Source: Methylomonas albis
GTDB lineage: Bacteria > Pseudomonadota > Gammaproteobacteria > Methylococcales > Methylomonadaceae
Length of the DNA stretch: 64,000 nucleotides
NCBI RefSeq assembly: GCF_014850955.1
Contig: NZ_JACXSS010000001.1
Span: 1,302,001-1,366,000, forward strand
Direction of reading: 5' to 3'
Part shown: piece after piece, positions 1-64,000 of the stretch
How the letters are laid out: each line of letters starts with the position of its first letter
Position numbering within the stretch: the first letter of the stretch is position 1
Notes under the pieces: model-generated
What the model saw: only the letters and a program-made list of their open reading frames with translations
Database searches by the model: none
What the model was told of the DNA's origin: nothing
Translations under genes and position numbers: made by a program

Positions 1-2
1 CC

Positions 3-377
3 ATCATGTTGCAGGATATCGAATACATATTGGATATTGTGGAGAAATTCAAGTCGCTACGTTTTACGCTATCCATCGACGATTTTGGTACCGGATATTC
101 CAGCTTGGCCTACCTAAAACGCTTTCGCGTCGATAAGTTGAAAATCGATCAATCATTTATACGAAATCTGGAAATCGATCGTCATGATCTGGCCATCGTT
201 CGCTCGATTATCCAGCTTGCCCGTGGTTTTGATATGCACACTATCGCCGAGGGCGTAGAAACCCTGGGGCAGCTTGACGTTCTGCGTCAAGAAGGCTGTC
301 AAGAAGGCCAAGGCTATCTGTTTTCCCATCCTTTGGCGGCCGATCAGGTAGTCTCTTATCTAAAAATGCGTTCTTAA
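3..377 (+). CDS. EAL-domain c-di-GMP phosphodiesterase, C-terminal part (cut by window start)
   Basis: The reading frame is open to the left edge, so only the last ~125 codons are present. The visible part is the C-terminal half of an EAL barrel: the [11 protein letters not shown] signature, KLKIDQSFI with the catalytic lysine region, and the late IAEGVE motif are all intact, followed by the GYLFSHP loop that closes the fold. These residues match active c-di-GMP phosphodiesterases, so hydrolysis of c-di-GMP to pGpG is likely. Domains further upstream, such as GGDEF, PAS or membrane segments, cannot be seen. The gene ends without a clear terminator. Confidence 0.93.
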   Translation: MMLQDIEYILDIVEKFKSLRFTLSIDDFGTGYSSLAYLKRFRVDKLKIDQSFIRNLEIDRHDLAIVRSIIQLARGFDMHTIAEGVETLGQLDVLRQEGCQEGQGYLFSHPLAADQVVSYLKMRS

Positions 378-921
378 TGCCGGGTAGTGGCGCAGATGAG
401 TAAAGCAGCGCCTTGATCGCACGACCAGTAGACGTTTAAGGTCCATATTAATAGCGTGATAATCTTGAAAGGGTGAAGCGAATCAAGCCGCGCTTTCCAC
501 TCTGCCTAATTGCATGCACTTGCGCGCCTAAGTGCATGACAACTGAACACACATGCGCATCACTTGCACACTCTAGCTGCCAATATGGAGGAAAACGAGT
601 ATTCCGATATAAACCCTGCCAGATTTTGAATGCCTTGGATCGGCCAAAACCGGCCGATGATGATTTCGGCGAAATTTTTGATCCCTATCGGCAACGAATG
701 GCGGCTTTTTGGCAAGCAACCTTGAGTCGTCTTCGGCTCGAGCCGGCCAGTTTCCGACCTTCGAGGCTGATTTCTGAATGGCCGGTTTATACCAGAACTT
801 GCTCTTTTAACGGGCCAGATAAGGAGTACCTAAGTGTCTGCTTGATCAGATTGAGACGTTACCTTTGATAATCCAGCGAGTTCGGTTACTTATCTGACCC
901 TCTGTTTAGCAATATGCTTGT
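378..921. other. Intergenic region, no supported gene
   Basis: About 540 bp between the EAL gene and the convergent patatin gene. An open frame at 473-868 has no good ribosome site, an odd cysteine- and arginine-rich composition and no recognisable domain, so I do not call it a gene. Stretches such as AATGGCGGCTTTTTGG and GAATGGCCGGTTTAT resemble degraded copies of an intergenic repeat also hinted at near 3390 and 4410. No terminator or RNA gene is evident. Confidence 0.4.
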
Positions 922-2430
922 TTAATTTGTACCATTTTCCTGTGTCTTTTTGATTATATCGCTTAGATACTCCTTGGCAACCCAGCGCCCCATTAAGTAA
1001 TATGACCTTATTAGCTCATCATCATACTTTTGTTTCATTGTTTCAGTTTGTGGAAATCTGTCATTTTCATTTTTATTATTTTCGACATCTTTAACCGTTA
1101 AGTAATTCACCAAGTCGCTCTGACCGATACTGCTCAAATATTCAACAAAGCGTTTCGCGTTCCCATAGGATGCTTTTACATGCAATATTTTTCCGTTGTG
1201 ATTTTTGCATGTGTACTTACTTTCGTGTATGAGATTTTTTGAAAGGTCTACGTCGAGCCCAGGTTTTTCAACATCACAGCCAAGTAAGTTTTTGACTTGT
1301 TTTACAGCTATATCTAGATCTTCCCATGGATTTTTATTCAAATCGTTGTCTTTACCCATATACGAGATGACAATTAGATCAACGCCACGCTCTATCAATG
1401 GAACTAAGCCAAGATTGTCAGACTTTCCTCCGTCACTTAATACAATCTCTTTTCGTATTTCTTTTATGTTACTGCCGCGCCAATTACCAAGCAAAGAAAT
1501 TCTAGGTTGATAGAACAACTCATATTCATAAGATAACAGGACAGGAGCTCCAACTACACCAGAAGATGCTGCCATAGCAGCCGATAAACTATTCTCCGGC
1601 TTATCTTTTCGAAAAAGTGCGTTGTTAACCCATGCAAAATCTTTGGAGATATTGTTTACGAAAAATCCTTTTTTACACTTCATATCTGGATGGCAATCAG
1701 AAATAGTACCTATATTATCAAGGGTAAATTGAAACGGCATATTCATTTCACTTGCACCTTGCTCTGTTGTAGGAACAGAATGTGTTGCATTGATAATAAC
1801 ATACGGTTTAGTCCTGTAGTTCCGAGCACATGCACTATCGATTCCTGTCGATTTAATATCTTCTGCGTCAACATTACAATTGGGTAGATATACACTCTCG
1901 ATATACTCCTTCCATTGCCGCTTTCTTGCTTTTAATTTTGCGCCTTCAGCTGGCAATATTGCGAAGGGTTGTTCCGAGTTCAGCATTACTGCCGCATCAC
2001 AATCTGCTTTAGGATTTATAGCAGCCGTAAATAAGCAATTAAAAAACTCCTCGTCTGAAGAAGCCCATGCCCAATACCCACCGTTTGCCCAACTGCCGCC
2101 ACTAACAGATGAGATATAATCAATATCTAAAAGATTTTTCTTACTTTCATACAGGCCAGACAATATACCTAATTGATATGCAGAAGAACGTATGCCACCT
2201 CCAGATAGTGCTAATCCAGTTAAATGCTTAGGCCTAATTTCACTATCGTTTTCATTTTTTCTCAAATTTATTTTCTGGTATTCATGAGAGAAATATTTTT
2301 GTTGGTTGTTCAACCTAGCATTAGGGGTATTAACTAAATAAAATCCTGGCAGATTATCGCCAGATATCTCATCGGCGGTACAAATTGGCGAAATAAATAT
2401 GAAGACCAACAAAGCAATTGATTTTTTCAT
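922..2430 (-). CDS. Exported patatin-like phospholipase
   Basis: A 502-aa protein with a cleavable-looking signal peptide (residues 1-19, ending CTA-DE) followed by a patatin-type acyl hydrolase domain. The oxyanion loop is SGGGIR (about 76-81). The nucleophile elbow reads SVSGG around Ser110, with Ser in place of the first Gly of the usual GxSxG. The catalytic Asp lies in SDGGKSDNLG near residue 330. The family hydrolyses phospholipid or other lipid acyl esters using a Ser-Asp dyad. Export would place it in the periplasm or outside the cell, unlike the cytoplasmic patatin effectors of CBASS systems. It lies 131 bp downstream of the SLATT-like gene on the same strand and shares its low GC content, which suggests a transferred pair. 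Substrate unknown. Confidence 0.85.
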   Translation of the reverse strand: MKKSIALLVFIFISPICTADEISGDNLPGFYLVNTPNARLNNQQKYFSHEYQKINLRKNENDSEIRPKHLTGLALSGGGIRSSAYQLGILSGLYESKKNLLDIDYISSVSGGSWANGGYWAWASSDEEFFNCLFTAAINPKADCDAAVMLNSEQPFAILPAEGAKLKARKRQWKEYIESVYLPNCNVDAEDIKSTGIDSACARNYRTKPYVIINATHSVPTTEQGASEMNMPFQFTLDNIGTISDCHPDMKCKKGFFVNNISKDFAWVNNALFRKDKPENSLSAAMAASSGVVGAPVLLSYEYELFYQPRISLLGNWRGSNIKEIRKEIVLSDGGKSDNLGLVPLIERGVDLIVISYMGKDNDLNKNPWEDLDIAVKQVKNLLGCDVEKPGLDVDLSKNLIHESKYTCKNHNGKILHVKASYGNAKRFVEYLSSIGQSDLVNYLTVKDVENNKNENDRFPQTETMKQKYDDELIRSYYLMGRWVAKEYLSDIIKKTQENGTN

Positions 2431-2561
2431 TATACATTCCTCTTTTTAGGTGTAATCTGTTTGGGCCAAGTGAAAAAACAAGATACATTTTTGCTAACGA
2501 TGCAAATCACTGGCTATAGAAGAAACACAGCAGAGTGATTTTGAATTGTTATATTGTGGAC

Positions 2562-2957
2562 TTAAAACCAAGGTTTTGCGTCGATAGTTGAAATAAACTC
2601 AGCGTACTGCTGCTCTAGTGATTTCATCCTCTCTTCTTTGTTTTCATTTTCCAAAGTTAGTGCCTGATACTTTAATTTGAGAGATGCATATTGAGCGCCT
2701 ATGGCACGACACTTTTGCTGGTGTGTTTCACAACCCATCCAACCATGGAGCCCCGTCAGTGAGCCTCCAATCAAGGCCATATAACCTGCAATATTTTCAT
2801 ATTGATTACTGATAATTGCAGTACCACCTACGAATGCTAAAAGAGAACCACCCCCAACAAGAAAAAAATTAGGAATGCGCAGAACATTTAGCCAGCGATC
2901 ATAATCATTTGCCATATTGCCGCATTCAACGACTCTGGTATTAATCAGTTCATCCAT
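2562..2957 (-). CDS. SLATT-like two-TM membrane protein
   Basis: 131 aa. Two hydrophobic segments at about residues 29-50 and 56-75 are followed by a long charged helix (80-120) rich in Glu, Lys and Gln. The order of elements fits the SLATT family (SMODS and SLOG-associating two-TM domain): a preceding YDRWLNVLRIP helix, two membrane helices with little loop, then a WMGCETHQQKCRAIGAQY helix. Many SLATT proteins are predicted membrane-disrupting effectors near nucleotide-signalling genes, but no nucleotidyltransferase or SLOG partner is visible here. The neighbour downstream is the exported patatin. The domain call is from pattern memory and needs a profile search. AT-rich compared with the rest of the window. 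Confidence 0.6.
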   Translation of the reverse strand: MDELINTRVVECGNMANDYDRWLNVLRIPNFFLVGGGSLLAFVGGTAIISNQYENIAGYMALIGGSLTGLHGWMGCETHQQKCRAIGAQYASLKLKYQALTLENENKEERMKSLEQQYAEFISTIDAKPWF

Positions 2958-3660
2958 TCCTATCCTTTAAAATATAGTGATTGTATAGGTCTGCATATCT
3001 TTTACACTCGGTTCGCTGTTTGCGTCAATCTCATTCCGAAACTGTTGAAATTCTGATTGGGATAACATGCATTTTGGACATGCTAACCAGATTCAGCCAA
3101 ATTCAACAAGTGGATCATTAAAGGAAAATTTTTCAGGGTTATTAAACGTCTATTCTTAATGAGATTGCTGCCATTTCGAAAATTAATCGATAGCACCAAT
3201 TTCAATTAAATATAAATTTTAAATTTATCTTGTAACAAATCATGTCATTAATCAACGTTACGTTTGTACCAGTACAAACGTACTAAGTCGTCGAATTATA
3301 AAAACAGTAGTGACTTTAATTAGTTGAGATGGAATGGCAGCATTACATTCATTTGCCGCCATCAAGAAATTAAAATTGATCGTCTTTTATGGGTCGGTTT
3401 GACACTGTGACGAACGGCAGCTATCGGGAATCCGAATTCAATGACGGCTTTCGGGCGATGAACCTGAAGATGCCAACCGACGCAATCGACCCGTTGCGGC
3501 CTTCTGCTCAAAGTGATTCAATGACTGCGATTTGATGGTTACCAGTCACATCCACTCGTCTCCGATGATACACAGAAAGGGAAATCAAATGCTGATCAAG
3601 AAATTATTATTTACAAGATCATTCGCCGGTAGTTACACAGAAACTAACTAATTATTCATT
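2958..3660. other. Gene-poor AT-rich region with repeat relics and a palindrome
   Basis: About 700 bp with no convincing gene. It holds a perfect interrupted palindrome (listed separately) and, at about 3390-3560, GC-richer fragments (TGGGTCGGTTTGACACTG, AACGGCAGCTATCGGG) that look like decayed intergenic repeats. A 20-codon frame at 3589-3651 starts with a purine-rich AAAGGGAAATC upstream and stops 9 bp before the next gene; it could be a leader peptide, but nothing else supports it. Confidence 0.4.
3259..3282. promoter_or_regulatory. 24-bp operator-like palindrome
   Basis: Two perfect 11-bp arms, TACGTTTGTAC and GTACAAACGTA, are separated by CA. The size and symmetry are typical of a dimeric repressor site, for example of the TetR family. 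It lies about 300 bp upstream of the SLATT-like gene and 380 bp upstream of the plus-strand hypothetical gene, so the regulated gene is unclear. No regulator gene is adjacent. Confidence 0.45.
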
Positions 3661-4200
3661 ATGCAGAATCCCATGCACAACCAAGTGGAAGGATGGATGA
3701 AGGTGCATGACACACCCAGCCTGTCGTACGAAAATCCAACGCTACTCTTACGGAACTCCTTAGTTATCTCCCGCCCTGATTTAAACAGCTCCTATGGTGC
3801 TGAGCTTGAGGTGCCTTTGCTTAATGGCGGAACTCTAAGAAACATAATTTACGGCGCTCGCTCCAATTTGGAGTTTCATCTTTCTGGCAGTTATGTTGGC
3901 CAAATAGACAGTGTCCGCGGTAACCCAGTCTCAGATGTTGGATCAATGAGCTATCCCATTAGATCAATTGATATTTCCATCGAGTTTAGAAAACAGAAAA
4001 CCGTCATTTCAATGGCTGGCACTCTCAGCGCCATACTGGGATGGACGGATAGATATAAAACAGCCAACGCAACAAGAAATGCTCCACGCACCTTCGCTGC
4101 GTCCCTCACGATCTTGGATGAGCAACTGTCATCGGTGACGGGAGATGAACTGGCATCTAGCATAATTGCCAACCGTGACAAGTACATCTTTGGCACGTAG
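3661..4200 (+). CDS. Hypothetical protein
   Basis: A 179-aa frame that I do not recognise. It has ordinary residue composition, alternating hydrophobic and charged segments (for example SIDISIEFRKQKTVISMAG), no signal peptide and no membrane segment, and reads like a soluble alpha/beta protein. The ATG at 3661 has no clear Shine-Dalgarno; a 20-codon frame ends 9 bp upstream and could be coupled to it. The gene is isolated in a repeat-relic region on the strand opposite the patatin pair, so it may be an accessory gene or an unused frame. No function can be proposed. Confidence 0.45.
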   Translation: MQNPMHNQVEGWMKVHDTPSLSYENPTLLLRNSLVISRPDLNSSYGAELEVPLLNGGTLRNIIYGARSNLEFHLSGSYVGQIDSVRGNPVSDVGSMSYPIRSIDISIEFRKQKTVISMAGTLSAILGWTDRYKTANATRNAPRTFAASLTILDEQLSSVTGDELASSIIANRDKYIFGT

Positions 4201-4990
4201 AACGCGGCCATGACTAAGGGGGCTAACCTTTCATTCGAGGCGAACTGTGCAAAAAGCTGCTCAAGCGGGTGAATTTAATCATTAAACATACAATTTTTGA
4301 TATAAACCGGCCATTCAACAACCAACCTCGACAGCCAGCAATTGGCCGATCGGTTGAGATCACCAACGCCTGCTTTGTAGTCCTGCAATTCGCTGAACCG
4401 CCATTTAGCTGAATGGCAGGTTTAAGGAAGCTCGATAGGCAGGTTTGGGTCGGTTTTTGCCGGTCAACCAACCATAATTTTACTCATTGTCTGCGCCTGC
4501 TTTTGTCAATTCAATGAGTGTGCAAGGCAGTGATTTCAGTGTGCAATAAGAAGAACAGCTAGTGTGCAATTCCTATGATCTCTGGTGTGTAAGTAGCATG
4601 CAATTTCGCACCACTCCTGCCAAACAATTCCCCATAAATCACTACCTTTCCCAAGCCTTTTCGCCGCTTATCAATAGTCGAGCTTGCAACTTTATTCCTG
4701 TACAACTAATAATGTAATGTTTTCGTAAGGTTTGCATGCGGCTAAAGTCGTCTGGATTTGTCGAGGTCTATTTCGATGGACTAGTCAATTTGAACCGGCG
4801 ATTAGCTGATCAAGGACGGGCAAGATGTTTGTTTTCCTGGCTAGCACCTGCTTTGTAACGATAATTAGATTCTTAATCCGAGTGGGTTGACACATGCCGA
4901 AAAATATTCGCCTTATTGCGTTGATATAGCTATGAACTTAAATAGCGGTAAGTATCAAAAAATAGGCTTAAAGGCAAAGGCCGGCGGCAT
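4201..4990. other. Intergenic region with degraded repeats
   Basis: About 790 bp between the hypothetical gene and the HD-GYP gene with no supported coding sequence. Related short stretches recur: CGCCTGCTTTGTAG near 4366 and CACCTGCTTTGTAACG near 4847, AATGGCAGGTTTAAGG near 4412, and several TGTGCAA words at 4510-4570. These suggest remains of an intergenic repeat. No RNA gene or strong promoter was seen. Confidence 0.35.
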
Positions 4991-5659
4991 ATGTATTTAC
5001 CGCGTTTAGACAGCATGCTGTTCAACGATAATCAGGATAGGATGCTGCCTAATCGCAGCGATGAATTGTTGAAAACGCAAGACGACATTCTAGAAAGCTT
5101 AGGTATTGCGGCGGATTTTAAGGATTTGGATAGCCGCGCGCACATGCTGCGGGTGGGGCAGTATGCCGCTCATCTCGCCAAATCCATAGGCTTTGACAGT
5201 CAAATGGTTGAAGTGTTGTTGATTGCCGCACCCTTGCACGATGTCGGTAAAATTGGTGTTCCGGACAAGGTGTTGTTAAAGCCCGGCAAACTTGATGAAA
5301 GCGAGTGGGAAATGATGAAGCAGCATACTACCCATGGCTATAACATGCTGAAGGGGTCGAACAACTCCTTATTAAAAACCGCTGAAATAATTGCGCTTAG
5401 CCATCACGAACGCTGGGATGGCGGTGGTTACCCGTTGGGTTTAAAGAATACCGAAATTCACTTGTACGGCCGCATCACGGCGATTGCCGATGTTTACGAC
5501 GCCCTAACCATGGAGCGCCCCTACAAAAAAGCCTGGACTCACGAACAAGCGGCCGCTCTGATTGCAGACAGTAGAGCGACTCAGTTCGATCCGGAGTTGG
5601 TGGACGTCTTTCAAACGATACAGGGCGACTTCCTGTCAATCTCAAAAAGTGCTTTCTGA
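4991..5659 (+). CDS. HD-GYP domain c-di-GMP phosphodiesterase (stand-alone)
   Basis: 222 aa consisting almost entirely of an HD-GYP domain. Visible motifs are RAHMLRVGQYAAHLA (first His helix), HDVGKIGVPD, the KQHTTHGY helix, the double-His HHERWDGGGYP that defines the GYP group, and IADVYDALTMERPYK. All metal-ligand motifs of active HD-GYP enzymes are present, so degradation of c-di-GMP is likely. There is no receiver or sensor domain, only about 40 variable N-terminal residues, unlike the REC-HD-GYP protein at 45.2-46.2 kb. The start is uncertain because the Shine-Dalgarno is weak. A stable hairpin follows the gene, which appears monocistronic. Confidence 0.92.
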   Translation: MYLPRLDSMLFNDNQDRMLPNRSDELLKTQDDILESLGIAADFKDLDSRAHMLRVGQYAAHLAKSIGFDSQMVEVLLIAAPLHDVGKIGVPDKVLLKPGKLDESEWEMMKQHTTHGYNMLKGSNNSLLKTAEIIALSHHERWDGGGYPLGLKNTEIHLYGRITAIADVYDALTMERPYKKAWTHEQAAALIADSRATQFDPELVDVFQTIQGDFLSISKSAF

Positions 5660-5691
5660 ACGATAGGGTAAAGTTTTTATAAGCATGCAAA

Positions 5692-5720
5692 GTATGCGCT
5701 TCGGCTTAAGAAGCGCATGC
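5692..5720 (+). terminator. Hairpin downstream of the HD-GYP gene
   Basis: An 11-bp stem pairs GTATGCGCTTC with GAAGCGCATGC (one G-T pair) around a 7-nt loop, 33 bp after the HD-GYP stop. There is no clear T-run after it, so it may be a weak terminator or an mRNA-stabilising hairpin. Confidence 0.5.
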
Positions 5721-5930
5721 ACTATCTACCCAAAAAAGTCCAAAACCCTAGCGATCACCTTGTTACCACCGAATCAGGTAAAGGGTTAGCCGCCGAACGG
5801 TGCATCGCGCAACAATGCTTACCACTAAAATTCTATGGGGCGTGCAGCCAGTTTGGCACTGTCGAGTATTTCACGCCTGTTAGTCTTTTATTCAGTCGCC
5901 GATACACAAGAAACCGGTCAGGTTTATTTC

Positions 5931-5959
5931 CTTACGTTTCATAAGGATTGGACTATAAT
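5931..5959 (+). promoter_or_regulatory. Candidate sigma-70 promoter of the glycyl-radical operon
   Basis: A consensus -10 box TATAAT lies at 5954-5959, about 105 bp upstream of the start codon. The hexamer 17 bp further upstream, CTTACG, is a poor -35 match, so an activator may be needed. No FNR box (TTGAT-N4-ATCAA) was seen nearby. The roughly 100-nt leader is GC-rich. Confidence 0.4.
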
Positions 5960-6065
5960 TTAGATGTGCATCACAAAAAATAGCCGGGGCAGGGAGTTGG
6001 CGGTCACCCCGCAGGCTGCCGGCATACGCTTTCGAGGGATCGTTTTGTTGTAAAGGAGATTGAAC

Positions 6066-9038
6066 ATGTCTGTTCCCTATCCATCATCCGACGGCGGTAT
6101 TTCGGTGGAGCTCGGCAAGGGCTCCGCAACGCCAGTGTTGGACGCCGGTAAAGTCGACTTATTTCCCATCGCCAACCAAGACTTCGAAAAAATCAAAACC
6201 CTGAAGGATTTGGCGTTACGTAACATCACCCTGGAACAATTCCCGATAGTGGGCGCTTGGCGCGATAAGCTGTTCGCGCCGGAAGGTACGCCGGAAATTT
6301 GCGACGAGTTGCCGCGATTGCTGACCGAGTTTTTACGTCGGCCCGAGAGCCAGGCGTTACCGGCTTACACTCGGCGCGCCCAAGCGTTGCGTTATGTTTT
6401 TGCCAACAAAACCGCGATCGTTAAAGCCGACGATCTGCTGCCCGGCCAAACTACCACCAGCTTTGTTGGTCCGGTGGTCTACGCCGATACCATCGGTTAT
6501 TGCATCTGGCCGGAACTGAAAACCGTCACGACCCGCGCGCAAAATCCGTTCAAGATTCGCCCGGAAGTGGCCGACCGCCTGAATCGGGAGATATTTCCAT
6601 TTTGGTTGGAACAGAAGCCAATCCAAGAGCTGGCCCGCTATAGCGATTACGATAGTGCCGACTATGAAAATCGGGATAGAGTAGCCGGCAGTTACCCGCC
6701 ATCCATCGATCCGCCATTACGTAAAAAAGCCGGACAAACCCCAAAAGCCCAGGAATTGATGGAGCGTGTGGCGTTCTTCCTGTCCGACAAAGCCACCTGC
6801 GTCTCGCATACCGTGCCCGATTTCGAACGGGTTTTGAAATATGGTTTCGATGGCCTAATTGAGCGGGCCCGGCAAGACATCGCCAACGGCGCGGCGGCCA
6901 CGCCGCAGCAGGTAGAGTTTCTGGAAGGCGTAATTGAAGTTTACGAAGGTGCCAAAATTTATGCGGAACACTTAGCGGAGGCTGCCGAGCGCGTTGGCAA
7001 TCAGGCGCTGGCCGCCATCTGCCGGAAAGTGCCGGCCCAGCCCGCAGACACTTTGCATGAAGCGCTGACGGTAGTCTGGATTTGCTATCACCTGTTGCTA
7101 CAGGAAAACACCAATTTCGGCTTTTCCATCGGCCGCCTGGACCAAATCCTCAACCCGTTCTACCTGGCCGATTGGCAAAAGCTGGATAGCGCTGCGGAGC
7201 GGGACAATTACACACGCCGTGCCGTGGAGTTGGTCAGTCATTTCTTTCTGCATTGCTCCGACCACGTGCCGCTGTCTACGTCCGGTTCGGAAACGCTATT
7301 TGCCGGCAGTGGCTCCAACCAGGCCCTGACTGTGGGCGGTACGCGCTACGAAAACGGCCAAGCCGTCGATGCAGTCAACGACATGACCTACATCATCCTC
7401 AAGGCCACCGAAATTTTGTCGATTCGCGATCCGAACGTGCACGCCCGCTATCACCGAGACGTGCATCACCGCGACGCGCAAGGTAATCCCCTGCCAACCG
7501 AGGTGATGGATCCTTACCTAAGACGGATTTGCCAGGTCAACATCCTGACCCGAGCCACACCGGCACTGCATGGTGACGCAGCGGTGGTGCCGGCCATGGC
7601 CGGTTATTATGCGGCGCACACCGGCATCAGCCCGGAAGAAGCCTTGGCGGATGCCTATGATTACACCTCGATTGGCTGCATCGAAGAAAACGCCGCGCAC
7701 AAGCATTACGGCAACACCGGTTCGACCTTGATGGTGCTGCCGGCGGTGTTGGAGTTGGCTTTGTTCGGCGGCAAGCATCGCAGCGACGGCGTGGCGCCGA
7801 AATCGCCTAATCTGTTTTACGGCGACGAGCGCTATACGACGCCGCCGTTGACCACTGTCGCTAGCATGCAAACCTTTATCGAAGCCTTCAGGTTTCAGTT
7901 AAACGAAATGGCCCGGCATGTCGTGCAATGCAACAATTACTTTGGCCGATTCTATGAGCAATCCCGGCAGTCGCCGTTTTTGTCCGGTTTATTTACCGGG
8001 CCGAGCAATACCCCGGACAGTAATGGCGCCAGTTTTCGCGACGTATCCGCCGGCGGTGCTAAATACAATTCGGCGGGCATTGCAATCATCGGTTTGGCCG
8101 ATGTGATCGACTCATTTTGCGTACTGGATAGCTTGGTGTTTAGTGGCAAAGTTGCTGCGGGGGAATTGTTGGCGGCGATGCAGGCCGACTTCGATGAAAA
8201 CGGTTTACAGCCGAAAAGCCCCTGGGCGGCATTTCTGGAGCGAGTGCAAAGTTGGTTACATCCCGAGGATGCGCCGCTGAGTTTGCCTAATCTAAGCCAA
8301 GATCGGTTAAAACAAATCAAGGAAATGGTGCGCTTGGCCCCCAAATACGGTGCCGGCGTCGACCAAACTCCCGGCGGCATTTATAACAATGCCGCGGCGG
8401 TGAAATACACGCATCTATTGACCGAAATGTTGCAGGAGGTGTTTGCCCAATACCGCACCCATCGCGGCGGACGTTATCTACCCGGTTACTGGAGCATGAC
8501 CAACCATGCCGGCTTCGGCATGTTGACCAAGGCCACGCCCAATGGCCGGCGTAGCGGCGAGTCGTTTGCCAGTGGCATTACGCCTTGCCCCGGCGTGGTG
8601 AAAGCCAACGGCGAGCCGGTCAATTTGCTGGATCATATGCTGTCGGTTACTTCGGTGAATGCCAACACCGTGCAGAACGGCTACACCTATAACCTCAGCC
8701 TGACTACTCGCGATAGAGGCCATTTCGAAGCGGATACCGAATTGTTCTCGCGCTATATGAAAGCTTTTGCCGACCAAAACGGCGTGCTGGTACAAATGTG
8801 CGTGTCGTCTATCAACGATCTGGTCGCCGCCGACCGCGCAGCCACGGCCGCCGGCCAGACCGGCGCCGGCGATGCCGAACATAAAGCTCTGGAGCCTTTC
8901 AAGGACTTGATGATACGGGTAGCGGGTTACTCGGCGTATTTCGTCACGCTCAGCCCGCAAATGCGCAAAGAAATTATACAACGAGCCAATTTTGGCTTGG
9001 ACACCGGCGCCGAGCAACATACGCTTAGCGCACTTTAA
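6066..9038 (+). CDS. Glycyl radical enzyme (pyruvate formate-lyase family, unassigned subtype)
   Basis: A 990-aa protein starting at ATG 6066, seven bases after AAAGGAG; a TTG six bases earlier is less likely. It carries both hallmarks of the glycyl radical family. The active-site loop is SIGCIEENAAH with the thiyl cysteine at Cys538 followed by Glu540, as in dehydratase and lyase members. The C-terminal radical loop is IRVAGYSAYFV with Gly954. SHTVPDFERVLKYG and the LSPQMRKEIIQR tail also match the family. It is longer than typical members (about 780-860 aa), with extra sequence at the N-terminus. The loop reads GCIEE rather than the common GC(V/I)EP, so the substrate cannot be assigned. The activase is encoded two genes downstream. 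Such enzymes are inactivated by oxygen, so it should act in anoxia. Confidence 0.95.
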   Translation: MSVPYPSSDGGISVELGKGSATPVLDAGKVDLFPIANQDFEKIKTLKDLALRNITLEQFPIVGAWRDKLFAPEGTPEICDELPRLLTEFLRRPESQALPAYTRRAQALRYVFANKTAIVKADDLLPGQTTTSFVGPVVYADTIGYCIWPELKTVTTRAQNPFKIRPEVADRLNREIFPFWLEQKPIQELARYSDYDSADYENRDRVAGSYPPSIDPPLRKKAGQTPKAQELMERVAFFLSDKATCVSHTVPDFERVLKYGFDGLIERARQDIANGAAATPQQVEFLEGVIEVYEGAKIYAEHLAEAAERVGNQALAAICRKVPAQPADTLHEALTVVWICYHLLLQENTNFGFSIGRLDQILNPFYLADWQKLDSAAERDNYTRRAVELVSHFFLHCSDHVPLSTSGSETLFAGSGSNQALTVGGTRYENGQAVDAVNDMTYIILKATEILSIRDPNVHARYHRDVHHRDAQGNPLPTEVMDPYLRRICQVNILTRATPALHGDAAVVPAMAGYYAAHTGISPEEALADAYDYTSIGCIEENAAHKHYGNTGSTLMVLPAVLELALFGGKHRSDGVAPKSPNLFYGDERYTTPPLTTVASMQTFIEAFRFQLNEMARHVVQCNNYFGRFYEQSRQSPFLSGLFTGPSNTPDSNGASFRDVSAGGAKYNSAGIAIIGLADVIDSFCVLDSLVFSGKVAAGELLAAMQADFDENGLQPKSPWAAFLERVQSWLHPEDAPLSLPNLSQDRLKQIKEMVRLAPKYGAGVDQTPGGIYNNAAAVKYTHLLTEMLQEVFAQYRTHRGGRYLPGYWSMTNHAGFGMLTKATPNGRRSGESFASGITPCPGVVKANGEPVNLLDHMLSVTSVNANTVQNGYTYNLSLTTRDRGHFEADTELFSRYMKAFADQNGVLVQMCVSSINDLVAADRAATAAGQTGAGDAEHKALEPFKDLMIRVAGYSAYFVTLSPQMRKEIIQRANFGLDTGAEQHTLSAL

Positions 9039-9051
9039 TAGGAGAACTGTC

Positions 9052-9705
9052 ATGCATGCCGGATTTCCCTGTTTAATGCCGAATTTACAAAAAACCTTAC
9101 GCTTAGGCAGTAATGCCGCCATTGATGCAGGCGAGTTGCCGGCGGTGTTGGATAAAATCGAGGGCCGGCTGCTGGCCAGCGGTATGGCGGTAGCCTTGCG
9201 CCTCGGGTTTGGCTATTTGTTGCGCGATTGTCATCTGGATGCCGCTCAAGCCGCCAAGGCCCATGCTTTTTTCGAGGAAAACTTCGTGATTGTCGATCCC
9301 TTGGCACCGGGTGGCCGTCGTTATTACCAAGGCAAATTTCTGATCCGCACCAGCCGGCGCGGCGACGATATGAACGTGCTGCTCAGGTTTTGTCCCAATC
9401 CCGATTCACTGTATATCAAGACTCCATTCGGACAGGCGCTAAATTCGCTGGCGCTAGTCGATACGCAAGTGCTGACCGAAAGTCAGGCCGACCAAATTGA
9501 GAGCGATCCCAGCCGAGTGGATTTAGTGGTGCGCTTTAAGGACGTGCAATCCATCGTCGGTCTGCTGGGCCGTCCGGGCGTGGATATTGTCGGCTTGCTG
9601 CTGGAGAACCTGGTGCAACTGACCGGCCATGTCGGTCATTTGTTCAAATTGGGCGCAATCGCCACGGATATCCAGTTGTCCTTGGATATTCCCGACGCGG
9701 CCTGA
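9052..9705 (+). CDS. Unknown protein of the glycyl-radical operon, SCP2-like C-terminal half
   Basis: 217 aa; the start at ATG 9052 is set by AGGAG six bases upstream and 13 bp after the glycyl radical enzyme. I do not recognise the whole protein. The second half, with VDLVVRFKDVQSIVGLLG, a short helical stretch and a final GHLFKLGAIATDIQLSL strand, resembles the layout of SCP2 sterol-carrier domains (beta-rich sheet, helix, late gly-rich strand), which bind lipids or fatty acyl chains. This is a pattern impression, not a database result. No signal peptide or membrane helix. Its place between the enzyme and its activase suggests a substrate carrier or an assembly role. Confidence 0.7.
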   Translation: MHAGFPCLMPNLQKTLRLGSNAAIDAGELPAVLDKIEGRLLASGMAVALRLGFGYLLRDCHLDAAQAAKAHAFFEENFVIVDPLAPGGRRYYQGKFLIRTSRRGDDMNVLLRFCPNPDSLYIKTPFGQALNSLALVDTQVLTESQADQIESDPSRVDLVVRFKDVQSIVGLLGRPGVDIVGLLLENLVQLTGHVGHLFKLGAIATDIQLSLDIPDAA

Positions 9706-9720
9706 ACATGGAGCGCGAAG

Positions 9721-10617
9721 ATGGACAGCAAAGCCTACATCTTCGATATCAAACGCAACACCAGCGAAGATGGGCCAGGCATCCGTACCACGGTGTTTTT
9801 CAAAGGCTGTCCGCTGCGTTGCAGTTGGTGTCAAAACCCAGAAGGCATCGCTTCGGGGCCGTCCTTATCTTTTCGTGCCGAGTTATGCCATCCGGACGAC
9901 TGTGAGCTGCCTTGTATCAAAGCTTGTAAAGCCAAGGCCTTAACCCTGCAAGACCGGCAACTGCGGTTTGACAGGGAGCGTTGCGACCAATGCGGACGCT
10001 GTGCGACGGTGTGCTCGCGGCATGCCCTGGAACAGGTTGGTCTATGGCTGGGTGTGGACGAGCTGTTTTATCGAGTGGCCATCGATAAGCCATTTTTCGA
10101 CGCTACTGGCGGTGGCGTTACTGCATCCGGCGGTGAATGCACTATGCAGATGAATTTCCTACACGAATTTTTCAAAAAACTGAAAGCCACCGGCATTCAT
10201 ACCGCCATCGAAACCAACGGCATGTTTAATTTTGGCCGGTTCTCACGTTTGTTGTTACCGTGGCTGGATTTGATTTATTTCGACCTAAAATTGATAGACG
10301 AAGCCGCCAGCATTCTGCACACCGGTCATTCCAATCGGCCGATTTTGGATAATCTGCGGCGTCTGGCCGAGATTGCCAAAATCCCGGTTGAAGTGCGGAT
10401 TCCGCTGATTCCCGGCATTACCGCCACCGAGGCCAATCTGCAAGGGCTAGCCGTTTTTTTGCGCGACCTAGGCATCAAGCAGGTTAACGTCCTACCTTAT
10501 AACCCTCTGTGGCTCGATAAATTGCAGCGTTTTGGCGTCGATACCGAGTATCGGCACGACGCCTTTATGAGCGATGCCCAAATTAAGCACTGCATCGAGA
10601 GTATGCAAAACGCTTGA
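9721..10617 (+). CDS. Glycyl-radical enzyme activating enzyme (radical SAM)
   Basis: A 298-aa radical SAM protein. The N-terminal site is C30-PLR-C34-SW-C37, the CX3CX2C motif that binds the SAM-cleaving 4Fe-4S cluster. Inserted after it is a ferredoxin-like region with two further cysteine sets (Cys56, 61, 65, 69 and Cys88, 91, 94, 98), as in activases of dehydratase-type glycyl radical enzymes but not in PflA. GGGVTASGGEC is the SAM-binding GGE region and IETNGMF follows. The enzyme would abstract hydrogen from Gly954 of the first gene of the operon. GGAG eight bases before ATG 9721 supports the start. It lies 15 bp after the preceding gene. Confidence 0.95.
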   Translation: MDSKAYIFDIKRNTSEDGPGIRTTVFFKGCPLRCSWCQNPEGIASGPSLSFRAELCHPDDCELPCIKACKAKALTLQDRQLRFDRERCDQCGRCATVCSRHALEQVGLWLGVDELFYRVAIDKPFFDATGGGVTASGGECTMQMNFLHEFFKKLKATGIHTAIETNGMFNFGRFSRLLLPWLDLIYFDLKLIDEAASILHTGHSNRPILDNLRRLAEIAKIPVEVRIPLIPGITATEANLQGLAVFLRDLGIKQVNVLPYNPLWLDKLQRFGVDTEYRHDAFMSDAQIKHCIESMQNA

Positions 10618-10634
10618 ACTCAAGGAGAGTCATC

Positions 10635-11693
10635 ATGCAAACCGATTTCCATCACGCCGTTACCTATGTCGTCGCCCGTACCGCCGGATTCGTTCACCAG
10701 GAGGCCGACATCATTGCTTATTCGGCGCAATATGTGGACGACGCCGTCAGCGAAGGTGTCGTGCATTTCGACAACGACGCCTTTTATGCGCGGATTCATT
10801 CCTCGCATAAAAGCACCGATGTCGGTAATTTAAACAATGATTACAACCACTTGATCTGGTTGCCGTTCCATTTTCTGCCGGGTAACGGCGGCAAAGGTCC
10901 GGGCGAAGATCCGGAAGGCACGTTTATCCAAAAAATCGTCTGCCTGCCGGATAGTCCGCCGGCCAAGGAGATGGTGCAGGCGGCAGTCAATGATAAAGGC
11001 AAACCTTACAGCTTGCATCGACTGGGGATTGCCTTGCATGTGTATGCCGATACTTGGTCGCACCAAGGTTTCGCCGGGGTAATTCACGAAATCAACAACG
11101 TCGAACATGCCAGGGAACTAAAGAGCTCTGGCATGTATAGCCAACAGCTGCAGCATGTGCTTGAGGATATTCTGGATGACGTGATTCCACCGCTGGGACA
11201 TGGCCGTGCCAAGAACTTTCCGGATCTGCCGTTTTTACATTGGCAATATAAGAACGGTCGCGGTGTCTGGATAGATCGGGATAACGCCTCGGATTTCTGC
11301 ACGGCGGCGGACGCGATGTGTAAAGTCATGCAGCAATATCTGGGCAAAGCGCAGAGTGGATTGCCGGTTGCCGACCAAACCCTGCTGCAAAAAATCTTCC
11401 TTGATTTAAAGATTAAGGAAGACAAAGCCCGCCATGCCAAATGGCTGGAGATCGTCAAGAAAGGCTTCAATGGCGAAAAATTCAGCTTCGGTACGGCCGA
11501 GATCAGCTATGCCGCCGAAGGCGCCAATTCCTGGAAGGAAATAGCTTTGGGCAGTAGTTGGGATATGCGCGTGCACCAATACACGCCGGCATTTTTGGGC
11601 AGCAACTGGAAGTTGTTTCACGACGCCCTGCAATTGCATCGTTTGACAGTGCTGCACGATATTTTGCCCAAATACGGTATTTGTGCGGGCTGA
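10635..11693 (+). CDS. DUF6765-like histidine-rich protein
   Basis: 352 aa from ATG 10635, preceded by AAGGAGAG; an earlier in-frame start at 10614 overlaps the activase end and lacks a ribosome site. The protein begins with a conserved-looking MQTDFHHAVTYVVARTAGF and has IAYSAQYVDDAV, SLHRLGIALHVYADTWSHQGF and HRLTVLHDILPKYG. The HVYADTWSH element recalls the His-Asp-His pattern of zinc-dependent phospholipase C-like helical proteins. From memory it fits the uncharacterised DUF6765 family. No signal peptide or membrane segment, so it should be cytoplasmic. With the lipase-like gene downstream it suggests a lipid or phospholipid-related role, but no reaction can be claimed. Confidence 0.75.
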   Translation: MQTDFHHAVTYVVARTAGFVHQEADIIAYSAQYVDDAVSEGVVHFDNDAFYARIHSSHKSTDVGNLNNDYNHLIWLPFHFLPGNGGKGPGEDPEGTFIQKIVCLPDSPPAKEMVQAAVNDKGKPYSLHRLGIALHVYADTWSHQGFAGVIHEINNVEHARELKSSGMYSQQLQHVLEDILDDVIPPLGHGRAKNFPDLPFLHWQYKNGRGVWIDRDNASDFCTAADAMCKVMQQYLGKAQSGLPVADQTLLQKIFLDLKIKEDKARHAKWLEIVKKGFNGEKFSFGTAEISYAAEGANSWKEIALGSSWDMRVHQYTPAFLGSNWKLFHDALQLHRLTVLHDILPKYGICAG

Positions 11694-11715
11694 GCCGATA
11701 AACAGGAGATTAAAC

Positions 11716-12579
11716 ATGAATGCCAAACCCGAATCCGATCTAGCGTGCCGGACTCTGTATCCCATCGTGTTGCTGCACGGCGTCGGTTACCGCGACGACA
11801 TGCTGATGTTAAATTCCTGGGGGCGGATTCCCAAAGTACTGGAAGCTGCCGGCGCAAAGATTTTTCAGGGCGGCCTGGACGCCTGGAATAGCCATGAAAC
11901 CAGCGCGATTGCCCTGAAGCCCAATATTGAACAGGTACTCACCGAAACCGGCGCAGCCAAGGTCAATATCGTCGCCCATTCCAAGGGTGGCCTGGAAGCG
12001 CGTTACCTGATATCCAAGCTGGATATGGCCGATAAGGTCGCCAGTCTGACGACGATTTGCACACCGCATCATGGTTCGGCCGTGGCGGATTTGGTGGCCG
12101 GCGACATTCCCGATACGCAAAACGTGCTGAGCGTAAATTTCTTCAAACGTCTGGCGCAGCGATTGGGGTTCGGCGCGATGGACATTCTGGCCAGAATCAC
12201 CGGCGACAAAAGCCCACAAGCCGGCCTGGCCATCAGACAGCTGACACGCGCTTATCTGGCGGAATTTAATCAACAAGTAACGGATGCGCCCGGCGTCTAC
12301 TACCAAAGCTACGGCAGCATGATGCGCCGGGCTATCGACGATCCGATGTTTGCCGCCACGCAGGTTTTGCTGAAGCAGATAGAAGGCGAAAACGATGGCA
12401 TGGTCTCCACCCAGTCCTGCCAATGGGGCAGATTTCGCGGTTTGATCGGCGCCAGCAATCCGGACAAAGGTTTGTCGCATGGCGACTTGGTCGACTATCG
12501 CGGCTTCCTGCTGACGCATTTCGATGTCCCGGCAGCGTATCTCGACATAGTCAAAGACTTAAAACAACAAGGCTTTTAA
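11716..12579 (+). CDS. Alpha/beta-hydrolase, bacterial lipase family I-like
   Basis: 287 aa from ATG 11716, with AGGAGA upstream. The order of motifs is that of true bacterial triacylglycerol lipases: YPIVLLHGVGY (oxyanion HG), GAAKVNIVAHSKGGLEARY (nucleophile elbow A-H-S-K-G, the Ser being catalytic, with Ala instead of the first Gly), then LTTICTPHHGSAVADLV. The later acidic residue and a GLSHGDLVDYRGF stretch supply candidate Asp and His. Unlike secreted family I lipases there is no signal peptide, so the protein appears cytoplasmic. It may hydrolyse or transfer an acyl ester in the pathway of the glycyl radical enzyme. 22 bp after the preceding gene. Confidence 0.85.
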   Translation: MNAKPESDLACRTLYPIVLLHGVGYRDDMLMLNSWGRIPKVLEAAGAKIFQGGLDAWNSHETSAIALKPNIEQVLTETGAAKVNIVAHSKGGLEARYLISKLDMADKVASLTTICTPHHGSAVADLVAGDIPDTQNVLSVNFFKRLAQRLGFGAMDILARITGDKSPQAGLAIRQLTRAYLAEFNQQVTDAPGVYYQSYGSMMRRAIDDPMFAATQVLLKQIEGENDGMVSTQSCQWGRFRGLIGASNPDKGLSHGDLVDYRGFLLTHFDVPAAYLDIVKDLKQQGF

Positions 12580-12638
12580 ACGGCGGGATTTTATGTCCCA
12601 GCCTAAGCCAACAATATAACCATCACAGGGGATGGACC

Positions 12639-15026
12639 ATGAACAATTATCTAAACGTCGCCAATTTCCCAAGTGCGTCAGAGGATGAAAGGCAAGCGTT
12701 GGGCAGCGCTCTCGACGCCATTCTGACCAACGATTTCAAAGCCGGAGCGTTACCGATGCTCGGCAGTTATCGGAAGATTTTGGGGGACAATCTCCGCCGC
12801 GAGGAATGGGAGGCTATCCACGAAAAGCTGCTGACTTTATTTAAATGCGGCACGAGCACGCCACTGGACGGCCCGATGATCGGTGTGTCGATGTCGATTC
12901 GCGATAGTGATTATTTCAAGGAAGCCGCCAAGAAACACGGCGAAAATCGTTCTATGCTGGCGCATCTGGAATGGATGGCGACCTTATGGAATGTCACTTA
13001 CGCCAGCACCGGTTTATGGATGGGCAAAACCTTTGAGCCGGTGACTAAAGAGGTATTCGCCGCCAAATGCGGTCACGACCCGGTGGCGAGTTTTGCTTAC
13101 GATCCGGACGTGGCCCGTATCGGTCGGAATTTTTTCCGCGACCCGGACGACCCCAATTTTATTCAAAGCTTGGGTATGCCAGTGCTGACACAGTTCTGGA
13201 ATTTAAAAGACCGGCCTTTGGATACCAAGGCTCAGGGCTTCGATAGCCAATTGCTGGCCGAAAATCTGGCCAAGGAAAAAGCCATTCCGTATGTGAAAAC
13301 CGGCGGGATTTTCCTGGCTTCGCCTGGCAAGTCGGTGGTTGGCGACATGGCCGGCAAAGCCGTGTATCAGCTTAATTATCGATGGCATGACCTCCATCCG
13401 GCATTCCCGATGACGCGGCTAATCGATGAGTTGGTGCAGATCGATGACGGCATCTATTTGGGGCAGTTGGTGATGGCCACTCACCATTACAGTATGGGTA
13501 CTTTGCAGATACCTTTGTTTGGCGATCATCCGCCGGAGTGGGAGTTGGGCGCAGCGTACACGGGTGATAACTCGATAGATTACGGTTATCAAAATAACGG
13601 CTTCTTTTTGATGATAGATACCGCTCGCGCCAGGGAAGCATTCGCCGACGCAGCCTTTCCTAACCTGCGGCCTAGGCCCGGTGAGCGCGGCTGGAAGGAA
13701 TTGGGTTACGACAAACCCGTGCCGGCCAAAGCGGGTGCCGTTCCGGACAGCGTGGATTGGGCCTGTGGTTGGCGTGACGACCCGGTGTTGCAGCGTAAAT
13801 TCACGACATTTTGCCTGGAAGCGTCGCCAAAAAGTGATGATGGCGATGTGCGTGAATTGCTGCAGCCAGGCGAATCGATTTTGCAAATGTTGCAAAGCCA
13901 GCAAGGCAAAATTTCTGCGGCCAGTGGTTTTGACGATCATCTTCGGCATTTTGAAGTGCTGAATCGGCTGTTTCGTTGCGGCGTTGCGCCGCGCATTGTC
14001 GATGGCGTGTTTCAAGGCCAGGGTAGGGGCTATAACACTCGCTTCGATGCGCCCGAAGCGCGTGACTGGTATGGAAGTGGCGATCCGTGCCAGGGTTTCG
14101 ACTATTATCATGGCGCCACGTTGAATGTGCATTGGGGCTTTGGCGATAGTTTTATTGCCAACATCGCCCGATCTTTGCAGGAACACGGCATGATTCCAGC
14201 CGCCCTGGCTGATAAGCTGCAAAACGATCCGCGCGCGCCCAATTTGCTGAACGCGGTATGGGCCAATATCGGCCGATTTATTTTTCCGTGGGCGGGTAAA
14301 TCGTTCGAACGTATCAGCGGTCGCAAGTTGAGCATGCTGCTGGATGAGAGCGACGACTTAGCCCGGCGCTATCCCGAACGGGTCGCAGCGCTAAAAGCTC
14401 ATCCGGCCAGTTTTCCGCATTACGCCTTGGTCGAGAAAAACCGCGAGCATTATTGGCCAGAGCCGGGCGTTTACGCCGAGCATCTAAGCAGCGGTAGTTG
14501 GGACCAGGGTATGTCTAAAACCGACAAGGCCTTTTGGGAACGGGAAGCCGCCGAACATTGGGTGTTTGGCAATAACATCCAGGATTCGCGCATTCTGGTC
14601 ACCGACGCCTTGTTCCGGGTATTGGATATGAATTACCACCCGCCGTTGCCGTCCATACAGCAATTAGCCGATTCCGGACCGTCGCCGTTCGTCAGGCAGG
14701 GCTATAGCTTTTTGGGCGTGGATGATAGGGAATCGATTTTGCCGATGAATAACGGCCCGGAAGCCGCTAAGAAAGTATTCCAGTTTCATTACCGCTATCC
14801 GCTGATTGGTGGCCCGGCGCCTATCGGCACCTGCCTGGACGAACTGGTGGAAATCGCGGAAGGCTTGTTCCTGGGACAACTGATTTATGCCACAGACTTG
14901 CTGGTGCCGTTTCACTCGGCCACCGATCCGGCGGAATATCAGTACCAATTATTCGGCTATTTTCTGTTGTTGGATAACACCTGGGAGCAACATCGGCAGG
15001 CGATAGGCTTTGATGTAAACATTTAA
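12639..15026 (+). CDS. Large unrecognised protein with internal duplication
   Basis: 795 aa from ATG 12639, with CAGGGGATG upstream; longer upstream frames run into the lipase gene. I do not recognise the family. Residues about 243-327 (YQLNYRW, RLIDELVQIDDGIYLGQLV, ending NNGFFLMID) and about 714-778 (FQFHYRY, CLDELVEIAEGLFLGQLI, ending FGYFLLLD) are clearly related, indicating an internal duplication of a roughly 70-85-residue beta-rich unit with a DELV-I-G-LGQL core. The middle is rich in aromatic residues and His (WGFGDSFIANI, HHYSMGTLQIPLFG). No signal peptide, membrane helix or cofactor motif was found. As the last gene of the operon it may be a partner enzyme or a lipid-binding protein. 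Confidence 0.85.
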   Translation: MNNYLNVANFPSASEDERQALGSALDAILTNDFKAGALPMLGSYRKILGDNLRREEWEAIHEKLLTLFKCGTSTPLDGPMIGVSMSIRDSDYFKEAAKKHGENRSMLAHLEWMATLWNVTYASTGLWMGKTFEPVTKEVFAAKCGHDPVASFAYDPDVARIGRNFFRDPDDPNFIQSLGMPVLTQFWNLKDRPLDTKAQGFDSQLLAENLAKEKAIPYVKTGGIFLASPGKSVVGDMAGKAVYQLNYRWHDLHPAFPMTRLIDELVQIDDGIYLGQLVMATHHYSMGTLQIPLFGDHPPEWELGAAYTGDNSIDYGYQNNGFFLMIDTARAREAFADAAFPNLRPRPGERGWKELGYDKPVPAKAGAVPDSVDWACGWRDDPVLQRKFTTFCLEASPKSDDGDVRELLQPGESILQMLQSQQGKISAASGFDDHLRHFEVLNRLFRCGVAPRIVDGVFQGQGRGYNTRFDAPEARDWYGSGDPCQGFDYYHGATLNVHWGFGDSFIANIARSLQEHGMIPAALADKLQNDPRAPNLLNAVWANIGRFIFPWAGKSFERISGRKLSMLLDESDDLARRYPERVAALKAHPASFPHYALVEKNREHYWPEPGVYAEHLSSGSWDQGMSKTDKAFWEREAAEHWVFGNNIQDSRILVTDALFRVLDMNYHPPLPSIQQLADSGPSPFVRQGYSFLGVDDRESILPMNNGPEAAKKVFQFHYRYPLIGGPAPIGTCLDELVEIAEGLFLGQLIYATDLLVPFHSATDPAEYQYQLFGYFLLLDNTWEQHRQAIGFDVNI

Positions 15027-15115
15027 GCGTGCGGTATATTTCGGCTTATTGGTTTTATCAGCGGGGGGGGGTAAGTGTTTAGCTGTGGACGGATCGGATC
15101 TGTCGGCTAGCCTAG

Positions 15116-15138
15116 GGGGCTCTCTTTGGGAGAGTCCC
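15116..15138 (+). terminator. Hairpin after the glycyl-radical operon
   Basis: A 9-bp stem, GGGGCTCTC with GAGAGTCCC (one G-T pair), around TTTGG, followed by only a short T stretch. It lies between two convergent genes and could end transcription from the left. A run of nine or ten G at about 15062 precedes it. Confidence 0.5.
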
Positions 15139-15175
15139 TTTGATGGCTGTCTATTGGACAGGCTGGCCTTGACGA

Positions 15176-15700
15176 TTAGCGTTTTTCGTCATTCTCTTCG
15201 CCAATTTCCCATTCCTCAATTGCGGTTTCGATTATTTTGCCGCTGGCGGCGTCGACTTCGATTTTGGTTTCTAAACCTTTGTCGTTGACGATGTCGAATT
15301 CATAAGACGAGCCGCCGTTTTCCTCGACTTCGTATTCGACTTCCTCAATCTTGCCGGGGTTGGCTTTTAGCGCAATCGCAGCCGCATCTTCTTCGGTGAC
15401 TTTGACATTCTTTTTGAAGGCCTGGCTATTGGGGTCGGACACCTCTGATTCTTTTTCAGTCAGCTTGCCGCTGTCGGCATCGCACATGAACTCCCATTCC
15501 TGGCGGTTGTTGTCGCGCAGTTCCAATTCATAAGCGCCTTTGCCGGAGACAGTTAGTTTTTCCAACTTGATTAGCTCTCCGGCCTTGTCTTTTTTAGCCG
15601 CCTGAATGCAATTTTCCAGCCCTTGATCTGCCGCGACGGCAAGCCCGGACAAAGCCCCAAAACTGGCCAATATAGATAATGTTAATAATGACTTTTTCAT
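15176..15700 (-). CDS. Exported PepSY-domain protein
   Basis: 174 aa with a classical signal peptide (residues 1-23, cut after AVAA) and a very acidic mature part. Two PepSY-like units are visible: the first around residues 25-85 ends with MCDADSGKL, the second around 100-165 contains EEDAAAIALKANPGKIEEVEYE, SSYEFDIVNDKG and VDAASGKIIE. The repeated D-A-SGK end is typical of the family. PepSY proteins sit in the periplasm and are thought to modulate peptidases or bind other components; the precise role is unknown. A LuxR-type regulator gene is 44 bp upstream on the same strand and may be transcribed with it. Confidence 0.88.
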   Translation of the reverse strand: MKKSLLTLSILASFGALSGLAVAADQGLENCIQAAKKDKAGELIKLEKLTVSGKGAYELELRDNNRQEWEFMCDADSGKLTEKESEVSDPNSQAFKKNVKVTEEDAAAIALKANPGKIEEVEYEVEENGGSSYEFDIVNDKGLETKIEVDAASGKIIETAIEEWEIGEENDEKR

Positions 15701-15744
15701 AAGTTACCTCGCAAAAAAAAGGAAAAATTCCCGAATATCAGGAA

Positions 15745-16425
15745 TCATACGCCTTTATGGATAATCAATCCATGGGCATTGGCAAATTTTGTCAGCTTTT
15801 CCCGACTGTCAATTGCCAGTTTCAGCCTGATTTGGGTTTGGCAATTGGAGACGGTTTTACTGCTGATGCCCAGTTGCAGCGCTATGGTTTGCAATGAACA
15901 GCCTTCAGCTAACAGACAAAACACATCAAACTCGCGGGAACTTAGCGAAATAAACGGATCAAGTTGTTTTTTGATTTGTCGCATGGCCAATAGCTGCGCG
16001 ATGTCTTGATCCAGGTAATAGTCACCTTGCACAAGCTTGCGGATGATCTCGGCCAACTTCACCGCGTCGGGAAGCGCTGCCAACAAACCTGTCACACCGG
16101 CCTGCATATAACTTACGGCATGGGCGCTGGAATGGCGAAGCAAGACCACAAATTTACTGGAGGGTGCAATGGCTTTTATTTGATCGATCAGGTTCAGATT
16201 GTCCTGCAAGGCCGCCTCTCCATCGATCATGGCTAGGTCTAAAGCCGCGAAATTCACCGGTTCCGCAGTATTTGGCTCCGTTGTCATGACGACAATACCT
16301 TGTTTCTCCAGTTCTTCCGGATTAAGGCTAATTTCTGCAAACCCTGGTGCGGGTAGCAATAGTCTGATGACTGACACGATATCTTGCCTATTGTCTAAAT
16401 GGGTGTAATTGCAAATCCAAGCCAT
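15745..16425 (-). CDS. LuxR/NarL-type response regulator with atypical receiver
   Basis: 226 aa. The C-terminal helix-turn-helix (about 158-220) is a standard GerE/LuxR domain: LSSREFDVFCLLAEGCSLQTIA, then SSKTVSNCQTQIRLKL. The N-terminal part follows the receiver fold, with LAMIDGEAAL possibly holding the phospho-acceptor Asp and SKFVVLLRHSSAH in place of beta-4, but the acidic pair and the Lys are not obvious. It may be a phosphorylation-independent pseudo-receiver. The target is unknown; the PepSY gene downstream and the PilZ protein upstream on the same strand are candidates for the same physiology. Confidence 0.88.
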   Translation of the reverse strand: MAWICNYTHLDNRQDIVSVIRLLLPAPGFAEISLNPEELEKQGIVVMTTEPNTAEPVNFAALDLAMIDGEAALQDNLNLIDQIKAIAPSSKFVVLLRHSSAHAVSYMQAGVTGLLAALPDAVKLAEIIRKLVQGDYYLDQDIAQLLAMRQIKKQLDPFISLSSREFDVFCLLAEGCSLQTIALQLGISSKTVSNCQTQIRLKLAIDSREKLTKFANAHGLIIHKGV

Positions 16426-16547
16426 TGTGGTGCAGAAGGCATTGTTCTCTCTGGCGTCAATGGCTACCGATGCACTCGCCTTTTGATTGGGGGTTTGGGC
16501 CTAGCCGTCGTTGGAGCTTAACAGAAACAGGGCGTTTTAACGCCGAT

Positions 16548-17297
16548 CTAACGACTATCGATGTTTTTCAGCATTCGTTCGATGGACTGCATGTAGATCT
16601 GCACGCTGCTTTCAAAAGCCGGCGAAATGGCGGTAAATTGAAAACCTATCCGGTGGGCGGTCGTTATAGTGCTGGTTTTGACATCGATACTGTATTTGGC
16701 TCGTAGCCCGATATCGGCATGATGATGTTCGTGGTCGTGCAGAAATAAAGTGCAATTGCCGGGCTCGATAGAGACTAAATCCGGCTGTAACTCATGGTCG
16801 GGATTCAATAAGGCCAGTCCGCACAAGCTAATATCCATCAATTTGAAGTCTTTTACGATAGATGTTGGTAGGCCATTTGCGTCGGTTAGGCTAAAGCCAA
16901 ATTGACAATAAGTGCCGACGTGCGATTGCGGCACTTTTACCCGATAATAATTGCGCCGCTGCCGCCAATACAGTCTATCCGGCAGAGGCATCATCAACAC
17001 TGCTCCTTGCTCATTCCGCACCAGTTTGATGTTTACGCCTTGAAAAGCTGCTTCAATCCCGTCGACCTGAGTGAGGAAATGCACGCGCTTGGTCAATAAC
17101 AAGCGATCCGTCAATTCCTGGGTGGGCGCAACGTCTATCGCCAATACATTATGCTTAAGGTCGATTTGCACAATCGCGGTTAAAAACGATTGATTGTTAA
17201 CGCCGTAGCGAGCGGACAAAATGCAATTGCGTTGCTGAATTTCCGTTAGGTAATTAACAATCTGTTTTTGATTAAAAATCGCGAAATCGTCTTCCAT
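16548..17297 (-). CDS. ycgR: YcgR-like flagellar brake protein (PilZ domain)
   Basis: 249 aa with the two-domain layout of YcgR: an N-terminal YcgR-type barrel (about 10-110, starting with IFNQKQIVNYLTEIQQRN) and a C-terminal PilZ domain. The PilZ c-di-GMP signature is present: RRNYYRVKVP supplies the RxxxR arginines and DISLCGLAL the (D/N)xSxxG turn. In enterobacteria the c-di-GMP-bound form slows flagellar rotation by contacting the motor; a similar role is likely but not shown. Its 5' end and leader were duplicated to 18.6 kb, where a truncated copy remains. Confidence 0.85.
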   Translation of the reverse strand: MEDDFAIFNQKQIVNYLTEIQQRNCILSARYGVNNQSFLTAIVQIDLKHNVLAIDVAPTQELTDRLLLTKRVHFLTQVDGIEAAFQGVNIKLVRNEQGAVLMMPLPDRLYWRQRRNYYRVKVPQSHVGTYCQFGFSLTDANGLPTSIVKDFKLMDISLCGLALLNPDHELQPDLVSIEPGNCTLFLHDHEHHHADIGLRAKYSIDVKTSTITTAHRIGFQFTAISPAFESSVQIYMQSIERMLKNIDSR

Positions 17298-17370
17298 CGA
17301 TCATTGTCATCGGTTTGTAAATATTCGGAAAATATAGGTTAAAAACCGGATTGTTGCTGGCGGGAATAAG
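17131..17370. repeat. Source copy of a 240-bp duplication (5' end and leader of ycgR)
   Basis: This segment covers the first ~55 codons and the upstream leader of the YcgR gene. It is closely similar, at roughly 80 percent by eye, to 18625-18867, including the leader words GCGGAAAATATAGGTTAAA-like and CCGGATTGTTGCTGGC. The two copies are in the same orientation and about 1.5 kb apart, with the roadblock and protoglobin genes between them. Confidence 0.85.
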
Positions 17371-17496
17371 GACGGGGTTAAGCTTTTTAGTGCGGGGAAG
17401 TTTAGATCTAGTTGCTGCGACGCCGGATGCGGAAAACAGTATGTCTGGTGGTAAGGTCGAGGTGACGGGCGTAATCCCGTCACTCCAATTCAATCT

Positions 17497-17859
17497 TTAC
17501 AGCATCTCCGCGATTTGAACCGCCGCTCTCTTAACATCAAGAAATATCAAGCCCAATTTGGCCGAAGACTTGGTCAAAACGGTGAGAACACCTTCGGAAC
17601 CGGCATAGGTCATTAACACATAGCCAGCCTTACCTTTGATCAGCACTTGCTCCAACTCGCCTCTCGCCAGTTCTTGCGCTGTACGATCACCCAATGACAG
17701 CATCGCGGCACTCATCGCGCCTACCCTGTCTTCGTCCATGGAGGCCGGTAATACCGATGCCATCATTAAACCATCGGTCGATATCACGCCACTGGCTTCG
17801 ATATCAGCCGATGAGCCATTCAATTCCGTCAAGACAGATATTAATAAATCCGAACGCAT
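17497..17859 (-). CDS. Roadblock/LC7 domain protein
   Basis: 120 aa formed by one roadblock/LC7 domain: helix one (residues 1-17), the GVISTDGLMMASVLP hairpin, the MSAAMLSLGDRTAQELARG helix, then the VLIKGKAGYVLMTYAG and VLTVLTKSSAKLGLIFLD strands. The family regulates small GTPases (MglB in gliding motility) or acts as a dimeric scaffold. No GTPase gene is nearby. It starts 10 bp downstream of the protoglobin gene, with GGAG before the ATG, so the two are surely co-transcribed and may form a signalling pair. Confidence 0.88.
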   Translation of the reverse strand: MRSDLLISVLTELNGSSADIEASGVISTDGLMMASVLPASMDEDRVGAMSAAMLSLGDRTAQELARGELEQVLIKGKAGYVLMTYAGSEGVLTVLTKSSAKLGLIFLDVKRAAVQIAEML

Positions 17860-17869
17860 GGTGATCTCC

Positions 17870-18433
17870 TTATTTGTCTCTGTAGGCCAAGGCTAGATTG
17901 GTGAATAACGTGCGGCTCATGCCGGAAATTTTCAAAAACTTTTCCAGTTCTTCCGCCAAGCTCGACGCTTGATAGGATTGCTGCATCACCAGCAATGAAA
18001 AGCCGGTTACCGAGTTAACCGCGGCAATCGTCCGAGCGCAATGTTGCTTATCGTCACCGAAGGTTTCAATTATCAGCGTGAAAAGACGGTTATTGATCAA
18101 AGTCATCGCTCCGGCCATGAATTCGACAGGCAATTTAACCTTGACATGCACATCACCGACCTTGAACATCTGTGCGGTAAAGTCTTTATCATAGGGGCCT
18201 GTGAATAGTCCTTCCATCCATAGGCGGTGGGTTTTTTTCAAACCCTCGACTCGGCCTTCCAGAAACGCAGCGGTTTCCGGTATGGTGGCCAACTGTTGAT
18301 AAAATTCGTCGGTTACCGCCGCCAGATGTGGCTTAATTTGCGATCCGACCTCTAGCAACAAAGCTTCCTTATCGGGGGTAAACCCGCTAAACGATTTGCT
18401 GTATACGGTCAGCTTTTCGAAATCCAATGACAT
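17870..18433 (-). CDS. Protoglobin / globin-sensor domain protein
   Basis: 187 aa with the globin-sensor fold and no output domain. The proximal heme histidine is His96 in KVGDVHVKVKLP, which matches the family's V-H-(x)-(I/V)-(G/K)-LP signature. The N-terminal pre-helix contains FTPDKEALLLEV, followed by TDEFYQQLATIP. Such single-domain globins bind O2, NO or CO at heme and may sense or scavenge them. Being transcribed with a roadblock protein and near ycgR and a LuxR regulator, it may report oxygen to a motility or lifestyle decision. That link is inference. The start has AGGAGCG upstream. Confidence 0.88.
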   Translation of the reverse strand: MSLDFEKLTVYSKSFSGFTPDKEALLLEVGSQIKPHLAAVTDEFYQQLATIPETAAFLEGRVEGLKKTHRLWMEGLFTGPYDKDFTAQMFKVGDVHVKVKLPVEFMAGAMTLINNRLFTLIIETFGDDKQHCARTIAAVNSVTGFSLLVMQQSYQASSLAEELEKFLKISGMSRTLFTNLALAYRDK

Positions 18434-18612
18434 TAAAAACGCTCCTCGTGAACTTGAAAAAAATACAGCCGACTTTATAGGGGGGATATTGCGGCCGCAT
18501 GGTCTTGCTAGTTAGACTCAGCGCGGTAAGCATATACTAGGTTTTTTGTTAGGTATTTTTCTGCGCTGCTTATTTGCGACTTATGAGAATTAGCTCGCAA
18601 ACCAGAGGGTTA

Positions 18613-18816
18613 TTAATATTTTCGAGCGTCTATCGCCAAGGCATTGTGCATAAGGTCAATTTGTACCATTGCGGTTAAACCCGATTGATCATTAACGGCA
18701 TAGCGAGCGGACAAAATGCAATGACGCCTCTGGATTTGCGTTAGGTAATTGACAATTTGTTTTGGGTTGGAAATTGCGTAATTGTCTTCTATCGATAGTG
18801 ATCGTCGGTTTTGCAA
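18613..18816 (-). pseudogene. Truncated duplicate of ycgR 5' end
   Basis: A 67-codon frame whose residues 10-62 match the N-terminus of the YcgR protein at 16.5-17.3 kb (NPKQIVNYLTQIQRRHCIL versus NQKQIVNYLTEIQQRNCIL). It stops shortly after LAIDA, before the rest of the YcgR-type barrel and the whole PilZ domain, so it cannot be functional as YcgR. The leader is duplicated with it. Divergence of around a fifth of positions suggests the copy is not recent. Confidence 0.8.
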
Positions 18817-18867
18817 ATATGCGGAAAATATAGGTTAAAGACCGGATTGTTGCTGGCTGGAAACAAG
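18625..18867. repeat. Second copy of the 240-bp ycgR-leader duplication
   Basis: Direct repeat of 17131-17370. Similarity begins at GCGTCTATCGCCA and ends after GGATTGTTGCTGGC. It carries the truncated ycgR copy and its leader upstream of the protoglobin gene's start. Confidence 0.85.
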
Positions 18868-19059
18868 TGATGTTTAGGACTGGTTGTCGCAATAGCGGTT
18901 GCGCGACAAATCGAAGCTAAATTATTGTTAAGGGACACTCGCGCACTCTGACCTAAAGGGCTGTGAGAGGATCTAAGCCGGCATCGTGCGTTTGTTTGAT
19001 GAATTGGATTCCTTGTGCGTTAACTGTATGGCTTTTGCTCAGTTGTAGGTCACGGCAGC

Positions 19060-20931
19060 TTATTCGCACAACTTAGCGCCAACGGCAAGCGGATCGAATC
19101 CTTCTGGCCATTTGCTCTTAGTATCGAAACACAGGCCGGTAAGCTTCGCTTCTTCCAGATTCGCCGAGGAAAAATCCACCTCTCTCAGCTTGGCGTTCGA
19201 TAAATCGGCATGTGCAAATGAAGCTTCGCTAAAGCTCACTGCCGTAAAATGAGCATTGGTGAGATTGGCGTACTCGAAGTTAGCTTTTTGATAGCTTCCG
19301 CCTTGAATATCCAAACCGATAAGCGTGGCACGCGAAAAATCGCTGTTGTCGAAATTGGAGTGCTGAAATCTAAATCTCGATAAGTCTCCGTCAACATAGT
19401 AAGAATTCGAAGCATCTATACCTTGGAGTACTATTCCCCACGGAAAGCGATACGTAGTTGGTGGAGCAGTTCGCGGGGGATTTCCCTTGCAACCAGTCCA
19501 TATAGGAAAGACCAGTAATTTTGCTATATCCAAGTTATAGGGCAACTTAATATGGCAGTCGACAATAACGGGCCCCCAATCAACATCGGTGAGATTGGCC
19601 TTGGACAAGTCAGAGTCTTGTAGATTAGTCATTTTCCCTTCTGCTACGCCAAAAATAGCTCCCTTAAGATTCGTGGATTGAAAGATCGTGCCACGTAACT
19701 CGGCACCTCGAAAGTCCGCGCCAGATAAATCCTGATCAACGAATTTCAAACCGCGTAGATTGGCTGAAACCATACGTTTGCCGTGCAATTTTGTGTTGTT
19801 GATCGAAGCTCCCTCAAAGGAAGCGAGCCTCATGTCGGCTTTAGAAAAATCGGCATCATCGAGTATCGCGTCGTCGAAGTTTGTGGCAAACAAAACGGTG
19901 TCATCAAAGTCGGCGTGTCGAAGATCAGCGTGATTGAATTGTGTTTCGGATGCGCTTTTTAGATTACGAAATTTCGCATGATTGAGTTTCGCTCCCTTGA
20001 AATTAGAGCTATGTATATCGGATTCAGAGAAATCGGCATTACTCAAATCGGCTCCGGATAAATCCGTATTGCTAAGTTTGGCGCCCCGGAAATTGGTACC
20101 AGCCAAATTCAGGCCGGCGAAAGACGAATGATCCAAATCATTTTCGTAACCGCTAAAGTCTCTGTCGTCCCCAAGCTCTTGAATTCTGCCAAGTTTGAAC
20201 AAAGCAAAAGTTTTTCCATGTCTAGCAGCACTATTCTGTATATCCAGTTTTTGGATAGCCTGATAGTCTGCCAAAGCAAGTTCATAGGCGCCTTGTTTGT
20301 ATCGGGCGTCAGCCCGGCCTACCAAGGCTGATAGGTCTTTGGGTCGTAGTTTAAGTATTTGGTTAAACGCCAGTTCTGCCGCAGCATAGTCCTGATTTCG
20401 AACGAAAAAGGTGGCTTGTTCTCGTAATAACACTTGGTTTTTACGTGTATTTCGTGAAAGGGAGAATAAGGAATTCCGTTTTTTTCGGTAAGCATCAATG
20501 GCTTTTTGATATCGATTATCGCCGTGCTCAATAGAATATGCATAAGGGAACATCATGCACATGCTAGTTTTGAAACCACTCCGAGCATTGCCGTCAGCAA
20601 AAACGGTTACCTTCTTGCCAACCGAAAAATCCCATCCGCAACTCGCGCCATTCTTATGAAATTCGATATCGATCTCTTTGGATTCCGGTCCTTTATAGAG
20701 GGTTGTCAGCTTAAATTTAGCGCGGCTTGATGCGAGTTCATCGGATATTGTGGTAATGCTATATTTGTCCGCTACGGATGTCGGCACAATTTTTTCAACC
20801 GATTCAACAATACCTTTGAAAATCAATGTGCTGGCTTGAAGATACTCTTCTGGCTCTGGATCCCAACAACTGCAAGCAAATACCTGTATTGGTAATACAG
20901 CCAAGCAGAAAACTATGACCTTAAAGATCAT
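19060..20931 (-). CDS. Exported pentapeptide-repeat protein with NTR-like and TPR regions
   Basis: About 623 aa. I chose the ATG at 20931 because it opens a compact signal peptide (MIFKVIVFCLAVLP, cut before ACSC); an ATG at 20976 would add 15 residues, and neither has a good Shine-Dalgarno. The mature N-terminus has the CSC start, internal CGWDF and later Cys of bacterial netrin/TIMP-like (NTR) modules. Residues around 165-260 look like two or three TPR units (FVRNQDYAAAELAFNQILKL). The remaining ~330 residues are pentapeptide repeats, A(D/N)Lxx with many F or L centres (for example LSNTDLSGADLSNADFSES), forming a right-handed helix. Such proteins serve as scaffolds or DNA mimics; the export signal argues for a surface or periplasmic role. 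Flanked by non-coding sequence on both sides. Confidence 0.85.
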   Translation of the reverse strand: MIFKVIVFCLAVLPIQVFACSCWDPEPEEYLQASTLIFKGIVESVEKIVPTSVADKYSITTISDELASSRAKFKLTTLYKGPESKEIDIEFHKNGASCGWDFSVGKKVTVFADGNARSGFKTSMCMMFPYAYSIEHGDNRYQKAIDAYRKKRNSLFSLSRNTRKNQVLLREQATFFVRNQDYAAAELAFNQILKLRPKDLSALVGRADARYKQGAYELALADYQAIQKLDIQNSAARHGKTFALFKLGRIQELGDDRDFSGYENDLDHSSFAGLNLAGTNFRGAKLSNTDLSGADLSNADFSESDIHSSNFKGAKLNHAKFRNLKSASETQFNHADLRHADFDDTVLFATNFDDAILDDADFSKADMRLASFEGASINNTKLHGKRMVSANLRGLKFVDQDLSGADFRGAELRGTIFQSTNLKGAIFGVAEGKMTNLQDSDLSKANLTDVDWGPVIVDCHIKLPYNLDIAKLLVFPIWTGCKGNPPRTAPPTTYRFPWGIVLQGIDASNSYYVDGDLSRFRFQHSNFDNSDFSRATLIGLDIQGGSYQKANFEYANLTNAHFTAVSFSEASFAHADLSNAKLREVDFSSANLEEAKLTGLCFDTKSKWPEGFDPLAVGAKLCE

Positions 20932-21093
20932 ATTTGCCAGCTTGCCACGCTTGGCTGGTTTTGAGAATACGAACATTGAAATTGACGACTGCAATTATCG
21001 ATGTTTTCATTTTTCTTCCTTTGGTTAGTCAGAATTCAGGAGTTTGGAATGATGATCAGACAAAGGTAAATTGGTCGTCGATTACGCTGTTTC

Positions 21094-22524
21094 TCAATCA
21101 CTTTCCGGCAAATTCAACACCGCCATCGCCCCACCGCCCTCGGCATTGCCAACCTTGATCTCCCCGCTATGCAACATAGCCACTTCCCGAACAAAGGCCA
21201 AACCCAAGCCGGTACTCTTGCGGCCATTGTTGGGGCGCGGCAGGGAGTAGAAGCGTTCGAACACACGTTCCAGCGCATATTCAGGGATACCTGGGCCGTG
21301 GTCGCGGATGCGTAAAAAGATTTGCGTGCCGTCGCGGCTGCCGTTGATTTCGATCGTCGAAGCGGCGGGCGCGAAGGCCAATGCGTTATCCAGTAAATTA
21401 GAGATGGCCTGCCGCAATAAAAACTCTTCCGCCAGCACGGGTAGCGGTTTGTCTACCGACACGGCGGTGTGCAAATTGAGTTGCAGCAGTTGCGGGGCTT
21501 TTTCGGCTAGGATGCTGTTCAGCAATTCGCCTAAATCCAATAGCTGTGGATCGGATAATTGCTGGCGCTGCTCTAACTCCGCCAGTCCCAATAGCCGTTC
21601 AATTAACTGGTCCAGGCGCTCGGCTTGTTCGCGGGCGTTGCCGGCGAAGCGGCGGCGGTCGGTATCCGGCAGCGGTTCTTCCAGTAATTCCGCCGCGCCG
21701 CGAATCGCCGCCAGCGGGCTTTTCATTTCATGGGTTAGGGTTTGTACATAACGCTCGACGTATTGTTTGCCTTCCAATTCCTGGCGCATGCTTTCCAGGG
21801 CGTGTGCCAGTGTGGACAGCTCGACGCTGCGTAATTTGGGCGGGCTGGCTTTGCCGCCAGAGGTAACGGTACGGGCATACGTGACCAACAATTCTACAGC
21901 GCGGGTCAAGCGCCAATTGAATACCGCACCGAATAGTAAAGCGCCGCCGAACAACCAGAAGGCCCCGCGTTGTATGGCATGCTTGCTGGCGTCGACAATG
22001 GGTTGCAGCAGGGCGGTGGGGTAGGCGACGGTGACCACGCCGATCAATTTATCGCCGTCGCGCACCGGCGCCGCGACATGCATGGTCGAGCTGGTCTTGT
22101 CGCCGGGATTGGCCTGCGAGGAGCGCGCGCCGTATTGGCCTTGCAGGGTTAGATAAACATCGTTCCAGCGCGAGTAGTTTTCGCCGATTGCCGTTCCCGC
22201 CGAGTCGAAACGGACAATGCCGGCCGCGTCGGTAACGTAAACCCGGTAATCCAGGCTTTGTTTCGGAAAACCGAAGATGCTCGCCGATACCGGCCGCTTG
22301 CTGTAGCGCTTGACCGCTTGAGCGAAATGGCCGTCGGCGATGCTGCCTTGCCGCAAATCCGGCGCGGCCAGTTCGGCCAGCAGGTTGGCGGTATCGACCA
22401 AGCTGGCTTCCAGCGCGGTACGCACGCCGGGGCCGATTTGTTTTACCACCAGCAACAACACCAGCTGCCCGGTCACGGCCACCAGCAGGAAGTAGCCCAG
22501 AAATAAACGTACCGATAACTTCAT
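21094..22524 (-). CDS. creC: Two-component sensor histidine kinase CreC
   Basis: 476 aa, the length of enterobacterial CreC (474). It has an N-terminal membrane helix (7-27), a periplasmic sensing region (28-190, containing DYRVYVTDAAGIVRFDS as in CreC), a second helix near 190-207 and a HAMP-like linker. The kinase core follows: TLTHEMKSPLAAIRGAAELL (phospho-acceptor His), NLLDNALAFAP (N box), DHGPGIP (G1) and STGLGLAFV (G2). CreC responds to carbon metabolism and phosphorylates CreB. It overlaps creB by 4 bp and is the last of five linked genes, which differ from those of the E. coli cre operon. Confidence 0.9.
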   Translation of the reverse strand: MKLSVRLFLGYFLLVAVTGQLVLLLVVKQIGPGVRTALEASLVDTANLLAELAAPDLRQGSIADGHFAQAVKRYSKRPVSASIFGFPKQSLDYRVYVTDAAGIVRFDSAGTAIGENYSRWNDVYLTLQGQYGARSSQANPGDKTSSTMHVAAPVRDGDKLIGVVTVAYPTALLQPIVDASKHAIQRGAFWLFGGALLFGAVFNWRLTRAVELLVTYARTVTSGGKASPPKLRSVELSTLAHALESMRQELEGKQYVERYVQTLTHEMKSPLAAIRGAAELLEEPLPDTDRRRFAGNAREQAERLDQLIERLLGLAELEQRQQLSDPQLLDLGELLNSILAEKAPQLLQLNLHTAVSVDKPLPVLAEEFLLRQAISNLLDNALAFAPAASTIEINGSRDGTQIFLRIRDHGPGIPEYALERVFERFYSLPRPNNGRKSTGLGLAFVREVAMLHSGEIKVGNAEGGGAMAVLNLPESD

Positions 22525-23213
22525 CGGCTTTGCAAGCTATAACCCAGGCCGCGATGGGTGCGTATCGGATCTTGATCGGCGGCGGCCAAGCGCAGTTTGG
22601 CGCGCAGGGTTTTGATATGGGTATCGACGGTGCGGTCGAACACGTCGCCGGGGTCTTGCCAGATTCGTTCCAGCAGTTGTTCGCGGGAGAAAATCCGCTC
22701 CGGGTGCTCGATCAATAGTTTCAGCAACAAAAATTCGTAACGGGTCAAATCCAGCAAGTGTCCGTAATAGCGGATGCGGCCGGCTTGGCTATCCAGGTCA
22801 AACGGCGTGTTCGCTGCCGGTGTTTGCTGGTTAATCTCGGCGGCGGCCAGCCGGCGCAGAATCACTCCGACCCTGGCCGCCACTTCACGCGGGCTGAACG
22901 GCTTGGTAACGTAATCGTCGGCGCCTATTTCCAAGCCGACGATGCGGTCGATTTCGTCGCTGTGCGCGGTTAGAAAAATCACCGGGATGTCCGAGAATCG
23001 ACGCAGCTGCCGGCATAAATCAAAACCGTTGCCGTCCGGCAGGCCGACATCGAGAATCGCCAGGGAGAACGTTGCGGATTGCAATCTGGTCAAGGCGGTT
23101 TGCAGTAAGCCGACATGTTCGGTTTGATAACCGCTGCTGTTCAGCACGTAAATCAAAGTGTCGGCAATCGCCGGTTCGTCCTCTACGATTAAGATACGTT
23201 TGGCGGCAGTCAC
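22521..23213 (-). CDS. creB: Two-component response regulator CreB
   Basis: 230 aa of the OmpR/PhoB class. The receiver has ILIVEDEPAI (acidic pair), LAILDVGLPDGNGF (phospho-acceptor Asp) and ADDYVTKPF (Lys). The C-terminal winged helix includes LTRYEFLLLKLLIEHP and VDTHIKTLRAKLR. Length and the EDEPAIADTLIYVL start fit CreB, and the overlapping creC confirms it. It begins 4 bp after the DUF350 gene, so it is probably expressed with that gene and the ATP-grasp enzyme further upstream. Confidence 0.9.
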   Translation of the reverse strand: MTAAKRILIVEDEPAIADTLIYVLNSSGYQTEHVGLLQTALTRLQSATFSLAILDVGLPDGNGFDLCRQLRRFSDIPVIFLTAHSDEIDRIVGLEIGADDYVTKPFSPREVAARVGVILRRLAAAEINQQTPAANTPFDLDSQAGRIRYYGHLLDLTRYEFLLLKLLIEHPERIFSREQLLERIWQDPGDVFDRTVDTHIKTLRAKLRLAAADQDPIRTHRGLGYSLQSR

Positions 23214-23217
23214 GGCC

Positions 23218-23640
23218 TTAATAAGTCATGCAGGCCGCGCTTAATAAGCCCGCCGCCAGCGCAAAGCCGGCCAGCATGATGGCTGGCCCCAGTTCGTCGT
23301 CGGCGATGCGTTTGCACAGATCGGCAAAGGCCAGTCTCAAGCCAACAAACACCAGCACCTGCAAAAATAAAGCGATGCCGGCCCAGATCAACATATCCAT
23401 AAATGACACGCTATTGGCGATAGCCCCGGACAGCGCCAATACAAAGCCCAGCAGCGCGGCGCTAAACGCCACCGCCGGCGCGGTTTTGCCCTCGCGGATC
23501 AGTTGGAATTCCGCGTAGGGAGTAATCCACAGATAACAGAAAGCAAACACGCCGGTTAGCGCGGCGGCCGCAACGAAGTGCAGAAAAAAGCCGTTGGCGC
23601 CGGCCAGGATGTGAGAGAGGTCTAGCGATTCCATAGTCAA
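23218..23640 (-). CDS. DUF350 membrane protein (YjfL-like)
   Basis: 140 aa with four predicted membrane helices (about 17-37, 55-75, 82-103 and 118-138). The pattern of small residues and the conserved GFVLALSGAIANSVS and RKTAPAVAF-like loop match DUF350/YjfL proteins, which usually sit beside glutathionylspermidine-synthase-like genes, as here. Function unknown; membrane partner of the ATP-grasp enzyme is inferred. Its start overlaps the end of that gene by 4 bp, indicating translational coupling. Confidence 0.85.
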   Translation of the reverse strand: MTMESLDLSHILAGANGFFLHFVAAAALTGVFAFCYLWITPYAEFQLIREGKTAPAVAFSAALLGFVLALSGAIANSVSFMDMLIWAGIALFLQVLVFVGLRLAFADLCKRIADDELGPAIMLAGFALAAGLLSAACMTY

Positions 23641-24767
23641 TTCTCGACGAAATAATGCGGGATGAACCGGCTATTGTTGCCGGTGATTTCGGTTTTGTCT
23701 TCCCGGATGCCGATGCCGGCCGGTTGATCGGCGATGACCCAGGAGCCGATCACCGGGAAATTGCCGGCAAAATTGGGCAGCGGCGTATAGCGTTGATAAA
23801 TGCAGGCCTCGCCGCCGTAACTGCCGCCGGTTTCGACGAGGCTGGCGCCCCGGCGAATCTGGATATTGGCGCCTTCGCGGGAATACAGCGGTTTGCGCAC
23901 ATAATCGCCCAGTAATGGTTTATCGGCGAAGCTGGCCTCCAGCAAATTGGGGTGGCTGGGAAACAGCTCCCATAAAATCGGCAATAGGCCTTTGTTGCTG
24001 AGCAGCAGTTTCCAGGGCGGCTCCAGCATCGCCGGCCGGGCTTGCGGCAGGTAAGGGCCAAACTCTTCTTGCAACAGCCATTCCCAGGGATACAGTTTGA
24101 ACAGCGCATTAATGGGGTTATTGCGCAGATCGACAAAGCGTTGCCGGCTGGCGTCCCAGCCGATTTGGTCGATAGCCAGACGATGGGTTTGCAGGCCGGC
24201 TTGCACGGCGGTATCGCGCATATATTCCAGATTGCCGCTGTCTTCGTCGCTGCTATCGACGCCGGCAAAATGCAGGCTGGGCTGACGCTGCCGGTAATGT
24301 TGCCAAAAGACCAGCAGTTTTTCGTGTATCGAATTGAATTGATCGGCGTTCGGATAGCAGTCCCGCAACCAGAACCATTGCACCACCGCCGCTTCCAGCA
24401 GCGCGGTGGGCGTGTCGGCGTTGTATTCCAGCAATTTCGGCTGGCCGCTGCCGTCCCAGGCCAGATCGAAACGGCCGTAAACGCTAGGCTCGCGGCGTTC
24501 CCAAGAATCGACAATATAGGGCACGGCCCAATCCGGAATCAGCAGTTTGTTGAACAATTTGCGGTCGATGATGGCCTGGACGGCTTGTAGACACAGCGCG
24601 TGCAATTCGGCGGTGGTGTCGTCGAGAATATCGATCTGGTTGGCTGTGAAGCGATAACAGGCCGATTCGTCCCAATAAACATCGCCGTCCAAGGTGTGAT
24701 AAATCATCCCTACGGCTTCGACCCGCTGCTGCCAATCGGCGCGGGGCCTTATCTCGATCCGTTGCAT
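23637..24767 (-). CDS. Glutathionylspermidine synthase family ATP-grasp protein (YjfC/YgiC-like)
   Basis: 376 aa matching the C-terminal synthetase half of glutathionylspermidine synthase, without the N-terminal amidase. Visible family motifs are YGRFDLAWDGSGQPKLLEYNADTP, NKGLLPILWELFPSHPNLL, KPLYSREGANI and GGSYGGEACIYQ, the last in the ATP-grasp nucleotide site. YgiC and YjfC homologues do not make glutathionylspermidine in vitro as far as is known, so the true peptide-amine product is open. The neighbours, a DUF350 protein and a DUF1190-like tail protein, reproduce the yjfLMC arrangement. The gene starts 2 bp after the preceding stop. Confidence 0.88.
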   Translation of the reverse strand: MQRIEIRPRADWQQRVEAVGMIYHTLDGDVYWDESACYRFTANQIDILDDTTAELHALCLQAVQAIIDRKLFNKLLIPDWAVPYIVDSWERREPSVYGRFDLAWDGSGQPKLLEYNADTPTALLEAAVVQWFWLRDCYPNADQFNSIHEKLLVFWQHYRQRQPSLHFAGVDSSDEDSGNLEYMRDTAVQAGLQTHRLAIDQIGWDASRQRFVDLRNNPINALFKLYPWEWLLQEEFGPYLPQARPAMLEPPWKLLLSNKGLLPILWELFPSHPNLLEASFADKPLLGDYVRKPLYSREGANIQIRRGASLVETGGSYGGEACIYQRYTPLPNFAGNFPVIGSWVIADQPAGIGIREDKTEITGNNSRFIPHYFVEN

Positions 24768-24769
24768 GC

Positions 24770-25972
24770 TTAGCCGCCGAAAGAACTGTGCGAACCACCG
24801 AAGAAACCGAAGCCGCCGCGTCTGACCGAACTATGGCTGTCCGCGCTGCCGTTGCCGCGATAACTGGAGCTAGAGCCGCCGCCATGGCCACCGCTGCTTC
24901 GGCATTCAATCGGGTTGCCCTGGTCGTCTACGCAATCTTGTTGGCGTATCCGAAAATCGTCCGGGTTCCCATGATAATTGGCTAACGATAAGCCGCCCAA
25001 TAACGCCAAGGAAACCTGCATGGAACGCCGAGGGACTGTCGCTTGCACCGGCCGCGTTTCCGGTGCGGCTTGCAACACGCTTTCCCAGGTGGATAGGCGG
25101 GGATAGAAGTCGTAGTGATAAAGCCCGCCTATCGACAGCAGCAGATAAAAATCCAGCCTGTTACCGCACAGCAGAAACAGCGGCAAGCCCAACCAGGCCA
25201 CGCCATTGGCGATCAATGCGGAACGGAAGGCCTGCTGCTGGGCCTGCGCCACCCGTAAGGAATAGTTCGGCACGCCAGCGGGCGGCTTGGCTAGTGTTTG
25301 CAATAGCGGATAGGCCGCCAAGGCAATCCCAACAATCAACAAGCGCACCGGCCACGCCGGTAATTGCGGCGCGTAACCGGCAAATACCGGATGTTGCCAG
25401 TACAGCATCGTTGCATAGATCACGTATACCAACAGATATACGGCGGTCAGCACGGCCATGAAACGGAAGGACGACACCGCTTTGTCGAACTCCACGCAGA
25501 CCGCGCTATTACTGCTCAATGGGCTGCTGGAGAAATTGCCCAGCCGATAGATGTTACGGCGATAGGAGTCCAGCCATAGTCGCAGCTCCGGCGACAAAAA
25601 ATTGTTTGCTACCCGAATCGATTCTCGGATGTTTTTGCTGGAGCCGTGAAAAAATCGCAATGACTCACCGCTATTTCGGCTTCTGGATGAAACGTCCATC
25701 AATGCGTGAGTTGGAATTATGATTTGACCGAACCACATGCTCCTGACGATTTTGTCTGGATAAAAGGTAATTGATTCCACCGCAATAATGTCAAGACTCC
25801 ACCAAACAATATAAGCGACCAACAAAATACAACTAACTTCGAGGAGGAAAAAATTGCTCAGAAATCCGATCCAAGCCAGCAGAAAGGCTAGCGCTAACCC
25901 CAATAGGGCTAGTAGTTTATTCCACAGGCTGTAAGTAAGAACCAGTTTTTTATTCAGCGACGACGATGGCAT
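24770..25972 (-). CDS. Membrane protein with DUF1190-like C-terminal tail
   Basis: 400 aa. The N-terminal part has two close membrane helices (about 17-57) and a soluble region with ESITFYPDKIVRSMWFG, like a PH-type or YcxB-like module. Three or four more helices lie at about 170-290. The last 70 residues change character: a short NYHGNPDDFRIRQQDCVDDQGNP stretch, then a Gly/Ser-rich tail ending FGFFGGSHSSFGG, which recalls YjfM/YgiB (DUF1190) tails. I read this as a fusion of an unknown membrane protein with a YjfM-like tail, fitting the yjfL and yjfC neighbours. First gene of the five-gene unit that ends with creC. Confidence 0.75.
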   Translation of the reverse strand: MPSSSLNKKLVLTYSLWNKLLALLGLALAFLLAWIGFLSNFFLLEVSCILLVAYIVWWSLDIIAVESITFYPDKIVRSMWFGQIIIPTHALMDVSSRSRNSGESLRFFHGSSKNIRESIRVANNFLSPELRLWLDSYRRNIYRLGNFSSSPLSSNSAVCVEFDKAVSSFRFMAVLTAVYLLVYVIYATMLYWQHPVFAGYAPQLPAWPVRLLIVGIALAAYPLLQTLAKPPAGVPNYSLRVAQAQQQAFRSALIANGVAWLGLPLFLLCGNRLDFYLLLSIGGLYHYDFYPRLSTWESVLQAAPETRPVQATVPRRSMQVSLALLGGLSLANYHGNPDDFRIRQQDCVDDQGNPIECRSSGGHGGGSSSSYRGNGSADSHSSVRRGGFGFFGGSHSSFGG

Positions 25973-26119
25973 AGGCTCGGCTACATAAGGCGGTGGCGTT
26001 AGAATCGATTGCTCGGCAATTGTCGGCGAAGCATAGCCGCTACTCGGTGTTTTTGCTGAAAATAACGGATGGGTATTTGTCGCACGGAAGCCGGTTACCG
26101 ATGGACTGACTTTAGCTTC

Positions 26120-26450
26120 AACTTTGCCTGTTTTGGTGCGCTGTCAGTTCCTTTTGGTGCGTGTGGCGGTCTGGGTTCGTTTAATTTCCTAGTGCAAAGC
26201 CCGTCGGCGCTGCATTTCTGTAGCTGGCACAGTCCGTGCTGCAGGTTACGCGGTGCAATGGCGCACCCTCGGTTCCCTTCAACAACGGCGTTGAAACGTT
26301 GCTGGTTTTATACCCGCAGCATTGTTTGCTCGTCCGTTGTCCCGCTTTATTGCCTTCAGGACTTTCGCTTACGAGTAACAAACACGCCAGTTTTCAGGGG
26401 AGCTTTAGCTTGCGCACTCAGGCTTAATCAAACGAATGGCGGTGCTTGAT
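26120..26450 (+). ncRNA. Candidate structured RNA or P4-type control element upstream of the FNT gene
   Basis: The 520-bp gap before the FNT gene has overlapping open frames on both strands, typical of conserved non-coding elements rather than genes. Several hairpins are visible: CTGTAGC...GCTGCAG with an inner GCAC-AGTCC-GTGC (about 26217-26243), GGTGC-AATGGC-GCACC (about 26251-26266) and TTCAAC-AACGGC-GTTGAA at 26278-26295. The short translated words (SPCCRLRGAMAHPRFP) remind me of sequences near the ash/CI immunity region of P4-like satellites, but I cannot verify this. No phage gene is adjacent. Strand and limits are guesses. Confidence 0.4.
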
Positions 26451-26493
26451 AAACACCGAAATTCAAATCCTTCCCACAATTTAAAGGTGAGTT

Positions 26494-27306
26494 ATGTCCT
26501 ATCTGATCCCTTCGGAATTCGTTACAAAGATGGTCGATGCCGGTGAATCCAAAATTTTCATGTCAACCCGCGATACGCTGATTCGGGCTTATATGGCCGG
26601 GGCTATCCTGGCCTTGGCGGCAGTATTTGCGGTGTCGATTACCGTGCAAACCAATTCGCCGATCTTTGGGGCCATTTTGTTCCCGGTCGGTTTTTGCATG
26701 CTGTATTTACTGGGTTTTGATTTGCTGACCGGGGTGTTTGTATTGACGCCGCTGGCTTTGCTGGATAAACGCGCCGGCGTGACAGTTAGCGGCATCCTCA
26801 GAAACTGGGGTTTGGTGTTTTTGGGCAATTTTCTCGGCGCTTTAACGGTGGCGGTGATGATGTCAGTGGTCTTTACCTACGGCTTCTCCGTGGAGCCGGA
26901 CGCCGTTGGCAAAAAACTGGCCGGCATTGGCGAAGCGCGGACGCTGGGCTATGCCAAATACGGCCTGGCGGGATGGTTTACCATTTTCATCCGCGGCATG
27001 CTGTGTAACTGGATGGTATCCACCGGCGTGGTGGGGGCGATGATTTCCACCTCGGTCAGCGGTAAGGTAATTGCGATGTGGATGCCCATCATGCTGTTCT
27101 TTGCCATGACCTTCGAGCATTCGGTCGTGAACATGTTTTTATTTCCCTCCGGCCTGATCATGGGCGGCAATTTTTCGATTATGGATTATTTTGTCTGGAA
27201 CGAGATTCCAACTGTGTTGGGTAATCTGGTTGGCGGTTTGGCTTTTACCGGTTTGACGCTGTATTCCACGCATGTCAAAACCGCGCCGAAGCGTTCTTTC
27301 AACTAA
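26494..27306 (+). CDS. Formate/nitrite transporter family (FNT) channel
   Basis: 270 aa with the six-helix FNT pattern: helices near 29-50, 58-85, 105-128, 165-185, 194-212 and 235-255. The N-terminal membrane-associated helix and the FEHSVVNMFLFPSG motif holding the conserved pore His are present. FNT proteins form pentamers that pass small monovalent anions such as nitrite, formate, hydrosulfide or, in some cases, bicarbonate. The gene is followed by cyanase and a kinase-phosphatase fusion, so nitrite or cyanate is more plausible than formate; this is inference. AAAGGTGAG precedes the ATG. A weak terminator follows. Confidence 0.92.
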   Translation: MSYLIPSEFVTKMVDAGESKIFMSTRDTLIRAYMAGAILALAAVFAVSITVQTNSPIFGAILFPVGFCMLYLLGFDLLTGVFVLTPLALLDKRAGVTVSGILRNWGLVFLGNFLGALTVAVMMSVVFTYGFSVEPDAVGKKLAGIGEARTLGYAKYGLAGWFTIFIRGMLCNWMVSTGVVGAMISTSVSGKVIAMWMPIMLFFAMTFEHSVVNMFLFPSGLIMGGNFSIMDYFVWNEIPTVLGNLVGGLAFTGLTLYSTHVKTAPKRSFN

Positions 27307-27320
27307 GCGCAATTCGATCC

Positions 27321-27352
27321 GGCCTCGACGCTATTTTGCCAGAGGCCTTTTT
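27321..27352 (+). terminator. Terminator-like hairpin between FNT and cynS
   Basis: GGCCTC pairs with GAGGCC across a 15-nt loop and is followed by TTTTT. The stem is short, so read-through into cynS is likely and would attenuate rather than stop transcription. Confidence 0.55.
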
Positions 27353-27381
27353 CTCGCTGTTCTAGGCAAAAGGAGTTAAAA

Positions 27382-27825
27382 ATGACACGTAACGAAGTGA
27401 CCGAATTGGTCGTCACGCAAAAACTAGCCAAGCAATTGAGCTGGGCGCAACTGGCTGAAGCGATTGGTTTAAGTAAGGAATGGACCACTGCGGCGCTGTT
27501 GGGGCAGATGACCTTGAACGCCGAGCAAGCCGCGATCATTGGCGCGCTATTGGAGTTGCCGCCAGCGGCTATCGCCCAACTGCAAATGGTGCCGTACAAA
27601 GGTTCGCTGCCCAGCGCCGTGCCGACCGATCCGTTGATTTACCGCTTTTACGAGCTGGTGAATGTCTACGGCACCACCTTTAAGGCCTTGATCCACGAAG
27701 AGTTCGGCGACGGCATCATGAGCGCGATTGATTTTAGTATGGACTTGCAGCGTGAGCCCGATCCGAAAGGCGACCGGGTCAAGATCGTGATGAGCGGAAA
27801 GTTTCTGCCTTACAAGAGTTACTGA
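27382..27825 (+). CDS. cynS: Cyanate hydratase (cyanase)
   Basis: 147 aa, close to the usual 156. The N-terminal helical domain (1-75) and the C-terminal catalytic domain are complete. The three catalytic residues are in place: Arg88 and Glu91 in DPLIYRFYELVN and Ser114 in FGDGIMSAIDF, matching Arg96, Glu99 and Ser122 of the E. coli enzyme. It converts cyanate and bicarbonate to ammonia and CO2 in the cytoplasm as a decamer of dimers. Preceded by AAAAGGAG. Sitting after an FNT channel, it suggests use or detoxification of cyanate, possibly formed from urea or carbamoyl phosphate (urease genes are at the right end of the window). Confidence 0.96.
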   Translation: MTRNEVTELVVTQKLAKQLSWAQLAEAIGLSKEWTTAALLGQMTLNAEQAAIIGALLELPPAAIAQLQMVPYKGSLPSAVPTDPLIYRFYELVNVYGTTFKALIHEEFGDGIMSAIDFSMDLQREPDPKGDRVKIVMSGKFLPYKSY

Positions 27826-27844
27826 GGCTGCTTTGCTTTAAACC

Positions 27845-29683
27845 ATGTCCGGGAAACTAAGCATCACTGTAGGCCAATATTCCGACAAGGGCCGCAAGCC
27901 GCTGAATCAGGATTTTCATGGCGTTTATATTGCCAAGGAACCGCAGTTAAGCGCCAAAGGTATTGCGATAGCCTTGGCCGACGGCATCAGCAGTAGCGAC
28001 GTTAGCCACATCGCCAGCCAGGCGGCGGTGACCGGGTTTTTGGCGGATTATTTTTGCACCTCGGAAGCCTGGTCAGTGAAAAAGTCGGTGCAACGGGTGC
28101 TGACGGCCACCAATTCCTGGCTGTACGCGCAAACCAGGCAAAGCCGCGATTGCTACGACATGGATCGCGGCTATGTCTGTACCTTGAGCGCGCTAGTGAT
28201 CAAATCCACCACCGCGCATCTGTTTTCTGTGGGCGACACGCGGATTTATCGGGTAAGCGGCGATGAACTGGAACAGCTGACCCACGACCACCGTTTGTGG
28301 CTGTCTCAGGAAAAAAGCTATCTGAGCCGGGCCATGGGCATGGACTCGCATCTGGAAATCGACTATCAGGCGCTGACTGTCAGTTTGGGCGACATATTTG
28401 TGTTGGCGACCGACGGCGTCTACGAATACCTCACTCCGCGTTCTATCACCCAAACCATCGGCCAAGCCGGCGACGATTTGGACGCCGCAGCCAAAGCTAT
28501 TGTCGAGGCGGCCTATGAAAATGGCAGCGGCGATAATCTGACGATACAAATTGTCCGCATCGACCAACTGCCACTACCCAGCGCCAACGAGCTGTATCAG
28601 TCCTTAACCGACTTGCCGTTTCCGCCGTCTTTGGAAGCCAGGATGGAATTCGACGGCTACACCATTGTCCGCCAATTACACGCCAGTAGCCGCAGCCATA
28701 TCTACTTGGCGCTGGACAACGACACTCAGGCGCAGGTGGTGATAAAAACCCCTTCCATCGATTTGCGCGGCGATCCTGCGTATCTGGAACGTTTTCTGAT
28801 GGAAGACTGGATTGCCCGGCGCATCAATAACGCCCATGTTTTAAAGCCCTGCGCGCAGACCCGCAAACGCAATTTTCTCTATGTGGCGACGGAATTTATC
28901 GACGGCCAGACCCTGAAGCAATGGATGATCGATCATTCGCAACCGGATCTGGAAACCGTGCGCGGCATCGTCGAACAAATCGCCAAGGGCTTGCGCGGCT
29001 TTCATAGGCTGGAAATGTTGCATCAGGATTTGCGGCCGGACAACATCATGATAGACAGCACCGGCACCGTTAAAATCATCGATTTTGGGTCGACCCGAGT
29101 GGCGGGTGTGATGGAAATGGGTACGCCCATCGGCCACCAGCAGATGCTCGGTACCGCACAATATACCGCGCCGGAGTATTTTCTGGGCGAGCCGGGCACC
29201 GTGCGTTCAGAGCAGTTTTCTCTGGCCGTGATTACCTATCAAATGCTCACCGGCAAACTGCCTTACGGGGCGGAAGTGGCTAAATGTAAGTCCCGGGCCG
29301 CACAAAACAAACTCAGTTACGACGCCACCTTGTACCGTAACCGGGATATTCCGGGCTGGGTTGACGACGCGATTCGCAAGGGCGCCCATCCCGATCCATA
29401 TAAACGCTACGAAGACTTATCCGAATTCATCTTTGACTTACGCCATCCCAACCCGGCGTTTTTGACCAAAACCGGTTCGGCATTGCTGGAACGCAATCCA
29501 GCAGCGTTCTGGAAAGGCGTGTCCGGCATTTTGCTGGGCGTTATCGCGGCTTTGCTAATTAGCCTATCCACAAAAACCGAACAGCCCGAGACCATTAACT
29601 GCGCTCCTGACAGCCTGGCGGAACAGGGCAGGCCGGCCTCGGCGCCTGCGGCAAACCGGGCGGGGTCCTCACTCAACCATTAG
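27845..29683 (+). CDS. Bifunctional PP2C phosphatase / Ser-Thr protein kinase with C-terminal membrane anchor
   Basis: 612 aa in three parts. Residues 1-240 form a PP2C phosphatase: GRKPLNQDFHG, IALADGISSSDVS, TTAHLFSVGDTRIYR and VLATDGVYEYL give the metal-binding Asp residues. Residues about 270-540 form a Hanks-type kinase: ATP-site Lys in AQVVIKTPS, catalytic loop HQDLRPDNIMID (HQD for HRD), DFGST and the APEYF motif. A hydrophobic segment at about 560-580 anchors it, leaving a short tail. Such fusions are commonly found beside nitrate and nitrite transport genes and are presumed to adjust them; FNT and cynS next door fit that. 19 bp after cynS, so probably one operon. Confidence 0.93.
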   Translation: MSGKLSITVGQYSDKGRKPLNQDFHGVYIAKEPQLSAKGIAIALADGISSSDVSHIASQAAVTGFLADYFCTSEAWSVKKSVQRVLTATNSWLYAQTRQSRDCYDMDRGYVCTLSALVIKSTTAHLFSVGDTRIYRVSGDELEQLTHDHRLWLSQEKSYLSRAMGMDSHLEIDYQALTVSLGDIFVLATDGVYEYLTPRSITQTIGQAGDDLDAAAKAIVEAAYENGSGDNLTIQIVRIDQLPLPSANELYQSLTDLPFPPSLEARMEFDGYTIVRQLHASSRSHIYLALDNDTQAQVVIKTPSIDLRGDPAYLERFLMEDWIARRINNAHVLKPCAQTRKRNFLYVATEFIDGQTLKQWMIDHSQPDLETVRGIVEQIAKGLRGFHRLEMLHQDLRPDNIMIDSTGTVKIIDFGSTRVAGVMEMGTPIGHQQMLGTAQYTAPEYFLGEPGTVRSEQFSLAVITYQMLTGKLPYGAEVAKCKSRAAQNKLSYDATLYRNRDIPGWVDDAIRKGAHPDPYKRYEDLSEFIFDLRHPNPAFLTKTGSALLERNPAAFWKGVSGILLGVIAALLISLSTKTEQPETINCAPDSLAEQGRPASAPAANRAGSSLNH

Positions 29684-29742
29684 CATGTCCTGGCTATCGC
29701 CAGCCCGGATTTAATTGTCTCTGCTATCCTTCCACCTGTGTC

Positions 29743-29763
29743 GGAAATCCTGCAAGGATTTCC
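29743..29763 (+). terminator. Perfect hairpin downstream of the kinase-phosphatase gene
   Basis: Nine-base arms GGAAATCCT and AGGATTTCC around GCA. No T-run follows, so termination may be factor-assisted. It separates the FNT-cynS-kinase unit from the TonB-receptor unit. Confidence 0.55.
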
Positions 29764-29885
29764 ACATTAATCGATGGGCTGAAAATTAACAATCATCGCC
29801 CACTTCTTGGTATGCTCCGGCTACATTAGTCCCAGCGTTAATGCATAACTTCCTAAATAACTAGAATTCAAAACTGGAGTTAGCC

Positions 29886-32036
29886 ATGTCAGTCCGCCCG
29901 CTGCTTGTTACTTGTTGCGCTTGCCTGATAATCGGGTCCGCGCATGCGCAACCGGTCTCCACGGAAGAGGAAGAAAAAGCTTTGTCGCAAATCTACGGCA
30001 CTGAGGATATGGTCAGTATCGCCAGTGGTTACAAACAACCGATTTCCAAAGCGCCTTCAATTGCCACCGTTATCACTGCAGACGACATCAAACAAATGGG
30101 TGCCACCGACATCGACGAAGCGCTGGAAAGCGTCCCCGGCCTGCATGTCGAACGCAACACGATAGGCTATAACCCGATTTACACGTTTCGCGGCATTTAT
30201 TCGCAGTTCAATCAGCAAGTGCTGATGATGATTAATGGTATCCCGATTACCAATTCTTATACCGGCAGCCGCGGCGAGGTCTGGGGCGGCATGCCGATCC
30301 GCGACATTGCCCGTATCGAAATTGTGCGCGGGCCGGGATCGGCGGTATACGGTGCCGATGCGTTTGCCGGGGTGATCAACGTCATCAGCAAAACCAAACA
30401 GGACATTGAAGGCACCGAGGTCGGCGGCCGCGTTGGCAGCTTTGACACTTACGACGGCTGGGGCTTGCATGGCGGCGAATGGGCCGGCTTTGATGTGGCG
30501 TTGGCTTTTGAATACCACAAGACTGCGGGGCAAAATGCTATGGTCGATGCCGATCTGCAAAGCCAATTCGATAGTTTATTGGGGACCCACGCTTCGCTGG
30601 CACCGGGGCCGCTCAATTTGTCCCGCGACAATCTTGACGCCCGGCTGGATTTGGCGCGCGGCAATTGGCGGTTTCGTGGCGGGCTGCAACACCGTAGCGA
30701 TTTGGGCAACGGCTCGGGCATCGCTCAAGCCCTGGACCCGGTCAACCGCTATGCCAGCGACCGCTGGAATGCCGACATCACTTACCATAACGGCGACATT
30801 GAAAACTGGGATTTGACGACGCAAGCCAGTTATTTCGAAACCAGCCAGGAAATCGAGCGCAATTTGACGCTATTTCCGGCCGGCGCGACCTTGCCCATCG
30901 GCGCCAATGGCCAGATCGGTGCCGGCGCGCCGGTCACCTTTCCCAGCGGTTACATAGGCAATCCGGAGGTGTGGGAACGGCATGTTCGCATCAATCAAAC
31001 CTTCGCATACGGTGGCTTTCAAGCGCATCAGTTACGTAGCGGCATCGGTTTTAATTACGACAGCCTGTTCAAGGCGCGGGTCAGTCAGAACTTCGGTATC
31101 GATCCCGCCACCGGTACCCCAATACCGTCCTTGCCGGGCATTCCGCTGACCGACGTCTCCGGCACTTCCGCGACGTTCATCCCAGAAGTGGACCGGAAAG
31201 TGGCATACCTGTTTTTACAAGACCAATGGAATTTTGCCAACGACTGGAGTTTGACCGCCGGCGCCCGCTACGACCGCTATTCGGACTTCGGCAACACCTT
31301 CAATCCGCGCGCGGCCTTGATCTGGGAAGCCAGCTACGATTTAACGGCAAAACTGATGTATGGCTCGGCGTTTCGGGCGCCGTCGTTTCAGGAAATGTAT
31401 ATCATCAACAATCCGGCGCAACTCGGTAACTCCGCCTTGCGCCCGGAAACCATGGAAAACGTCGAGTTAGGTTTCGACTATCGGCCGACGGACAGCCTGC
31501 GCCTGGGTTTGAATTTCTTTAACTTCTGGTGGAAGGACATCATTCGTTTTGTACCGGATGCCAATGCCACCACCTCGACCGCGCAAAATACCGGTACCCA
31601 GCAAGGCTACGGTACCGAACTGGAAGCGGAATGGCAGGCCGCCGACAGCTTGAAAATTATCGGCAACTACGCTTATCAGCGTAGTCGTGACCAGGCCCTG
31701 GATCGCGATAGCGGCTATGCGCCGCACCATCAGGTCTATCTGCGTCTGAATTGGGAGTTTTTGCCCGATTGGCAAATCAGTCCGCAAGTGAAATGGATTG
31801 TGGGCCGAGATCGGAGTTTTGGCGATACGCGTAAGCCGGTCGCGGATTATACTTGGGTGGATGTGACGCTACGCCGGCAAAATCTGGCCAAGCATCTTGA
31901 AGTGGCTTTTTCGGTGCGCAATCTGTTCGATGTCAGCGCCCGGGAACCCAGTCTGGCCGGCAATCCGGCTGCCATTCCCAACGATTTGCCGTTGGCGCCG
32001 CGCAGTTTTTACGGCGAAATTAGTCTTCATTTTTAG
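29886..32036 (+). CDS. TonB-dependent outer-membrane receptor
   Basis: 716 aa with a signal peptide (1-20, cut at AHAQ), a putative TonB box near MVSIASG (residues 38-45), a plug domain (about 55-170 with TVITADDIKQMGATDIDEAL, IRGIYS-type and GPGSAVYGADAFAGVINVIS) and a 22-strand-type barrel ending in the aromatic SLHF. The shape fits siderophore or cobalamin receptors (BtuB/CirA type), but the ligand is not shown. The next two genes encode a periplasmic binding protein and a membrane hybrid kinase, so the receptor may deliver the ligand sensed by them. GGAG precedes the ATG. Confidence 0.93.
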   Translation: MSVRPLLVTCCACLIIGSAHAQPVSTEEEEKALSQIYGTEDMVSIASGYKQPISKAPSIATVITADDIKQMGATDIDEALESVPGLHVERNTIGYNPIYTFRGIYSQFNQQVLMMINGIPITNSYTGSRGEVWGGMPIRDIARIEIVRGPGSAVYGADAFAGVINVISKTKQDIEGTEVGGRVGSFDTYDGWGLHGGEWAGFDVALAFEYHKTAGQNAMVDADLQSQFDSLLGTHASLAPGPLNLSRDNLDARLDLARGNWRFRGGLQHRSDLGNGSGIAQALDPVNRYASDRWNADITYHNGDIENWDLTTQASYFETSQEIERNLTLFPAGATLPIGANGQIGAGAPVTFPSGYIGNPEVWERHVRINQTFAYGGFQAHQLRSGIGFNYDSLFKARVSQNFGIDPATGTPIPSLPGIPLTDVSGTSATFIPEVDRKVAYLFLQDQWNFANDWSLTAGARYDRYSDFGNTFNPRAALIWEASYDLTAKLMYGSAFRAPSFQEMYIINNPAQLGNSALRPETMENVELGFDYRPTDSLRLGLNFFNFWWKDIIRFVPDANATTSTAQNTGTQQGYGTELEAEWQAADSLKIIGNYAYQRSRDQALDRDSGYAPHHQVYLRLNWEFLPDWQISPQVKWIVGRDRSFGDTRKPVADYTWVDVTLRRQNLAKHLEVAFSVRNLFDVSAREPSLAGNPAAIPNDLPLAPRSFYGEISLHF

Positions 32037-32086
32037 TCGAGGCGCCGTTGGTCGGGTCTTGCTTTTACCGCAGTTCGGGAGTCATT

Positions 32087-33031
32087 TTGTTCTATAGACT
32101 TTTTTTTCAGCTAGGCTTGGCCTTATGTCTACTGTGCCCTTTATGCGGCGGTGCTTGGGCGCAAGCACCTACCGTTGCCATTGTTTACCCCGATGTGCGC
32201 GAGCCTTACCGTTCTGTGTTCATGGAGATTGCGCGCGGTATGGAACAAGAACTGGGTAAGCCGGTTGGTCATTACCTGCTGAGCGAGCGCGATAAGTCCG
32301 CAGAAAAATTGATTCAGGACCTAAAAAAGGATCGGATCGATGTGGTCGTGACGTTGGGCCGGGCCGGCTTGGCAGTTGCCAAATCGGTATCCACCGAATT
32401 TCCGGTGGTGATAGGGGCGACCATGATCCGGCCGGATGAGGTGCAAGGTTTGGCCGGTATCAGTTTGACGCCGGCCCCGGAAGCCATGTTTGACCATTTG
32501 AAGAAATTGGTGCCGGAGGTGAAAAAAATTACCGTGATCTACGATCCTCGGCAAACCGCTTGGGAGATCGAGCGCGCCGGACGGGCGGCACTTGAACGTG
32601 GCTTGACGCTGGTGGCGCAGCCGACCGGGAATTTACACGATTCCTCTGATCAATTCCGGCAGATTTTGCTGGAAATTAAAGACAATTCCATCGCCCTCTG
32701 GCTGCCGCGCGAAAATGCCGCAATGGACGAATCATCCTTGTTGCCGGAAGTGCTGCGCGAAGCCTGGGAGAAAAATTTCGTGGTGTTTTCCAGCAACCTC
32801 GATCACGTGCGTAAAGGCGCATTATTTTCGCTGTACCCGGACAATTTCAGCATGGGTCGTAGTTTGGCCGGTTTGGCCATTCAGCAATTACAGGCGGGCG
32901 GCAAATTCGAATCGGTCGAGCTGTTGCGGGACTTGCTGTTAGCCGTCAATCTACGCACTGCGGAACATCTGGGTTTGCGTTTTTCCAATCAGACGCGCCG
33001 CGAATTCGCGATGGTTTTCCCGGTGCCTTAA
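32087..33031 (+). CDS. Periplasmic ABC-type substrate-binding protein (PF04392-like), likely sensor partner
   Basis: 314 aa. I choose the TTG at 32087: GGGAG lies five bases upstream and it begins a good signal peptide (FYRLFFQLGLALCLLCPL, cut after AWAQ). The mature part has two Rossmann-like lobes, with VAIVYPDVREPYRSVF, DVVVTLGRAGLAVAKS, FPVVIGATMI and KKITVIYDPRQTAWE, as in the PF04392 family of solute-binding proteins. No ABC permease or ATPase gene is near. It ends 5 bp before a hybrid sensor kinase with a periplasmic loop, so it probably presents a ligand to that kinase rather than feeding a transporter. Confidence 0.85.
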   Translation: MFYRLFFQLGLALCLLCPLCGGAWAQAPTVAIVYPDVREPYRSVFMEIARGMEQELGKPVGHYLLSERDKSAEKLIQDLKKDRIDVVVTLGRAGLAVAKSVSTEFPVVIGATMIRPDEVQGLAGISLTPAPEAMFDHLKKLVPEVKKITVIYDPRQTAWEIERAGRAALERGLTLVAQPTGNLHDSSDQFRQILLEIKDNSIALWLPRENAAMDESSLLPEVLREAWEKNFVVFSSNLDHVRKGALFSLYPDNFSMGRSLAGLAIQQLQAGGKFESVELLRDLLLAVNLRTAEHLGLRFSNQTRREFAMVFPVP

Positions 33032-33036
33032 ACGCA

Positions 33037-36000
33037 ATGAAGCGTTTGCGGTGGCCTAGGTTCAAGCGGGCAAGCTTCCTGCAACAGCTTGCCGTGACCT
33101 TTTGTTTCGGTCTGGTGGTGATCTCGATATTGTCGGCATTCGGTATTTCTACCTTGTCTTACTATATCGTGCGCGATAAATGGGTCGCGCAAGGCCTGCA
33201 ATCCACCGAAGCCTTTGCTGCACAGAGCACGCTAGCCTTGCTGTATGCCAGCAAGGAGAATGCCGAGGAGCCGGCCCGACGCTTCCTGGCGTTTCCCGAC
33301 GTGCGCGGCGTCGCCATTTACAACAGTGTCCTGGAACCTTTATTCGAACGCGGCGAACCGGCCATGCCCGTCGCCGATGCCGACGCTGCGCGCTGGCCGG
33401 AATCCCTGGCCTTGGTGCATGAGAACGAGAAAGCCTGGTATTTTGCCGCTCCAGTGTTTGCGCGCAATACCACAGAGCAGGAGACCTCGCCGTTCGAGGC
33501 GCAAATGCCGGCGCCGGAATTGGTTGGCTACGTGCGTTTGGTGATGAGCAAGCAGTCACTCAGCGTCATGAAAGACCAAATTAGCTGGACTACTTTTGTG
33601 GCGTCCAGCGGCTCGGCCACGGTGTTTCTGCTGTTTCTATTGGCGATGTCGCGGCGTTTGACTCTACCGATTCAACAACTGGCGCTGAGGATGCGTAAGG
33701 CCTCCGCTGGCGAGAAAAACGTGCGGGCCAGGTTGAGCGGGCCGCGCGATATTATCGAAATGGGCGAAGCCTTCAATACGATGATGGCGGTGTTGGAAAC
33801 CCGGGAAAAGCAGTTGGAGCGGGCTCGCGACTCGGCGCTGGAATCGGCGCGCCTGAAAGGCGAGTTTGCCGCCAATGTCAGCCACGAACTGCGCACGCCG
33901 CTGAACGCGGTGTTGGGTATGCTGGAGTTGCTGCAAGACATGGGGTTGACGCCCAAGCAGCTGGAATACTCGATGGTAGCCCGCAACGCCGGCGAAGCGC
34001 TGTTGAAGTTAATCGAAGATATTCTGGATTTCTCACGCATCGAATCCGGGATGATGAAGCGGCAGCCGGTCGACTTCGTGCTTTACGAAACCTTGGATGA
34101 GGTCGTGGAGTTGATGTCCGCTCAGGCGCACCGCAAGAATCTGCAACTCACTTACTCCATAGCCGACGATATTCCGTTGGTGTTGAACGGTGAAGCGTCC
34201 AGGGTGCGGCAGGTGCTGATTAATCTGATCGGCAACGCGCTGAAGTTTACCGAACAAGGCGGTATCGTCATTGATGTCCACGCCGAAGCGGCGGAAAGTG
34301 ATGCCATCCAGTTGAGGTTTTGTGTGACCGATACCGGGATGGGCATACCCGAGGCAGCGCAAGCCAGTATCTTTGACGCCTTTGTCCAGGCCGACGGTTC
34401 CAGGACTCGACACTATGAGGGTGCGGGCCTGGGACTGGCAATTTGCCGGCAGTTGGTGCAACTGATGGGGGGGCAAATCGGCGTCCAAAGTCGGGAAGGG
34501 CAGGGTAGTTCGTTTTGGTTTACGGTACCTTTCAAGCCGCCACGCGGTAATGAGGGCATCTCAGAGGCCAGGCAAGCCTATTTCGCCAATCTGCGGATAT
34601 TGGTCGTTACCGAGAATGACAAAATGCGGCAATTTTTGGCGCAAAGTCTGGAGCGCTGGAAAATTCACTACCGACACAGCGGCTACGGCATTAAAGTCGT
34701 GGACATGTTGCGTTCCGCCAGTGATCAAGACCAGGCTTATCATTTTGTCATCATCGATCTGAGAGATAACGGCGACAACACTTGGGTGGATATGATCGTA
34801 CACGATCCGGCGCTCGCCGATGTCAAAATCGTACTGTTGTCCGAGCCCGGCAACGCTGTCAATCTATCGCGCTTGCCAAACGTTGCCGCGCAGTTGGCGA
34901 AACCGGTACAAGTTTCCAAACTATACGATTTCATATTGACCGCCGGGCAAGATTATCAGGAACCTGGGTCCGGTTTGGTAACAGAAGTCGAGCAAACCGT
35001 CGCACTAGGGCGACGGATATTGATTGTCGAAGACAACCGCGCCAGTCAAATGGTGGCGGCGGGTATGCTGGAGCGACTCGGTTGCCGCTATGAAATCGCC
35101 GGCTCCGGCGTCGAGGCCTTGTCCTGGCTGGAGCATCAGGCTTTCGATTTGATCCTGATGGACTGCCACATGCCGACTATGGACGGCTTTGAGGCTACTC
35201 GACGCATTAGATTGTTGCCGGAACCGCTGGGCCAGCTGCCGATCGTGGCAATGACCGCCAATGCCCAGCAAGGCGATAGCGATTTATGTCTGGCGGCCGG
35301 GATGGACGATTATCTGGCCAAGCCGATCAAGCTCAAGCCGTTGCGAGAGAAACTGCTGAGTTGGTTCGAGGGCAGGCCGTGCCTGACCGCCGAACCGCTC
35401 TCGCCGGACCATGCGTTCGAGACGCTGGATCATGCGGTTTTACTGCAATTGCGCGACGAAATCGGCCAGGGTTTCGTGAAGATGGTCGGCTATTACCTGG
35501 AAGATGCGCCGGCGCAAATCGAGCAAATCGCCCTAGCGCTGGCCACGGACAATCGCGCACAATTATGCGAATCGGCCCATGGCCTGAAAGGTGCCAGTCG
35601 CAACCTGGGTGCGGAAAAACTGGCGCTGATTGCCCGGCAACTGGAAGAGCAGGCGGCTCATGCGCAGATTGAAAATGGCGAGGCGTTGTTACAGCAGTTG
35701 CGCGACGAATTCCGTTACATCGAACAACTGTTGCGCTTGGAAATGGGTGGGGAAGCCGGTGCTGATCCGATCCCTCAGGCGGGCCCCAGAATCCTGGTGG
35801 CGGACGACGATAGAGCCATGCGTTTTGCCTTGCAAGATGTTCTGGAGAAAGATGGCTACCGGGTGGATTTGGCCGGCACCGGCCGGCAGGCACTGGCGTT
35901 GTGCCAGCGGAAAATGGCTGATTTGATCTTGATGGATGCGATGATGCCGGAGATGGATGGTTTCGAGGCCTGCCGCAAAATTCGCGCGCTACCCCACGGC

Positions 36001-37467
36001 ACCGACGTGCCGATACTGATGATCACCGCACTGGAAAACGACCATTCGGTGGAATTGGCATTCTCGATCGGGGCTAACGATTACATTCCCAAGCCGATCC
36101 ATTTCGCGGTATTGCGTAAACGTATCGCGCATTTGTTGGAGGCCAGCCTGACGCAGCGGACCTTGAATCGCCTGGCTTACCACGATCCCTTGACCAATCT
36201 GGCCAATCGCGCGCAATTCATCGACAGGCTGAATTCGGTCATAGCTACCGGCGCGGATCAAAATCAGCTTCATGCCGTGCTGTTCCTGGATTTGGATAGG
36301 TTCAAGCTGACTAACGACACCTTGGGACACGATGTCGGGGACCAATTGCTGAAAGCCGCAGCAGAACGGATTCAAGGTTGCGTGCGCCGGGAAGACATGG
36401 TTTCTCGGTTCGGCGGCGACGAATTTACCCTGCTGCTGAAAAATATCACCAATCCGCAAGTCGCCGCTGCCGTTGCCGACAAGATTTGTATCGCCATCGC
36501 CCAGCCATTCTCACTGATGCAGCAGGAGTTTTACATCAGCTCCAGTATCGGCATTTCTTTGTATCCGGCCGACGGTACAGACAGCGGTTTGCTGATCAAA
36601 CACGCCGATACCGCGATGTATCGCGCTAAGGAACAGGGTAATACTTACTGTTTTTATGAAGACAACATGGAATTTGTCGTGTCGACCAAGCTGCGTCTGG
36701 AAAGCGATTTACGCCGGGCGTTGCAACGCGAAGAGTTCTTTCTGCACTACCAGCCGCAAATCGATCTGGATTCCGGACGGATCGTCGGCGCTGAGGCGTT
36801 GATCCGTTGGCGGCATCCCGAATTGGGCTTGATAGCGCCTGATCAGTTCATTCCGGTCGCCGAAGAAATCGGCCTGATCGAGGCGATAGGCGCATGGGTG
36901 TTGGGCGAGGCGTGTCGGCAGAGCCAAATTTGGCGGCAAAGCGGCTATCCGCCCTTCACGATGGCGGTCAACGTATCGGCACGGCAATTGGATCAAGAAG
37001 ACTTTGTCGCGCAAGTTATCGCTATCGTCAACGAATCCGGCTTCCCCGCCGAATATCTGGAATTGGAACTAACCGAAAGTTTGTTCATCCGCAATCCGGG
37101 GCAGAAGCGCGCTGTCCTGGCCAAGCTCAGGGAAGCCGGCTTGCAAATTTCGATAGACGATTTCGGCACCGGCTATTCCAGTCTGAATCAACTCAAGCAA
37201 TTTGCCTTCGACAAGTTGAAAATCGATCGCTCGTTTGTGGCAAACATCCCCGACGACGCCGATGCCGCGGCGATCGTGCTGGTGATTATTTCCATCGCCA
37301 AGATCCTGAAATTCAAGGTGATAGCGGAAGGCGTGGAGACCGAGCAGCAGGCGCAATATTTGTTGCGAAACGACTGCGACGAAGCGCAGGGCTATCTGTT
37401 TGGCAAGCCGATGTCCGCCGAAGCGTTTTCGGCCTTGTTGGCGCAGTCTAACCTGGCTTTGGATTAG
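33037..37467 (+). CDS. Hybrid sensor kinase with two receivers, HPt, GGDEF and EAL domains
   Basis: 1476 aa. Order: membrane helix (about 20-42), periplasmic loop (43-180), second helix (185-207), HAMP (208-262), HisKA with His283 in [11 protein letters not shown], HATPase with NLIGNALKF and EGAGLGLAI, a degenerate receiver (525-640), a full receiver with Asp709 in [13 protein letters not shown], an HPt domain with His848 in [11 protein letters not shown], another receiver with Asp967, a GGDEF domain with an intact GGDEF at 1126-1130, and an EAL domain with EAL at 1253-1255, [10 protein letters not shown] and AEGVE. Both c-di-GMP synthesis and breakdown motifs are intact. The chain His283-Asp709-His848-Asp967 makes a complete internal phosphorelay ending at the c-di-GMP domains. 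It starts 5 bp after the binding-protein gene. Confidence 0.95.
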
Positions 37468-37500
37468 CTACTAACAAATAGCGGTGGCTTCGCTCATTCA

Positions 37501-38754
37501 TTATTCCCGATTTATCGGTAAGGCCGCGATACGCTGTTCGATGCCTTGCATCAGTTGTTTGTAGGCTTCGCCGTCGGTGCCGCCGAAGCGGCGGATAAAC
37601 TCGGCTTCGGTTAGCGATTCAGGTAAATCGGCAGTGGCCGGCATCATTTGATTTTCATCGGCGCTGGCCAGTAATGCTTGGATTTTCTGCGCCAGTGCCG
37701 GGCTGGCGACCGCTTGTTCGCCCATGCGCGTACCGGTCCGGTCGGCGGCAAGGTCGTTAAACGAAAAGCCGCTGCCGCCGCGGGAATCTTCTATTTCCTT
37801 GAAAAGTCCCACCGCGTCGGCCAAAGGGGTGCCCGAATAGGCTGCCAACATCGCCGAGACCAGATAATGTTTGGTCAAATCGTCGCGGCCGTTCAGCGTC
37901 ACCTGGCGCCAAAGTGGGCGCGGCCAGAACCCCGATTCCGGGACGATTTTCATTAGAGGCTGTCGATTGACGTACAGCGTGAGTATCAAGATCAATGCGC
38001 GGTTTTCCGCGATTGGGTCGCCGCTGGCGCTTCTTTGTAGGGCCAATTTAAATAAGGGTTTGGTGTAATCGGTCAGGCTGAGGCTTTTGTTCGCTGTTTG
38101 GCTTAGTTCGGCCAAACGTCGCTGATAGGCTTCCAGCCGCTGCTGATCCTCCGGGGATAGTAACGCGCCGCGCAGCTTGCCGGGTAAATCGGCTTGCCAA
38201 CGATAAGTGACCGTCAGACGCTGGCTTTGAAATTGCACGTGTTTGACAATGTTGGCGAAGGCTTGCCGGTCCGCTGCTGGTTGCAAGATGTTGAGGGCTA
38301 AATTCAGCAGGGGCTTGGCCAGTAAGCCCGGAATCCAAAGTTTGCCTACGGATAAATGGTCCACTGTCGGCAAACCGGCTGATTGCCTGAGTTCCAGTGC
38401 CAGATTGACGTATCGGCCCACAGGATTGGCCGGCAAGTGCAGTGTCGCTTCGATGAGGGCGCGGTCTTCATCGATCCGTAAGCTCGCCACGCCGTTGGCG
38501 TATTGATTGGCGAAGTAATTGATTGCCAGATCCAGCTCTTGTTGGGCTAGTTTAACTCTAGCGATAGCGCCGGATTGCAAACGGCGCGGATCGTTTTGCC
38601 GAAAAATTAGTTTGGCGCGGGCAATTTGTTCCGGCGTCAAGTCGGCGCGGTTTTGTAATTTTGGCTTATCGTCAATCGCCAGCAGCAACGTCAATCCAAG
38701 AAGAACAGGTAAAAGTAATGTCGCCAGCAGCAAGCATTTTGTAATCCATTTCAT
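37501..38754 (-). CDS. Conserved-looking membrane-anchored protein of unknown function
   Basis: 417 aa. One N-terminal membrane helix (residues 5-26) acts as a signal anchor, and the rest is soluble and likely periplasmic. I do not recognise a catalytic family. The C-terminal part includes DDLTKHYLVSAMLAAYSGTPLADAVGLFKEIEDSRGGSGFSFNDLAADRTG, a composition that suggests a helical zymogen-like or lysozyme-like region, but no signature could be confirmed. Here the quoted stretch spans residues about 290-345 and its key elements are the SGTPLADAVG helix and GSGFSFNDLAAD. Convergent with the hybrid kinase gene. Confidence 0.75.
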   Translation of the reverse strand: MKWITKCLLLATLLLPVLLGLTLLLAIDDKPKLQNRADLTPEQIARAKLIFRQNDPRRLQSGAIARVKLAQQELDLAINYFANQYANGVASLRIDEDRALIEATLHLPANPVGRYVNLALELRQSAGLPTVDHLSVGKLWIPGLLAKPLLNLALNILQPAADRQAFANIVKHVQFQSQRLTVTYRWQADLPGKLRGALLSPEDQQRLEAYQRRLAELSQTANKSLSLTDYTKPLFKLALQRSASGDPIAENRALILILTLYVNRQPLMKIVPESGFWPRPLWRQVTLNGRDDLTKHYLVSAMLAAYSGTPLADAVGLFKEIEDSRGGSGFSFNDLAADRTGTRMGEQAVASPALAQKIQALLASADENQMMPATADLPESLTEAEFIRRFGGTDGEAYKQLMQGIEQRIAALPINRE

Positions 38755-38821
38755 AGATGGTTCTATCCAATTCTTGCTATCGGCGATGCTAACCGTTTAA
38801 CCCGGTTGCAAGGGCTTTTAC

Positions 38822-39103
38822 TTAATGTCTATTCCGCTGCTCTTCGTATACGGCCGGGCTGACGCCGGCGCTTGCCAGGTATTCGCGCAGATGTTTGATT
38901 TCTTGCTTATTACAAATGCCGCTGTGATGTGGGTGATGCAACACGCCTTCGATCGAATTCAAGGTCACATGAAAGCGCGCACCATGGCTGGGTTGCAGAT
39001 CGGCACCCAGGTGATGCAGCAGGGATTCGACTTCTCGCCAATGGATATTGCCGCTAACCGGATCCTGGAATATCGCCCGTAGCAGATTTAAATGGTGGCT
39101 CAT
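38822..39103 (-). CDS. HicA-like (YcfA-type) small protein, orphan
   Basis: 93 aa. The middle part follows the double-stranded RNA-binding-like fold of HicA: IHWREVESLLHHLGADL, then SHGARFHVTLNSIEGVLHHPH, then IKHLREYLASAGV. HicA toxins cleave mRNA with a conserved His near the GSH turn; here the equivalent position may be the His of GARFHV or SHG, so activity is uncertain. No HicB antitoxin gene is visible on either side, so it may be a domesticated member rather than a toxin. AGGAGGATG precedes the start. Confidence 0.7.
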   Translation of the reverse strand: MSHHLNLLRAIFQDPVSGNIHWREVESLLHHLGADLQPSHGARFHVTLNSIEGVLHHPHHSGICNKQEIKHLREYLASAGVSPAVYEEQRNRH

Positions 39104-39327
39104 GGCTGCATCCTCCTAAATGTTAAGTTAACAGCTTACGCCTGAAATGCCACGGCGTTCAACTTGGCAAGGGATAGGGCTACGGCGTTGGAGTGGTGGC
39201 GTGCAGGCTTATTTGTTTCATAAAAAGAAACAACCCATGTTTTAAATGGCTTATTGTAAATAAATTGTAAAGGTTTATAGTTAAGTCGTCTTCATTAAAA
39301 CGACTGCAACCCAGTCAAGGCGGAAAA

Positions 39328-39489
39328 ATGAACAAGTCAAACAACCTGTACAAAGATATCGTTACCGGATTGTTTTTCACTGTGGGCATCTTTAGCTTTA
39401 TGTCCGGACAGTTCGTTCTTTCCACTATGTTGTTCGGCGCGGCGTCTTTATTCAGTAATCTGAATGTTGCCAAACCGATCAGGATCTAA
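39328..39489 (+). CDS. Small hydrophobic protein, 53 aa
   Basis: A frame of 53 codons starting at ATG 39328, directly after the purine-rich AAGGCGGAAAA. The peptide (MNKSNNLYKDIVTGLFFTVG, then a second hydrophobic stretch with FVLSTMLFGAASLF) has two short membrane-like segments and a basic end KPIRI. It is followed 46 bp later by a strong intrinsic terminator, which supports a real transcription unit. The gene is too small for family assignment; an inner-membrane regulatory peptide is possible. Confidence 0.65.
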   Translation: MNKSNNLYKDIVTGLFFTVGIFSFMSGQFVLSTMLFGAASLFSNLNVAKPIRI

Positions 39490-39534
39490 GTTTTTTCGTA
39501 GTACCTCCTCCGTTGTAAATGCTCCACATTCCAT

Positions 39535-39569
39535 AGCCCCCATCCTGCTCAAGGCGGGGGCTTTTTTTG
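39535..39569 (+). terminator. Strong intrinsic terminator
   Basis: AGCCCCC pairs with GGGGGCT around a 14-nt loop and runs straight into seven T residues. It ends the 53-aa gene and lies close to the convergent membrane-protein gene. Confidence 0.85.
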
Positions 39570-39578
39570 TGCTTATCT

Positions 39579-39878
39579 TCAGTCCTGGTTTGATTTTTTT
39601 GCGGTGTCCGAAACCACGGTATATTCGGCTTCCAGGCTTTGATCATCGACCTGCGCATTTTTAATTTTTCGCAGCAGCCACCAGCCTCTGGCACCGATTA
39701 TCGCCACCGGAATCAACAGTAAGGCAAAAAATGCCGAAAACACCACTGTACCCAATATCGCGCCGGCAAACATTGCCGGGATGGTCAGTAGATTAGACAG
39801 CTTGCCCTGTGCGGATGACTCAAGGCGGGGGGAGCCGGCGTTGTCGATGCGGATGGTTTTTTTGTAAATTTTTAACAT
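39579..39878 (-). CDS. Small membrane protein of unknown function
   Basis: 99 aa from the ATG at 39878, preceded by ATAGGTG; a GTG nine bases earlier is less likely. A single long hydrophobic region (about 33-65, IPAMFAGAILGTVVFSAFFALLL) probably forms a helical hairpin. The N-terminus is basic and the C-terminus mostly acidic and polar, with EAEYTVVSD. No family recognised. It sits about 10 bp after the glutathione S-transferase gene and could be expressed with it. Confidence 0.7.
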   Translation of the reverse strand: MLKIYKKTIRIDNAGSPRLESSAQGKLSNLLTIPAMFAGAILGTVVFSAFFALLLIPVAIIGARGWWLLRKIKNAQVDDQSLEAEYTVVSDTAKKSNQD

Positions 39879-39887
39879 GTCGGGCAC

Positions 39888-40577
39888 CTATATAAATGGT
39901 ACGAGGCCGGCCTCGTACCCGAAAAGGACTAGCGGGTCGTCAGCTTTCCAGGGTGGGTATTTTCGCATAACCGCTGCAAACAGTTTGGATGTTAAAAAAT
40001 TCTCCAGCCATAATTGCACGGCCGGGTAGGGCGCACTGGCGAACCAGGCGTTATCCACTGCGGCAAACTGGCGGATAAATGGCAAAATAGCTGCATCGGC
40101 CCAGCCAAAACTATTGCTGCATAAGTAGTGCGTGCGCTGCAAACGGCTTTCCAGCTCGGCTAAAAACAACTCGCCTTGTTGACAGTAATCGGCTTGGGAT
40201 TGTTCCGGATAGCGGTCTGCGTATTTGTAGCGGTCCAAATAGTATTTGAAATCGCCGTCGTTCCACTCGATTAAGCGCTTCGCATCTTCCGGTGATTGGC
40301 CAAGCCAATCTTGCGGATCTTGTTGCGCTAATGCCCACAGCATAATATCCAGGCTTTGTTCGATGACTTGGCCGTTGGCTAGCAGTAATACCGGCACCGT
40401 GCCTTTGGGTGAAATGGCCAGCATCGCCTCCGGCTTATGGTTGAGCTCGATTTCGCGAATAGCCACGTCGACGCCGGCCGTCGCGATGGCTAGCCGCGCT
40501 CGCATCGCATAAGGACAACGGCGGAAACTGTAAAAGATGGGATAAATTGGTTCGGGGCTAGAGCTTGATGTAATCAT
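39888..40577 (-). CDS. Glutathione S-transferase family protein
   Basis: 229 aa. The N-terminal thioredoxin-like domain begins with PIFYSFRRCPYAMRARLA, which carries a Cys-Pro where GSTs and glutaredoxins bind glutathione, followed by the cis-Pro motif KGTVPVLLL and the EQSLDIMLW (E-S) glutathione contact. The all-helical C-terminal domain (about 90-215) contains WADAAILPFIRQFA, the N-capping region of GSTs. It resembles the omega or beta-like bacterial group with a catalytic Cys. The substrate is unknown; detoxification or thiol reduction is likely. Confidence 0.9.
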   Translation of the reverse strand: MITSSSSPEPIYPIFYSFRRCPYAMRARLAIATAGVDVAIREIELNHKPEAMLAISPKGTVPVLLLANGQVIEQSLDIMLWALAQQDPQDWLGQSPEDAKRLIEWNDGDFKYYLDRYKYADRYPEQSQADYCQQGELFLAELESRLQRTHYLCSNSFGWADAAILPFIRQFAAVDNAWFASAPYPAVQLWLENFLTSKLFAAVMRKYPPWKADDPLVLFGYEAGLVPFI

Positions 40578-40745
40578 GCGGAGTTTTTAGTCTTGAATAG
40601 CAGCCGGACTGTCGGCGATACATTACTGTAAATGATCGTTGATTAAAGTCTGGTAAAATAGCGTTTTTTTACATCAAGCCATTTATTTAGCCACACGCCC
40701 GCACGGCGGCAACGCTCTTTTTACTCTTAATTCTCGGACACTCTC

Positions 40746-42338
40746 TTGATTTCTACCGCTAATATCACCATGCAATTCGGGGCCAAGCCCCTGTTTGAAA
40801 ACGTTTCCGTCAAGTTCGGCAACGGCAACCGTTACGGCCTGATCGGTGCCAACGGCTGCGGCAAATCAACCTTTATGAAAATCCTCAGCGGCGATCTGGA
40901 GCCGACCGCCGGCAACGTCAGCGTCGATGCCAACGAACGCCTGGGTATCTTGCGCCAGAATCAATTCGCCTACGAGGAGCAACGGGTGTTGGACGTGGTG
41001 ATGATGGGCCATGCCGAGATGTGGGCGGCTATGTCTGAACGCGATGCAATCTACGCCAATCTGGAAGCCAGCGAAGACGACTATATGCGCGCCGCCGATC
41101 TGGAATCGGTGTTCGCCGAATACGGCGGCTATACCGCCGAAGCGAGGGCCGGCGAATTGCTGTTGGGCCTGGATATTCCGCAGGCGCAACACAGCGGCCC
41201 AATGAGCGCGGTGGCGCCGGGCTGGAAATTGCGGGTATTGCTGGCGCAAGCCTTGTTCTCCAATCCCGACATCATGTTGCTCGACGAGCCGACCAACAAC
41301 CTGGACATCAACACTATCCGCTGGTTGGAAAACGTGCTGAACGAGCGCAACTCGACGATGGTGATCATCTCGCATGACCGGCATTTTCTGAACAGCGTCT
41401 GTACCCATATGGCCGATCTGGACTATGGCGAATTGCGGGTTTATCCGGGCAATTACGACGATTACATGACCGCCGTGACTCAGGTGCGTGACCAATTGCT
41501 GGCCGGTAATGCCAAGAAAAAGGCGCAAATCGCCGAGCTGCAAACCTTCGTGGCGCGTTTCTCCGCCAATGCCTCCAAAGCCAAGCAAGCCACCTCGCGC
41601 GCGCGGCAGTTGGAGAAAATCAAACTCGACGAAGTCAAACCGTCCAGCCGGGTTAATCCGTTTATTCGTTTCGACCAAACCAAAAAGCTGTATCGCTTAG
41701 CTTTGGAAGCCAAAGATTTGGTTAAAGGCTATGGTGCGGAACCCTTGTTCAGAAATTTGAACATGATGATCGCGGTCGGCGAGCGGGTGGCGGTGATCGG
41801 CCCTAACGGTATTGGTAAATCCACCTTGTTAAAAACCCTGGTCGGCGATTTGACGCCGGACAGCGGTGAAGTGAAATGGTCGGAAAATGCCGAAGTCGGT
41901 TATTTTGCTCAGGATCACGCTGAAGATTTTGCCGAAGACATGCCGCTGATCGAATGGATGGGCCAATGGCGCAAAGAATCTGACGACGATCAGACCATCC
42001 GCGGCACGCTGGGGCGTTTGCTATTTTCCAATGATGAGATCAACAAATCCGTGAAAGTGATTTCCGGCGGCGAGCAAGGCCGGATGTTGTTCGGCAAATT
42101 AATTCTGCAAAAAAACAATGTGATGGTGCTGGACGAACCCACCAACCATTTGGATATGGAATCGATCGAATCGTTGAATGCCGCGTTGGAAAGCTATCCC
42201 GGCACCTTGATTTTCGTCAGTCACGACCGTGAGTTTGTGTCATCGTTGGCGACCCGCATCATCGAATTGACGCCGACCGGCATCGTCGATTTCAGCGGTA
42301 ACTACGAAGATTATTTGAACAGCCAGGACATTAGTTAG
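40746..42338 (+). CDS. ybiT: ABC-F family ATPase YbiT
   Basis: 530 aa, the same length as E. coli YbiT, and very similar along the whole chain (NVTMQFG-like start, [35 protein letters not shown]). Two ATPase domains are present, with Walker A GANGCGKS and GPNGIGKS, signature regions and Walker [12 protein letters not shown] and [11 protein letters not shown], joined by a P-site-type linker rich in Lys, Arg and Ala ([22 protein letters not shown]). There are no membrane segments; such proteins act on the ribosome. The start is TTG at 40746, since no upstream ATG is in frame. Confidence 0.95.
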
Positions 42339-42343
42339 GGCTA

Positions 42344-42757
42344 TCAGGCGCAATCCGTATTGCGCCGAAAGTGGCGAGGAGGGTACCTCAGAAGTACCCC
42401 TCCGAGCTTACGAAGTACCCGGTCGAGCTTGTCAGCTATCCCGTCAATCTTCCGCAGTATCCGGCCAATCTTTCGTATTGCCATGCCGATCTTTTTCGGG
42501 GTCAAGGTGATTGTTTTAGGATTGCGGCCAATCTTTTTGGGTAGCCAATCGATGCTCGCCGCTACCATCTCGATTGTTTGCGTATCAAGCGGCGGGCAAA
42601 ATTGGCAACTGTCTAGTATTTGCTCTTGAATCGTGAGCAGCGAAGGGTGAATGTCGCCGTTCAAGAGCCCCCAACTAATCGGTAAAGAAAACATGGCAGG
42701 TATTGAATGCGGAGCGGCCAAGCTGCTTTGCCGACTGCTTGGGGGCTTATCGTCCAT
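42344..42757 (-). CDS. Small hypothetical protein with heptad-repeat C-terminus
   Basis: 137 aa from ATG 42757; a TTG at 42775 could add six residues. No family recognised. The C-terminal 50 residues are amphipathic seven-residue repeats (PKKIGRN, PKTITLT, PKKIGMA, IRKIGRI, LRKIDGI, ADKLDRV, LRKLGGV) encoded by a degenerate 21-bp tandem array, consistent with a basic coiled coil. The N-terminal part holds a CQFC pair. The regular 21-bp period supports coding, but the weak start and odd composition keep confidence low. Convergent with ybiT. Confidence 0.45.
   Translation of the reverse strand: MDDKPPSSRQSSLAAPHSIPAMFSLPISWGLLNGDIHPSLLTIQEQILDSCQFCPPLDTQTIEMVAASIDWLPKKIGRNPKTITLTPKKIGMAIRKIGRILRKIDGIADKLDRVLRKLGGVLLRYPPRHFRRNTDCA
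42399..42545. repeat. Degenerate 21-bp tandem repeats, seven units
   Basis: Related words begin every 21 bp: CCTCCGAGCT at 42399, CGGTCGAGCT at 42420, CCGTCAATCT at 42441, CGGCCAATCT at 42462, ATGCCGATCT at 42483, a diverged unit at 42504 and CGGCCAATCT at 42525. The period encodes a heptad on the minus strand. Confidence 0.75.
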
Positions 42758-42795
42758 TGGCAATGGCGCTTGCAAGATGGTGTGCGAGTTTGCTG

Positions 42796-43086
42796 CTAGT
42801 TGGCCTTAAATAGCGTTCCTACCTGGCAATTGCCGGATTGATGGCAATGCGTACACTTTGCTGTTGCCTCGGGTAAGAGATCAGTCTGCCCGGTCTCAAT
42901 AATGGAACGTAATAATTGCGCTGTGAACCTAAGGTCGGGTAACTTCGGGCCAAACTGCGGATAGCCCAGTCCAAGCAGCAAGGAGCCAGCGAACTGGGCC
43001 TTGTTATCGCGGCCGTCCGACATCGATGCGTCTAACAAATACCGCGTAAGTGGGCAATTTTCGCCGAACACTATTTCGCTCGTCAT
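42796..43086 (-). CDS. Small hypothetical protein with C-terminal cysteine motif
   Basis: 96 aa from ATG 43086; longer frames upstream have an unnatural composition. The end carries CTHCHQSGNC, a possible zinc knuckle. The middle has LLLGLGYPQFGPKLPDLRFTAQLLRSI. No family recognised and no good ribosome site. It lies between the heptad-repeat ORF and the PAS-LuxR gene, both on the same strand. A real but lineage-specific gene is possible. Confidence 0.4.
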   Translation of the reverse strand: MTSEIVFGENCPLTRYLLDASMSDGRDNKAQFAGSLLLGLGYPQFGPKLPDLRFTAQLLRSIIETGQTDLLPEATAKCTHCHQSGNCQVGTLFKAN

Positions 43087-43216
43087 CAATAAGTTGTGGG
43101 ATACCAGTAAGGGCGCCCAGCATACGATATTGAAACAAAAAAATAAGCACCACTCTGTGGTAATTAATTGGTACAGATATGGTAATTTTATGTATTTAAC
43201 GGGCTTGGATGAGGTA

Positions 43217-45019
43217 TTACTTGGTAAGCAGCCCCTGCTCCATTGCAAAGCGGGTGACTTCAGCGGTACTGTGAAGATCCAGCTTTGCCATCAGGTTGCG
43301 GCGGTGCGAGATGACCGTCGGCGTGGCCAGGTGCAGTTGCTTCCCGATTTCCGCCGAGGTCATCCCGGTAGCGATCATTCCTAAAATCTGCCGCTGCCGT
43401 TTGGTCAGGCTTTCGGCAGCTTTACCGGTTTCTGCCTTGACTGGCGTGCGCGCTGAACTCTCGTGGATCAGCGATTCGATCCGCTTTAATAAGTCCATGC
43501 CTTCATCCTTCAGGCGCTTGCGCTGGGTAATATCCAGTATCGTGCCGACCATGCGCAGCGGGGCGTTGTTTTTGTCTCGATAAGTAACCTTGCCTTTGGC
43601 TTCGACCGTAACCCAATGGCCATTCTTATGCCGCAACTGGTGTTCGCTTTCGAAGCTGGCGGTTTCACCCTGTAAATGAGCCGAAATGTTCTGCTTGAAG
43701 CGTTCAAGGTGCTTGGGATTGATCAAACCCATCCAATTATCTTCGTCACCACCCAGTTCCTGGTTGGTATAGCCGAGCAATTCGAACCAGCGACTTCCTA
43801 CGGTGATTTTACGCTCAGGAATGTTCCAGTCCCATAAAACCAGTCCCGATCCCATAAGCGCCAGCTCCAGTCGCTCCTCGCTTTCTGCTAACGCCATTTC
43901 GGCCTGCTTTTGCACAGTAACATCCTGCCCCATGCCCATCCATTCGAGGATGTGCCCCTGCTTATTGCGTATCGGCACCGCGCGCACGTTCATCCAGCGC
44001 CAGGCGCCATCGAAACGGCGAATGCGGTGCAGGTTCGAGAACGCCTTGCCATTCTCGACAGCTGATTGCCATCGCTCCACAGCGGCGGCAACATCGTCCG
44101 GATGGATGGCTTTGGTCCAGCCGGCGCCAAGCATTTCTTCCGCCGTCTGGCCGGTGAATGCCATCCATAACGGTTGCGGGGTAACTTGAAGACCCGTGGC
44201 AGGACAGAACCACGTCACCACACAGGTTGTCTCCACCAGCGTCCGGTAGCGCTCCTCGCTTGTCTGCAAGCTGGCCAAGGCTTCACGCTCCGCCGTGATG
44301 TCCCGACCGACTGCTTGGGTTTCCTTGAGGATGCCGGCAGCATCGAAAAATCCCCGATTGACGAATTGCATCCAGCGAATTTCGTTATTGGCCACAAATA
44401 CCCGGTTCTCGATAGTCACGACGGGATTGTCGGGTGTCAACTCGCGCAGCCTGGCCTCGATCATAGGAACATCGTCGGGATAGGCTGCCGGATGCCAGTG
44501 ATGACCGATCAGGTCTGCGGCGGATTTTCCGAATAGCCGGCAAAACACCTCATTGACGAATATGTAAGTGCCATCGGGCAAGAAGCGGGTAATGACTTCG
44601 GTCTGGTCTTCCACTACCGAGCGATACTGTGACTCGCTCTTTTCCAGCTGCTGGACATTTTGGTAGGTTTCGGTCCTGTCGATGATGGCTCCCACCACCA
44701 TATCCGGATAACCCTCTAGGCTGGAGACGTTAAATTCATACCAGCCCGTGCTGCCATCCTTGCGTTTTTGCGGGATGGTTCCGTTATAGGTTCGGCCTGC
44801 CGCGATGCTCGGATAAGCCTCGGAGCCGAATGTCTTATAGCTCTTTTCATCAAGGAACAGCTGACGGGTGGGCTGGCCAATCAATTCGCCCGGTTCGTAA
44901 GCTAAGATGCGATGCAGGGCTGCGTTGGCCCAGACAATCTGCCTGTCTTTGACGATCACGATGGCGATGAAGTCGCTATTCAAAACTGCGGCATATTGAC
45001 CAATTGAATTTTCGAGCAT
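43217..45019 (-). CDS. Multi-PAS LuxR-type transcriptional regulator
   Basis: 600 aa with four PAS/PAC units (about 8-118, 125-250, 258-380 and 385-505) and a C-terminal LuxR helix-turn-helix (about 530-595, LTKRQRQILGMIATGMTSAEIG and SHRRNLMAKLDLHS). The PAS units show typical PAC ends such as LEGYPDMVVGAIIDRTE and LRMVGTILDITQRK. There is no kinase or receiver domain, so ligand or redox sensing must act directly on DNA binding. No membrane segment. Upstream on the same strand are the RpfG-like and giant kinase genes (213-bp gap), which suggests a shared regulatory theme. The 213-bp gap 45020-45232 shows no gene. Confidence 0.9.
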   Translation of the reverse strand: MLENSIGQYAAVLNSDFIAIVIVKDRQIVWANAALHRILAYEPGELIGQPTRQLFLDEKSYKTFGSEAYPSIAAGRTYNGTIPQKRKDGSTGWYEFNVSSLEGYPDMVVGAIIDRTETYQNVQQLEKSESQYRSVVEDQTEVITRFLPDGTYIFVNEVFCRLFGKSAADLIGHHWHPAAYPDDVPMIEARLRELTPDNPVVTIENRVFVANNEIRWMQFVNRGFFDAAGILKETQAVGRDITAEREALASLQTSEERYRTLVETTCVVTWFCPATGLQVTPQPLWMAFTGQTAEEMLGAGWTKAIHPDDVAAAVERWQSAVENGKAFSNLHRIRRFDGAWRWMNVRAVPIRNKQGHILEWMGMGQDVTVQKQAEMALAESEERLELALMGSGLVLWDWNIPERKITVGSRWFELLGYTNQELGGDEDNWMGLINPKHLERFKQNISAHLQGETASFESEHQLRHKNGHWVTVEAKGKVTYRDKNNAPLRMVGTILDITQRKRLKDEGMDLLKRIESLIHESSARTPVKAETGKAAESLTKRQRQILGMIATGMTSAEIGKQLHLATPTVISHRRNLMAKLDLHSTAEVTRFAMEQGLLTK

Positions 45020-45232
45020 AGGGCGCCTTGGCTTGCAGGGTATTGGATGTTTTGGCGGCAGGATACACTTTAAGCGTTGCTAGACATGCGCTAGATTTCT
45101 GTCGCCACACATGCCGGCACTCAGGAATCGAGACCGACTACTGTAATTGACAATGATGATGGTATGGCAATTCTGCCATGGAGGGAATCGGCTGACCTCT
45201 CGTCAATCACTCCGCGCTTAATGCCAACCCTG

Positions 45233-46237
45233 TCAGCCTTCTGCGTTTAATCCACTCTCACGCTTCTCCCAGTTGGCTTTGGTTTCCATGATCGTCGGCA
45301 GTATAGTCATGAAACATTCGATAAAGTTTGGATCGAAATGCTGTCCGGCGCCTTGTTTGAGAAATGTCAAAATTTCACCCAAAGCCCACGCCTGTTTATA
45401 CGGGCGGGTCATTGATAAGGCATCAAAAACATCCGCGATAGCAACAATACGCGCCGACTCGGGTATGGATAAACCGGTTAAGCCCAAGGGATAGCCACTG
45501 CCGTCCCATTTTTCGTGATGGTGTAAAGCAATTTCAGCGGCCAGATTGAATAGTGGGGAATAGCTGGTTGACAGGATGTCATAGCCAATTTGCGTGTGGG
45601 TTTTCATGATGACCCATTCTCCGGCATCCAATTTACCGGGCTTGCGCAAAATAGAGTCGGGAATGCCTATCTTGCCGGTATCATGCATGGCCGCGGCAAA
45701 TTCGATGAGTTCGTATTGATCAACAGGCCAACCCAAAGCTTGAGCTAAGTGGCGAGAATAAGCGGCCATGCGCCAAATATGCATCCCGGTGTCGGTATCA
45801 TTGAAATGTCCGGCTTTGCCGAGCATATAGATGGCGTCGCGATAACTATCTTCCAGTTTGGTTGCGCGAATCAAGGATAGATGCGTTTTTACCCGCGCGA
45901 GCACGATGTCGGCTGATACCGGCTTGGTAAGATAATCGACGCAGCCAATATCAAATCCCTCTTTCTCGCTGCCGCATTCCGCCAATGAGGTCACAAAAAT
46001 AACCGGTATCGATTCAAGTTTAGGGTCGGCCTTTAGCGCCCGACAGACTTGGTAGCCATCCAGTTCCGGCATCCGGATATCAAGCAAAATCAAACTAGGG
46101 CGAACTTTATTGACCAATTCCAGCGCTTCTTTGCCGTTGACGGCAAACCTTAACGCGTAATCCTTTTGTAAAATCTGCCGTAAAATTGCCAGGTTGCTGG
46201 GTTCATCATCAACAATAAGAATGGGGCCATGGGTCAT
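45233..46237 (-). CDS. Response regulator with REC and HD-GYP domains (RpfG-like)
   Basis: 334 aa. Receiver at 1-120: ILIVDDEPSN, LILLDIRMPELDGY with the phospho-acceptor Asp, and VDYLTKPVS with Lys. HD-GYP domain at about 140-325: TGMHIWRMAAYSRHLA, HDTGKIGIPD, KTHTQIGYDIL, HHEKWDGSGYP and IADVFDALSMTRPYK. All metal-binding residues of active phosphodiesterases are present. It starts 22 bp after the giant hybrid kinase gene, so phosphorylation by that kinase likely controls c-di-GMP breakdown, as in the RpfC-RpfG pair. Confidence 0.95.
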   Translation of the reverse strand: MTHGPILIVDDEPSNLAILRQILQKDYALRFAVNGKEALELVNKVRPSLILLDIRMPELDGYQVCRALKADPKLESIPVIFVTSLAECGSEKEGFDIGCVDYLTKPVSADIVLARVKTHLSLIRATKLEDSYRDAIYMLGKAGHFNDTDTGMHIWRMAAYSRHLAQALGWPVDQYELIEFAAAMHDTGKIGIPDSILRKPGKLDAGEWVIMKTHTQIGYDILSTSYSPLFNLAAEIALHHHEKWDGSGYPLGLTGLSIPESARIVAIADVFDALSMTRPYKQAWALGEILTFLKQGAGQHFDPNFIECFMTILPTIMETKANWEKRESGLNAEG

Positions 46238-46259
46238 TGCTAGTAATCTCTATAAAAAA

Positions 46260-49200
46260 TCAGGGCGGCGAAATCCGTATCAGTAGTTCTTTTGACAGGG
46301 CTATCGCGGCATTGAAATCAAAATCGTCAAGCCGAGAGCGAATACTCTCTATTTCCGATGCGGGCAGTTTTATTGCCAAGTCTTGTAACTGTTTTTCCGC
46401 AAGTTGAGGATCGTGCTGCTCCAAGGCCTCAAGTAACTCGCAAATTAAGCGGGTCAATGCTATTGAGTCTTTGGGCGCTTTATTGGTGGTTGCGGATTCA
46501 AGCATTTCATTATTACTTTGGATCAAAACAGCAATTGAGCTACAGGCTTCGTCTATGGCTGCTTGCAGCTCCTGGCTTGCTTTACCGGACGCCGCGTCTT
46601 CGCTTTTTAACAGTTCATTGAGCTCGCGTGCTTTCAGTGCCACCTGCTTTAATGCAAGCGTACCGGCCACGCCAACCAGTTTATGAGTCAGTATAGCTGC
46701 CGGGGCTAAGTCACCGTTGTTGATGTATTCATTGATAGTTTCGCCGACACCGGCATAGTTTTCCACAAATTTACTTAAATACTTTTGGTAAAGATCCTTA
46801 TCTCGCCACTGATTAAGTAAGTAAGCCAAATCGATGCCCGGCAAAGCTACGGAAGCATAGGTGGAGATTGATGATTGTGTCGCAGGTGCTGAAGGGGTCT
46901 CCAAGGAGGTGGCAACCGAACTGTCCTTATCCCTTGCGCCCAAGTCGGTAAAGTGGTGAATCACATTCAGCAGGTGGTCCACGTTAAAGGGCTTGGACAC
47001 ATAATCATCCATACCGGCTTCGCGCGCGGCGTCCTCCAATTCATTGAAAGCGCCCGCCGTAAGGGCAATGATAGGCAAGCTCTGCCACTGCCGCTGTTGT
47101 CTGATCAGCTTGGTTGCCGCATAGCCATCCAGGCGCGGCATTTGTATATCCATCAAGATGATGTCAACGACGTGATCTTTAGCCGATAACCAATCCAACG
47201 CCTCTTGCCCGTCACTTGCCAGAAACACAGCGGCACCGTCAGCTTCCAGTATCTGCTTAGCTACTTCACGATTGATCTCACTGTCATCCACTACCAGGAC
47301 TCTAACCCCAGATATACGCGGGAGGTAAGGCAATTTGGGCGGAGTGGACGCTAGTCCATTGTTTGGTTCGCGCCGAGATAATTGCATGGAAACCGCGTTG
47401 TACAAAACAGATGCCGTAATGGGCTTACTCAATACGGTATCGATAAAGACCATGTCGGGATGTGAGAGCAGCTCATCGTAGGTATACGCGGTGACCATAA
47501 TCAGCACAGGCATGTTCTGCGCATCGCAACCCTTTGCTTGCAGCGTTTGCCGGATAGCCCGCGCAGCAGCGAAACCATCCAAGCCAGGCATTTTCCAGTC
47601 AAGCAAGATCACGTCATAGTGCGGATGGGTTTCCCATTGCGACTCAATCTGGAATAGCGCCATTTCCCCGGAAGCGGTGCTATCTGCTGTCCAGCCTAGG
47701 CATTTTGCAGTATTAACCAGCGCTGCTCGTGCCGGATCACTATCGTCACTTACCAATACATGTAGAGCACTTAAAGCGGGCGAATGCGTTTTTTCCACTT
47801 GATTATTATGAGTCATCGGCAGCGTGAACCAAAACTCACTGCCGGATCCGATTTGGCTTTTAATTTGCAGCGTGCCGCCCATTAGATTGACCAACTGACG
47901 GCTGATAGCCAAACCCAAGCCCGTGCCACCAAAGCGGCGGGTGATAGAGGTATCGGCTTGGGTAAAGGCGCTGAATATGTCGTTTTGCGCGCTGTCGGAA
48001 ATGCCGATGCCGGTATCACGGACGCTAAAGCGCAACCTGACCTGCTGTGCATCCGCTGCTTCTACCGTGATGCGTAATTCAACTTCACCCTGCTGGGTAA
48101 ATTTGATGGCGTTGCTGAGCAAATTAATCAGCACTTGTTGTAAACGTGCCGCGTCCCCAATTAATCTGGTAAGGTCGTGCTTTGGTGGGTTGATGATCAA
48201 TTCCAGGTTTTTGCCTTTAAGCAAGGGTAGGCTTAGATCGGCTACTCGTTCCAGCATGTCGAGCAAATTAAATTGTGAGTGTTCAAGCTCTAAATGCCCA
48301 GCCTCGATCTTGGAAAAGTCCAGAATATCGTTAATGATCGTCAGCAGCGTTTCCCCGGCACTATGTATTTTCCGCACTAATTGCTGGGTGTCATCGTCCA
48401 GGGCACGCTTCTCCAGCAAATAACAAAACCCCAGCACCGCATTCATCGGCGTGCGGATTTCATGGCTCATGTTGGCTATAAAAGTGCCTTTTACTTGCGA
48501 TAAGCGCTCGGCTTCCTGTCGGGCGGCGAATAATTCCTGGGTCCGATTTTCAACCAGTTTTTCGAGTTGAGCGCGATAAAGAGCAAGCTCCGATTCGTTT
48601 TCCTTACGCTCACTGATGTCTTGTTTGATAGAAATGAAATGTCGAATCACCCCATTTTGATCGGGAACCGGCGTAATAATCTTTTGCTCGAAGAAAAAGC
48701 TGCCATCCTTGCGCCTATTTTTAATTTCGCCTGACCATACATCCCCCTGGGAAATAGTCCGCCACTGAGCGTCATAGAAATCGTCACTGAGTTCAGCTGA
48801 TTTGAATAATTGCCGTGGGGTCAAGCCCTTGGCCTCGGTAAGGCTATAACCCGTCATCTGGGTAAACGACGGGTTCACCCACTGAATAACATCCTCTGCA
48901 TTGGTAATCATGATGCCGTTTGCTGCAGCTTCCAGCGCCCGGCCGCGTAGATCTAAATCCCTTTCAGATTGTTTGCGAAGACTAATATTTTGAACAGTAC
49001 CAATCCGATACACAATCGAATCGTCTTGTTTGACACTGACCACATCAATTTGCACATCAAACTCGGTTCCCCATTTGGAAATATGCTTTGACTCAAAGGT
49101 CACTTGGCCCTCTGCATCCGCGATTTTAATTAATGCTTTGATCTGTTCGTGTCTGTCGGCCTTGTATAACCCGAAAATCGGCAGGCCGACAAGCTCATCC

Positions 49201-52200
49201 GGGGTATCGTAACCTTCAAGTTTGGCAAAGGCCGGATTCACGCAAAGAATCAGATTGGTGGCGGGATCAACAATGACGATGCCGTGCGCACAATTCTGAA
49301 AGGCATTCGACCAAAGCTGCAACTCCGCCAACATCTGATGCTGTGCAGTTACATCGACATGGGTGCCTATCATTCGTAAAGGGCGTCCCTTGGTATCACG
49401 GCTGATGACCATTCCCCGCGCTTGTATCCACAACATTTGGTTTTGTCGATTGCGCATTCGATATTCTTGTTGGTAAAAGGCTGTTTCGCCACGAAGATAC
49501 TGCTCTACGGCTGTCATCGCCGCGTTAAGATCATCGGGATCGAGTCGCGACGACCATTCTTCAAAGCGATCGGAAATTTCCTCTTCCGCATAGCCCAACA
49601 TGGTCTTCCAGCGTTTTGAGAAAAACACGCTGTCGTTTGGAATGTCCCAGTCCCAAACCCCCTGGTCGCTGCCTTCCAAGGCAAACTGCCAACGTGCCTC
49701 GGAAGCCTTTAAATTGGCTTCATTTTCTTTTAAGTCCTGAATATCGGTGCAAGTGCCTATCCATTTATAGATTTCGCCGTTTTCGTTTAGCAGTGGTACG
49801 CCCCGAATCAACCACCAGCGATAAACGCCATCAGTGCGCCGCAACCGGCATTCCAATGAATAGGCATCAAGTTGCTGTGTGGCGCGCTGCCAGGCTTCCC
49901 TTGCCCGCTGTTGATCGTCCGGATGAAAAGGGATAATCCAGCCCTGTCCACAACTTTCCTCCAGCGACAAGCCGGTATACTCCACCCATGTTTGATTGGA
50001 ATAGATATTCCAGCCGTCAGGTCTGGTAGCCCAAACCATTTGTGGCATGGATTCCGCAAAAATTTGAAATTCCCGCTCTAGCGCGCTGGTCTCTGTTATT
50101 CCTCGCAGGCGGGCTATTTCAAGACGTGACTGCACGGTCGTCAGTAGTTCGCTGGCACTGAATGGCTTGACCAAGTAATCGTCGGCACCACATTTAAGTC
50201 CATCCGCGCGCGCCTCTTCACCGGCACGCGCGGATAGGAGAACAATAGGTAGTGAACTTGTCGCCGGCGACTCGCGAAGCGCCGATACTAGGCCAAATCC
50301 GTCCAGACACGGCATCATAATGTCGGTAAGGACAAGATCCGGGCGCTGCTCCTGTATGGCGGCTAGCGCGGCTTCGCCGTCCCGAAAAGCAGATACTTGA
50401 TAGCCCTGTTTTTGTAATAGTTGGCTAAGGTATTCCAGCATGTCGGCGTTGTCGTCCGCCAAGACGATACGCGCCAAGGGGCTGCGGTCAGCAGCCGATG
50501 TGCTGGTTTCAGTCAATCCGCCACCAACACTTGATTCACTGTCAGCATCCGGCAGCCAGCTCGCTACTTCATTGATAAATAGTCGGGCTTCTGCCGGATC
50601 GGATTGTTGAGTGTCACGAATGTTCTCTAACTGCAAATGCCCGGTTCCCATTGGCACCGTGACGGTAAAGATACTGCCGACGTCCAATTGACTTTCTACG
50701 CGGACATCACCCCCCTGCAATCTGGCCAGTTCCTGCACCAAAGCAAGACCGATGCCGGTGCCTTCGTGCGTGCGGGATCGCGCGTTTTGAACCCGATGAA
50801 ACCGCTCAAAAATCCGTGCTTGCTGGTCTTCGGCAATACCCACTCCGGTGTCGCGGACAGTAAGTTCTACGTACTTTTCGCCGCCACGCACCGAAATCTC
50901 TATCTCGCCGGCAAAGGTAAATTTCAACGCGTTGCCGAGCAGATTGATGACGATTTTTTCCCACATTCGCCTATCCACATAAACCGGCTCCGGCAGGGGC
51001 GGCGTGGAAACGATAAACCTAAGGCCGGCTTTTTCAATTGTCGAACGGAATAAACTGGCAAGATCGGCTGTGACCTTCCCCAGCTCCGTGGCTTGGTAGA
51101 CAGCCTCCATGCGGTTGGCTTCTATGCTGGCAAAATCAAGTAAGGTATTGACTAGCTTGAGTAGCCGTAATCCGTTGCGCTGTACTAACTTGAGTTGATC
51201 GACTGCAGTTGCCGGTAAGTTGGCGTCTGCATGGGCAGAGCCCGCCAGCAAGTCTTCCAGCGGTCCCAGCATTAAGGTAATGGGCGTGCGGAATTCGTGG
51301 CTGACATTACTAAAGAAAGCTATTTTTGCCCGATCCAGCTCTGCGAGCGCTTCGCTACGCTGGCGCTCATCCTGGTCAGCTTGCGCTTTAACCAGCAGGC
51401 TGGACACAGCTGAACCGAGCATGGCATAGAAATTTCGGTAGGGTTCATCCAAGGCGCGTCGCGCGCTAACTCCGGCCACCAATAAGTACTGATGACGTTC
51501 AGCACCAAAGGTGGTCAAAGGCAAGACCACGGCGGAATGGACCGGCTCGGGATAGGGATCGCAAATGAAAGGACCGAAACGACTCGTTAAGTGCTCTACC
51601 TCGACGTTCCGGCCGCTCTGCACGGCTTCTGCCAGCGGCCATGCGGCGGGCGAGGTTATTGTTGAGTACATTGCCGATTGAGTGTCCTGGTTGACACCAA
51701 CCTTGCCGATGAGCTGTGCCTCACCGGTTTTATCATCCAGTCGGTAACACAACACAAAAGGCACATCCAGGCTGTGTCTTGCTAGTGTCTGCAGTAGTTG
51801 CTGAAGGGTATCCGCGACACTACGCAGACTCTCTGTTTGATAGGCAATATCACGCAATACTTGCAGTCGGCGTTCAATCAGCGATTGTTGGGTCAGCTCG
51901 GTTACCGGGTGGAACAATCCGACTACAGCGCCCGATTCGTCGTGAATAGGGCTGAACGAGAAGGTGAAAAAGGTTTCTTCCAGGTAACCGTTCCGGTCGA
52001 GAAACATCCGTTGATTGGTCAGAAAAGCGGTCCGACCAGCCGCGGCACTCTCGAAAGCTGCGCCTATCACTGGCCAGGCGGTGAGCCAGCATTCCTTGAA
52101 GTCCTGGCCCATCGAATGTGGGTGTTTGGCACCAGTGATGGGCCAATAGCCGTCGTTATAGATTTGAATTCGCTCAGGGCCCCAGACAATAGAAATGGGG

Positions 52201-52355
52201 AAATTAGAGGAAAGACAAAGGCTCACGGTCGTGCGTAAGCTTTGCGGCCAGGACTCTATCGGACCGAGTGGTGTTTTGGACCAATTCTTGGCGGCAACCA
52301 GTTTCCCCATTTCACCGGCACTCTGCAGCCAGTTGCTTGAATTTGAATTGTTCAT
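46260..52355 (-). CDS. 2031-aa hybrid histidine kinase with two kinase cores
   Basis: No membrane helix, so cytoplasmic. Order: PAS-like domain (20-150), GAF (about 160-335), first kinase core with His353 in NVSHEFRTPI and a HATPase domain, a receiver (about 645-760, LVLTDIMMPCLDGF), four PAS/PAC units (770-1275), a second kinase core with His1298 in NMSHEIRTPMN and a HATPase domain, two receivers (LILLDWKMPGLDG-like and IILMDIQMPRLDGY), and an HPt domain with His1891 in THKLVGVAGTL. The first core is the type linked to GAF sensors and the second the BarA/RpfC type. The two complete cores suggest gene fusion. The HPt may pass phosphate to the RpfG-like neighbour 22 bp downstream. Confidence 0.95.
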   Translation of the reverse strand: MNNSNSSNWLQSAGEMGKLVAAKNWSKTPLGPIESWPQSLRTTVSLCLSSNFPISIVWGPERIQIYNDGYWPITGAKHPHSMGQDFKECWLTAWPVIGAAFESAAAGRTAFLTNQRMFLDRNGYLEETFFTFSFSPIHDESGAVVGLFHPVTELTQQSLIERRLQVLRDIAYQTESLRSVADTLQQLLQTLARHSLDVPFVLCYRLDDKTGEAQLIGKVGVNQDTQSAMYSTITSPAAWPLAEAVQSGRNVEVEHLTSRFGPFICDPYPEPVHSAVVLPLTTFGAERHQYLLVAGVSARRALDEPYRNFYAMLGSAVSSLLVKAQADQDERQRSEALAELDRAKIAFFSNVSHEFRTPITLMLGPLEDLLAGSAHADANLPATAVDQLKLVQRNGLRLLKLVNTLLDFASIEANRMEAVYQATELGKVTADLASLFRSTIEKAGLRFIVSTPPLPEPVYVDRRMWEKIVINLLGNALKFTFAGEIEISVRGGEKYVELTVRDTGVGIAEDQQARIFERFHRVQNARSRTHEGTGIGLALVQELARLQGGDVRVESQLDVGSIFTVTVPMGTGHLQLENIRDTQQSDPAEARLFINEVASWLPDADSESSVGGGLTETSTSAADRSPLARIVLADDNADMLEYLSQLLQKQGYQVSAFRDGEAALAAIQEQRPDLVLTDIMMPCLDGFGLVSALRESPATSSLPIVLLSARAGEEARADGLKCGADDYLVKPFSASELLTTVQSRLEIARLRGITETSALEREFQIFAESMPQMVWATRPDGWNIYSNQTWVEYTGLSLEESCGQGWIIPFHPDDQQRAREAWQRATQQLDAYSLECRLRRTDGVYRWWLIRGVPLLNENGEIYKWIGTCTDIQDLKENEANLKASEARWQFALEGSDQGVWDWDIPNDSVFFSKRWKTMLGYAEEEISDRFEEWSSRLDPDDLNAAMTAVEQYLRGETAFYQQEYRMRNRQNQMLWIQARGMVISRDTKGRPLRMIGTHVDVTAQHQMLAELQLWSNAFQNCAHGIVIVDPATNLILCVNPAFAKLEGYDTPDELVGLPIFGLYKADRHEQIKALIKIADAEGQVTFESKHISKWGTEFDVQIDVVSVKQDDSIVYRIGTVQNISLRKQSERDLDLRGRALEAAANGIMITNAEDVIQWVNPSFTQMTGYSLTEAKGLTPRQLFKSAELSDDFYDAQWRTISQGDVWSGEIKNRRKDGSFFFEQKIITPVPDQNGVIRHFISIKQDISERKENESELALYRAQLEKLVENRTQELFAARQEAERLSQVKGTFIANMSHEIRTPMNAVLGFCYLLEKRALDDDTQQLVRKIHSAGETLLTIINDILDFSKIEAGHLELEHSQFNLLDMLERVADLSLPLLKGKNLELIINPPKHDLTRLIGDAARLQQVLINLLSNAIKFTQQGEVELRITVEAADAQQVRLRFSVRDTGIGISDSAQNDIFSAFTQADTSITRRFGGTGLGLAISRQLVNLMGGTLQIKSQIGSGSEFWFTLPMTHNNQVEKTHSPALSALHVLVSDDSDPARAALVNTAKCLGWTADSTASGEMALFQIESQWETHPHYDVILLDWKMPGLDGFAAARAIRQTLQAKGCDAQNMPVLIMVTAYTYDELLSHPDMVFIDTVLSKPITASVLYNAVSMQLSRREPNNGLASTPPKLPYLPRISGVRVLVVDDSEINREVAKQILEADGAAVFLASDGQEALDWLSAKDHVVDIILMDIQMPRLDGYAATKLIRQQRQWQSLPIIALTAGAFNELEDAAREAGMDDYVSKPFNVDHLLNVIHHFTDLGARDKDSSVATSLETPSAPATQSSISTYASVALPGIDLAYLLNQWRDKDLYQKYLSKFVENYAGVGETINEYINNGDLAPAAILTHKLVGVAGTLALKQVALKARELNELLKSEDAASGKASQELQAAIDEACSSIAVLIQSNNEMLESATTNKAPKDSIALTRLICELLEALEQHDPQLAEKQLQDLAIKLPASEIESIRSRLDDFDFNAAIALSKELLIRISPP

Positions 52356-52543
52356 GGCCTGGGCGAGGAGAAAGATTTTCTAAGTTTAGCCCGTTTTAAG
52401 GTGATGATGGTGGTCTGCGGAATAGGCTGCCCGCTATTGGGTTGGCAGGTGGGGGCTCTATTGAATTGATTGCCAGCAATTCCGTGTTTTGTTGGTAAGC
52501 TAGCGGCATAATTATGCTTATAACCACACCCCCGGAGAAAATA

Positions 52544-52945
52544 ATGACCACGCTAATTCGAATCGCTGCCGCCACTGTGTTAATCCTGAGCGGCAATGCG
52601 GCACATGCCTACGGCAGCAGCCAAAGTTCGCAACACTGCGATAAACCGGTGTTTTCCGAGTTCCAGCCGGCGACCAATAAATACTTGCAATCATTTAGTG
52701 AGTTTTCGTTTACGGCCTCTGCCAATACCACGCTGACATCGATTATGGTGACGGTCAGCGCTGGTGATACCAAATATCATTTCATGTCCAAAGAATTGCA
52801 AATTACCCACCAACCTAGCGGCCGTTTGGAGGTAAAAGGCAAAGTGGATAGACCTATAGAAGGTGGCTTTGCACGCCTGAGCATTACCGCACATAGCAAA
52901 CCCGGATGCGAAAAAACCGATGGTTACTTGGTTCGGATTCATTGA
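52544..52945 (+). CDS. Small exported protein of unknown function
   Basis: 133 aa from ATG 52544, with CCGGAGAAA upstream; an earlier frame start at 52514 is not supported. A signal peptide (1-22, cut at AHAYG) is followed by a beta-rich mature chain (SFTASANTTLTSIMVTVSAGDT, with two Cys for a likely disulfide near 34 and 121). The fold could be Ig-like, but no family was recognised. It has its own terminator-like hairpin, so it appears monocistronic. Confidence 0.75.
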   Translation: MTTLIRIAAATVLILSGNAAHAYGSSQSSQHCDKPVFSEFQPATNKYLQSFSEFSFTASANTTLTSIMVTVSAGDTKYHFMSKELQITHQPSGRLEVKGKVDRPIEGGFARLSITAHSKPGCEKTDGYLVRIH

Positions 52946-52984
52946 TCGCTTGACTCCCCGCCGCCCGACTTTTATAGCCTATCC

Positions 52985-53014
52985 AAACCCCTGCGGCAGT
53001 AATCCGCAGGGTTT
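52985..53014 (+). terminator. Hairpin after the small exported protein
   Basis: AAACCCCTGCGG pairs with CCGCAGGGTTT around CAGTAAT, with one bulged C. A short T stretch is part of the stem rather than a tail, so it is a probable but weak terminator. Confidence 0.55.
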
Positions 53015-53288
53015 GCAAACACCCAAAGCTTGACTGGTTAGAGCGTTTTTCGGATACGCTCTCCATCGCTGTATCTAACCGCCTCCCTGAAGCTTATCGG
53101 TTTGCCTTGTCGATTGGGTAAACAGGCATAAGCCCGTCGCCAAACTTAAGGACAGCAAGCATCCGGCAAGACCTAGTATCTGGTCTATAGTTGCGAATAA
53201 GCGCCAGAGCCAGTGCTGGCACGTTAGAGGGATACGGAGCACTTGTCATCCCTGTAAAAGCGACGATCCGGACTATTGATTTTTCTGC

Positions 53289-53315
53289 GTTCCAGCGTGG
53301 TATGGGCTGGAACGG
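53289..53315. promoter_or_regulatory. 9-bp inverted repeat upstream of the subtilase-like gene
   Basis: CGTTCCAGC and GCTGGAACG form a perfect stem with a 9-nt loop, 45 bp before the ATG. It could be an operator or an mRNA hairpin near the ribosome site. The 415-bp gap before the gene holds no other gene. Confidence 0.45.
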
Positions 53316-53360
53316 CTAGAAAGCGCTGACCACTTCAATAGACTCAAAAAGGTGATAACA

Positions 53361-54845
53361 ATGATTAAAAAGCCTGGGTTTTATCTGTTTTCCATGATGT
53401 TTTGGGCGTCCTCTTCGGTTGCGGATTACAAAAGCGACATCGGTTATCAAGCCCTGCTAATGCAACTGGGGGCAAACGTGCCGACCGGCGACGGTGTCAA
53501 TGTGGTTCACGCCGAAGCGTCAGCAATTGAATCGAAAGATAACCCTGCTTACCCCATTTACGCGCCGGATATTCTTAACGCGCAATTTGCCGGCAAGACC
53601 TTTAGTTTTCCAGGTAAAAAAGCCAGTACCTCGCCATCGGCACACGCTACCAGTGTCGGTGCCAGGTTTTACGGCAACGATGCCATCGCGCATGGCATAA
53701 GCAATATCGCCAGTTACGATGCCAACGTCTGGCTCGACAGCCTCATCAGTGCAAGGGCCTTGGCACCCGTCAACGCCAGCCGGATTGCGAACCATAGCTG
53801 GATAGGCAAAGGGGATTCAGCGCCGGAAACTGCGATGCTTTTGCGTTTTGTGGACAGACAGGTGCAGCGCAACGAATTTATTCAGGTGGTTGGCATGAAC
53901 AATGGCCTTGGCGACTCGCCATTATTGGGCAGTGCTTACAACGCGATCGCGGTGGGTCGTACCGACGGCCAACAAGATAGGGGTTCCGATGCGGTGGATG
54001 CCTTGTATGTCGCGGGACGGACACGCCCTGATGTCGTCGCGCCGCAAACTACCACCAGCGGAGCCACACCCATAGTAGCCGCAGCGGCAGCGCTATTAGT
54101 GGAGACTGGCCACAAGGGGGCGCAGAATCTTTCGAATGGCTCGGTCAATATTGAGGGTGTGGGGACGATTTACAACGCCGAGCGCGCCGAAACTGTCAAA
54201 GCGGCATTGTTGGCGGGTGCCGATAGAGCCACGCACAATACCTCGACCCCAGACAATATCGTCGATTATCGCAGCAGCGGCCATCAAACTATCAACGGCC
54301 TGGACGATAGATTCGGTGCCGGCCAGCTGAATATTTTGCATAGTTACCAAATCATCGCCGGCGGCGAACAAGACAGCCTGGAGGATGGCGGCCATCCGGA
54401 CGATATTGGTTTGGCCGGATTCGATGTCGATACCGCGTTCGGTGGCTTGGACAGCAACAGTCTCGGGACCTATAAATTTGCCGCAGAGAAAGCATTGAAA
54501 TTGCAGGCGGCTTTGGTGTGGAATCTCGGGGTATCGAACGACCTAAATCTGACAACGACCTTGCACGATCTGAATCTGGAATTATTCGATAGCACGGCGC
54601 AAAACATCGCCGCGTTTTCGGCAAGTAGTGTAGATAACAGTGAGAACTTGTGGCTCAATTTAGTCAGCGGCCACCAGTATGAGTTACGGGTCAAATCTGG
54701 CGAGGCAAGTCCGTTCAGTTGGGATTATGCATTGGCCTGGCATATGAGCCCATTACAATCCGCACCGGTGCCCTTGCCGGGGGCGTTTTACCTGTTCTTA
54801 TCCGCGCTCGGCGGACTGGGCTGGGTGGTTCGCCGCAAACGATAA
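53361..54845 (+). CDS. Subtilase (S8)-like exported protein with VPLPGA sorting tail
   Basis: 494 aa from ATG 53361, with AAGGTG upstream; the GTG nine bases earlier is less likely. A signal peptide (1-21, cut at SVADY) is followed by a subtilase fold: HATSVGARF holds the catalytic His and TTSGATPIVAAAAALL the catalytic Ser. Where subtilases have the Asp (VxVIDTG) this protein reads VNVVHAEAS, so the Asp is replaced or displaced and activity is doubtful. A C-terminal beta domain (350-465) ends in PVPLPGAFYLFLSALGGLG plus basic residues, the tripartite tail (motif, membrane helix, RRKR) of PEP-CTERM-like sorting signals. It should be surface-anchored or processed by an exosortase-type enzyme, which is not encoded here. 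Confidence 0.85.
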   Translation: MIKKPGFYLFSMMFWASSSVADYKSDIGYQALLMQLGANVPTGDGVNVVHAEASAIESKDNPAYPIYAPDILNAQFAGKTFSFPGKKASTSPSAHATSVGARFYGNDAIAHGISNIASYDANVWLDSLISARALAPVNASRIANHSWIGKGDSAPETAMLLRFVDRQVQRNEFIQVVGMNNGLGDSPLLGSAYNAIAVGRTDGQQDRGSDAVDALYVAGRTRPDVVAPQTTTSGATPIVAAAAALLVETGHKGAQNLSNGSVNIEGVGTIYNAERAETVKAALLAGADRATHNTSTPDNIVDYRSSGHQTINGLDDRFGAGQLNILHSYQIIAGGEQDSLEDGGHPDDIGLAGFDVDTAFGGLDSNSLGTYKFAAEKALKLQAALVWNLGVSNDLNLTTTLHDLNLELFDSTAQNIAAFSASSVDNSENLWLNLVSGHQYELRVKSGEASPFSWDYALAWHMSPLQSAPVPLPGAFYLFLSALGGLGWVVRRKR

Positions 54846-55493
54846 ATACTGAAGCGTTCTGATTTAAGAAATATCTGAACAAGCAGAATTCACCAACACT
54901 TCAATAGGCTCGCTACGAACGTAATCAAATACTTTGCGTTTGCTGTTGCGCTCAACGTCTTTCCTGACTAGTAAGTAATTGTACTTTGTCAGATTACTCG
55001 AAAAACATCCCTAAGTTCGTCGTTTCGGCAGGGATTGCCGAAATCCGGACGCCATGGACGGATCGAAGCTTACCATCCATGACACTGGGTATCCGCTTCC
55101 CAGTGGGCATGACGCTTGGCCGAATATTCTTGCTAATCGGTTCTTTTTATATCCGGGATAAGTTGTGGCAAATAGCTTTTTGTATGTGTTATTTCACGGA
55201 AATACCCTGCACATTGCCGCCTGTTATCTACGTATATTTTTGTATTTAAAGAAAAATATTTTACGGTCTGAATATTGCTTTCGGATCGGGGTGTTTAGTC
55301 ATTGGCGTGGACATGGCTAACACGATTAAGGGGGCTTTCAATAAACCATACTCGTTTCTCTCGCGGACTTTGCAAACTAGACGTGCCACGTGGTCTAACC
55401 GCTCTCGAATACACGGGAATGAATAATTTTTAGATGCCCCGAAAATCAAGTTCCCAATGCGCTCTAATTTCAATAAACATAAAGGTTGTAATC
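54846..55493. other. Intergenic region with palindromic repeats
   Basis: About 650 bp without a supported gene; two weak frames at 54986 and 55261 show no domain. The central part holds two hairpins, listed as a repeat. The stretch upstream of 55494 is moderately AT-rich, with no strong promoter recognised. Confidence 0.4.
55023..55105. repeat. REP-like palindrome pair
   Basis: Two perfect hairpins: TTTCGGCA with TGCCGAAA (loop GGGAT, 55023-55043) and CACTGGG with CCCAGTG (9-nt loop, 55083-55105). The order, with the interrupted GGACGCCATGGACGG between them, resembles dispersed bacterial interspersed elements. Copies elsewhere cannot be checked. Confidence 0.55.
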
Positions 55494-56222
55494 GTGAATA
55501 AACTAATAAAATCAATCGGCATCGCCGGATTGGCGGGGTGTGCGTTCATTGCCGAGGCCCAAGCAAATACTCTGGAAGTGTCAGGAACCATTTACAAAGT
55601 AAGCGGCGGTACTACTTACGATACCTGGAAAATCAATATGCTTAGCGACGGTACTTTCAAAGTCGATGTGTTGGCGTATGAGGCCACTCAAAAGCAAACA
55701 TCCACCGCCGGTTACCAGGAAATTGACCTGAACAACGACGGTGAAATTACTTTTCTGGACCCGGATACTTATATCTACCGCGATGACGGCTTGCTGGATG
55801 CTGGCGATATGTTGGCACGTTGCGACGATTCCGACGGCAATCACTGCCCCGATAGCAGCAATCAGCCGATCTTGACTAACACCGACGGTTCGGCGGACGG
55901 TTCGCTTTTCTTGCGCGATCCGGCGTTTAATGTAACCTTGCAGGCAGGCAATTATTTATATCTGGTGGCCGATTACACCTTATCCACCAGTGAAGCCGTC
56001 GCCGGTATCAATACTAACGATAACTTGACCCTACCGACCGGGCTTCCCGCCCGCGATCATGGCGACTATCGGCTCACCTTGAGCTCCGATACCCTAAATT
56101 TTTCCCTGGCTGGCAACACCATAACCGTCTCACAAGTGCCTGTTCCCGGCGCTGTTTGGCTATTCGGCAGCGCGCTGGCCGGATTGGCGACAGCAGGGCG
56201 GCGTAAGATTGCTGTGGTTTAA
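55494..56222 (+). CDS. Exported VPxPGA-tail protein with EF-hand-like loop
   Basis: 242 aa from GTG 55494; AAAGG lies eight bases upstream, and the longer frame starting at 55434 adds a non-signal N-terminus. The signal peptide is 1-23 (cut at AEAQA). The mature chain is beta-rich, rich in Asp and Asn, and holds a calcium-loop pattern DLNNDGEITFLDPD (DxNxDGxIxxxD) and a later Cys pair CDDSDGNHC. It ends with VPVPGAVWLFGSALAGLA and basic RRK, the PEP-CTERM-like sorting tail also found on the upstream subtilase-like protein. Probably a surface matrix component; from memory the central region recalls DVUA0089-family proteins. Confidence 0.82.
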   Translation: MNKLIKSIGIAGLAGCAFIAEAQANTLEVSGTIYKVSGGTTYDTWKINMLSDGTFKVDVLAYEATQKQTSTAGYQEIDLNNDGEITFLDPDTYIYRDDGLLDAGDMLARCDDSDGNHCPDSSNQPILTNTDGSADGSLFLRDPAFNVTLQAGNYLYLVADYTLSTSEAVAGINTNDNLTLPTGLPARDHGDYRLTLSSDTLNFSLAGNTITVSQVPVPGAVWLFGSALAGLATAGRRKIAVV

Positions 56223-56233
56223 CCTTGCTTATC

Positions 56234-56257
56234 AGCGGGAAGCTCCGGCTTCCCGCT
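56234..56257 (+). terminator. Hairpin after the VPxPGA protein
   Basis: A perfect 10-bp stem, AGCGGGAAGC with GCTTCCCGCT, around TCCG, followed by GTCTTGG. It lies 12 bp after the stop. The tail has few T residues, but the stem is strong. Confidence 0.65.
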
Positions 56258-56518
56258 GTCTTGGTCTGGTCTATCTCCAAAACTAGCGGACTCCTTAATC
56301 GCCGCTATTCCGAAGTTTCCCTAAAAGCCTTTGTTTGCGGCAAACCTGTGCATGTGTCGGATGGGTCTGTATCCGAAATCTATTATCTTAATATCAGATA
56401 TTTAGTTCTAAATATATCGTTTTTGTTGGTTATAAGCTTTGCGTAGCATACGCACCGTGGTCAAACAAAAACCCGGCTTGCCATAAGCAGATCCGATAAC
56501 CCTTTTTCAGGAGCACCC

Positions 56519-57517
56519 ATGAGATTCACGCACACCCTCAAGCCCTTACTTTTCGGTATCGCCCTGGCCCTAAGCGGCAGCGCGCTGGCCGAACGTACCC
56601 TGTTGAACGTCTCCTACGATCCGACCCGCGAGTTGTATAAAGAATATAACCAACTATTCACCCAGTACTGGAAAACCAAAACCGGCGAAGATGTGACGGT
56701 CCAACAATCGCATGGCGGCGGCGGTAAACAGACCCGCGCGGTGATAGACGGTCTGGAAGCTGATGTGGTGACTTTGGCCTTGTCAGGTGACATCGACCAA
56801 ATCGTCGAAAAAGCCAACTTGTTGCCCAAAGACTGGCAAAGCAAACTACCCAACAACAGCCTGCCGTACACTTCTACCATCGTGTTTCTGGTGCGCAAAG
56901 GCAACCCTAAAGCGATTAAAAACTGGGACGATCTGATCAAAGACGGCGTCTCCGTCGTCACTCCCAACCCGAAAACCTCCGGCGGCGCCCGCTACAACTA
57001 CCTGGCGGCCTGGGCGTTTGCGGAAAAGAAAAACGGCAGCAAGGACGCCGCCAAGGCTTTCGTGGAGAAGCTGTTTAAAAACGTGCCGGTACTGGATTCC
57101 GGCGCGCGCGGCTCCACCACCACCTTTGCCGAACGTGAAATCGGCGACGTATTGATCACCTGGGAAAACGAAGCGTATTTGGTGTTGAAAGAATTCGGCG
57201 CGGATAAATTCGAAGTCGTCACCCCGCCGTTCAGCATCCTGGCCGAACCGCCGGTGGCCGTGATTGAAGCAGTCGCAAAAAAGAACGGCACCCAGGACTT
57301 GGCGCTTGAATACCTGAAATATCTCTACACCAAAGACGCCCAAGAGATCATTGCCAAAAACTATTATCGGCCGACTGACAAGGACATCGCGGCAAAATAC
57401 GTCAAACAATTTCCGACCCTGGATCTGGTGAGTGTCGCGCAATTGGGTGGTTGGAGTGCGATACAAAAACAACACTTCGATGACAATGGGGTGTTTGACA
57501 AGATTTATGGACACTGA
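56519..57517 (+). CDS. sbp: Periplasmic sulfate-binding protein
   Basis: 332 aa, the length of E. coli Sbp (329), and similar throughout: [76 protein letters not shown] and [12 protein letters not shown], which together form the sulfate pocket. The signal peptide is 1-24 (cut at ALAE). It hands sulfate or thiosulfate to a CysTWA-type transporter, whose genes are not adjacent. An EAL-like gene starts 28 bp downstream on the same strand and cysK is further along, so this is a sulfur-acquisition neighbourhood. Confidence 0.95.
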
Positions 57518-57545
57518 GAGGAATGGGATAAAGGAGGGTATAGCC

Positions 57546-58448
57546 ATGGTGGAACATATCATAGAAGTGCTGCGTGACGATCTGGAGCGGGCTTTGTATC
57601 TGGATTTGGACGAGTTCAAACTGGAAATCGAGCAACAGGAAGTCCTGAGCCGGTTTATCGGTCTGCGATTGCGTAGCGAGTTTCAACCGATATTCGATGC
57701 CGGAACATCTCAGGGATTGCTTGGCTACGAAGCTTTGCTGCGCACTTCCACCGGCTTGGAAGCCGTGAGTCCGGACTTTGCGTTTAGTTGGGCGGATAAC
57801 CAGGGCAAATTGGTGAAGCTGGATAGAGTGGCTAGAACCCTGCACATGCTTAACTATCTCAATCTGCCTGCGGATAAGGGCTTGCTGTTTTTAAACGTAC
57901 ATCCCAAATTGCTGGTTAGCGTGAACACGCACGGCAAGGTGTTCGAGCACATTTTGCATCTGCATTCGGTGCCGACTACCAGAGTCGTGCTGGAGATCAT
58001 GGAAAACGCGGTGGAAGCCGATCAACAGTTGCTCGAAGCGGTGGACAATTACCGCGATCGCGGCTTTCAGGTGGCTATCGATAACTTCGGTAGCCGGCAT
58101 TCCAATCTGGACCGCTTGTGGCGTCTGTCACCCAGCTTTGTGAAACTGGATTTAAGCATCATTCATCAGGCCCAAACCGATGCCAAGATTCGCCGGGTGC
58201 TGCCGAAATTAATCGAAATCATCCAGGCCTTGGGCGCGCAAGCGATCATCGAAGGCATCGAAAACGAAGTACAACTGGATATTGCCTTGGATGCCGGCGG
58301 CAAATTGTTGCAAGGTTATTTTTTGGGTCGGCCGGCTACGGCCGGACACTGGCAAAAACCCAGGGCCGAGGTACAAGGCAATCCTTTAATGCCCGGCGCG
58401 CCGCAACATTTTGGCAGTTTCAGCGTCCCGGCCCAGCATGGTATGTAA
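57546..58448 (+). CDS. Degenerate EAL-domain protein
   Basis: 300 aa from ATG 57546, with GGAGGG seven bases upstream; the upstream in-frame start inside sbp is unlikely. The EAL barrel is recognisable (YEALLR with EAL at 62-64, EGIEN near the end, GYFLGRP), but catalytic positions are altered. ELTE is LEIMEN, and the [10 protein letters not shown] metal motif is DNFGSRHSNL, which loses a metal-binding Asp. It therefore probably binds c-di-GMP or acts as a protein-interaction module rather than an enzyme. An N-terminal helical stretch of about 45 residues precedes the barrel. Co-transcribed with sbp (28-bp gap), linking sulfate supply to c-di-GMP only by position. Confidence 0.85.
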   Translation: MVEHIIEVLRDDLERALYLDLDEFKLEIEQQEVLSRFIGLRLRSEFQPIFDAGTSQGLLGYEALLRTSTGLEAVSPDFAFSWADNQGKLVKLDRVARTLHMLNYLNLPADKGLLFLNVHPKLLVSVNTHGKVFEHILHLHSVPTTRVVLEIMENAVEADQQLLEAVDNYRDRGFQVAIDNFGSRHSNLDRLWRLSPSFVKLDLSIIHQAQTDAKIRRVLPKLIEIIQALGAQAIIEGIENEVQLDIALDAGGKLLQGYFLGRPATAGHWQKPRAEVQGNPLMPGAPQHFGSFSVPAQHGM

Positions 58449-58526
58449 CATGCGACGACCGTAAGATAGTTTAATGGTTTACCGATGACTCGGTGAGATG
58501 TGCTCTCCTGTGGCAATCCTGCTAAT

Positions 58527-58551
58527 CCCGCTGTTTCGGCGGGCTTTTTTT
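58527..58551 (+). terminator. Intrinsic terminator after the EAL-like gene
   Basis: CCCGC and GCGGG form a short G-C stem around TGTTTCG and are followed by C and seven T residues. It closes the sbp-EAL unit ahead of cysK. Confidence 0.8.
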
Positions 58552-58652
58552 ATCTAAAAGGTCGTACGCGACGGATAAGAACATCCGTAATAATCGATCG
58601 TTGTGGGTTTGGTTTACACTGAGCAAAACCCGTATTTCACAGGAAACCCGCC

Positions 58653-59603
58653 ATGCCCGCTTGGTACCCCGATAATTCCCAATCGATAGGTCGTACGCCT
58701 TTAGTACGTATCAATCATATCAGCCAGGGATTACACGCCACGCTGCTGGTGAAAATTGAAAGCCGCAATCCATCCTATTCGGTGAAATGCCGGGTTGGTG
58801 CAGCGATGGTCTGGGCTGCTGAGCGTAAGGGTTTGTTGACGCCCGGTAAGGTGCTGTTGGAAGCTACCAGCGGCAATTCCGGTATTGCATTGGCTGCAGT
58901 TGCCGCCGCACGCGGCATCCCTATTACCTTGACGATGCCGGACAATATGAGCCAGGAGCGGCGCACCTTATTGTTGGCTTATGGCGCCAATCTGTTGCTG
59001 ACCGACGGCGCGCTCGGCATGCGCGCGGCGGTGGAGCAGGCCGAGGCCATGGCTGCGGCCGACCCCGATCACTATCTGTTGTTGGAGCAGTTTAAAAATC
59101 CGGCCAATCCGGCGATCCACGAGCAAACCACCGGCCCGGAAATTTGGCGCGATAGCGGCGGCAAGGTCGACATCTTCGTGGCCGGCGTCGGTACCGGCGG
59201 CACGATTACCGGCGTGTCACGCTATCTGAAAAACCATTGCGGCAAGCCGGTGCTCAGCGTCGCGGTGGAACCGGCCGGCAGCCCGGTATTGAGTCAAACT
59301 CGCGCCGGTTTGCCCTTGCAAGCTGCGGCGCATGGGATACAAGGCATCGGCGCCGGCTTCGTGCCGCAAAACCTGGACTTGGCGTTGATTGATCTGATTG
59401 AATCGGTAGAAGACGACGAAGCAATCGCCTACACCCGACGCCTCGCCAAGGAGGAGGGCATCATGGCCGGCATTTCCAGCGGGGCGGCACTTGCCGTTGC
59501 CGTGCGGCTGGCCAAAAGTCCGGAGCATGCCGGTAAAACCATCGTCGCGGTGTTACCGGATTCCGGCGAACGCTACTTGAGTTGGGCCTTGTTTGGCGAG
59601 TAA
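58653..59603 (+). CDS. cysK: Cysteine synthase A (O-acetylserine sulfhydrylase)
   Basis: 316 aa, a fold-type II PLP enzyme closely matching CysK. Lys45 in [10 protein letters not shown] binds [13 protein letters not shown] (72-81) is the substrate loop, [15 protein letters not shown] holds the phosphate, and [11 protein letters not shown] follows. SVKCR and QGIGAGF favour CysK over CysM. It makes cysteine from O-acetylserine and sulfide. The N-terminal line [16 protein letters not shown] is typical. It has its own leader after a terminator, so it is expressed separately from sbp. Confidence 0.94.
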
Positions 59604-59681
59604 ACCGGAAGTAAGCGATTGCTAAATCTGGCTTGATAACTAGGTTTCTGATTCAATACCCGATTTTGGCAAAACTGACGC

Positions 59682-60098
59682 ATGAATTATTTGACGATTT
59701 TATCCGCGCTGGCTGGGGGAGCAATGATAGGCTTATCTGCGGCCTTATTGTTGTTTACTCATAAACATACTGCCGGGATCTCCGGTATCGCGGCAGGCTT
59801 GTTACCGCCCTGGCGGGAGGCTAGTGTTTGGCGCGGCTGGTTTCTGGCCGGCTTGCTGGCCAGCGCGCCCCTGTATCGCTTGAGTGGTGCAGACATTGCG
59901 CTGGATCTGGATGCCGGGCCCGGTCTGCTGGCAATTGCCGGTCTGCTGGTCGGTTACGGCACCCGGCTGGGTGGCGGCTGCACCAGCGGCCACGGGGTTT
60001 GCGGCATAGCCCGCTTGTCAATCCGTTCCATCGTGGCGACGCTGACCTTCATGCTGACGGCCGGTATCACGGTGTTTATCGTGCGCCACCTGCTCTAA
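59682..60098 (+). CDS. YeeE/YedE family sulfur transporter, first half
   Basis: 138 aa with three to four membrane helices. The conserved [23 protein letters not shown] motif (about residues 88-110, with key Cys in GGGCTSGH and GVCG) is the hallmark of YeeE/YedE proteins, which import thiosulfate or related sulfur species through Cys relays. At half the normal length, it pairs with the next gene, in which the second half carries its own motif. Gap 11 bp. It lies 78 bp after cysK, which supports a sulfur role. Confidence 0.88.
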
Positions 60099-60109
60099 AC
60101 CGGAAACTC

Positions 60110-60529
60110 ATGATGAAAAATACAGTTTATTTGTTCGCTTACGGCCTGCTGTTTGGGCTGGGCTTGATTGTGGCCGGCATGAGTAATCCGGCCAAAGTGT
60201 TGGCTTTTCTGGATGTGGCGGGGGCGTGGGACCCGAGCTTGGCTTTGGTGATGGCTAGCGCTTTGCTGACGCTAGGGCTGGCGCGCTATTTGATGCATCG
60301 CAATAACGACGCCGCTGATCGTGAGCAAGAGCCTTCGGCCATCGTGCCGGCCAGCGTCGATGCCAAACTGATGGCTGGCGCGGCGATATTTGGTGTCGGT
60401 TGGGGTCTGTCCGGTTTTTGTCCGGGGCCGGCTTTGCTGGGATTAAGCGCCGGTATGTTGGGTAATTATGCGTTCGTTGCCGCGATGTTTGCAGGGTTTT
60501 GGCTGTTTCGTTTGTTACATCAACGCTAA
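60110..60529 (+). CDS. YeeE/YedE family sulfur transporter, second half
   Basis: 139 aa from ATG 60110; a second ATG at 60113 is possible, and a longer frame that starts inside the previous gene is a shadow. Helices lie at about 8-26, 40-60, 85-105 and 110-130. The conserved VGWGLSGFCPGPAL motif has one Cys, as in the C-terminal partner of split YeeE/YedE pairs (PmpA/PmpB type). It likely forms a heterodimer with the preceding protein. Starts 11 bp after it. Confidence 0.88.
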   Translation: MMKNTVYLFAYGLLFGLGLIVAGMSNPAKVLAFLDVAGAWDPSLALVMASALLTLGLARYLMHRNNDAADREQEPSAIVPASVDAKLMAGAAIFGVGWGLSGFCPGPALLGLSAGMLGNYAFVAAMFAGFWLFRLLHQR

Positions 60530-60579
60530 GGAAGCGATGTGCCGGATCGGCTTTGCAATCGACTCTGATAAGTTAAGGA

Positions 60580-61944
60580 TTAAGCGGATAATATTGACGC
60601 CAATTTTGCGGTCGCCGGGTCCACCGGCCAATCGGCGGCATCCACAGAATCCAAAGGCAAATTACGGACTTCAGCCTGCCACTTCTGAATAAATTTCCCC
60701 TGCGGATCGTAAAGCCGGGTTTGTTTTTCCATATCAAAATGCCGCTGGCCGCGCGGGTCGGCGCCGACGCCGGCCAGGTATTGCCAATTGCCCCAGTTAC
60801 TGGCGACGTCGTAATCCAATAAATGTTGTTCGAAATAGGCCGCGCCAAACCGCCAGTCCACCGCCAATTCGTTGACCAGGCAACTGGCGACGATTTGCCG
60901 GGCGCGATTGGACATATAGCCGGTGGCCTTGAGTTGCTTCATGCAGGCATTTACCAGCGGATAAGGCGTATAGCCGTTGCACCATTTTTGAAAGCGTTCC
61001 GGATAAAAACAGGTCAAAGGTTTGCGCTGTTGGATGCCGCGAAACGCAAATAGCTGTTTGCCGTATTGCTGGGCATACCATTGAAAATACTCACGCCACA
61101 GTAGTTCAAAATACAGCCAATAGGTGGATTCGTTGGCGCCATTTTCTTGTTCGTAGCGGCGTAACTCAGCATAAATCTTTCGCACCGACAGATTGCCGTG
61201 GGCCAGCCAAGGCGAAAATTTACTGGAATTTTCCCAGCCGTCCAGCCCGTTGCGCCGATCTTTGTAATGGTTGGGGTGGCTGCTGTGGAAATAGGCTTTA
61301 AGATGTTTCTTGCCGGCCGTTTCGCCGCCATGAAAAGCCATATCCGGATCCAGTGCCGAAGTGGCCGGTAAATACACCGGAAAATTCAATAGCCAATCCG
61401 ATTTCGGCGCAGGGCAGGGCGGCAGAGCATCGGGGGGCGGCAAGGGATGATCGACCGGCAAGTGTTCGACCAGATCTTTGAATGGGGTGAAGGCCTGCGG
61501 CAATTGGGCAAACGGCAAATCCTTCAGGTTGAAAAGGGTTTGCGTGTCAGATTCGACAAAACGCAATCCCGGCAAACGTTTTTGCAGTGCCTGCCATGTC
61601 TGCCGTTCCTGAAAACCAACGTGGCGGCTACGATAAACCACAGATACCGCGTGTTTTGCGACTAAGGCACTAATTGCCGCTACCGGCGCAGCGTAACAAA
61701 CCAGCAGTTGTTGCCCGGCCTGCTGTAAATTTCTATCCAGATCCTGTAAAGCTTCTTTCAAAAACCGCCAGCGTTGGCTGGAGAGATTGGCCATGCCGTA
61801 CTGATTGGGGGCCAGCCAAGCCGGATCCAAACAATAGACGCACAACAACTGATCGACGACCGCGCTGGCTTGTTGCAGGTTGGCATTATCGTGAACCCGC
61901 AAATCGTTGCCGAACCAGTAAAGTCCAATTCTGCGCATCATCAT
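60580..61944 (-). CDS. DASH-family cryptochrome / photolyase
   Basis: About 454 aa. Three ATG codons lie in a row; I give the first (61944), since GGGACGAG is close upstream, and a longer frame to 61974 is less likely. The N-terminal photolyase fold begins RRIGLYWFGNDLRVHDNANL, and the C-terminal FAD domain has GKKHLKAYF, WENSSKFSPWLAHGNLSVR, YWLYFELLWREYFQW, ATGYMSNRARQIVASCLVN and LDYDVASNWGNWQYLAGVG, the signature of cryptochrome-DASH. It repairs or senses single-stranded DNA pyrimidine dimers using blue light. Convergent with the YeeE/YedE pair, with a 50-bp gap. Confidence 0.93.
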   Translation of the reverse strand: MMMRRIGLYWFGNDLRVHDNANLQQASAVVDQLLCVYCLDPAWLAPNQYGMANLSSQRWRFLKEALQDLDRNLQQAGQQLLVCYAAPVAAISALVAKHAVSVVYRSRHVGFQERQTWQALQKRLPGLRFVESDTQTLFNLKDLPFAQLPQAFTPFKDLVEHLPVDHPLPPPDALPPCPAPKSDWLLNFPVYLPATSALDPDMAFHGGETAGKKHLKAYFHSSHPNHYKDRRNGLDGWENSSKFSPWLAHGNLSVRKIYAELRRYEQENGANESTYWLYFELLWREYFQWYAQQYGKQLFAFRGIQQRKPLTCFYPERFQKWCNGYTPYPLVNACMKQLKATGYMSNRARQIVASCLVNELAVDWRFGAAYFEQHLLDYDVASNWGNWQYLAGVGADPRGQRHFDMEKQTRLYDPQGKFIQKWQAEVRNLPLDSVDAADWPVDPATAKLASILSA

Positions 61945-61998
61945 CTCGTCCCGATAAGCATGCCGGTATTCCACCGGCGAGCGTTGAGGTTTACAGCA

Positions 61999-62544
61999 CT
62001 ATTTTGCCGATAGCAAGGCGCTGATTTTTGCATCCAGCTGTTCCGGTGTCACGTCGCTGGGAAAGGCGGTTACGCTGGTACCATTACGATCAATCAAATA
62101 TTTATGAAAATTCCAGGCCGGCGTCACGCCGGTTGCTTTGCTTAGCTTTTGGAAAAATCCGTTCGCTGTTGCGCCCTTCACCTGACTTTTCTCCAGCATC
62201 GGGAAAGTCACACCGTAATTGATGTAACAGACGTTAGCGGTTTTTTCCGCTTCGGCGAACTCCTGGTTAAAATCGTTGGACGGGAAACCGACCACTACCA
62301 GGCCCTGATCCTTATACTTTTGATACAAGGCTTCCAGACCTTTGAATTGCGGGGTGTAACCGCAGTTGCTAGCAGTGTTGACGGCCAAAATTACCTTGCC
62401 TTGAAACGCCTGGCAAAAATCGATTTGCTCGCTGGAGCGGAGTTTGGGCATTTTGAAGTTCAGCAAGCCGCTGCAAGGGTCAGCAGCGGCTACCGACACT
62501 GAGCATGCCCATAAGCTGGCTATTAAAAACGCGGTTTTTATCAT
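61999..62544 (-). CDS. Exported glutathione peroxidase (thioredoxin-type)
   Basis: 181 aa with a signal peptide (1-20, cut at AAAD). The GPx motifs are present: VNTASNCGYTPQFKGLEALY with the peroxidatic Cys, VVVGFPSNDF (the usual Gln of FxQ is Asn here) and AWNFHKYLIDRNG. A second Cys in the ANVCYINYG region could act as the resolving residue, as in thioredoxin-dependent Cys-type GPx. It removes hydroperoxides in the periplasm. It is next to the cryptochrome gene, which fits oxidative or light stress but may be chance. Confidence 0.92.
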   Translation of the reverse strand: MIKTAFLIASLWACSVSVAAADPCSGLLNFKMPKLRSSEQIDFCQAFQGKVILAVNTASNCGYTPQFKGLEALYQKYKDQGLVVVGFPSNDFNQEFAEAEKTANVCYINYGVTFPMLEKSQVKGATANGFFQKLSKATGVTPAWNFHKYLIDRNGTSVTAFPSDVTPEQLDAKISALLSAK

Positions 62545-62658
62545 TTTTCCTCCTGAGCTATTGTCCTAGAGCATACCAGTACTGAGTAGAAGTCAACCTG
62601 CGCGTGGGGTAGGAGTGGGCCATGACCGCGCTGAAAAGCTTAAATCGCGGGCATAGCG

Positions 62659-63276
62659 TCAGTGCGTTTGCAACATGCCTTGCTTGACGATGAAGTCTGC
62701 CACCGCTTCCAAGCCGTTGCCGGTCTTGATATTGGTGAACACGAATGGCCGCTCGCCGCGCATTTTCTTGGCATCGCGGTCCATCACCTCCAGCGAAGCG
62801 CCGACATAAGGCGCCAAGTCGATTTTATTGATCACCAATAAATCCGAGCGAGTGATGCCGGGGCCGCCCTTGCGCGGAATCTTATCGCCGGCAGACACGT
62901 CGATCACGTAAATGGTCAGATCGGCCAGCTCCGGGCTGAAGGTGGCGCTGAGATTGTCACCGCCGCTTTCCACCATAATAAAATCAAGTTCCGGCCAGCG
63001 CTCGATCAAGTCATCGACAGCCGCCAAATTCATAGAGGCATCTTCGCGGATCGCGGTATGTGGGCAACCGCCGGTTTCCACGCCTAAAATCCGCTCTTCC
63101 GCTAGCGCCTGACTACGGATCAAAAACTGCTGATCCTCGCGGGTGTAAATGTCGTTAGTGACTACGCCGATTTCGTAATCGTCGCGCATCTTCTTGCATA
63201 AGGCATCCACCAGCGCCGTCTTGCCGGAGCCGACCGGGCCGCCAATGCCTACGCGTAATACTTGTTTGTCGCTCAT
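62659..63276 (-). CDS. ureG: Urease accessory GTPase UreG
   Basis: 205 aa from ATG 63276; the frame extends to a TTG four codons earlier, which I reject. The P-loop GGPVGSGKT lies at residues 12-20, the CPH metal motif at 71-73, and [11 protein letters not shown] and NKIDL (G4) are present. UreG hydrolyses GTP while delivering nickel to apo-urease with UreF and UreH/D. The gene lies downstream of ureF on the same strand, as in most urease operons, and the structural genes are presumably beyond the right edge. Three hairpins separate it from ureF. Confidence 0.96.
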
Positions 63277-63293
63277 GTTTTCATCCAAGGTAG

Positions 63294-63400
63294 CCCGGAT
63301 GCCAATCCGGGATTTAAGTTTGCCAAACCTCGATTCCGCTACGCTGCATCGAGGCTACGTTTTATTATGCGTAGGGTGGAAAAACGCAGTGCCTCCACCC
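63294..63400. repeat. Three perfect hairpins between ureF and ureG
   Basis: CCCGGAT with ATCCGGG (63294-63311), CCTCGAT with ATCGAGG (63328-63354) and GGGTGGA with TCCACCC (63374-63400) follow one another. The TAGCCCGGATGCCAATCCGG and GTAGGGTGG words are typical of dispersed REP-like elements. They may stabilise or partly terminate the ureF-ureG transcript. Confidence 0.7.
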
Positions 63401-63404
63401 AATT

Positions 63405-64000
63405 CTAAGACCGGAACAACCGCGAATACTGCATCTCATGCCGGCTGCTGGCTAAGGCCAAGCCAAAGCAACTGCCGCCGATCTCGGCCTCGTTTAGGTT
63501 TAAAGCACGTTCCACTAAAGCCGGCAACTCGCCGGCTAGATTTTTTAACAGCCGTTGTCCGGCCACCTGGCCCAATGGGACTAGCTTGACCGCACACAAC
63601 ACCTGATTCTCCAGCCAGCTCCACAAATAACCGGTGACGGCGTCCGTTTTGCTGATTTGCCAACGGGCCGCTGCCAGTGCAAACAAGGTCGCCAAAGTGG
63701 CATCCGTGCGTTTTAGCCAGGCATCGGCCTCGGGCAATTCCAGATTCACCAGCAAGCGTGCCAAGGCTTGGCCGGTTTGTCTATCCTCTGCGCGCAATTC
63801 GGCGGTTTCCCGACAGGCCATCAAGGTTTGGCTCCAAAGTTCTACCGCGGCCAAATCGTTCGCGTGCCAGGCGTCGTAAAGTTGGGCCAGAATCGGCGCA
63901 TCCACCCACGTTAAGCCATTTTGCAACAAGCCTTGCAGCCAGTCGGCCACTTGCTCGGCGTTGGTAATCCAGCCATCGTCTACCGCCCGCTCCAATCCTT
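63405..64000 (-). CDS. ureF: Urease accessory protein UreF (5' end cut by window)
   Basis: The frame runs off the right edge. About 198 of an expected 225 residues are visible, beginning inside GLERAVDDGWI, the conserved GLE helix near the N-terminus of UreF. Helical segments such as ADWLQGLLQNGLTWVDAPILAQLY and QTGQALARLL, the latter resembling the EGxQL-type helix, and the C-terminal GQVAGQRLLKNLAGELPALVERAL fit UreF, which couples UreG GTPase activity to nickel delivery. The quoted segments are separate stretches. Its stop is 128 bp before ureG begins, a larger gap than usual because of the hairpin array. Confidence 0.92.
   Translation of the reverse strand, partial: GLERAVDDGWITNAEQVADWLQGLLQNGLTWVDAPILAQLYDAWHANDLAAVELWSQTLMACRETAELRAEDRQTGQALARLLVNLELPEADAWLKRTDATLATLFALAAARWQISKTDAVTGYLWSWLENQVLCAVKLVPLGQVAGQRLLKNLAGELPALVERALNLNEAEIGGSCFGLALASSRHEMQYSRLFRS

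Follow-up and report, generated by a model that had tools for sequence, protein, structure and literature searches.

The cassette and its genes

The window, a stretch of 64,000 nucleotides from Methylomonas albis, carries a set of six genes centred on a glycyl radical enzyme (GRE). A reading of the sequence alone had proposed six intact plus-strand genes at 6066-15026, each with its own Shine-Dalgarno-like stretch and separated by short gaps, and all of the open frames were found as proposed. The features, with the evidence for each in brackets, are the following.

5925..6065, + strand: conserved upstream stretch with the ATTTCCTTA arm, an inverted repeat, a TATAAT-like box and a leader (comparison of 10 genomes)
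6066..9038, + strand: GRE, 990 aa, with Cys538, Glu540 and Gly954 (Pfam/NCBIfam, starts of relatives, alignment)
9052..9705, + strand: 217-aa orphan protein, encoded between GRE and activase in relatives (gene order, homologues)
9721..10617, + strand: radical SAM glycyl radical activase, 298 aa, with a ferredoxin-like insert (Pfam, TIGR02494)
10635..11693, + strand: DUF6765 protein, 352 aa, a probable metallohydrolase (Pfam, conserved start)
11716..12579, + strand: lipase-fold (alpha/beta-hydrolase) protein, 287 aa, with the nucleophile motif AHSKG (Pfam)
12639..15026, + strand: ORF6, a 795-aa orphan with an internal repeat (starts of relatives, hhalign)

The gaps between the genes measure, in order, 13, 15, 17, 22 and 59 bp, and a GGAG- or GGGG-type stretch lies 5' of every one of the six starts (6066, 9052, 9721, 10635, 11716 and 12639), all of which are backed by relatives. 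Two other starts were discarded: a TTG at 10614 for DUF6765, the conserved start being the ATG at 10635, and an ATG at 12423 for ORF6, which is not conserved, the start at 12639 being supported.

The six cassette genes are under purifying selection, with mean dN/dS values between the window and nine relatives of 0.059 for the GRE, 0.096 for the 217-aa protein, 0.106 for the activase, 0.075 for DUF6765, 0.115 for the lipase and 0.063 for ORF6. Since dN/dS is confined to 0.059-0.115 and all six genes recur in the same order in 10/10 cassette-bearing genomes of the Methylomonas genus, the arrangement reflects more than chance. An anti-phage defence reading was rejected, as the PADLOC defence models gave no useful support: the activase did best on pVip (0.00067, a hit to radical SAM) and DUF6765 on ATPase-Toprim (0.017), and the other four genes matched nothing.

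Distribution and gene order

Related cassettes occur in 27 distinct genomes in total, a count from searches inside the window's phylum; other phyla were covered by a pattern scan that reaches close relatives only. With the GRE as query, 10/37 genomes of the window's Methylomonas genus were positive, including the window's own genome (G000), and 0/24 in the rest of the order. At E <= 1e-100, 3/369 genomes of the class matched (G000, G112 and G382), and at E <= 1e-75, 3/398 of the phylum (G000, G382 and G578). At the latter threshold the hits were 1/48 in the class of G578, 3/76 around G112, all within its family (3/13), and 13/81 around G382, all within its genus (13/49). The cassette is thus present in the Methylomonas genus, in the genus of G382, in a third family (that of G112) and in another class (G578).

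As for the hosts, two AMO/PMO-family genes were found in the window's genome, which agrees with the methanotroph host proposed from the sequence. G382 has an AMO locus in the order amoC-amoA-amoB, and its genus, which we take to be Nitrosomonas-like, is therefore one of ammonia oxidisers. Among the five genomes of this genus tested for AMO matches, G382, G857 and G859 have three each, G844 one and G816 none; G112, G811, G806 and G578 likewise gave none.

The search for the same gene set in related genomes bore out the conservation of the partner genes beside the GRE. The GRE, the 217-aa gene and the activase gene are adjacent in 26/27 cassettes, one of which (G841) has a GRE split in two places, while the 27th (G806) consists of ORF6 and the GRE and then meets the contig end. 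ORF6 adjoins the cassette in 24/27 genomes and DUF6765 in 20/27; the lipase gene is found in 10/27, only those of the Methylomonas genus. In the ammonia oxidisers, ORF6 lies directly 5' of the GRE in 12/13 (G817 begins within the GRE at a contig end), the 217-aa gene and the activase follow the GRE in 13/13, and DUF6765 comes next in 9. G112 keeps the GRE, the 217-aa gene, the activase and DUF6765 together and has ORF6 elsewhere, near a class 3 lipase gene; the G811 cassette comprises the GRE, the 217-aa gene, the activase and ORF6, and that of G578 the GRE, the 217-aa gene and the activase. When gene clusters present in three or more of 24 loci were compared, no further neighbour united different lineages.

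On plasmids, 52 of 72,556 records matched the GRE, all below 60% identity and the best 20 of the 52 at no more than 26.0%; neither ORF6 nor the 217-aa protein was matched there. One scan of viral contigs with a 3-row GRE alignment gave no GRE relative, and phages gave no DUF6765 match.

An unassigned subfamily of glycyl radical enzymes

The GRE is the single PFL-like enzyme of its own genome. It matches the Pfam PFL-like model (PF02901) at 6.3e-100 and reaches 18.1 bits on Gly_radical (PF01228), under the cut-off of 22.2, and a scan of the window's own genome with the latter model returned no match; annotation can therefore overlook this enzyme. The features of the family are nevertheless present: the PFL-like barrel match, an invariant RVAGYSA glycyl loop (RVxG), the active-site Cys538 and an adjacent radical SAM activase over its cut-off. 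The enzyme had been described as intact from Cys538 and Gly954, and this holds across an alignment of 14 rows, in which Cys538, Glu540, Gly954, His248, Thr551 and the RVAGYSA loop are all invariant. His248 aligns with His164 of glycerol dehydratase. Cassette GREs further carry the invariant His-rich insert HARYHxxVHHR, the GGKHRSDG stretch and further insertions, including a variable insert near 711-745; these are seen in cassette GREs only and are absent from the aligned references.

The GCIEE loop had been put forward as support for a distinct subtype. Glu540 is followed by E in the Methylomonas rows but by Q (GCIEQ) in the other aligned cassette rows, and proline is no rule at this position in other GREs (T in YbiW, L in PflD), so the loop does not serve as a marker. 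On the NCBIfam equivalog models, which have cut-offs of 1000-1150 bits, the window GRE scored 193.5 bits for CutC, 138.5 for HypD, 192.3 for HpsG, 171.7 for HpfG, 60.6 for HPAD and 120.3 for indoleacetate decarboxylase. Two cassette relatives likewise stayed below every equivalog cut-off tested, the three reaching at most 208.6 bits on any of them, and on the broad NCBIfam subfamily model cassette GREs reached at most 339.2 bits against a cut-off of 678.2. By comparison, the CutC, YbiW and PflD proteins scored 307.6-594.2 bits when set against models for eliminases and decarboxylases that are not their own, although a true PFL scored as low as the cassette GREs on those models (113.9-147.6 bits among the matches listed).

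In a tree of 29 rows, the 14 cassette GREs formed one clade with a support of 100/100. Its stem measures 3.87 changes per column, compared with 2.31 for CutC, 1.65 for PflD, 1.44 for YbiW and 7.49 for PFL, and its nearest neighbour is unsure because the program warns of long-branch joins. HypD, IslA, HPAD, indoleacetate decarboxylase, BSS and glycerol dehydratase have no rows in this tree and were compared by profile scores only, IslA through a PDB profile score of 139 bits. Combined, the phylogeny and profiles place the GRE outside the characterised subtypes tested, as the sequence-only reading had anticipated, and the locus is a real, conserved cassette with a GRE subfamily outside the tested known groups.

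In comparison with structurally known relatives, the cassette GRE shares the PFL-like barrel, the G-C-x-E loop, the RVAG glycyl loop and a radical SAM activase with Archaeoglobus fulgidus PFL2 (2f3o), glycerol dehydratase (1r8w) and the choline TMA-lyase CutC (9f3w), but its PDB profile scores against them are only 224.9, 207.3 and 195 bits, respectively. His281, Ser282, Tyr339 and Asp447 of glycerol dehydratase, which we take to have roles in that enzyme, are not kept, and this counts against the pathway proposed below. YbiW and PflD of enterobacteria (probable dehydratases according to the PDB) have the C-x-E loop and the overall family in common with it. A GRE on an Acinetobacter towneri plasmid (NZ_CP127890.1), 25.0% identical, stands beside the cassette clade with a support of 94/97, not starred; its own branch is 3 changes per column long beside the 3.87 of the cassette stem, and the long-branch warning applies. 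Over 12.4 kb, its locus is annotated with neither a DUF6765 gene nor a neighbour of the size of ORF6.

Judged from the alignment, Cys538, Glu540 and Gly954 favour an elimination or a decarboxylation over pyruvate formate-lyase chemistry. In the literature covered, which largely leaves out subscription journals, no title or abstract opening dealt with the enzyme, be it in Methylomonas or other methanotrophs or in Nitrosomonas.

Partner proteins

The activase scores 259.7 bits on the GRE-activase subfamily model TIGR02494 (cut-off 174.35) and matches the Pfam radical SAM and Fer4 models. Two extra Fe-S cysteine sets had been noted in it; the forms of Methylomonas, G112 and G578 have them, those of the ammonia oxidisers and G811 lack them, and the sets are thus dispensable.

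The 217-aa protein had been called SCP2-like, which was not borne out. None of 14 members (0/14) matches Pfam SCP2 (PF02036), and the best Pfam E-value across the 14 homologues scanned was 0.11, with no match to any model. The family profile reached only E 0.19 in the PDB, and hhalign against five SCP2 proteins gave a probability of 0.8% and E 0.074, compared with E 0.43 for the reversed control. The predicted structure has a low pLDDT of 40.6, and nothing in the PDB matched it at E <= 0.001 in a fold search. Within the class, the family occurs in 2/266 genomes, both GRE-positive. The GRE and the 217-aa protein are fused in frame in G859, owing to a small change at the stop of the GRE gene. 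This fits a physical partnership of the two, but the fusion may be a sequencing error.

ORF6 proved as unrecognisable as first described, without any Pfam match (best E 0.14 across 13 homologues scanned) and with a best E of 0.31 for its family profile in the PDB. Aligned with itself by hhalign, it shows an internal repeat of 103 columns at a probability of 98.4%, and it occurs in 3/321 genomes of the class. Its predicted structure is also of low confidence (pLDDT 31.7). Both predictions were made from six-row alignments (the window and L011-L015), and since they failed, the roles proposed below for the 217-aa protein and ORF6 are taken from gene order alone.

The DUF6765 assignment was confirmed by Pfam (PF20551; 1.2e-101, 341 bits, cut-off 26.6). 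At least 11 Asp/His residues, including H135xxxD139xxxH143, are invariant in eight cassette and three plasmid rows, and one plasmid homologue shows a weak match to Zn-phospholipase C (E 0.04); because of these two observations the protein is probably a metallohydrolase. The lipase fold was recovered by several alpha/beta-hydrolase Pfam models over their cut-offs, such as Palm_thioest (35.2 bits, cut-off 26.8), and the translation contains the serine nucleophile motif AHSKG.

Upstream region and oxygen control

Upstream of the Methylomonas operon, the ATTTCCTTA arm is conserved in 10/10 genomes of the genus and the inverted repeat TCCTTA-N8-AAGGA in 5/10. The TATAAT-like box is a call made by eye, as a promoter scan upstream of the operon reported no plus-strand site. 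We do not claim an RNA element in the leader, because an Rfam search of it gave no match and only 1/28 predicted pairs was altered on both sides.

A link to hypoxia had also been suggested, and it has some backing: perfect FNR boxes lie at loci of the related ammonia oxidisers, and none in Methylomonas itself. The scan covered 300 bp upstream of each of 21 cassette or ORF6 starts, namely four of the 10 from the Methylomonas genus, 12 from ammonia oxidisers, four from the G112 family (two of them G112 loci) and that of G578. The perfect box TTGATNNNNATCAA was present upstream of 5/21 starts against 0.02 expected from first-order Markov shuffles, and with one mismatch allowed the count was 7/21 against 0.6. 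All five perfect boxes belong to ammonia oxidisers, and four have identical spacing pairs; these four are probably one lineage, and all five probably stem from no more than two. A Crp/Fnr-family gene stands beside the cassette in the same five loci and may be their true target. Across all 134 loci (1,184,097 bases), a perfect box was found in eight, these five at cassette starts and three (L018, L063 and L084) away from the cassette start. The best site in the window has two mismatches and is not claimed as an FNR box, because such sites are expected in about 5/21 regions. Low-oxygen control of the cassette thus has some support from these upstream sequences.

Proposed pathway and alternatives

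Our preferred reading, which we hold tentatively and at somewhat under even chances, is that the cassette encodes an oxygen-sensitive radical pathway run by the unassigned GRE subfamily, in which the enzyme performs an elimination and its partners free or carry the substrate. Under oxygen limitation, the activase would place the predicted radical on Gly954, and Cys538 would then become a thiyl radical that abstracts a hydrogen atom from the substrate. As Glu540 is presumed to act as base, a 1,2-elimination of the dehydratase or lyase type would be most likely. The 217-aa protein could be a small partner of the GRE or a carrier of its substrate, and DUF6765 (in Methylomonas also the lipase) could set that substrate free from an ester or phosphoester. 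Binding or the next step may involve help from ORF6.

The C-x-E loop is also found in GRE decarboxylases and, being common to them and the cassette GRE, therefore does not settle the reaction. Decarboxylation of an acid of the aryl-acetate or alkyl-acetate kind, with partners that supply or remove the acid, is quite improbable: a passage of PMC11574389 names decarboxylases beside eliminases as the two GRE classes in gut metabolism, but their models scored lowest of those compared (120.3 bits for indoleacetate decarboxylase and 60.6 for HPAD, where CutC reached 193.5), and the HPAD chain in the PDB comparison reached 47.9 bits. All of these scores are far under cut-off and therefore rank the candidates without deciding between them. 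A C-C bond-forming synthase of the X-succinate type is a good deal less probable still. Such synthases have small subunits, a small orphan protein lies beside the cassette GRE, and 8iof (benzylsuccinate synthase alpha subunit according to its depositors) scored 162.8 bits; TutD and MasD, however, scored only 66.7 and 67.0 bits, and the cassette GRE keeps the acid residue two positions after the cysteine, as in eliminases. The least credible option, to which we give hardly any weight, is a conventional fermentation enzyme for anoxic survival, either a pyruvate formate-lyase or a 2-ketobutyrate formate-lyase. It would agree with the PFL-like Pfam match, but the active site of the cassette GRE reads Gly-Cys in place of the Cys-Cys of the PFL reference, its score with the PFL model is 28.6 bits against a cut-off of 994.2, and in the tree it is separated from the PFL references, which form their own group.

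With an elimination as the preferred chemistry, the nature of the substrate can be considered. It is probably bulky. The hydrolase and lipid-binding-like partners had been taken to indicate an acyl or hydrophobic substrate, which is a guess, as is a lipid; the lipase is found only in the 10 Methylomonas-genus cassettes and therefore cannot define the core reaction. A bulky or polymeric substrate other than a lipid, for example a glycan- or peptide-linked group that DUF6765 and ORF6 release or bind, with the Methylomonas lipase incidental, is a possibility on the unlikely side. The lipase in only 10/27 cassettes, the failure of Pfam and hhalign to find SCP2 homology in the 217-aa protein, and the lack of a lipid-metabolism neighbour across lineages (gene clusters in at least 3 of 24 loci) speak for it; the class 3 lipase gene adjoining ORF6 in G112 and the weak Zn-phospholipase C match of a DUF6765 homologue (E 0.04) speak against it. 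Slightly less likely, and more speculative, is a radical pathway common to methane and ammonia oxidisers that works at low oxygen and serves to remodel or salvage a membrane lipid or some other bulky ester: hydrolases would free the substrate, the 217-aa protein would carry it and the GRE would eliminate a group from it. If true, a lipid-type substrate would undergo glycyl radical chemistry in organisms that count as aerobes.

Although oxygen destroys glycyl radicals, methanotrophs keep the cassette intact, with purifying selection on its genes, and it is found in ammonia oxidisers as well. It may mark a metabolic capacity for low-oxygen life in two groups relevant to methane and nitrogen cycling, and it adds two orphan protein families, the 217-aa protein and ORF6. 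The role of a GRE in an aerobe is directly testable here, as Methylomonas species are culturable.

ORF6 and DUF6765 are each also found without the GRE, which argues against an exclusive linkage. A broken and partial copy of ORF6 lies at a contig end in G291, a genome without a GRE match in the class search. Whole-length DUF6765 homologues, 43.0%, 30.1% and 27.9% identical, are encoded on plasmids of Aeromonas, Photobacterium and Vibrio, respectively, with no GRE annotated in 17 kb; each of these plasmid genes is preceded by two small hypothetical genes.

Genes on either side of the operon

Two genes on the minus strand lie to either side of the glycyl radical enzyme operon in the window:

922-2957, - strand: patatin-like phospholipase gene, downstream of a 131-aa orphan
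15176-15700, - strand: PepSY-domain gene, convergent with the operon

A PepSY-domain gene also adjoins four other Methylomonas cassettes (L011, L013, L014 and L023) in the stretches read. For the patatin-like phospholipase gene (922-2957), no connection to the operon was seen.

Variant gene forms and related loci

At locus L117 (2779-6405; G655:C10), a DyP-type peroxidase part and a PFL-like glycyl radical enzyme share a single 1209-aa open frame. In genome G859, from the ammonia-oxidiser genus, one open frame (L046:8711-12346) spans both the cassette's glycyl radical enzyme and the 217-aa protein, at a point where the relatives carry a stop. In G841, of the same genus, the cassette enzyme is found in two pieces (loci L055 and L056), which lie about 235 kb apart and overlap by about 48 residues; this split reflects either a rearrangement or a misassembly.

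In a third genome of this genus, G382, ORF6 (L019:5842-8301) contains a single in-frame stop close to its start. In the same genome, a perfect FNR box (L063:3488-3501) precedes the amoC start of an ammonia-oxidiser amo operon by about 250 bp.

DUF6765 genes were also observed on plasmids of Aeromonas, Photobacterium and Vibrio (L125, L126 and L127), where ThiF/MPN, Fic or restriction genes lie nearby and two small hypothetical genes (~220 and ~90 aa) precede DUF6765 in all three loci.
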